Source: a virus. From it: 24,330 nt of DNA. Below, in pieces: positions 1 to 24,330 of the stretch; position 1 is the stretch's first letter, and every line of letters starts with the position of its first letter. Under the pieces are notes generated by a model. It saw only the letters and a list, made by a program, of their open reading frames with translations. It was not told the origin of the DNA and did no database searches. A program made the position numbers and the translations under genes. The stretch covers positions 1-24,330 of IMG/VR virus record IMGVR_UViG_3300027770_000248. One strand, written 5' to 3'.

Positions 1-132
1 GCGATGTGGTTGTTCTAGAACTTTGTTATTAGCACTTGATTTTGATCTAGCAATTTTAGTTTGTTTCTTAATAGCATTCTCGTCTTTGAGTAAACGCTTA
101 CTATGATTAAATTTATCTGTTTCATTGCTCAT
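1..132 (-). CDS. Hypothetical protein, N-terminal part, cut by window edge
   Basis: Reading leftwards from an ATG at 132 gives 44 codons with no stop up to the window edge. The peptide starts MSNETDKFNHSKRLLKDENA and continues with a very basic stretch ending in EQPHR. Its ATG overlaps the TGA of the preceding gene (ATGA), so translation is probably coupled. The Lys/Arg-rich start followed by EPHR resembles a small conserved phage protein that, from memory, continues into a Cys-rich segment. That part is outside the window and cannot be confirmed. Function unknown. Confidence 0.6.
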   Translation of the reverse strand, partial: MSNETDKFNHSKRLLKDENAIKKQTKIARSKSSANNKVLEQPHR

Positions 133-431
133 AGGGGATTGTCCTTGCTTAGTCTGTATATTATTATAACACGATCCAGGGCCTTTTGTAAAGCGGAATT
201 GGTTTTTGCAGCCCGGTGTATTTCGCCCCACATTTTGTTTTCCATCATATGATCGTGTAGTGGTCGGCCGTCACTTGTTCTCGAATCGTAGTCGATCTTA
301 TGACCAGTGATAGGATCCCACTCATAACCGACTAATTTTCGTGTATTGGGGTCAGCACCAAATTCTCTAGCAAACGTCATACCGTTAACTCTTTCATAAA
401 TGTATTTGACTTCTGGCTTAAGACTGCCCAT
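129..431 (-). CDS. Hypothetical protein, 100 aa
   Basis: A 100-residue soluble protein with no signal peptide or membrane segment. It starts MGSLKPEVKYIYERVNGMTF and has a central Gly/Asp/Arg-rich stretch (about residues 25-60) followed by a helical C-terminus. It sits between a 168-aa unknown (3 nt upstream) and the next gene, which it overlaps by 4 nt, so it belongs to the uvsW operon. No Shine-Dalgarno sequence is obvious. I do not recognise a family or function; operon membership and tight packing support that it is real. Confidence 0.6.
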   Translation of the reverse strand: MGSLKPEVKYIYERVNGMTFAREFGADPNTRKLVGYEWDPITGHKIDYDSRTSDGRPLHDHMMENKMWGEIHRAAKTNSALQKALDRVIIIYRLSKDNPL

Positions 432-434
432 GAT

Positions 435-941
435 TTACAACAATTTATCTAACTGTATAATTTCACTTTGACGTGAAATTTCTTTAACAAAATATGCACA
501 TAGGGGCTTAGGTTCTTGATTAAGTGGGACTGCTAATAGTTGGTTATTTTTCATCTTTGGAAAGTACCACTTAACATCGTTATAAAAATTAACAATTTCG
601 ATCTTCTTAAATTCTAATCTAAAGCTACTGAGCGGATTAAAACAAAATGCTTCAAACCCTCTATCGTTTAAGCTGGTTAACGGCAGTATTTCAATATCAC
701 TGGCACTACTGCTGTCCCCCACTGCAATAGACCAATCAATGGGCATAGTAATATCATCGTTGCCTATCCTAAGTACCATTGCCGGACTATTAAACGACTC
801 CAGGAATATTAGTGGTTGGAAGAAGAAATCTGGTTCGGCAGGATTACCGTTATCCAGCACAGCAAATCTCATGCTGTCATCTACCTCTTCGGGTAAATTA
901 TTAAGATCATAAGATCTGTTGTCTAAGGTTAGTATTTGCAT
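435..941 (-). CDS. Hypothetical protein, 168 aa
   Basis: A 168-residue acidic protein starting MQILTLDNRSYDLNNLPEEV. It has no membrane segment and no motif I can tie to catalysis. The middle (about residues 60-125) is rich in hydrophobic/aromatic beta-like patches, including FNPLSSFRLEF and FYNDVKWYFPKMK. It starts 10 nt after the uvsW stop and is probably co-transcribed with it. The stretch before its ATG is AU-rich with no clear ribosome binding site. Position beside uvsW hints at a link to DNA metabolism, but that is inference only. Confidence 0.6.
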   Translation of the reverse strand: MQILTLDNRSYDLNNLPEEVDDSMRFAVLDNGNPAEPDFFFQPLIFLESFNSPAMVLRIGNDDITMPIDWSIAVGDSSSASDIEILPLTSLNDRGFEAFCFNPLSSFRLEFKKIEIVNFYNDVKWYFPKMKNNQLLAVPLNQEPKPLCAYFVKEISRQSEIIQLDKLL

Positions 942-951
942 ATTTTTATTA

Positions 952-2412
952 TTATTTCCAGTCTATCTTCTCAATCGTAAAAGGATATTTCGCATCCTTG
1001 TAAAACTTCTTCCTCTGCGTGAGGTGACGTTTGGCATACTTGCAGGTCGAAGTGACATCCCAGATCTGTACGAAGTCCTTGTCATCCGCACGTCGAATGC
1101 CTCGCCCAATGCTTTGTATAACCCTTGTAAAGCTCTTTCCGGATTCCACCATAACCAAATTAAAAATACGGGGGATATTAATACCCACAGCGGCCACACC
1201 GTAAGTCGCCACAATAATCTTATTATCAACAGTCTTAACTTCATCGTATTCACTTTTCCTATCTTTAGTTTTTACTTCTCCTGAAATAAAGACACTATCT
1301 GGGATTTCATTTACAATAAATTTACCTGTCTCTATTCGATTTACCAGTACTAGAGTGTTGCCACTATTGCTAATACCATTTACTAGTTTTGATATAAAAA
1401 TCATCCTGTCTTCATCAGTGACAAGATATTTGTATTCTTCTGCATATGACTTAAATTCAGGTAAGTCAATAAGTTGTGTTATGTTAACATGACAAGCTGA
1501 TAGTACACCTTGAGCTTGTAATTCATGGGCATGAACCTCGTGTACGCATGGTCCAAGACTTGCAAAAATTTGTTCTGCTTCAAAGTCTTCTTTGGGAATA
1601 GTACCGGTTAATCCCCAACGAATAGGTGCATTATTAAAGTTCTGTGTTAGTAAATTTCTCAGCACAGTGGCCTTGGCCATGTGTACTTCATCAACCATAA
1701 TTGTTGTAACACCATCGAGAAACTCTGCAAGTGTTAGAATATCTTGCTCGTGATTTTTACTTTTTTTATCAAGGATATTGAGACTTTGCCACGTGGCAAT
1801 AGTATGAGTCTTGTACAGATCCTTACGATCGCCGTAGTACACTCCTACATCTAATCCGCAGTTGATAAAGTCTTCTTCTGTTTGTTCCACGAGACTCTTG
1901 TTAGGTACAATAGTAAATGTTCGACCATACGGTTCGCAAATCTTTGCTAGGGTAGCTGTAGTAATTGTCTTACCAAAACCTGTTGCAATCTCTTGTAGAC
2001 ACTGTGGATTTTCAAGAAACTTGTTAACTACTTCAACTTGATCTTCACGTAGTCTAATCGGTTGCCCTGCAAATCTATGCCCAACTGGCCAGCACTGCTC
2101 TCCCCAAAAGTCTGCTTCTACTTTAGGAAACTGTAAATTAATGGCTGCACGATTATCTACGATGTCTGTAATCTCAACACCGCTTTTTTCCAGTACTTCT
2201 AAGATCTTTGGCAGTTGGCTAAGATAACCATTGCCGCCTAATCCAAATAATGTAATAGCACCATCCCATCGACCAAGTTTGTATGCCGGACGATAACGGG
2301 CAGTCGGATCTTCATACTTAAAGGTATTAGCTAACTTCCTACGTATTTCTACAGGGAGACCTTCAACTTTAAGATTTACTTCATCTTGAATGATTAACTT
2401 ACACGACGGCAT
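952..2412 (-). CDS. uvsW: UvsW-type DNA/RNA helicase
   Basis: Superfamily 2 helicase of 486 aa, close to T4 UvsW (about 500 aa). In T4, UvsW unwinds R-loops and branched DNA, shutting down origin-dependent replication and promoting recombination-dependent replication. Visible motifs are Walker A ATGFGKT (about residues 143-149), DEVH motif II (241-244), LTGT motif III (about 268) and motif VI QSIGRGIRR (about 433-441). The ATG at 2412 is preferred over an in-frame TTG at 2415, because AGGAGG lies 5 nt before the ATG but only 2 nt before the TTG. The gene overlaps the stop of the upstream 389-aa gene by 14 bp, indicating coupled translation. Confidence 0.95.
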   Translation of the reverse strand: MPSCKLIIQDEVNLKVEGLPVEIRRKLANTFKYEDPTARYRPAYKLGRWDGAITLFGLGGNGYLSQLPKILEVLEKSGVEITDIVDNRAAINLQFPKVEADFWGEQCWPVGHRFAGQPIRLREDQVEVVNKFLENPQCLQEIATGFGKTITTATLAKICEPYGRTFTIVPNKSLVEQTEEDFINCGLDVGVYYGDRKDLYKTHTIATWQSLNILDKKSKNHEQDILTLAEFLDGVTTIMVDEVHMAKATVLRNLLTQNFNNAPIRWGLTGTIPKEDFEAEQIFASLGPCVHEVHAHELQAQGVLSACHVNITQLIDLPEFKSYAEEYKYLVTDEDRMIFISKLVNGISNSGNTLVLVNRIETGKFIVNEIPDSVFISGEVKTKDRKSEYDEVKTVDNKIIVATYGVAAVGINIPRIFNLVMVESGKSFTRVIQSIGRGIRRADDKDFVQIWDVTSTCKYAKRHLTQRKKFYKDAKYPFTIEKIDWK

Positions 2413-3568
2413 CAACTCCTCCTAAAGGACGTTTATCATTGTAGTATACTATCAAATCAACTGCATCGCAATACACACTGGTTTTATTACTTTTAAAGTT
2501 GTTTGAAAATGTGATAACACTCATTGGATACCAAGGCGACTTTATGAAGAATTTTGGAAGTTTATTATTGGCAATGCCCGCTACTAATGTATTTTCGGTT
2601 AACGGAGAGTTGTATCCTAACTGAGCAACAGTATGATTAAAATCCTTGTTGCTGTCTGTGATATTATCAAACCTAAAGTAAATTCCATTACTACCATTAA
2701 TACTATTATTCTTTAACGCATCTGATAACTTCTTTAAGTTTTGTAGACATTCTTTTGATTCATGGCCGTTAAACACAACTAATACTGGCAGTCGATTTAA
2801 TGTGAGTAATGCTCGAACTACCTCAGCTAATGGTGTAGTATTGCTATCAACCCATACCTTAGTACTAGGTCTATTTGCTAGAGAGTTAACTAATGAACTT
2901 TCAGAACTTTTTGGGTAAATTGAGTATTGAAACCTAAGTCGTCTGTCGTTAAGTAATAATACATTCTCAGGAGTTATATTACCAATTTCTTTAGTAATAG
3001 CATTAATTATATGTTTGTTAGGTAGATCAAATACGTCAAACATGTCCGCATCAGTGGACAATATATTTGAAATCTCTTCATAAAATTCTGTAATTAAAGG
3101 ATCAATATCAAACCCTTGACTTTTAAATGTATGTACCATAAGATACAAGTTTTTTTCAGTAAGTGCTAGAGAGTACTGCTTACTATTCAATGAAAGTAAT
3201 TGCCCATCTATTTGTTTAGTGATTTCACTTATCTGCTGTCGTAGTCGTTTATTATAAGTAAATTCCACAACAATTCTACCGTCATGCTCTTTGTCTATAA
3301 ACATTCGTCGGAACTGTTCCAAGACTCTAAATGGCCTGCTCCATGTTGGATAATCAATTACTTCATTATATGGGGAGGGGATTGAATCTTTATTTTCTTT
3401 AAAGATCTTAATTAGTAGCGTAGACTGATTCTCAGTTAAAAACTGTCCCACTGCAAGTTGTTTAGCAAGACTGATTAAAACCTTTTTATCACGATTAGAT
3501 ATGCGATTGTCTAATTTATTGATGTCTAGTTGAAATAATTCTGTTAATACCGAGTCAATTGTTATCAT
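2399..3568 (-). CDS. Conserved hypothetical protein between uvsX and uvsW, 389 aa
   Basis: A 389-residue protein starting MITIDSVLTELFQLDINKLD, with no P-loop, membrane segment or signal peptide. The N-terminal third is helical and charged. The C-terminal third (about residues 255-375) has beta-like strands such as RLPVLVVFNGHESKE and KFFIKSPWYPMSVITFSN. That alternating alpha/beta layout could reflect a helicase-type or Rossmann-like core without its motifs; this is a guess. It overlaps uvsW by 14 bp and is first in a transcription unit starting at a strong promoter whose predicted start site falls on or next to this ATG. No ribosome binding site is present. Location in the recombination block suggests a replication or recombination accessory. 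Confidence 0.8.
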   Translation of the reverse strand: MITIDSVLTELFQLDINKLDNRISNRDKKVLISLAKQLAVGQFLTENQSTLLIKIFKENKDSIPSPYNEVIDYPTWSRPFRVLEQFRRMFIDKEHDGRIVVEFTYNKRLRQQISEITKQIDGQLLSLNSKQYSLALTEKNLYLMVHTFKSQGFDIDPLITEFYEEISNILSTDADMFDVFDLPNKHIINAITKEIGNITPENVLLLNDRRLRFQYSIYPKSSESSLVNSLANRPSTKVWVDSNTTPLAEVVRALLTLNRLPVLVVFNGHESKECLQNLKKLSDALKNNSINGSNGIYFRFDNITDSNKDFNHTVAQLGYNSPLTENTLVAGIANNKLPKFFIKSPWYPMSVITFSNNFKSNKTSVYCDAVDLIVYYNDKRPLGGVDAVV

Positions 3569-3574
3569 GTATAC

Positions 3575-3603
3575 ATTATACGATATTAAAATAGAAAAGT
3601 CAA
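3575..3603 (-). promoter_or_regulatory. Strong sigma70-type promoter for the 389-aa gene/uvsW operon
   Basis: On the minus strand TTGACT (3603-3598) and TATAAT (3580-3575) are separated by exactly 17 nt, nearly a perfect host sigma70 consensus. The -10 box ends 6 nt before the ATG at 3568, so the predicted transcription start coincides with the start codon. This would separate the uvsW unit from the gp32/uvsX unit and give early expression. Confidence 0.85.
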
Positions 3604-3620
3604 GCCTTTTGTAAAATTAT

Positions 3621-4076
3621 TTACAGCGTAGCATCTTCCATGCCGGCTACTCTTAATTTTACAATATTGGTTAACTGCCATTGCTTTTGATCAAGAGCTT
3701 TAGTAATACCAAGCCACTTATTACGTAGCAATGCAAACTCGTTAATAATTTTTTCAAAGTCAACTACATCAGACTCACCTTCAACGAACTTTTCACAGTC
3801 CCTTGAAGATAAAGCCCTTTGATAGTTTTCCAAATACTTGCGAAAGTGTTGACTCTTAAGTCGACGTAACTCAATATTCAAATATTCCAAAATTGCTTCA
3901 ATTTCTTGTAGCTGACTAAATCGTTCTTCAACAATGCCCGGCATCCTGGCAGCGGCTTTTTCGATGTTCCCCGTTATACGAGCATCTGTTTTTGCTGCCT
4001 GTAATTCAACTTCAAAGTGTGCTACTGCATCTGGAATATACGAAATGTCTTTTGAAACCTTAGTATACCAAGTCAT
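3621..4076 (-). CDS. Candidate UvsY-like recombination mediator, 151 aa
   Basis: A small all-helical protein of 151 aa starting MTWYTKVSKDISYIPDAVAH. Heptad-like hydrophobic spacing and charged residues run through about residues 15-90, and the end is KLRVAGMEDATL. In T4, UvsY (137 aa) loads UvsX onto gp32-coated ssDNA and is encoded close to uvsW. This protein has similar size, all-alpha character and genome position. Its C-terminal region (KALDQKQWQLTNIVKLRVAG) loosely recalls the end of T4 UvsY as I remember it. No other UvsY candidate is visible in the window. Direct sequence similarity is weak, so the assignment is inference. It could instead be an unrelated conserved phage protein. Confidence 0.4.
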   Translation of the reverse strand: MTWYTKVSKDISYIPDAVAHFEVELQAAKTDARITGNIEKAAARMPGIVEERFSQLQEIEAILEYLNIELRRLKSQHFRKYLENYQRALSSRDCEKFVEGESDVVDFEKIINEFALLRNKWLGITKALDQKQWQLTNIVKLRVAGMEDATL

Positions 4077-4079
4077 AGA

Positions 4080-4325
4080 TTATTCATCTTCTTCGTAAGA
4101 GTCAATATCTTCTTCGTCAATATCTTCTTCATCATCTTGATCAAGATAGAAATCGATAGCGTTATCAAGGTCGTCATCAACACCAGACGCAGCCGCCATT
4201 ACTTTATCACTTATCCCGTGATCTGCCAAAAGATCAACATATCGTTCAGCTAACACATCCAGTACCTTTTTATCTGCATACTCTTTAAAAAGCATCCAGA
4301 TATCGCCTATGTGATTTTCATTCAT
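4080..4325 (-). CDS. Small acidic hypothetical protein, 81 aa
   Basis: An 81-residue protein starting MNENHIGDIWMLFKEYADKK. A helical N-terminal domain (about residues 1-60) is followed by a very acidic tail of Asp and Glu built partly from a duplicated EEDID unit. Its start overlaps the uvsX stop by 8 bp and it ends 3 nt before the next gene, so it is embedded in the recombination operon. The acidic tail could mimic nucleic acid or contact a DNA-binding partner such as UvsX; that is inference. I recall similar small proteins beside uvsX in cyanophages, without known function. Confidence 0.7.
   Translation of the reverse strand: MNENHIGDIWMLFKEYADKKVLDVLAERYVDLLADHGISDKVMAAASGVDDDLDNAIDFYLDQDDEEDIDEEDIDSYEEDE
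4102..4131. repeat. 15-bp tandem repeat (2 copies) in acidic tail
   Basis: Two adjacent 15-bp units (tcaatatcttcttcg and tcaatatcttcttca) differ only at the last base. They encode the duplicated EEDID of the acidic tail of the 81-aa protein. Likely a slippage expansion. Confidence 0.8.
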
Positions 4326-5373
4326 TTATTTCAAGCTCCTCAATTGGTTCAGTAGGTTCTACTATTTTTAGATTAGGAATATCTTCCATTATCATAGTTA
4401 ATTTATCTTCTGTCCAATCTTTTCGGTAGAAAAGGTGTTCTTCTCCATGGCTGTCAACAAATTTAAGTCTGTTGCCTTGTTGAGTCAGTAGACCTTTCTT
4501 TTCAAAGAGATCTACTAATCCACTTGTGGGGCTCATACCAGTTGCGTAAGGAATTTCAATTTGCAATGTCTCAAAAGGCTTTGCATACCGTGTTTTCATA
4601 ATCTTACAAGCTGCTCGAATACCATGTACTTCGCTAGTCTTAGTGCCACTAGCATCAACTTTAAGTTTAAGTTTTTTCATAGCAACTACGATAGAACTTG
4701 CATACACAAATCCTTGGCCGCCACTGATCTTATCGTCTGGATCAAACATGTCCTGACTTGCGTATGTGTGATTTGTACAAACCATACCTACATTATAACT
4801 ACCAAACATGTTTACACAATTGCGAACTAAACTAGTAAGTGCCTTAGGTTTACGGCCCATGTCTCCCTTCATATCACCAGCTTCAAACTGGTTAATGTCA
4901 GTAGGGGTAAGCAACATACCCAATGAGTCTATGACAAATAAGACCTTAGGACGTTCTTCCATAACTTTATATTCTTTCATGAATTCTGAAATGGTCTTTG
5001 CCACATCATCAATCATAGCCATATTAAGTTTAAGAAGTTTCTTCTCGTCAGTGTTAACACCAAGTGCCAACAACCACTTTTCATCCAATGCGTTTTCGCT
5101 ATCAATTAAGATAACGTAGATGCCTTGTTCTTGTGCATTCTTAATAATGTTACCGGAACAAATATAAGATTTGCCAGCGCCAGATTCACCTGCGAATACA
5201 GTAACTTTGCCCAAGGGAATACCTTTGTTAAAGTCACCGGAGATTAGATAGTTTAGGGCATAATTGCCAGTGCCAACCCAATCTGTAGGATCGTTGAAGC
5301 CTACACCAAGACCGTCAATGCTCTTGGTTAATGTTTTTCTAAATTTACTTAGATCAAATGCTTTTGTTGCCAT
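4318..5373 (-). CDS. uvsX: UvsX, RecA-like recombinase
   Basis: RecA/Rad51-family strand-exchange protein of 351 aa (T4 UvsX is about 390). It forms filaments on ssDNA and drives recombination-dependent replication with gp32, UvsY and UvsW. Visible: Walker A GESGAGKS (residues 62-69), DSEN (91-94), Walker B KVLFVIDSLG (about 143-152) and a GGQGF loop (218-222) in the DNA-binding loop region. The N-terminus starts at once with the short MATKAFDLSKFRKTL segment typical of phage UvsX. It is preceded by a GGGTGA-type ribosome binding site inside the end of the 69-aa gene and overlaps the next gene by 8 bp. Confidence 0.96.
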   Translation of the reverse strand: MATKAFDLSKFRKTLTKSIDGLGVGFNDPTDWVGTGNYALNYLISGDFNKGIPLGKVTVFAGESGAGKSYICSGNIIKNAQEQGIYVILIDSENALDEKWLLALGVNTDEKKLLKLNMAMIDDVAKTISEFMKEYKVMEERPKVLFVIDSLGMLLTPTDINQFEAGDMKGDMGRKPKALTSLVRNCVNMFGSYNVGMVCTNHTYASQDMFDPDDKISGGQGFVYASSIVVAMKKLKLKVDASGTKTSEVHGIRAACKIMKTRYAKPFETLQIEIPYATGMSPTSGLVDLFEKKGLLTQQGNRLKFVDSHGEEHLFYRKDWTEDKLTMIMEDIPNLKIVEPTEPIEELEINE

Positions 5374-5375
5374 AA

Positions 5376-5585
5376 TTATTCACCCTTTGGAAATTTCTTT
5401 GGGCTTACAACAATGTCAGTACGACCGATTGCTATAAGCCAAGTGTTTAGTCTATTAATTATAACAGAATCATCCTTGGGGTTGTCAAATCTAACATCAA
5501 TGTCTGCTACTGTATCGCCTGTTTGGTCTTCTCTGCTGTTAAAACTTAGAGAGAAGTTCTCATTAATTTTTTGTACTCTTGCCAT
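5376..5585 (-). CDS. Small hypothetical protein, 69 aa
   Basis: A 69-residue protein starting MARVQKINENFSLSFNSRED, beta-rich by composition, with a basic end (SPKKFPKGE). It has a good ribosome binding site, TAGGAGAA, 6 nt before the ATG, and lies between gp32 and uvsX with only 2 nt to uvsX. It is almost certainly translated. I do not recognise the family. Its place between the two ssDNA-binding proteins makes a role in recombination plausible but unproven. Confidence 0.7.
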   Translation of the reverse strand: MARVQKINENFSLSFNSREDQTGDTVADIDVRFDNPKDDSVIINRLNTWLIAIGRTDIVVSPKKFPKGE

Positions 5586-5607
5586 TATTATTCTCCTAAA
5601 TGATGAC

Positions 5608-5629
5608 GATAGGGGCAGGGGCCCCTATC
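5608..5629 (-). other. GC-rich hairpin between gp32 and the 69-aa gene
   Basis: A perfect 9-bp inverted repeat, gataggggc and gcccctatc, with a 4-nt loop. It lies just after the gp32 stop and just before the ribosome binding site of the 69-aa gene. On the minus strand no U-run follows, so it is not a standard terminator. It may stabilise the 3' end of gp32 mRNA, mark a processing site, or attenuate so that gp32 is made in excess over UvsX. The structure is seen; the role is inferred. Confidence 0.7.
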
Positions 5630-5642
5630 TTAGTTTTGCTAA

Positions 5643-6650
5643 TTACTTGTTACGATTACGAATCATTGCAAGAATGTCTTCTGCACGACCGCCTGTAGAG
5701 GCAGCTGGCTTAGCTTCTTCTTGCTTTGGAGCAAACGACTTCTCAGCAACTGCTACGTCATCTTCCCAAGGAGCATCTGTTGCCGCTGGCACTGCCGCTG
5801 GTGCAGTGCGGGCAACGGGAGTTGCTTTAGGAGCAGAGTTAGGATCACCAGTAGCCTGGCCCATACCTGCTGGCTTGAAGTACTGTCCCCAACGTTCCAT
5901 ATCAAATGGTTCGCCATCAACTGATGCTTCAAACATTTCTTTCATTACCTTGACTTCAACGTCAGTTGGCTTCTTAGGCAAGTAATCCTTAAGATTAAAC
6001 AAGCCGTGTGTTTCCAAGTTAGCAGTTTCTGTACTATCCAACGGACGAGTACGACGGCTCCACTTTGATGTAGAGTAGTCAGCATAACCACCTTTTGAAG
6101 TCTTGATCAACTTAAAGTCAACGCCGTTGACTGGATCAGTTGGCATGTCGTCCATTTCTGGATCAAGCAACGCACCTTTGATCAATTGAAAAATCTGTGG
6201 CCCGATAATGAAACGACGGTTTGCATTTTCTGGACGATTTTCCTCTTTAAGACCGTCTTCAACAACGTATCCTTGGAAGATGTAACTACGCTTCTTCCAG
6301 TACTTACGACCCATATCTTCTAATGCTGGGTCTTTAAACCAACCACGAACTTCTGCAAGAATTGGACAAGCCTCTCCGTACATTTCCATACAAGGAACGT
6401 TAACAGTTACAGACTTAGAGTCCGTAGAACCTTTAACGCCGGCAAATGGCAATTTGATCATTGCACGTTCGACCCAGAAAAATGTATTGTCGGGATTTCC
6501 GTCAGGTAAAAAACGGACTGTTGATTCGGAACCTTCTTTTAAGTTCCAGAAAGGGTAAATGGAATTATCTCCACCGGTACGTTCACCGCCACCCTTTGAA
6601 TTACCTTCTTGCTCTTTGAGCTTTGCTCTGATTTCAGCTAATGATGCCAT
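5643..6650 (-). CDS. 32: gp32 single-stranded DNA-binding protein
   Basis: T4-type ssDNA-binding protein, 335 aa (T4 gp32 is 301). It coats replication and recombination intermediates and cooperates with UvsX. The OB-fold core is recognisable from YPFWNLKEGSESTVRFLPDG (residues 32-51), WVERAMIKLPFAGVKG (59-74) and NVPCMEMYGEACPIL (84-98). A Pro/Ala-rich linker (about 268-320) carries PWEDD and leads to a short terminal helix, DILAMIRNR. Only two Cys (87 and 95) remain in the region that in T4 gp32 carries the Cys/His zinc site, so zinc binding may be lost. The ribosome binding site TAGGAGAT lies 5 nt before the ATG. It has its own promoter with a leader of about 90 nt. Confidence 0.95.
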   Translation of the reverse strand: MASLAEIRAKLKEQEGNSKGGGERTGGDNSIYPFWNLKEGSESTVRFLPDGNPDNTFFWVERAMIKLPFAGVKGSTDSKSVTVNVPCMEMYGEACPILAEVRGWFKDPALEDMGRKYWKKRSYIFQGYVVEDGLKEENRPENANRRFIIGPQIFQLIKGALLDPEMDDMPTDPVNGVDFKLIKTSKGGYADYSTSKWSRRTRPLDSTETANLETHGLFNLKDYLPKKPTDVEVKVMKEMFEASVDGEPFDMERWGQYFKPAGMGQATGDPNSAPKATPVARTAPAAVPAATDAPWEDDVAVAEKSFAPKQEEAKPAASTGGRAEDILAMIRNRNK

Positions 6651-6709
6651 GATTATCTCCTATTGTTAGCCTAAGTTGTTTTGCATTTCTGCTAGTTTTG
6701 CCTATATCT

Positions 6710-6729
6710 ACTTTACACCATTGTAAAGT
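6710..6729 (-). promoter_or_regulatory. Hairpin in the gp32 mRNA leader
   Basis: A perfect 8-bp inverted repeat (ACTTTACA, 4-nt loop, TGTAAAGT) lies 60-79 nt upstream of the gp32 ATG. An A-rich, unstructured stretch runs from it to the ribosome binding site. T4 gene 32 is repressed by its own product, which nucleates on a structured leader element at about this distance and spreads over an unstructured leader. The analogy in position is clear, but I could not find a pairing that would close a pseudoknot. Confidence 0.5.
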
Positions 6730-6763
6730 AAAAAAGTGCATACATTGTATTGTACACACTTTT
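6730..6763 (-). terminator. Rho-independent terminator of the upstream late unit
   Basis: On the minus strand a 12-bp stem (arms 6763-6752 and 6743-6732, with two G-U pairs and an 8-nt loop) is followed by six U (6735-6730, partly within the arm). The two G-U pairs become A-C mismatches on the plus strand, so it should act mainly on leftward transcripts. It lies 51 nt past the stop of the 682-aa gene and would end that mRNA before gp32. Confidence 0.65.
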
Positions 6764-6777
6764 ATTTATGTTTGCAA
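6749..6777 (-). promoter_or_regulatory. Sigma70-type promoter for gp32
   Basis: TTGCAA (6777-6772) and TACAAT (6754-6749) are separated by 17 nt on the minus strand, giving a start near 6742 and a leader of about 92 nt. The -10 box lies inside the left arm of the terminator. A 6-bp inverted repeat (6774-6789) overlaps the -35 box and could be an operator. A late-type octamer CATAAATA (6770-6763) lies in the spacer, so late use is also possible. Confidence 0.65.
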
Positions 6778-6813
6778 GAGATATCTTGCTTAAATGTGAT
6801 TTATTTTTGCCAA

Positions 6814-8862
6814 TTATCTAAACATTGCATTAAAGTGTTTGAACATGTCTGCAACGTCTGCTTGCGGTTTTTGTAAGCCGTTTTCGGTAATACCAGCAAG
6901 TTGACGCATACGTTTTGATTCGTAAACTTGTGATAGTTCACTGATTACACTGTGTGCCATCTTGGCTGCATCTTCACCAAATTGTTTTTCAACTGCTAAC
7001 AATACACCAGTTTCTCCTTTAGGGAAATTGCCAGTAGTGTCATCGTACATTGATTTAACAAACTCAATTACTTCGTTTTGTTTACCGGTGCCTTCAAAGA
7101 ATTCTTCAACATCCATTCCAGCCTTAGTAATAGCTTCACCTAATGACATTTCGCCCGACCCAAAGTTAACTATCGTCTCGGCAGTAGCGCCAGCTTTCTT
7201 TGCTTTGGCAATGGCAGCGGCCAGGCCTTTCTTAGCAGCGTGTCGGGCAGGGTGCTTGACTGTATTGCCAAATTGATCTTTGTTGTCTTTAGGATCTTTG
7301 TAAGGGCCGTCAAACGGTGGATCTTCTTTTTCTTCTGCTACAGGAGCAGGCTCTGCCGGAGCAGGTGCTGCCGCAACAGGTTCAGCTGGGGGTGCTGCCG
7401 CAACAGGTTCAGCTGGGGGTGCTTCCGGAGCAGGCTCAGTAGGTGCAGGTGTAGTACTATCAAAATTGATCTTACTAGCAATATCTGTACCATTCTCTTC
7501 GTCGTGCTTTTCTAAATAACTCTTTAGGAATTCTCTAATATCCATTTCAGGATTTACTTTACCTAATTGTTTAATTGCGTCAGTAAATTCTTGATCGTCA
7601 ATAACACCTTTTAGACTTTGAATAGCATTGGTGCCATCAACACCTGCTGGAAATTCTTGTGCAATCAATTGATTTAATGTTTGTATAGATGCGCTTTGAC
7701 TTTCTTCATCAGTGTTAAACAAATCACTTTCTTCTCTCATGATGTTGTCTAAGTAAGATTCAAATGTATGGAATTCTTCAATTTCTTTAACCGGATCAGA
7801 TTCTGCAGAATCTGCATCTTCTTCACCTAGTAAATCTTCTGCTGTTAGTTCTTTAACTACATCAACTTCTTCGCCAACTAGTTTGTAAATGTATGGGAAT
7901 ACATTCTTTAGTTCTTCGTTGAATGTACGGATTGTTAAACGATCAACCCAATCATTAACTAGGTCTTCAGGAATCTCTTGTGCTTCATTAACCACAAACG
8001 ATTCGGCAAATGACTCGTAGTAGCTTTGATTTTGTAGACTACGAATCTCTTTCTTAACTTGATCAATTCGCTCGTATACTTTAGTTTGAATAGTACCCAT
8101 TGCTTCGCTAACCATAGAATTACGATCAACATAGCCTTTGAACATACGCAACTTGTTTAGTTCTTCGCTTAGACCAGTAATATGTTGACCAATGCCATCA
8201 TAAGGTGTGCCACCGTGTGCTACGTGAGTAGCTAATGCGCGAGCACCATTTAAGTGTTTAACTGGATATTTGAAACGCTCACCTTGACTATTTTCAACAT
8301 GAATACTTTCAATGTGTAGTGTGCGACCAGCTGCATGGGCATAGTTTACAGGTTGGGTGTGCCTAACAATAAGTTTAGCTTCTCCCATCTTCTGGTAGCT
8401 AGTTTTAGCAGTGCCCCATAGTTTACTTTCAGTCATACTACCTTCTCCATTGTTATTGACCATAAAATTATAATCTCGTTTGTCTAAATTTGTTTTTGTA
8501 ATATCGCGGATCGAAAAGTTCATCATCTTCTGTTTGGCAAATTCTCTAAGTTCTCTTAAGAAATTAAACCATTGTCGTTTAATGCCGGTAGGTTGATTTT
8601 CAACAATGTCATTGCTGTACATAACAACCATCCCGTCGTTATCAGCAGTATCATCTTCGTCGTTTTCAGCTTGATTATCGGCAATACTAATGCTGACAGA
8701 TCCTAAATTTTTTCTGTTTTTTACAAAATCAAATTCAAAAAATCGGGCATCCTTAGGACGATCAGTTACTTCACTATTTGCATCTCCAAGTTGAATTTTA
8801 GGAAATTGTGTGCGAATTTTTCCAAATAGTTCTTTAGCGATTAGTTCGAGATTCTTGTCCAT
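6814..8862 (-). CDS. Large conserved hypothetical protein, 682 aa, probably virion-associated
   Basis: A 682-residue protein starting MDKNLELIAKELFGKIRTQF. Residues 1-290 form a conserved-looking globular region with charged helices. Residues 300-460 are acidic and helical. A Pro/Ala linker (about 471-510) contains a twice-repeated PAEPVAAAP. A basic Ala/Lys segment (about 537-560) leads to a helical C-terminus ending FKHFNAMFR. No enzyme motif is visible. It is the last gene of the late unit after gp17, with a late octamer 5 nt before its ATG and no ribosome binding site. I recall homologues as unannotated proteins in uncultured phages. The late promoter and position favour a virion or head-assembly role (inference). 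Confidence 0.8.
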   Translation of the reverse strand: MDKNLELIAKELFGKIRTQFPKIQLGDANSEVTDRPKDARFFEFDFVKNRKNLGSVSISIADNQAENDEDDTADNDGMVVMYSNDIVENQPTGIKRQWFNFLRELREFAKQKMMNFSIRDITKTNLDKRDYNFMVNNNGEGSMTESKLWGTAKTSYQKMGEAKLIVRHTQPVNYAHAAGRTLHIESIHVENSQGERFKYPVKHLNGARALATHVAHGGTPYDGIGQHITGLSEELNKLRMFKGYVDRNSMVSEAMGTIQTKVYERIDQVKKEIRSLQNQSYYESFAESFVVNEAQEIPEDLVNDWVDRLTIRTFNEELKNVFPYIYKLVGEEVDVVKELTAEDLLGEEDADSAESDPVKEIEEFHTFESYLDNIMREESDLFNTDEESQSASIQTLNQLIAQEFPAGVDGTNAIQSLKGVIDDQEFTDAIKQLGKVNPEMDIREFLKSYLEKHDEENGTDIASKINFDSTTPAPTEPAPEAPPAEPVAAAPPAEPVAAAPAPAEPAPVAEEKEDPPFDGPYKDPKDNKDQFGNTVKHPARHAAKKGLAAAIAKAKKAGATAETIVNFGSGEMSLGEAITKAGMDVEEFFEGTGKQNEVIEFVKSMYDDTTGNFPKGETGVLLAVEKQFGEDAAKMAHSVISELSQVYESKRMRQLAGITENGLQKPQADVADMFKHFNAMFR
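7367..7420. repeat. Perfect 27-bp tandem duplication
   Basis: Two identical adjacent 27-bp copies (7367-7393 and 7394-7420) encode PAEPVAAAP twice in the Pro/Ala linker of the 682-aa protein. They are in frame. Identity at every base suggests a recent duplication. Confidence 0.9.
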
Positions 8863-8867
8863 ATTGA

Positions 8868-8875
8868 TATTTATC
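8868..8875 (-). promoter_or_regulatory. Late promoter octamer of the 682-aa gene
   Basis: GATAAATA on the minus strand, 7 of 8 matches to the T4 late consensus TATAAATA. Only 5 nt separate it from the ATG at 8862, so a start at the usual distance would fall on the A of the ATG. No Shine-Dalgarno sequence is present. Confidence 0.6.
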
Positions 8876-8876
8876 T

Positions 8877-10469
8877 TTAATTAGATGAAACAAAGATAGG
8901 CATGGGAAGCTCGTAATCTTCTTCCCCTGCGTTATCATTACTGCTAAAACTATCAAACACCCTAGAATCCCAGTCTGCAAGCACTTGACTCATACGCACA
9001 ATTAACAATAATGCGCTGACTAAGTCATCTTCTTCTCCGCTTTTTGCTTTGAAGCTAACTCCGGTAACAATAAATGCTTTAAGCTCTGAGATTAGGGGTC
9101 TACTGCTAATCTTCATTTTGTTGGATTCTATTAAGTGTTTTAGTCTTGCTGCTGCTGATATCTTAGTCTTGTGAGTTGTGTTAAATCCTTTACGGAATTT
9201 TCGCACATGACCTTTTCTAATAGGTTCACTTACAAACAATCCGGGAAAATGATCTTCACCAATGTCGCGGATACAAACTAACCCTGCTTCACCAATATTG
9301 TTATTTTCAATTGACCAGTAGATGTTAGAGCTGTTATCACTTCCAATACATTCTTGTATGTAAACTAGTATGTCTTTTAATATTCGTATTTGGCCTTGGA
9401 TAGGAGTTAAGTTATGATGCCATTCTCCAACTTGTGTAAATGACGGTAATTCAAATATTTGTATAGCAGCACTATTTCCGCCTGTACCTAAACTAGGATC
9501 GAGACTAATAGCATAAATGTGATCTTTACTAAGGTCTTTGTACCACCGTGTTTGCCCCATGTTCATTTTAGGCTGTTTACCTTCCATTCCAGCTAGATGA
9601 ATACTGTTAATTAATGTTTCATCATAGACTAAAAACTCACAGTTATATTCTCGGCGGAATCGTTCTTCACCAATACGGCCACGTTCAGTAGTTGCCCATA
9701 CCTCGTCTCGATCCGGATGCTCGCTCCATTCACAAGTAAACGGAAAAAACCCGTTTACTCCAATTTCTTGTTCATTACCAAACTCGTCAAACTTCTTGTT
9801 AGCTTCTTTCCATATGATAGCAAATGTATCTTCATCACTGTTTGGTGTTGATGTTAAAATTGCTCGACCACCAGTTGCTAGTGTCGGGGAAATTGAAGTC
9901 CAAAACTCATCGGCGATATTTGGAGGTACGAAAGCAAACTCGTCACAGTATAGTAAGGAAATAGACATACCACGACCTGTGTTGCCAGTAGTAGTTGTAG
10001 AGACAATGCGTGATCCATTATCAAACTCAATAGAGCCCTTGTTATAGTTTACTACACCCGAACGTATGTGATCGGGACATAGTTCATATGCGTATCGAAT
10101 ACGCTGCATAATTTCCTGTGATCCAGTAAATTTGTGCGCTGAAATTAATATTGTTTGGTCCGGGTGAAACATTGCAAACCACAACAAATACCCGGCGGCA
10201 CAAGTTGTTTTACCCATTTGTCGCGGCAACATATTAACATTAAATCTATGATTATGGTATGCATCTAACAGTCGTGTTTGGAAACTAAACGGCGCAAACA
10301 ACATCTTACCCTTAACAGGATGCTGTATGTAAAAGTAATTTTCACAGAAATAATGATATCCGTTATCTGGATTCGAACATGCAATTAACTCTTCAATGTG
10401 TCTCTCAGTGAAGGTTTCTCGGGTGTGCGCCTTTTTAGTTAAAACGCCATCTAAACTTTTTGTTGCCAT
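8877..10469 (-). CDS. 17: Large terminase subunit gp17
   Basis: DNA-packaging motor of 530 aa (T4 gp17 is 610), with an N-terminal ATPase and a C-terminal RNase H-fold nuclease. Seen: Walker A RQMGKT (83-88), Walker B LLYCDE with D176/E177, the coupling motif LTSTPN (205-210), and nuclease acidic residues in SLDPSLGTGG (D324), SIENN (E388) and EEDDLVSA (D481/D482). It would cut concatemers and translocate DNA at the portal with gp16. Its ATG lies 4 nt after a late octamer with no ribosome binding site, just past the terminator of the preceding gene. It ends 14 nt before the 682-aa gene. Confidence 0.96.
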   Translation of the reverse strand: MATKSLDGVLTKKAHTRETFTERHIEELIACSNPDNGYHYFCENYFYIQHPVKGKMLFAPFSFQTRLLDAYHNHRFNVNMLPRQMGKTTCAAGYLLWFAMFHPDQTILISAHKFTGSQEIMQRIRYAYELCPDHIRSGVVNYNKGSIEFDNGSRIVSTTTTGNTGRGMSISLLYCDEFAFVPPNIADEFWTSISPTLATGGRAILTSTPNSDEDTFAIIWKEANKKFDEFGNEQEIGVNGFFPFTCEWSEHPDRDEVWATTERGRIGEERFRREYNCEFLVYDETLINSIHLAGMEGKQPKMNMGQTRWYKDLSKDHIYAISLDPSLGTGGNSAAIQIFELPSFTQVGEWHHNLTPIQGQIRILKDILVYIQECIGSDNSSNIYWSIENNNIGEAGLVCIRDIGEDHFPGLFVSEPIRKGHVRKFRKGFNTTHKTKISAAARLKHLIESNKMKISSRPLISELKAFIVTGVSFKAKSGEEDDLVSALLLIVRMSQVLADWDSRVFDSFSSNDNAGEEDYELPMPIFVSSN

Positions 10470-10473
10470 ATGT

Positions 10474-10481
10474 TATTTACA
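10474..10481 (-). promoter_or_regulatory. Late promoter octamer of gp17
   Basis: TGTAAATA on the minus strand (7 of 8 matches), 4 nt before the gp17 ATG and immediately after a terminator. No other promoter or ribosome binding site is visible in the gap, so this is the likely start of the gp17 transcript. Confidence 0.5.
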
Positions 10482-10483
10482 AT

Positions 10484-10509
10484 AAAAAAGAGGCCTCTAG
10501 GGCCTCTTT
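10484..10509 (-). terminator. Rho-independent terminator after the 341-aa gene
   Basis: A perfect 9-bp stem, AAAGAGGCC and GGCCTCTTT, with a 5-nt loop, followed on the minus strand by a U-run (six U at 10489-10484, partly in the arm). It lies 17 nt past the stop of the 341-aa gene and before gp17. Confidence 0.9.
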
Positions 10510-10526
10510 GAATAGCTTATAGCTAA

Positions 10527-11552
10527 TTAACGACTTTTTACTTCTTGATAAAGATTAGCAAGTCTTGGAATTAAACTCTCAGCAGTCATAGCATAAGGGT
10601 TTCCGCCACCATTTACTTTAGGTCTTTCATTGCCGCCTTTGCTATGCATGTCATTGCCTGTTGGAAAGGCAGCACTTGCCGGAGCCATCTGTGGATCAGG
10701 AGTTGTACTGGCCCGATCAAATCCGCCGGCTTCAGCTTCGTCCATGTCAATTAGTGGCTCTGGCTCGTCGCCCATTCCTCTAATAGCAATGGCCATATCG
10801 TGTTCGTCACCACCGTGCTCTTCATCACCGCCATTTTCAATATTGCGAAGGATAGCCATTAGATCACGGATGCCGCCTTGTCCACTAGCATTCATGCTGA
10901 TGTTTGCGCTAATAGAATCTTGTTGGTCAGGATTACGCATACCCATCATACCGTTAGGCATTGACATGTCTCCACATTCTCCAACTAATTCCTCGTCAAC
11001 TTTTTTATCACGCAGATCTTTTAGATCATCAGCTTCAATATCTCCATCTTTGTCAGCATCCAGATTCTTCTGCCCACCTTTTAATTCTTCGCTGACCGGA
11101 GCGTCTAGCTCTCGCATCTTTTGAAATAGTTCATTAAAGTTCATTTTGTTTTCGTTCATTGTTGCCGCACCGTAATTTCTCACATAGCCCCTACCTCCAT
11201 AAATCCAAACCTCAACTTGCTGACTATTCACACTTGCAATAACTTTTTCTGAGCCCGATGGCATTCTTGGTTGCATGCCACCTTCTGGATACAAAGTAAC
11301 TGGAACACTGGATCCATTGGGTAAATTCATAGTTCCGTTATTACCATCGGTTAGACTGATAACGGGAGTTGTGGGTGCAGCTGGTTCTGCAGGTGCCGCA
11401 GCAGCGGCACTCATGTTGTTGTTCATTGTTTGTTGGTCAGCGGCTGTAAATGCTCCTGCTGGCAACGATCCATCTGGATCATCTTCGGGCGGCAATGTTA
11501 TTCCACCTTCATTAATGGCTTTAATCTTGTTGTAAATGTCTGCGAAGTTCAT
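10527..11552 (-). CDS. Probable head/core-associated protein with EF-hand-like loop, 341 aa
   Basis: A 341-aa acidic protein. The ATG at 11552 is chosen over an in-frame start at 11594 because AGGA precedes it and it follows the upstream stop by one base. The N-terminal module starts MNFADIYNKIKAINEGG. A second module starts at about residue 137 with the similar MNFNELFQKMRELD. It contains a 12-residue calcium-loop pattern D-x-D-x-D-G-x-I-x3-D (165-176) and a Met/Gly-rich region. The C-terminus LIPRLANLYQEVKSR is helical. The layout suggests fusion or duplication of two related modules. Position between the terminase genes suggests a prohead or internal head protein, but no function is known to me. 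Confidence 0.7.
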   Translation of the reverse strand: MNFADIYNKIKAINEGGITLPPEDDPDGSLPAGAFTAADQQTMNNNMSAAAAAPAEPAAPTTPVISLTDGNNGTMNLPNGSSVPVTLYPEGGMQPRMPSGSEKVIASVNSQQVEVWIYGGRGYVRNYGAATMNENKMNFNELFQKMRELDAPVSEELKGGQKNLDADKDGDIEADDLKDLRDKKVDEELVGECGDMSMPNGMMGMRNPDQQDSISANISMNASGQGGIRDLMAILRNIENGGDEEHGGDEHDMAIAIRGMGDEPEPLIDMDEAEAGGFDRASTTPDPQMAPASAAFPTGNDMHSKGGNERPKVNGGGNPYAMTAESLIPRLANLYQEVKSR

Positions 11553-11553
11553 A

Positions 11554-12150
11554 TTATTTTCCTTTAGCAGAACCGATTGGACTTGTGCCAGCACTTGGTT
11601 TAGCTTGATCTTGTGCTTTTTCTTTTGGTGTTTTCTTTGCTAAGATAGCATCGTTTACACCTTTGTATTGTACATGTTCTTTTCTAACTTTTGCTATATC
11701 TTTAAGAAAGTTACTAATGCCTTTGTCGCCGACACTATTTTGATTGTTCTCTTTCTGATAGTCTTGTGTTAATAATGCTTTTTTATCAACTTCAAGATGC
11801 TCTGCATTTAACTCACTTTCTGCATCTTCTAATGGACTACGTACACGGATTCTATCGGCAGTAATGCCAGTTTGTTCAATCATGTAGTTTGTTAATACTG
11901 CGCTAGTAGTTGGATATTCTAGGTCAATGTCAAAAATATTAACTTGTAAATTTTCTAATGTTGGAAAGTCTTGTAGCTTGGCTTGAATTGGCGTAGTCTT
12001 AGTTTTAGTAAACTTAGCTACTTGATATTTCTTCAAAGCGGTTTCCATAACATCTTCGCAATGTTCCGGTAGGTCGCCTGCAATTTTAATCTTAAAAGAG
12101 TATTTCTTCTCTTCCTTGCTTTCTAATAAGTATTCGGTAAACGATTTCAT
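11554..12150 (-). CDS. Hypothetical protein with capsid-targeting-like N-terminus, 198 aa
   Basis: A 198-aa protein. Its N-terminus MKSFTEYLLE followed by S closely resembles the T4 capsid-targeting sequence of internal head proteins (MKTYQEFIAE, cleaved after Glu by the gp21 prohead protease). The body (about 15-110) looks alpha/beta. The tail (about 150-198) is Lys/Gln/Pro-rich and basic, as expected for a DNA-contacting internal protein. It has a late octamer 18 nt upstream and an AGGA ribosome binding site. Encapsidation is inference from the leader. I do not recognise the domain. Confidence 0.65.
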   Translation of the reverse strand: MKSFTEYLLESKEEKKYSFKIKIAGDLPEHCEDVMETALKKYQVAKFTKTKTTPIQAKLQDFPTLENLQVNIFDIDLEYPTTSAVLTNYMIEQTGITADRIRVRSPLEDAESELNAEHLEVDKKALLTQDYQKENNQNSVGDKGISNFLKDIAKVRKEHVQYKGVNDAILAKKTPKEKAQDQAKPSAGTSPIGSAKGK

Positions 12151-12168
12151 AGTGGAGTCCTGATATAT

Positions 12169-12176
12169 TATTTATT
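12169..12176 (-). promoter_or_regulatory. Late promoter octamer of the 198-aa gene
   Basis: AATAAATA on the minus strand (7 of 8 matches), overlapping the stop codon of the gp16-like gene and 18 nt before the ATG at 12150. The leader carries CAGGAC as ribosome binding site. Confidence 0.5.
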
Positions 12177-12645
12177 TCATATTGCGTAGTTTTTCGATTA
12201 AACTATTGCGGTCGGAAACAATAACACCAGTTCCGGTAACGTCTACACCTTCGTCGTTACCCGCATCTTGATCCAACTTCTGCTTCTTCAGCTGTAGTTC
12301 AATCATCTTAAGTTTTTTATCTATTTTAGCTGCTTTTGCATCAATTGCATTTTTAAGCATGCCACCTGCAACTTCGAATATTCGCCCTGAGTAACGTGCT
12401 TCAACATTCATACCTAGATCCATAAGGTCGTCATAGGCATCTGTTGCTCGTTGTGCTAAAGCATCAAACTCACTATCGCTAGCATCTCCTAACCCCTTTA
12501 CTGCGGGTAATGCTGCTGCAATTTTATCAAATTCACTCATATCTCTAAGGAAAGGAGCAGCAACTTCTGCAGACTTTTCCTTTTCAGCTTTTTTGATAGT
12601 CTTTTTGCTTTCGGGCAAATTTAGGATTTCTTCGAGTTTTTTCAT
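12172..12645 (-). CDS. 16: Probable small terminase subunit (gp16-like)
   Basis: A 157-aa protein (T4 gp16 is 164), helical and charged. The central region ATDAYDDLMDLGMNVEARYS, followed by FEVAGGMLKNAIDAKAAKID (about residues 68-111), matches the pattern I know for small terminase subunits of environmental T4-like phages. A Lys-rich coiled-coil-like helix follows, then a variable tail with GTGVIVSDRNSLIEKLRN. Small terminase forms the ring that recognises DNA and stimulates gp17. It sits two genes upstream of gp17 and next to gp4, a sensible place for this role. Confidence 0.65.
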   Translation of the reverse strand: MKKLEEILNLPESKKTIKKAEKEKSAEVAAPFLRDMSEFDKIAAALPAVKGLGDASDSEFDALAQRATDAYDDLMDLGMNVEARYSGRIFEVAGGMLKNAIDAKAAKIDKKLKMIELQLKKQKLDQDAGNDEGVDVTGTGVIVSDRNSLIEKLRNMK

Positions 12646-12653
12646 AATAATAC

Positions 12654-13091
12654 TTATCTCACTTTGCCATTGTGAAATAAGTCTTGTTCATTTAATACTC
12701 TAAATTTTATACCTTGTTTAGCACACCATTGGTATGCTGCTCGCCACTTTACTTGGTTCTTTGCATACTGTAGTTGGTTATGCTTGTTTTTACCTACTTT
12801 TTCAAATACCGTTTGATTCTGAGGTTTTACTTCAATTAGCTCGACTTGCATCTTACCCTTAGCATCTACATATTGAATAAAGAAGTCAGGCACGTATACT
12901 GTGCCTTTACCGGTAAAGGGATCTTTGTAGGGGATTTTAATTGCTTCACTGGCCCATTTCATTATGCGAGGATCTTGGTCACAAAATCGCATAAAGTGCC
13001 ATTCCCAAGAGCTGCGATATGTTGGGCTTTTATTTCCTACATACTTGTCCGGGTTTGTTATTATAAATTTACCTTGAGCAAATCGACTCAT
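12654..13091 (-). CDS. 4: gp4 head-completion protein
   Basis: A 145-aa protein of the T4 gp4 (gp50/65) family. It completes DNA-filled heads before tail joining. Seen: the start with NPDKYVGNKSPTYRSSWEW (residues 13-31), conserved W-E (E30), PDFF (D69) and IEVKP (E87, K89). Together these give the E...D...ExK arrangement of a TnsA-like PD-(D/E)xK nuclease fold. Length fits the family. Its ATG overlaps the stop of the preceding gene by one base (TAATG), so it is translationally coupled. Confidence 0.92.
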   Translation of the reverse strand: MSRFAQGKFIITNPDKYVGNKSPTYRSSWEWHFMRFCDQDPRIMKWASEAIKIPYKDPFTGKGTVYVPDFFIQYVDAKGKMQVELIEVKPQNQTVFEKVGKNKHNQLQYAKNQVKWRAAYQWCAKQGIKFRVLNEQDLFHNGKVR

Positions 13092-13468
13092 TACGGTTTA
13101 ATATTTCGACTTTCTATGGTTTCTTCTGTTTGTATAATCTTGAAACCCAGTGTCGAAGATTTCTCTCGGTATATGTTTAGTACTTCCGTAACAACTTGGC
13201 TTAGCTGAGAATCAGTAAGACCTTTAAGTGTATCTAATAATTGAAATACTGGAATGTTATCTATACGAGCTTGATTTAGCAAAACAATACTTGTACTTTT
13301 TGCAGCTTCTTCCTGGAATCCTCGTTTTAAAAAATATCCCAAAACTGCATCTATTTGATTACTGGGGAATGTAACCTGATGTTGAAAATATCGATCAAAG
13401 AAACTTCTAACTTGATCTCCAGTATCATTGCTGGTAGTTACTCTAGGTAAATTTATTGCAGTACTCAT
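13091..13468 (-). CDS. Conserved hypothetical, probably structural, 125 aa
   Basis: A 125-aa helical protein starting MSTAINLPRVTTSNDTGDQV. The segment QIDAVLGYFLKRGFQEEAAK followed by VLLNQARIDN and LLDTLKGLTDSQLSQVV is a pattern I recall from T4-like phages of the cyanophage type, where the protein has no assigned function. It is wedged between a tube-related gene (ATGA overlap) and gp4 (TAATG overlap), so it is expressed late with virion genes. Likely a small tail or neck component; this is inference. Confidence 0.7.
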   Translation of the reverse strand: MSTAINLPRVTTSNDTGDQVRSFFDRYFQHQVTFPSNQIDAVLGYFLKRGFQEEAAKSTSIVLLNQARIDNIPVFQLLDTLKGLTDSQLSQVVTEVLNIYREKSSTLGFKIIQTEETIESRNIKP

Positions 13469-14556
13469 TGTGGTCCTACGCCAGTATCACGCGGTGTTGC
13501 TATAGTTGGCGCATTGCCGCCGCTACCCATTGGGAATGAAAAATTGGTTAGTCCGCTAATTGGTTGGTTAATTATTGATCTGGCTCCGGTGACGGCAGCA
13601 TTATAACCTGCTGTACTTAACTCATTTCTCACATTGGCCATGTTGAGATTTTTTGCACTATTATACGTGTTAATTGCTTGCGTGCCAGTTCTTAATATGT
13701 CATTAATTGTTATGCTACTAGGGTCTGACAACATGGTAGATATTGCGCCAAATACTGATTCTGCGCCAGCCAATACGCCACCTTGTCCAAATAGATCAGC
13801 TCGCCTGCCGCCTGCTAGTCGTATTGGGCTAGGTAATGTATCGTAATGATCTTGAGCAAATCCTGGAGGATTACCTTGACTAACATTTCCAGTGCCATAT
13901 GCAACTGCTTCATATGCTACAGTCATTGATTGCTCTGCCGGAATACTTGATCCGTAATCTAATGTGTCATGATTCCATGCTGTAATAACTGGATTTACTA
14001 ATGTATAACTAGCATATTGCTTGTTAGCCATTTGATAAATTGTAATCTTGTCAAAAAATGGTATACTGCTATTGTTATCAAAGCCGTAAGGGCTTTTAAT
14101 AAAAGACGAGTTAGTCATTGCCGTTCGGTTATACGCACCTGGGCGGCTAGCTACTGTAGAGTCTGCATAATAATATCTAAAATAATTCTCCCATAGTTGT
14201 CGAGTAACACCTAATCGATCATCATGGAAGGAAATGTTAATTGGAGTGTAGTCAACTTTATTCTGTACAATCTTTTTTCTATTGTATTGATTTAACGTTT
14301 CTGTAGCAATGGTAAATTTAGGTAAGTCGCATTTTTTAACCAACATGTTAATTTCATTTCTATGTCGAAAATCAAAATTTAAACTCTTTAATGCTTGGGT
14401 ATTAATTCCAAAAGAAACATGATAGTTAAACTTACTCTTTGGTGCTAATCTAAAACTATCATCAGAGAACAGTCTTGCCGCATGACGAAAGTCAGCAACA
14501 TTGCCTTTGGGATCCGATACATCAGCTATAAACTGACCAAATGATTTATCTGCCAT
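13465..14556 (-). CDS. Tail tube-related structural protein, 363 aa
   Basis: A 363-aa protein starting MADKSFGQFIADVSDPKGNV. Residues about 45-120 (FNYHVSFGINTQALKSLNF, then MLVKKCDLPKFTIATETLNQ and VDYTPINISFHDD) follow the tube-protein pattern of a strand, a 'V-x2-x-LP' element and an antiparallel hairpin seen in the gp19 family. The C-terminus is Gly/Asn/Ala-rich. It directly follows gp19 in transcription order. Being twice the length of gp19, it may be a tube initiator or baseplate tube cap (gp54/gp48-like), which share the tube fold in T4. It has its own late octamer 5 nt before the ATG and no ribosome binding site. Confidence 0.65.
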   Translation of the reverse strand: MADKSFGQFIADVSDPKGNVADFRHAARLFSDDSFRLAPKSKFNYHVSFGINTQALKSLNFDFRHRNEINMLVKKCDLPKFTIATETLNQYNRKKIVQNKVDYTPINISFHDDRLGVTRQLWENYFRYYYADSTVASRPGAYNRTAMTNSSFIKSPYGFDNNSSIPFFDKITIYQMANKQYASYTLVNPVITAWNHDTLDYGSSIPAEQSMTVAYEAVAYGTGNVSQGNPPGFAQDHYDTLPSPIRLAGGRRADLFGQGGVLAGAESVFGAISTMLSDPSSITINDILRTGTQAINTYNSAKNLNMANVRNELSTAGYNAAVTGARSIINQPISGLTNFSFPMGSGGNAPTIATPRDTGVGPQ

Positions 14557-14561
14557 GCTAA

Positions 14562-14569
14562 TATTTAGC
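14562..14569 (-). promoter_or_regulatory. Late promoter-like octamer of the tube-related gene
   Basis: GCTAAATA on the minus strand (6 of 8 matches to TATAAATA; the same variant occurs at 21072-21079), 5 nt before the ATG at 14556. The preceding terminator means some promoter is needed here. Confidence 0.45.
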
Positions 14570-14602
14570 CAATTAAATTAACTGGCCATATAATCAAATC
14601 AC

Positions 14603-14628
14603 AAAAAAAGCGACCGAAGTCGCTTTTT
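14603..14628 (-). terminator. Rho-independent terminator after gp19
   Basis: On the minus strand AAAAAGCGAC, a TTCG tetraloop and GTCGCTTTTTTT: an 11-bp stem with a stable UUCG loop and a seven-U tail. It lies 17 nt past the gp19 stop. This would make gp18/gp19 a separate, highly expressed unit. Confidence 0.95.
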
Positions 14629-14644
14629 GTACTTATAAAGTAAA

Positions 14645-15268
14645 TTAAGCACCAGTGGCTAAGCCACCAGCTCGTGCGCCTAGTCGACCTACATTAATGC
14701 CAACGCCTGTACCTTGAGCTGTTTGCTGTGCATTATCAAATTTAATTGCTAATGTAATAGTACTAGCAGCATTTTCACTGTATGCCATGTTGTTATAGTT
14801 TGCGGATTTTAGGTAACAGCCATATAGTTCCCATGTTTCAAGAACATTAGGAGCAAATCCGCCATTGCCGCCGTCTAGTACTTCGCAAACAGTTACGAAC
14901 TTGTAATCGTTAGCAGATGCAGCAGATGACATTTCGAAGAAGTCGAATTGTTTCTGTAGTTGCTCACCTACTAATTTAGTTACGCCTCCGTTAGCGTCAT
15001 CACGAACGTTTAGAGTTGCATCACTCCATGTATGCTTACCAGCCATGAAGATCTTGCTGTTATATGTATCAAGTGTTATATCATCAAAAGTGATAGTTGG
15101 ACGAGTAAAGTCCACTACCATCTTAGTGATTTCTGTAGTATTTCCGCCAACACCAAAGTTTCGTAAAGTAACGCGAAAGCGATACTTTAACTTTGGCATC
15201 AACATACCCTGGTTCTGTGGAGAACCAGCTAGGGGTACTGAAAATTTGTTTAGTGTTGCGATTGCCAT
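14645..15268 (-). CDS. 19: Tail tube protein gp19
   Basis: A 207-aa protein (T4 gp19 is 163 aa), the monomer that polymerises into the inner tail tube. Seen: the RFRVTLRNFG strand (about 30-39), VVDFTRPTITFDDITLDTYN (51-70), the GKHTWSDATLNVRDD hairpin (77-91), and CEVLDGGNG with ETWELYGCYLKSANYNNM (about 128-161). This is the two-sheet tube-fold order of contractile-tail phages. A Gly/Ala-rich tail (about 185-207) extends past the T4 length. It lies immediately after gp18 and has a perfect late octamer and an AGGAG ribosome binding site. Confidence 0.93.
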   Translation of the reverse strand: MAIATLNKFSVPLAGSPQNQGMLMPKLKYRFRVTLRNFGVGGNTTEITKMVVDFTRPTITFDDITLDTYNSKIFMAGKHTWSDATLNVRDDANGGVTKLVGEQLQKQFDFFEMSSAASANDYKFVTVCEVLDGGNGGFAPNVLETWELYGCYLKSANYNNMAYSENAASTITLAIKFDNAQQTAQGTGVGINVGRLGARAGGLATGA

Positions 15269-15286
15269 ATTATAGCTCCTGTATAG

Positions 15287-15294
15287 TATTTATA
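15287..15294 (-). promoter_or_regulatory. Late promoter octamer of gp19
   Basis: A perfect TATAAATA on the minus strand, 18 nt before the gp19 ATG, with AGGAG in between. Allows the tube protein to be made in excess over read-through from gp18. Confidence 0.8.
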
Positions 15295-15297
15295 GGT

Positions 15298-18200
15298 TTA
15301 ACCTAATGCGGCGATTTCGCCAGTGTTCTTCAAACGTAGTGGAATGTAGATGAATTCAATTGCCTTAACCGGCTCAATTGCAATATCAATCCATAATTCA
15401 TTACGATCAACTCTTGACGGCGTGTTGTTAGATTCATCGCAAACACAGATGTAGTCATACAATGCACGTTGTCCAACTAATTCAAGCATTAATCCATCAA
15501 CTGCGTTCTTGATCTGATCTCTAGTTATCTTGTCATTTGGTTCAAAGACGTAAGGCTTAGCTAATGCACTTAGTTGTCTACGTAAATATACAACTAAACG
15601 AGCTACGTTAATACGATCTAAGCTACTTGCTGCACGAGCACGTGTCTTTTGACCATAATTAACTAATCCAGTACCAGTTAAGAATGTAATAGGATTGATC
15701 TTTGATTCATACAATGTATCACGTTGTCCAGTGTTAAGAGCGACTGATTTAAATTCGCCCTCACCAGTAATATAACCAACTGCTGTTGCATTACTAATGC
15801 CGCCACGACGTACACCGGCTGGTGCAAACCATGGATAAGCAACTTGATCGTTTAGAGCAATTGTACGCAAGATCATATGGCTTGGAGGAATAGCAACGTT
15901 GTTACCAAAGTTGTCACTTGAGAAGCCCCATGGATAGAACATACCCATGTATTCGTCAAAGCTAGTTGCTCCGATGTCATTGTCTTCTAATGCGCCATTT
16001 AAGTTGTTGCCCCATGCTAGTAAGCTAGTTGCATCGGCTGTTAAACGAGCAGGTGTATCACCTACTACAAACGCTGTTAGACCGCGGTCATAGTTTAGAT
16101 TAATTAGTTCACCGATTAGCTCAGGATATCCTGGGCAAGCAATCAAATTAAACACACGGCTTTCTTCATCACGGATGTCTTGGTTGCTGTTAACAACTGC
16201 TTGTAGAGCCTGCACTACTACTGCACGTTGAGCCTTGCGACCAAATGTACCAGAACCATCAGATTGGTTGGCAGACTCAGTAACCCAACGATGTGGATAG
16301 TATGCGCTCATTGATACACCACCTTGGCGATCGTTGTCACCGGCAGTATCAACATAATTTGTTACAAACTTTTTAACGTTGAAACCGCTTCGACGCAAAT
16401 TCCATAGCAACATACCTTTCGGATATAGTGCAGGATCTGGAGCATCAAAGTCTAAGAAATTACTGGATAGCAATTCAACGATAGTCGAGTCTGGGGCTGA
16501 AGTAGCAGAACCACCATTAGCGCCTGCACGAGCATCTGCAAATAGCACACCATCTTCTGTACTTTGATCAGTCTTATCAACTAATACCCATTGTTGCAAG
16601 TCTAAGTTGTATTTGTAGATTGTTGGGAAGTTTTCAGTATCGCTAGTGTCAATCCATAGATCGCCAGCAACTAATGGATCTTCATTGCTTTGTTCTTCAG
16701 GTTTAGTAGCACTTACTAATGGACCTGCTGGATCTGTACCAGTAACGCTTGAATATCCGACCCATGTAGTACCGTTGTGAACCATAATGTCAATTTCGTC
16801 AATTACTGAACTATACCATAATTGTCCGTTTGCTGCCAATGCCATTGGTGCATCAGCTCCCGCTGTGTAACTCAAAGGTTCCCATAAGCTAGCAACAAGA
16901 CTATATGTAACACCACTTGGTGCGGTATATAAGTTAGTTGTAGTTGCAGTAAATCCGGCAAGTGTAATTGGAGTTAAAGTAGTATTTTCTAGCGTGATTT
17001 CGCCGCCTTTAGAATGAGTAATTACGATTCGATTACTTGCGTCAACTGATGCTTGTACATTTATAAGCCCAGCAGCATTAATTGCTCCTGCGAATGTGTC
17101 AGCTGCCGTGGTTGCCGCTGCTAAAGTAACAGTAACAGTAACTTCAGCAGATAATGTAGCAGATCCAACTAAACTTTCTCGAATTTTAAATGCGTGTGAC
17201 GCAGCAGTAAATGTACTTGCAGTAATTGCAGAAGATGTAATTGTAGTTGCACCACTTGCTTTACGACGATATACTGTAAAATCTGCTTCTTTTTGCGTAG
17301 CTTCAGTTGCATTAGACTTGGTAAACAATGTTCCAACTGCTAGATTTAAGCCACCACCTGTGCTGTCTAAGGCATTTAATGCTGCGGCTGCTGTTTCATA
17401 AATAGGAGCTTCTGCTGCTTCCCATAGTGCAGTGCCTGCATTAAAACGCTTAACTCTCCAACGTGCGCCATTGTTTGGCTCGGTTGTTTTAACCCACACA
17501 GAACCTGTTGGTCTTGATGTAGCTGCGGCTGACTTCCACTGAGGAACTTCTGTATGCTTGGCAATAGCTAATGCTGGTGCACGGTATGTTCCAGCAGTTA
17601 GTCCCAATACGCTTAATACCGCAGGAGTGCCTGAACTGGCCACTGCAACAACTACATCTGCACCTGTTGAGTAAATGTTAACTTTGCCACTTACCACAGC
17701 CGCAGTAACACCAGTAATACCTGCAATTGCTGATGCAACGTCTGCGGCAGAGGTGCCACTAATAGTGCAAGTGTTGCCGTTAATGCTAAATGTAGTAGAA
17801 GTAATAATTGTACCTGGTGTGTCTCCAACTACTGTTGGGATGCTAGTCTGCCAGGCATCACTGCCAACTTTTTCCCATACTCCTATAGATGTTTTAACAA
17901 ACAGTTCAACTGGTACTCCAGTTGCATCGATCGCATAATCACCAATTGCTCCAACTGATGCTTTTGGCTCGCCACCGGTAATTTTATTAATATCAGTAAT
18001 AACAATTGGCGTTTTATTAGTAAACATTTGGCCGCCTGCTGTTGCTGGGGCTGCGTTCCATTCAAAAATACCAAATGCTGTATTTTGTGTATCTAACCAA
18101 TATGTACCGTTTTCTGGGTTTGCTGACGGTGCGTCTGCGCTGGCATTCAGTTGATCAAGATCAACATTTGCTCTAACCACAAATGCACGATTACTAACAC

Positions 18201-18504
18201 CCAATAAGCTGTAAGCAGCTTGTAGGCCATATTCGTTTTGTTCGCCAGCATGGATAGGGTTGTTGTTAGAGTCAGTCTTGAAAACTGGGTCTCCAAATGT
18301 ATCCGCTAAATCCTTCTGACTTGTTAACAAATAAACAGTTCCGTCGTTGGCCATTAATGTACCCGGGGCGATGCCGGTGCCTCCGCCGTTTTGTTTGTTC
18401 TCAGCGGTTGCTACCACAATCAAAGGGACTGTGCCAGGTTCTGCTGGTGTATAAAATGATTCGTCAATTACGCTGACTTGTACGCCTGGTGAACTTAATG
18501 CCAT
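15298..18504 (-). CDS. 18: Tail sheath protein gp18 with large repeat-bearing insertion
   Basis: Contractile sheath protein of 1068 aa (T4 gp18 is 659). The N-terminus (MALSSPGVQVSVIDESFYTP, 1-20) and the C-terminal core (about 660-1068, including ACPGYPELIGELINLNYDRG, YPWFAPAG and the terminal IAIEPVKAIEFIYIPLRL) are typical sheath. Residues about 130-650 form an insertion with at least four, perhaps five, copies of a G-D/S-L/V-W-x-x-T ... Y/W-x-x-N/D-x3-W motif (near 133, 187, 334, 560 and 614). These are separated by Thr/Ala-rich segments around 238-290 and 437-505 that look like flagellin/hook-type beta modules. The insertion probably projects from the tail surface. The ribosome binding site TAGGAGAT lies 6 nt before the ATG. 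Confidence 0.93.
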   Translation of the reverse strand: MALSSPGVQVSVIDESFYTPAEPGTVPLIVVATAENKQNGGGTGIAPGTLMANDGTVYLLTSQKDLADTFGDPVFKTDSNNNPIHAGEQNEYGLQAAYSLLGVSNRAFVVRANVDLDQLNASADAPSANPENGTYWLDTQNTAFGIFEWNAAPATAGGQMFTNKTPIVITDINKITGGEPKASVGAIGDYAIDATGVPVELFVKTSIGVWEKVGSDAWQTSIPTVVGDTPGTIITSTTFSINGNTCTISGTSAADVASAIAGITGVTAAVVSGKVNIYSTGADVVVAVASSGTPAVLSVLGLTAGTYRAPALAIAKHTEVPQWKSAAATSRPTGSVWVKTTEPNNGARWRVKRFNAGTALWEAAEAPIYETAAAALNALDSTGGGLNLAVGTLFTKSNATEATQKEADFTVYRRKASGATTITSSAITASTFTAASHAFKIRESLVGSATLSAEVTVTVTLAAATTAADTFAGAINAAGLINVQASVDASNRIVITHSKGGEITLENTTLTPITLAGFTATTTNLYTAPSGVTYSLVASLWEPLSYTAGADAPMALAANGQLWYSSVIDEIDIMVHNGTTWVGYSSVTGTDPAGPLVSATKPEEQSNEDPLVAGDLWIDTSDTENFPTIYKYNLDLQQWVLVDKTDQSTEDGVLFADARAGANGGSATSAPDSTIVELLSSNFLDFDAPDPALYPKGMLLWNLRRSGFNVKKFVTNYVDTAGDNDRQGGVSMSAYYPHRWVTESANQSDGSGTFGRKAQRAVVVQALQAVVNSNQDIRDEESRVFNLIACPGYPELIGELINLNYDRGLTAFVVGDTPARLTADATSLLAWGNNLNGALEDNDIGATSFDEYMGMFYPWGFSSDNFGNNVAIPPSHMILRTIALNDQVAYPWFAPAGVRRGGISNATAVGYITGEGEFKSVALNTGQRDTLYESKINPITFLTGTGLVNYGQKTRARAASSLDRINVARLVVYLRRQLSALAKPYVFEPNDKITRDQIKNAVDGLMLELVGQRALYDYICVCDESNNTPSRVDRNELWIDIAIEPVKAIEFIYIPLRLKNTGEIAALG

Positions 18505-18536
18505 CTTGGAATCTCCTAAGGTTTTTGTTCTACATG

Positions 18537-18544
18537 TATTTATA
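18537..18544 (-). promoter_or_regulatory. Late promoter octamer of gp18
   Basis: A perfect TATAAATA on the minus strand, 32 nt before the gp18 ATG, giving a leader of about 26 nt with a good ribosome binding site. Confidence 0.8.
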
Positions 18545-18601
18545 GTATTTGGTTAAAAATAGCTGCTAATACCATACAGAAAAGGGGGTAAAAAGGTCCG
18601 G

Positions 18602-18609
18602 TATAAATA
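18602..18609 (+). promoter_or_regulatory. Late promoter octamer of the zinc/HNH-like gene
   Basis: A perfect TATAAATA on the plus strand. The first in-frame ATG (18609) overlaps the octamer, so it would not be transcribed from this promoter. The second ATG (18615) lies 5 nt downstream, where transcription should start. Confidence 0.75.
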
Positions 18610-18614
18610 TGTTT

Positions 18615-18956
18615 ATGGCAAGACCACTATGTATTTGCGGTTTAAGACCCGCTGCTATCAATTATGTTAAGAACGGACGTACCTATTATCGCAAGCGATG
18701 CGAGGCATGTCTGCACCACGGCGGAATTCGCAGTGGAGAGCCTAAGTGGTATAGGGACGGATACCGCATGAGATCCGTGTGTGATAAATGCGGATTTAAA
18801 TCAAAGTTTTCAGAACAGTTCAACGTATTTCACGTTGATGGCAATCTTAATAATAGTCGACCTACAAATCTAAAAACTATTTGTGCTAATTGTGCGCGAG
18901 TCTTGCACAAGGAAGGAATTCGTTGGAAGCAAGGCGATCTTGTACCAGATCTTTAA
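18615..18956 (+). CDS. Zinc-finger / HNH-like small protein
   Basis: A 113-aa protein from the ATG at 18615; an ATG at 18609 would add two residues but lies in the late promoter octamer. Two metal-site modules are visible. The first has CIC (C6, C8) and C-E-A-C (C29, C32). The second has C-D-K-C (C56, C59), then FHVDGNLNN (H73), PTNLKTICANC (N85, C90, C93). The second matches the beta-beta-alpha metal (HNH/endonuclease VII-like) pattern. The final His after the last Cys pair is Ala, so catalysis is uncertain. It may be a nuclease or a structural zinc protein. It runs opposite to its neighbours and its last 71 bp overlap the dNMP kinase gene tail to tail. Confidence 0.75.
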   Translation: MARPLCICGLRPAAINYVKNGRTYYRKRCEACLHHGGIRSGEPKWYRDGYRMRSVCDKCGFKSKFSEQFNVFHVDGNLNNSRPTNLKTICANCARVLHKEGIRWKQGDLVPDL

Positions 18957-19566
18957 CCTGAGCAAACAACTCATCTATAGTGCTATTGTTGTCTAACACA
19001 ACATCAAATTTAGTTCCGACCCACGCTGTTTCACTGGCATGAATTTTTAAATCTTCCATTTTAGCTCTACTTAATGCCCAATTCATATTGCCACGATCTC
19101 CCTTATTCACACTAACTGCGGCATCGTACCATTCAGGTTCAGGGCCACGCTGAACACGTACTACAATACCGCCAGCATCTTTGATTGACTTGATTTCATT
19201 AGGAAAACGGCAATCGCTAATAACAATGTCGTCTGTTGAGTTTCTGAGTTTATTCTCTAAGGATGCTATCCAGATATCGTCATGGAATGCTTTTCGACAT
19301 ACTTCTGTACCCCAGTATTGTAATACCCAACGAGGAGTTATGGAATATCCTAATCGATTACTCCACCAAGGATCCGCTTGCTCACGCCATTCACGGGCTT
19401 GTTTAGTGCGCCCTTCTAACATAGTTCTGTCCCACCCAAACACATGTGCTACTGCATCTTTGAGGCTGTTGGCAAAACTTTCTCTTCGAAATCCATGGAA
19501 ATTTGTAAGGTAGTCAGCGACTGTATCTTTGCCCGAACCGATAAAACCACACACGCCTATGATCAT
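18886..19566 (-). CDS. 1: Deoxynucleoside monophosphate kinase (T4 gp1-like)
   Basis: A 226-aa P-loop kinase (T4 gp1 is 241 aa). It phosphorylates dNMPs to feed phage DNA synthesis in the cytoplasm. Seen: Walker A GFIGSGKDT (7-15), an Arg/Lys-rich substrate region, WVLQYWGTEVCRKAFHDDIW (about 78-97) and the ISDCRFPNE motif (about 115-123) typical of this family. The ribosome binding site CGAGGT lies 6 nt before the ATG. It has its own sigma70-type promoter, so it is an early gene inside the late cluster. Its 3' end overlaps the plus-strand zinc gene by 71 bp. Confidence 0.9.
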   Translation of the reverse strand: MIIGVCGFIGSGKDTVADYLTNFHGFRRESFANSLKDAVAHVFGWDRTMLEGRTKQAREWREQADPWWSNRLGYSITPRWVLQYWGTEVCRKAFHDDIWIASLENKLRNSTDDIVISDCRFPNEIKSIKDAGGIVVRVQRGPEPEWYDAAVSVNKGDRGNMNWALSRAKMEDLKIHASETAWVGTKFDVVLDNNSTIDELFAQVKDLVQDRLASNEFLPCARLAHN

Positions 19567-19589
19567 AAGAAACCTCGTAAAGTTGTGCT

Positions 19590-19618
19590 AGTATATAACA
19601 CTTTTATTACAAGGTCAA
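19590..19618 (-). promoter_or_regulatory. Sigma70-type promoter for dNMP kinase
   Basis: TTGACC (19618-19613) and TATACT (19595-19590) on the minus strand, with 17-nt spacing. The predicted start is near 19584, leaving a short leader with CGAGGT before the ATG at 19566. A TATAAATC (19628-19621) just upstream might add late expression but is a weaker case. Confidence 0.75.
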
Positions 19619-19623
19619 GAGAT

Positions 19624-20001
19624 TTATATGCCGTATTTGTTCGTTTTACGTTTAGCAACAGTGCTGGTTGTGTTTGTCCCGGCAATTTCTTTGCTACGAT
19701 CTCCGCTCCAATTTTGAGCAGATCCGGCACCAACTGCCTTTGCGGCAGCATTAACAATGTCCATTTCTTCTTTAGTATAAGTTGATAATAACGGATCGCC
19801 TCCAATCCAATTGTCGGCGTTCATCTTTGTAGGATAGTCAGGGGCTCCTGCCATTGCAATGCCCATGCGCCATCCTAAGTATGCACTACCAGTACTCATA
19901 TTCATTGATGGAAATGTCATTGCATTTTTCATAGCAGCCTTATGGGTGTTGTCAATGTTCTTCATACCCTTAGCTTCAGTGATAATTTCATGTACTTTCA
20001 T
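19624..20001 (-). CDS. Small protein with capsid-targeting-like N-terminus, 125 aa
   Basis: A 125-aa protein from the ATG at 20001, chosen over an upstream start inside the preceding gene because it lies 1 nt after that gene's stop and gives the leader MKVHEIITE. That leader is shared with the neighbouring gene and resembles T4 capsid-targeting sequences cut after [IL]-x-E. The body contains Met-rich SMNMSTGSAYLGWRMGIAM, then YPTKMNADNWIGGDPLLSTY, and a Lys/Ser-rich end. I recognise no family. Its late-cluster position and leader suggest an internal virion protein (inference). Confidence 0.65.
   Translation of the reverse strand: MKVHEIITEAKGMKNIDNTHKAAMKNAMTFPSMNMSTGSAYLGWRMGIAMAGAPDYPTKMNADNWIGGDPLLSTYTKEEMDIVNAAAKAVGAGSAQNWSGDRSKEIAGTNTTSTVAKRKTNKYGI
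19982..20001. repeat. 20-bp direct repeat, copy 1 (start of the 125-aa gene)
   Basis: Identical to 20274-20293 over 20 bp. It encodes the MKVHEII leader and start codon of the 125-aa gene. Either a shared functional leader or the trace of a gene-start duplication. Confidence 0.9.
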
Positions 20002-20002
20002 T

Positions 20003-20293
20003 TTAACAATTCCATTTTTTAAGGGCCAGTGCTTTGCGAGTAGGATCACCATTGGGCTTTTTCATCGGACCATCAACTCCACCCATTCTTGCACAGAATG
20101 ATTTACGACGTTTAGCATCCTTGCTGCCTGCTTTTAATTTACTAGGTTTAGTAGTAACCGCTGTCTGCAATTTACTACCTGGGTTTTCTCTACGATAACT
20201 AGCTACACCCTTGGCATTAAGTCCGCCAGCTTTACTCTTGCCTTCTTTGCGGCGCCATGCAGCAGATTCAGATATAATTTCATGTACTTTCAT
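20003..20293 (-). CDS. Small basic conserved protein (possibly DUF6321-like), 96 aa
   Basis: A 96-aa strongly basic protein with leader MKVHEIISE, then AAWRRKEGKSKAGGLNAKGV, RRENPGSKLQTAVTTKPSKL, KRRKSFCARMGG and end KKWNC. I recall this Lys/Arg/Gly-rich pattern as a family widespread in environmental phages (DUF6321 from memory) without known function. It is 2 nt after the gp13-like gene. The basic composition fits nucleic-acid binding, and the leader fits packaging into the prohead with cleavage after Glu; both are inference. Confidence 0.75.
   Translation of the reverse strand: MKVHEIISESAAWRRKEGKSKAGGLNAKGVASYRRENPGSKLQTAVTTKPSKLKAGSKDAKRRKSFCARMGGVDGPMKKPNGDPTRKALALKKWNC
20274..20293. 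repeat. 20-bp direct repeat, copy 2 (start of the 96-aa gene)
   Basis: Identical to 19982-20001, covering the start codon and MKVHEII leader of the 96-aa gene. The two genes are otherwise unlike each other after this leader. Confidence 0.9.
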
Positions 20294-20295
20294 AG

Positions 20296-21048
20296 TTAAC
20301 CAATGACAAATGTATAGCCAGTGCCGCCACTAACTAATGTTTCTAATTCTTTATCTAAGGCAGCTAGTTCTTCTTTGCCTGCCGACTTTAAATCATTGCC
20401 GTTTAATGCTCCGCCGCATGCAATTGATGCAAACTTAGAGCGTGCTTCACCTAACATCATTTTACAGTTGGCTAGCGTATAATCACGTATCCATTGTTTA
20501 GCATATATATCTTCTATGATAAGATAATCTGGCCTAAAATTCTGAGTACGCATTCCAATTACTTCACCTTCACTAAACGGACGCTGTAGTATTCTAATAG
20601 TACGACTTGACGGAATCCACTGGAACTCGATATATGCCCCAAACATTTTACCTATCATTTCTTGATAGCTTGCAAACATAAAATACGTAGCAATGCCGCC
20701 CATCATTGTACTGTTTAAAAGGTACGTGTTAGTATACGCAAGATTGAAAGGCTCAAAGTTTGTTCCAGTTCCGCCGCCAGTTCTTGATCCCAATGTTCTT
20801 CTAAAAACAGACTGCACGTTAATAATTTCTTTAGGCAAAATGTAATCATTTTTGTCCTTTTCAAGGGTTAAAAAACTGTAGCTTTCTTCCACAGCATTTG
20901 GGCTGCGTTGACGGAATCTAGTTAGAGCACGATCCAATGCTGTTTCATAATGTATAGGGTCAAGCTCAACGTCAATCATACCGTCGCCCAACATGGCGCG
21001 ACAATAATCAAAAACTTGTTGTTTAACTTGTTGTGGATTGTCTGACAT
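20296..21048 (-). CDS. 13: Probable neck protein (gp13-like), 250 aa
   Basis: A 250-aa protein. An N-terminal helical part, DPIHYETALDRALTRFRQRS (about 31-50), is followed by LEKDKNDYILPKEIINVQSV with a beta-rich centre. It continues with IEFQWIPSSRTIRILQRPFS (about 140-159) and IRDYTLANCKMMLGEARSKF (about 188-207). This arrangement is typical of gp13-type neck/adaptor proteins of environmental T4-like phages. It would join the filled head to the tail with gp14. It is divergent from the gp14-like gene, with back-to-back late promoters between. A GGGAGA ribosome binding site precedes the ATG. Confidence 0.55.
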   Translation of the reverse strand: MSDNPQQVKQQVFDYCRAMLGDGMIDVELDPIHYETALDRALTRFRQRSPNAVEESYSFLTLEKDKNDYILPKEIINVQSVFRRTLGSRTGGGTGTNFEPFNLAYTNTYLLNSTMMGGIATYFMFASYQEMIGKMFGAYIEFQWIPSSRTIRILQRPFSEGEVIGMRTQNFRPDYLIIEDIYAKQWIRDYTLANCKMMLGEARSKFASIACGGALNGNDLKSAGKEELAALDKELETLVSGGTGYTFVIG

Positions 21049-21063
21049 TTGTATCTCCCATGT

Positions 21064-21071
21064 TATTTATC
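21064..21071 (-). promoter_or_regulatory. Late promoter octamer of the gp13-like unit
   Basis: GATAAATA on the minus strand (7 of 8 matches), 15 nt before the ATG at 21048, directly abutting the opposite-facing octamer. Confidence 0.65.
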
Positions 21072-21079
21072 GCTAAATA
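21072..21079 (+). promoter_or_regulatory. Late promoter-like octamer of the gp14-like unit
   Basis: GCTAAATA on the plus strand (6 of 8 matches), 7 nt before the ATG at 21087. With the minus-strand octamer it forms an imperfect palindrome, TATTTA-tcgc-TAAATA. No ribosome binding site lies between it and the ATG. Confidence 0.5.
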
Positions 21080-21086
21080 TTGTACT

Positions 21087-22388
21087 ATGCCACGTTTATC
21101 CCTCTATTCGCCCGAGAAAGGCAACGATTACAAATTTCACGATCGCAGCATATCTGAGATGTTTCAGGTGGGCGGCACCGACTTATATCTACACAAATAC
21201 CTAGGACCCAAGAATCCTCTAACAGGCGAAAGTACTGCAGATATACCTATGTACGATGCTGTAAAAGAAACCAACATACAAGATTTGCTATTCCTTGAAA
21301 ATCGTGATAGAAAATATGACAGTTCAGTATACACAGTACGTGGTGTTTATAATGTATCTGACATTGACTTTAACCTAAGTCAGTTTGGTCTGTTTATCGA
21401 TAACGATACAGTTTTTATGACTGTACACATTAATGATTTTATCAAGCTAGTTGGCCGTAAACCATTAGCTGGCGATGTAGTGGAGTTACCGCACTTGCGA
21501 GATGAGTTTGCACTTAATGATGCTGACCAAGCACTGCCAAGATTCTTTGTTATCAGTGAAGTTGGTCGTGCTGCTGAAGGATTTAGCCGTACATGGTATC
21601 CACATTTATACAGATTAAAATTAGGTAAGATTGCTGATCAACAACAATATTCAGACATTCTTAAAACTCCCACAGATAAAGATGCAAACTTTACAGGAGA
21701 TTACAGCCCAACTGTAACATATGCCGTTGGAGAAATTATTCGCTATCAGGGCACCCTGTATCAAGTTACCGCAGCTACTACAGGCATAGCACCGCCTAAT
21801 GCTGGTTATTTTAGCGTATACTCCGGAGCCACGATACAGAGTATCTTAAGTACACAGGCAAAAAGTCTTGAAATTAATGATGCTATCCTTGCCCAAGCCG
21901 AAGCCAATGCTCCTAAGAGTGGATATGAAACCCAACAGTTTTACTCATTAACTGCTGACGAGTTTGGTAATCCAGCACTTATTACTGTAGATGATGCTAC
22001 AACGCCACCAGATGCTTCTAGTATGCACATGGATGCAAGTAGAATTGGTGCTAGACCAAATAGAACAGGATATAGTGGATACTTACTAGGGGATGGTATA
22101 CCACTTAACGGTGTTGATTTTGGGCATGGGATAGGTTTTCCAGCAGGCGCCATTGAAGGTGATTTCTTTCTACGAACAGATTTCTTGCCCAACAGATTGT
22201 TTAGATACGATAGTAAACGTTGGGTCAAGCGTGAAGATGATATTCGTATGTCAATGACTAATACTGATACTCGACAAACTTTTAGAACTGGATTTATTAA
22301 TAATACAGAAACTGATAATATTGCCGGTGAGACTGTTGCACAACGTCAAGCATTAAGCAAGGCACTTAAACCTAAGGCAGACTTATAA
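21087..22388 (+). CDS. 14: Probable neck protein (gp14-like), extended, 433 aa
   Basis: A 433-aa protein from the ATG at 21087. An in-frame upstream start at 21033 lies inside the opposite gene and before the promoter, so it is rejected. Residues 1-190 carry an element near 22-40 (ISEMFQVGGTDLYLHKYLG) and GLFIDNDTVFMTVHINDFIK (101-120), then ELPHLRD and SEVGRAAEGFSRTWYPHLYR. This follows the order of T4 gp14 family proteins but is longer than T4 gp14 (256 aa). A CBM5/12-like stretch with YAVGEIIRYQGTLYQV (about 212-227) and a GDFFLRTD...LFRYDSKRWVK module (about 358-381) are added. These could decorate the neck. Its stop overlaps the next ATG (TAATG). Confidence 0.55.
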   Translation: MPRLSLYSPEKGNDYKFHDRSISEMFQVGGTDLYLHKYLGPKNPLTGESTADIPMYDAVKETNIQDLLFLENRDRKYDSSVYTVRGVYNVSDIDFNLSQFGLFIDNDTVFMTVHINDFIKLVGRKPLAGDVVELPHLRDEFALNDADQALPRFFVISEVGRAAEGFSRTWYPHLYRLKLGKIADQQQYSDILKTPTDKDANFTGDYSPTVTYAVGEIIRYQGTLYQVTAATTGIAPPNAGYFSVYSGATIQSILSTQAKSLEINDAILAQAEANAPKSGYETQQFYSLTADEFGNPALITVDDATTPPDASSMHMDASRIGARPNRTGYSGYLLGDGIPLNGVDFGHGIGFPAGAIEGDFFLRTDFLPNRLFRYDSKRWVKREDDIRMSMTNTDTRQTFRTGFINNTETDNIAGETVAQRQALSKALKPKADL

Positions 22389-22540
22389 TGCATATCTACA
22401 ATAAACAGGAGGCTTCGGTTTAACGCCGTCGCAATATCTCGCAATATTTTTATGACGGCCAAATACGCCGATACTTATTACAAATAGTTAGACTCCTAAG
22501 TAACTTTGTAGTTCGATACGGAGACGGTACGCTAGTACGT
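22388..22540 (+). pseudogene. Split N-terminal segment of the gp15-type gene
   Basis: The ATG at 22388 opens MHIYNKQEASV and meets TAA at 22421 in the same frame as the main gp15-type ORF. After the TAA that frame continues without a stop and encodes QYFYDGQIRRYLLQIVRLLS (22442-22501), then NFVVRYGDGTLVRVP, which match the conserved start of gp15-type proteins. Between them, the frame starting at 22408 encodes GGFGLTPSQY. One extra base near 22403-22407 and removal of one 10-bp repeat at 22429-22438 would give one continuous N-terminus. Either an error in the sequence, a real lesion, or recoding. Confidence 0.75.
22429..22447. repeat. 10-bp tandem duplication in the gp15-type N-terminus
   Basis: tcgcaatatc (22429-22438) is followed at once by tcgcaatat (22439-22447). 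Each copy can encode Ser-Gln-Tyr but in different frames, so the duplication shifts the frame by +1. Confidence 0.85.
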
Positions 22541-24019
22541 GTGCCGGTTATGTACGGAGATCAAGATCGCCAAGCAGCAACTGTTGTGAATCAAAATTCA
22601 GAAAATACACTTCAAAGTGCTCCTCGAATTGCAATATATATTACTGATCTTGATTTGGATAATACTCGATTAGGTGATGCTACGTTGGTTAGTAAAATGC
22701 ATTTTCGTGAACGAGACATCGATGACGATGGAAACTATACTAGTACTCAAGGACAAAATTATACGGTTGAACGGTTGATGCCAACTCCATTTAAGTTGTC
22801 AGTTAAAGCAGATATATGGTCAACTAGTACAGAACAAAAATTACAAATACTAGAACAGATTTTAGTATTGTTTAATCCAAGTTTAGAAATACAAACAACT
22901 GACAACTTTGTAGACTGGACATCATTAACTGTTGTAGATCTCGGTGATGTAACATTTACTAGTCGTACGGTTCCAATGGGCACTGCTACACAAATTGATA
23001 TTGCTACTCTTACACTAACTACTCCTATATGGATTACACCGCCTGCCAAGGTTAAGAAATTAGGTGTTGTTACTAATATTATTTCAAGCGCATTTGACAG
23101 TTCGTCTATGAGCGACTCATATGTTGACGGGTTAGGGGTGTATGTAGATGCGGGGCAATCATATCCCGGAAATTCTATGGCAAGTGCAAAAGCAACACTT
23201 GGCAATTTTGATATTGTTGTATCCGAAGGTAAAATTAAACTAGTAAGTAGTACGCAACCCGGAGTTTGGTTAAACTGGCAAGTAATATTACAACAAAATC
23301 CGGGCTCGTATACTGCTGGGTTAGCTAAAATTTATTTGTTACAGCCAGACGGTAGCGAAGTTGTGGGCTATCTAAGTTTAAATCCGTTAGATGAATCTGA
23401 AATGGTTGTTAATTGGGATACCGATACTCATCCAACAAACAATATGATTGCAGGGCCCGCTAGATTGTCAGAATCGTGGGGAAGTTTTGACGCTGTGATT
23501 GATCCTACAACTACTGGGCCAAGTAATTTAGTACTTGGTACTAGATACTTAATTATTGACAATATTGGTGGCGGAGTTCGTGACACGTTTGTTACTGGAT
23601 TAAAAATACAAAGGATTAGTACAGCAGTTGAGTTTGACAAAGTAAACGATTGTCACGTGTTTGTTAATGGTACTGAAGTTGGACAAGGAACTCCGATAGA
23701 ACGAGATGGCAATTATGTTATTATTCTTGCAGCCTTTGCACCTGTAGGAAGTACAGTTACTTATGTGTTAAACTTGAATGAAGACGGTCCCGATGCTTGG
23801 AAAAACACTGACAGTACTGACTTTATTGCAGAAGCCAATGACATCATTGAATGGGATGGCAGCAAATGGTGGGTAATATTCTCAGCGGATGAAAACTCAG
23901 AAAACTTGATTTATCAGACAAATATCTATACATTAGTACAATACAAGTGGAATGGAGTTAACTGGGTGAAGAGTTTTGACGGTGATTATAGACGTGGCGA
24001 TTGGAGGTTAGAATTATAA
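22541..24019 (+). CDS. 15: Tail completion / sheath stabiliser protein (gp15-type)
   Basis: The uninterrupted part encodes 492 aa from a GTG at 22541; the family N-terminus lies upstream (22388-22540) behind a stop. VPVMYGD (1-7), PRIAIYITDLDLD (28-40), YTVERLMPTPFKLSVKADIW (74-93), EQILVLFNPSLEIQTTDNF (105-123) and TLTLTTPIWITPPAKVKK (156-173) follow the T4 gp15 pattern. T4 gp15 is a 272-aa hexameric ring capping tail tube and sheath. The extra C-terminal region (about 185-492) has beta-type repeats and an Asp/Trp module (about 430-480) like that in the sheath insertion. Truncation at GTG would remove about 50 conserved residues, so a longer native protein is likely. Confidence 0.85.
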   Translation: MPVMYGDQDRQAATVVNQNSENTLQSAPRIAIYITDLDLDNTRLGDATLVSKMHFRERDIDDDGNYTSTQGQNYTVERLMPTPFKLSVKADIWSTSTEQKLQILEQILVLFNPSLEIQTTDNFVDWTSLTVVDLGDVTFTSRTVPMGTATQIDIATLTLTTPIWITPPAKVKKLGVVTNIISSAFDSSSMSDSYVDGLGVYVDAGQSYPGNSMASAKATLGNFDIVVSEGKIKLVSSTQPGVWLNWQVILQQNPGSYTAGLAKIYLLQPDGSEVVGYLSLNPLDESEMVVNWDTDTHPTNNMIAGPARLSESWGSFDAVIDPTTTGPSNLVLGTRYLIIDNIGGGVRDTFVTGLKIQRISTAVEFDKVNDCHVFVNGTEVGQGTPIERDGNYVIILAAFAPVGSTVTYVLNLNEDGPDAWKNTDSTDFIAEANDIIEWDGSKWWVIFSADENSENLIYQTNIYTLVQYKWNGVNWVKSFDGDYRRGDWRLEL

Positions 24020-24330
24020 CTTCTAACTCAGACATAATTGATTGTTCGGGGGCATTAATTTGTGCTCGATCAACAAAACGATTTTTATTATTGCAAAAAG
24101 CTGAGGGCAAACATGCAGGTCGTTGGGGATTAGTGGGCGGTACTAATCACTCTAATGAGTCAGCATGGCAGGGCTTACAAAGAGAAATTGAAGAAGAATT
24201 GGGTGCAATGCCCGATATTAAAAAGACTATTCCACTTGAACGATTTGTCAGCAACGATAGTATGTTTAACTTTCATACATACTTTTGTGTTGTAGAATCT
24301 GAATTTATACCGGTACTAAGTGATGAACAT
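24001..24330 (+). CDS. Nudix hydrolase, C-terminus cut by window edge
   Basis: 110 codons are open to the window edge. A perfect Nudix box G-x5-E-x7-R-E-U-x-E-E-x-G-U is visible (GTNHSNESAWQGLQREIEEE and LGA), preceded by a strand typical of the fold (ALICARSTKRFLLLQKAEG). Such enzymes hydrolyse nucleoside diphosphate derivatives; T4 has one (NudE), but the substrate here cannot be told. The only standard start in frame is TTG at 24001, overlapping the gp15-type gene by 19 bp. A GGAGG at 24003-24007 would instead fit a start at ATT (24013), a rare codon. The exact start is open. Confidence 0.85.
   Translation, partial: MEVRIITSNSDIIDCSGALICARSTKRFLLLQKAEGKHAGRWGLVGGTNHSNESAWQGLQREIEEELGAMPDIKKTIPLERFVSNDSMFNFHTYFCVVESEFIPVLSDEH

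Follow-up and report, generated by a model that had tools for sequence, protein, structure and literature searches.

The window, a 24,330-base virus record (IMGVR_UViG_3300027770_000248) analysed at its full length, carries genes with family matches to a helicase, a UvsX-like protein, a terminase, two tail tube proteins, a tail sheath and a head-tail adaptor, together with a nucleotide kinase, a sheath stabiliser, a UvsY-like protein and a single-strand binding protein. Genomes of ~290-490 kb in the nearest isolates make it probable that the window is part of a jumbo-phage genome. The sheath gene (Table 1) adjoins the tail tube family matches at 14645-15268 (-) and 13465-14556 (-), which lie side by side and represent two different proteins. 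Residues 1-1062 of the sheath align with positions 2-913 of the 915-position profile phrog_10581 (RaK2/Atu_ph07-like), the C-terminal sheath domain PF17482 is found at residues 960-1056 (56.1 bits, cut-off 26.9), and the sequence match to T4 gp18 spans residues 825-1056; the N-terminal core part has a weak sequence similarity to T4 (best 1.5 bits). The C-terminal domain, the core fold and the neighbouring genes all identify the protein as a contractile phage tail sheath of the T4 gp18/Phage_sheath superfamily.

Table 1. The tail sheath gene of the window and the parts of its product, with the basis on which each was assigned
Feature	Residues	Position	Strand	Basis
Tail sheath gene	1068 aa	15298..18504	-	phrog_10581 E 6.4e-236; PF17482 E 4e-15; T4-type sheath Z 35.5
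Sheath core, N-terminal part	1-123	18136..18504	-	high conservation; model aligned from residue 21
W-module M1 (GTYWLDT)	124-178	17971..18135	-	hhalign M5 95%, M6 62%, M3 61%; W136 invariant
Module M2, degenerate (GDYAID)	179-231	17812..17970	-	position and eye; W210 invariant
Flagellin-like domain F1	232-315	17560..17811	-	VIA match to 2zbi; hhalign F2 87%
W-module M3 (GSVWVKT)	316-376	17377..17559	-	hhalign M6 86%, M1 61%
Module M4, weak	377-414	17263..17376	-	hhalign M6 43%
Flagellin/FliD-like domain F2	415-546	16867..17262	-	VIA matches to FlaD, FliD, XM1, PhiTE
W-module M5 (GQLWYSS)	547-597	16714..16866	-	hhalign M1 95%, M6 66%; W563 invariant
W-module M6 (GDLWIDT)	598-650	16555..16713	-	hhalign M3 86%, M5 66%; W617 invariant
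Sheath core, C-terminal part, with stop codon	651-1068	15298..16554	-	PF17482; T4 gp18 match 825-1056

The N- and C-terminal core parts are separated by a large insertion of ~520 residues (~124-650). An earlier note on this DNA had flagged positions 16570-18110, residues ~132-645 of the sheath ORF, as holding about 500 extra residues of repeated modules and had put T4 gp18 at about 400 residues shorter; the insertion, with its module repeats and its separate and confident predicted fold, bears this out, and T4 gp18 (659 residues) is shorter by 409. The W-motif G-x-[LVIYFM]-W-x-x-[TS] occurs four times within residues 130-650, at 133, 334, 560 and 614, and nowhere else in the sheath, against a mean of 0.066 and a maximum of 2 in 20,000 shuffles, whereas a search of the sheath sequence for the second motif of that note, Y-x-x-N-x3-W, in its literal form gave no occurrence; each of the four W-motifs is followed by a later tryptophan within 8-30 residues, the spacing permitted by the pattern. 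The suggestion of Thr/Ala-rich, flagellin- or hook-like modules is supported, with 14.4% threonine and 14.8% alanine in the insert versus 5.9 and 10.8% outside it, and with structural matches to flagellin and FliD.

The insert was divided into six M modules and two F domains (Table 1), with boundaries drawn by eye before testing that shift by a few residues between the hhalign and identity comparisons. Alignment of the modules with one another by hhalign supports a kinship among M1, M3, M5 and M6, in every pair except M3-M5, and of F1 with F2; M3-M5 and every pair involving M2 scored 20% or less. Four module pairs gave real scores of 23.6-37.5 against maxima of 10.5-14.5 in 20 column-shuffled controls each. 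The shuffles, the hhalign pairs and the column-shuffled controls rule out a chance origin of the W-motif. In the 122-sequence alignment described below, each of M1, M2, M5 and M6 has one tryptophan that never varies, and profiles of M1, M3, M5, M6, F1 and F2 (hmmsearch, E<=1) found no match outside the marker-motif sheath ORFs in the window and the loci of its relatives.

AlphaFold2 was run on an alignment of 122 of 145 sequences (<93% mutual identity, with the loci of named isolates left out) and predicted the whole sheath with a mean pLDDT of 92.1 and a pTM of 0.80. The insert alone (residues 122-664), modelled from 120 of those sequences after removal of L120 and L236, whose inserts are the longest, reached a pLDDT of 94.8 and a pTM of 0.83. 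By VIA, the whole model superimposed on the T4-type sheath 9f4a with an rmsd of 2.4 over 341 aligned residues (model 21..1049; Z in Table 1), on T4 gp18 (3j2m) with Z 30.2, and on the Afp2 chain 6rao_C with Z 29.4 (306 of 351 residues aligned, model 22..1050). VIA gives the first and last aligned residue only, and the 341 core-aligned residues would be located outside the insert. In a search of solved sequences, the whole-sheath profile gave 19 matches at E<=0.001, the best stretches of which cover profile positions 816-1026, the C-terminal core; N-terminal matches were weak in the three alignments examined.

That the insert might belong to the fold of the contractile core was named in the earlier note as a reading that would overturn its own, and the results go against it. 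The insert is confidently predicted to fold by itself, its best matches are of the flagellin type, and a T4-type core chain is absent both from the 42 VIA matches listed for it and from the best 50 of its 318 Foldseek matches, although absence from either list does not exclude a family. A profile of the 120 inserts compared with solved proteins gave three matches at E<=1, of which the best had 0.072, two were to designed proteins and none was credible. The models thus support the insert as an accessory segment that is folded apart from the contractile core.

Flagellin-type proteins top the VIA list of the insert, yet with Z of 8-9 they lie just above the level that the tool calls common. Residues ~219-310 (F1) matched the cell-surface flagellin 2zbi (Z 8.4, rmsd 2.5, 84 aligned residues, 27% identity), and residues ~417-544 (F2) matched Vibrio cholerae FlaD best (Z 8.9, 99 aligned residues, rmsd 3.0), followed by Helicobacter pylori FliD (Z 8.6), a chain of the XM1 baseplate complex (Z 8.2) and a PhiTE tail chain (Z 6.8), the last two aligned at chain residues 97-216 and 84-179, respectively. 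Foldseek returned nothing at E<=0.001 for the insert, the best hit among the top 50 of 318 being FliD at 3.4e-3. The Pfam family Flagellin_IN stayed below its cut-off of 22.7 bits in F2 of the window (13.4 bits, E 0.088) and passed it in two of eight sheaths scanned (L003, 28.4; L019, 29.6), with L002 below at 19.6. No carbohydrate-binding family was among the Pfam matches of the whole sheath (E<=1) or of residues 196-327, 328-408 and 419-548 (E<=10).

To place the insert in its lineage, the best 80 loci from each of three scans, two of them alignment-based, were taken as relatives, the true number of which is larger. They comprised 238 loci including the window (L001), and a filter for start, stop and motif retained 189 full-length sheaths, of which 153 were distinct (154 with the window); the 49 loci left out include L001 itself, fragments, and the phage CBB (L009), whose NNTT motif was missed by the filter. 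Recovered sheaths are 714-1211 residues long. Conservation across the 154 sheaths drops from residue ~121 and returns between ~600 and ~690, and in all 153 relatives the insert is less like the window than is the rest of the sheath (medians 48 versus 73%). At least one M match was present in 152 of the 154 full-length sheaths and at least one F match in 126, with neither F1 nor F2 matched in the other 28; since the profiles derive from this sheath family, module matches in close relatives are to some extent built in. The order N M1 M2 F1 M3 M4 F2 M5 M6 C2 was found in 101 of the 154 (1046-1162 residues), and in the remainder some of F1, F2, M2 and M4 were undetected or the matches were differently ordered. 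In XacN1 and CM1 (714-715 residues) only the core ends were found, without a module match; their insert was considered as a distant F relative, but with scores as low as 11% (F2) and 2% (F1) no such relationship is claimed. The earlier note had also envisaged that all close relatives might carry the segment as an essential core domain: nearly all do have a module match, but as an accessory segment. Judged by these profiles, the insert is general in the RaK2/Atu_ph07-like sheath lineage, with F domains at varying positions, and is not special to the phage of the window. The longest sheaths, L120:286-3921 and L236:488-4009 (1211 and 1173 residues), have a stretch of ~350-420 residues, reaching from M1 or M2 to M3, that matches neither the F1 nor the F2 profile and possibly represents other inserted domains.

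Large multi-domain sheaths have been described before. Those of Atu_ph07 (1086 residues, five or more domains), SCTP-2 and RaK2 were modelled by Evseev et al. 2022 (PMC9230969), in whose sheath models extra domains are placed away from the tube, and a 2024 report describes a Sinorhizobium jumbo phage whose sheath has 1092 residues (PMC11242549). In the scheme of Evseev et al. the sheath of the window would belong to Type 3, the multi-domain sheaths with at least three domains and the additional ones beyond the common core; it has a core, a W-module region and two flagellin-like domains, the domains being judged from profiles and matches. T4 gp18 shares the sheath core with it, and its conserved part is likewise broken by long insertions (PMC9230969). 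Atu_ph07 is closely comparable, with 43.6% identity over 88% of the query and with core, W-module and flagellin-like profile matches, but in Atu_ph07, as in Phosso, the F-type matches fall at the M1-M2 and M2-M3 junctions, whereas the window has its F domains at M2-M3 and M4-M5. The sheaths of RaK2 (888 residues), PBECO4 (887), CBB (884) and PA5oct (879) also consist of a core with a central insert, and M-module matches are present in RaK2, PBECO4 and PA5oct (CBB stood outside the module count). These RaK2-like sheaths and that of PA5oct are ~180-190 residues shorter than that of the window, and the three counted differ from it in having no F1 or F2 profile match at the threshold used.

Smaller sheaths offer parallels to the F domains. 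XM1 gp6 (495 residues) has a domain like FliD D3 inserted in its N-terminal sheath domain (PMC10457771), and the 497-residue length of the XM1 chain that matched F2 fits gp6; XM1 differs from the window in having a single flagellar-cap-like domain, and the accessible part of that report mentions no W-module platform. The type-2 sheaths of phiTE, Sf14 and Adele carry a lateral beta-sandwich of the FliD/flagellin type, a domain also described in FliD, flagellin, podovirus nozzles and capsid proteins, but theirs is just one additional domain (PMC12846349).

We consider it likely that the sheath of the window is built as a separately folded accessory layer, made of W-modules and two flagellin-like arms, on a standard sheath core. 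Residues ~1-123 and 651-1068 would form the usual contractile core, the small W-modules M1, M3, M5 and M6 (with M2 and M4 degenerate) would make a platform close to it, and two arms, M2-F1 and M4-F2, would bear beta domains like those of flagellin D2 and FliD. The F domains would be farther from the core than the W-modules, with six copies of the insert per ring, and the insert is expected to play no part in driving contraction. The number of sheath copies per virion is plausibly high, by analogy with phAPEC6, which we take to be a related jumbo coliphage. In phAPEC6 the sheath has 25 hexameric rings, or 150 copies (PMC7247149). The insert would probably face outwards, as do the extra domains of published sheaths and the outer sheath component of phiKp24 (PMC9700779).

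Platform and arms differ in their rate of change. Compared with L014-L017, the window is identical at 98% in N, 90-97% in C1/C2 and 76-94% in M1, M3, M5 and M6, with M2 at 55-62%, M4 at 63-79%, F1 at 36-50% and F2 at 48-60%. Identity comparisons show that the putative arms diverge faster than the W-module platform against most relatives compared. The gradient is not universal, because L012, the closest full-length relative among the matches listed, differs more in M5 (88%) and M6 (83%) than in F1 (93%) and F2 (98%). That M5/M6 (16555-16866, -) change most in this comparison, the reverse of the usual gradient, could reflect a local exchange. Over 243 pairs, which are related and so non-independent, the median dN/dS rose from 0.13 in the core to 0.27 in M and 0.46 in F; F exceeded the core in 242 of them. 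These ratios point to purifying selection in all parts of the sheath, and no positive selection was found, F rising above 1 in none of the 243 pairs. Since it never does so, relaxed constraint on an exposed surface accounts for the gradient equally well as adaptation. Synonymous distances to L014-L017 were 1.3-1.5 in F and 0.57-0.73 in the core, an inflation through which exchange or misalignment may distort the dN/dS ratios of these pairs.

The selection data also bear on whether the insert does anything at all. It could be tolerated bulk, domains gained by recombination that have little function and are permitted because they lie outside the contractile core, in keeping with the wide range of sheath lengths, with the 28 sheaths that lack an F1 or F2 match and with the different location of F domains in some others. 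We regard this as improbable given the purifying selection seen in every part, the F domains included, and the full module order that is unchanged in 101 sheaths.

Adhesion, stability and tail-appendage roles have all been proposed for extra sheath domains (PMC9230969). As a tentative first choice, which we hold to be somewhat short of an even chance, the insert may form a surface coat in which the variable arms touch the cell surface or the environment through weak accessory contacts. We rank such weak surface attachment slightly above a stabilisation of the tail, both having been proposed earlier (PMC9230969). For the latter, the insert would mainly be a brace, its modules touching neighbouring subunits and reinforcing the large tail of a jumbo phage, a possibility for which the chances are perhaps one in three. 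A stability role has been published for extra sheath domains, with domain II of phage 812 as an example (PMC9230969), and both the four invariant tryptophans of the W-modules and the layout retained in about two-thirds of the sheaths would suit it. However, the extra domains of T4 are supposed to be nonessential for sheath formation (PMC9230969), and the outer component of phiKp24 is described as uninvolved in the subunit interactions of assembly, with interactions perhaps arising once the sheath has contracted (PMC9700779). The rapid divergence of the arms from L014-L017 and the F domains at differing junctions also speak against a brace.

Appendages offer a further role, in which the insert would dock other virion parts, for instance the hair-like whiskers on the tails of CBB and phAPEC6 (PMC5259590, PMC7247149). 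Tail appendages are among the published hypotheses for extra sheath domains (PMC9230969), and the CBB sheath aligns with the sheath family of the window. Yet the fibres of phAPEC6 are confined to three annular positions, even though sheath subunits recur over the length of the tail (PMC7247149), the whiskers of Atu_ph07, whose sheath is closer in size, appear mainly capsid-associated (PMC6102473), and no feature of the window favours whiskers. We judge docking the least probable of the roles considered.

To return to the surface coat, a more elaborate form of it would be a display lattice, in which a conserved W-module platform carries exchangeable flagellin-like arms that relocate and diversify from one phage to another, with probably 100-200 swappable copies per virion giving weak attachment to cells, flagella or glycans. 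We offer this combination as speculation that is rather unlikely to hold in full.

Multi-domain jumbo-phage sheaths and the adhesion idea are already published (PMC9230969), and the sheath of the window joins them. The data presented here add a more conserved W-module platform, two faster-diverging arms, and a different placing of the flagellin-like domains among the junctions of Atu_ph07 and Phosso. A partial search of the literature found no prior description of the module arrangement, which may still be published. The sheaths of large phages can be roughly three times as long as the smallest phage sheath modelled (341 residues), and the reason has been debated in print without an answer (PMC9230969). 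The module map provides defined deletion points in a cultured relative, for example Atu_ph07, that would separate the adhesion, stability and appendage-docking ideas.

Two further genes of the window were noted. The product of 21033-22388 (+) is a virion structural protein (phrog_11591) with a sub-threshold match to carbohydrate-binding module 5/12 at residues 224-251 (24.2 bits, cut-off 26.2); its C-terminus looks like a W-module by eye, but it scored only 39% against M6 and was rejected as one. The gene at 22541-24019 (+) encodes a gp15-like tail sheath stabiliser, in which the Pfam match covers residues 2-188 of 492 and is followed by an extension of ~300 residues.
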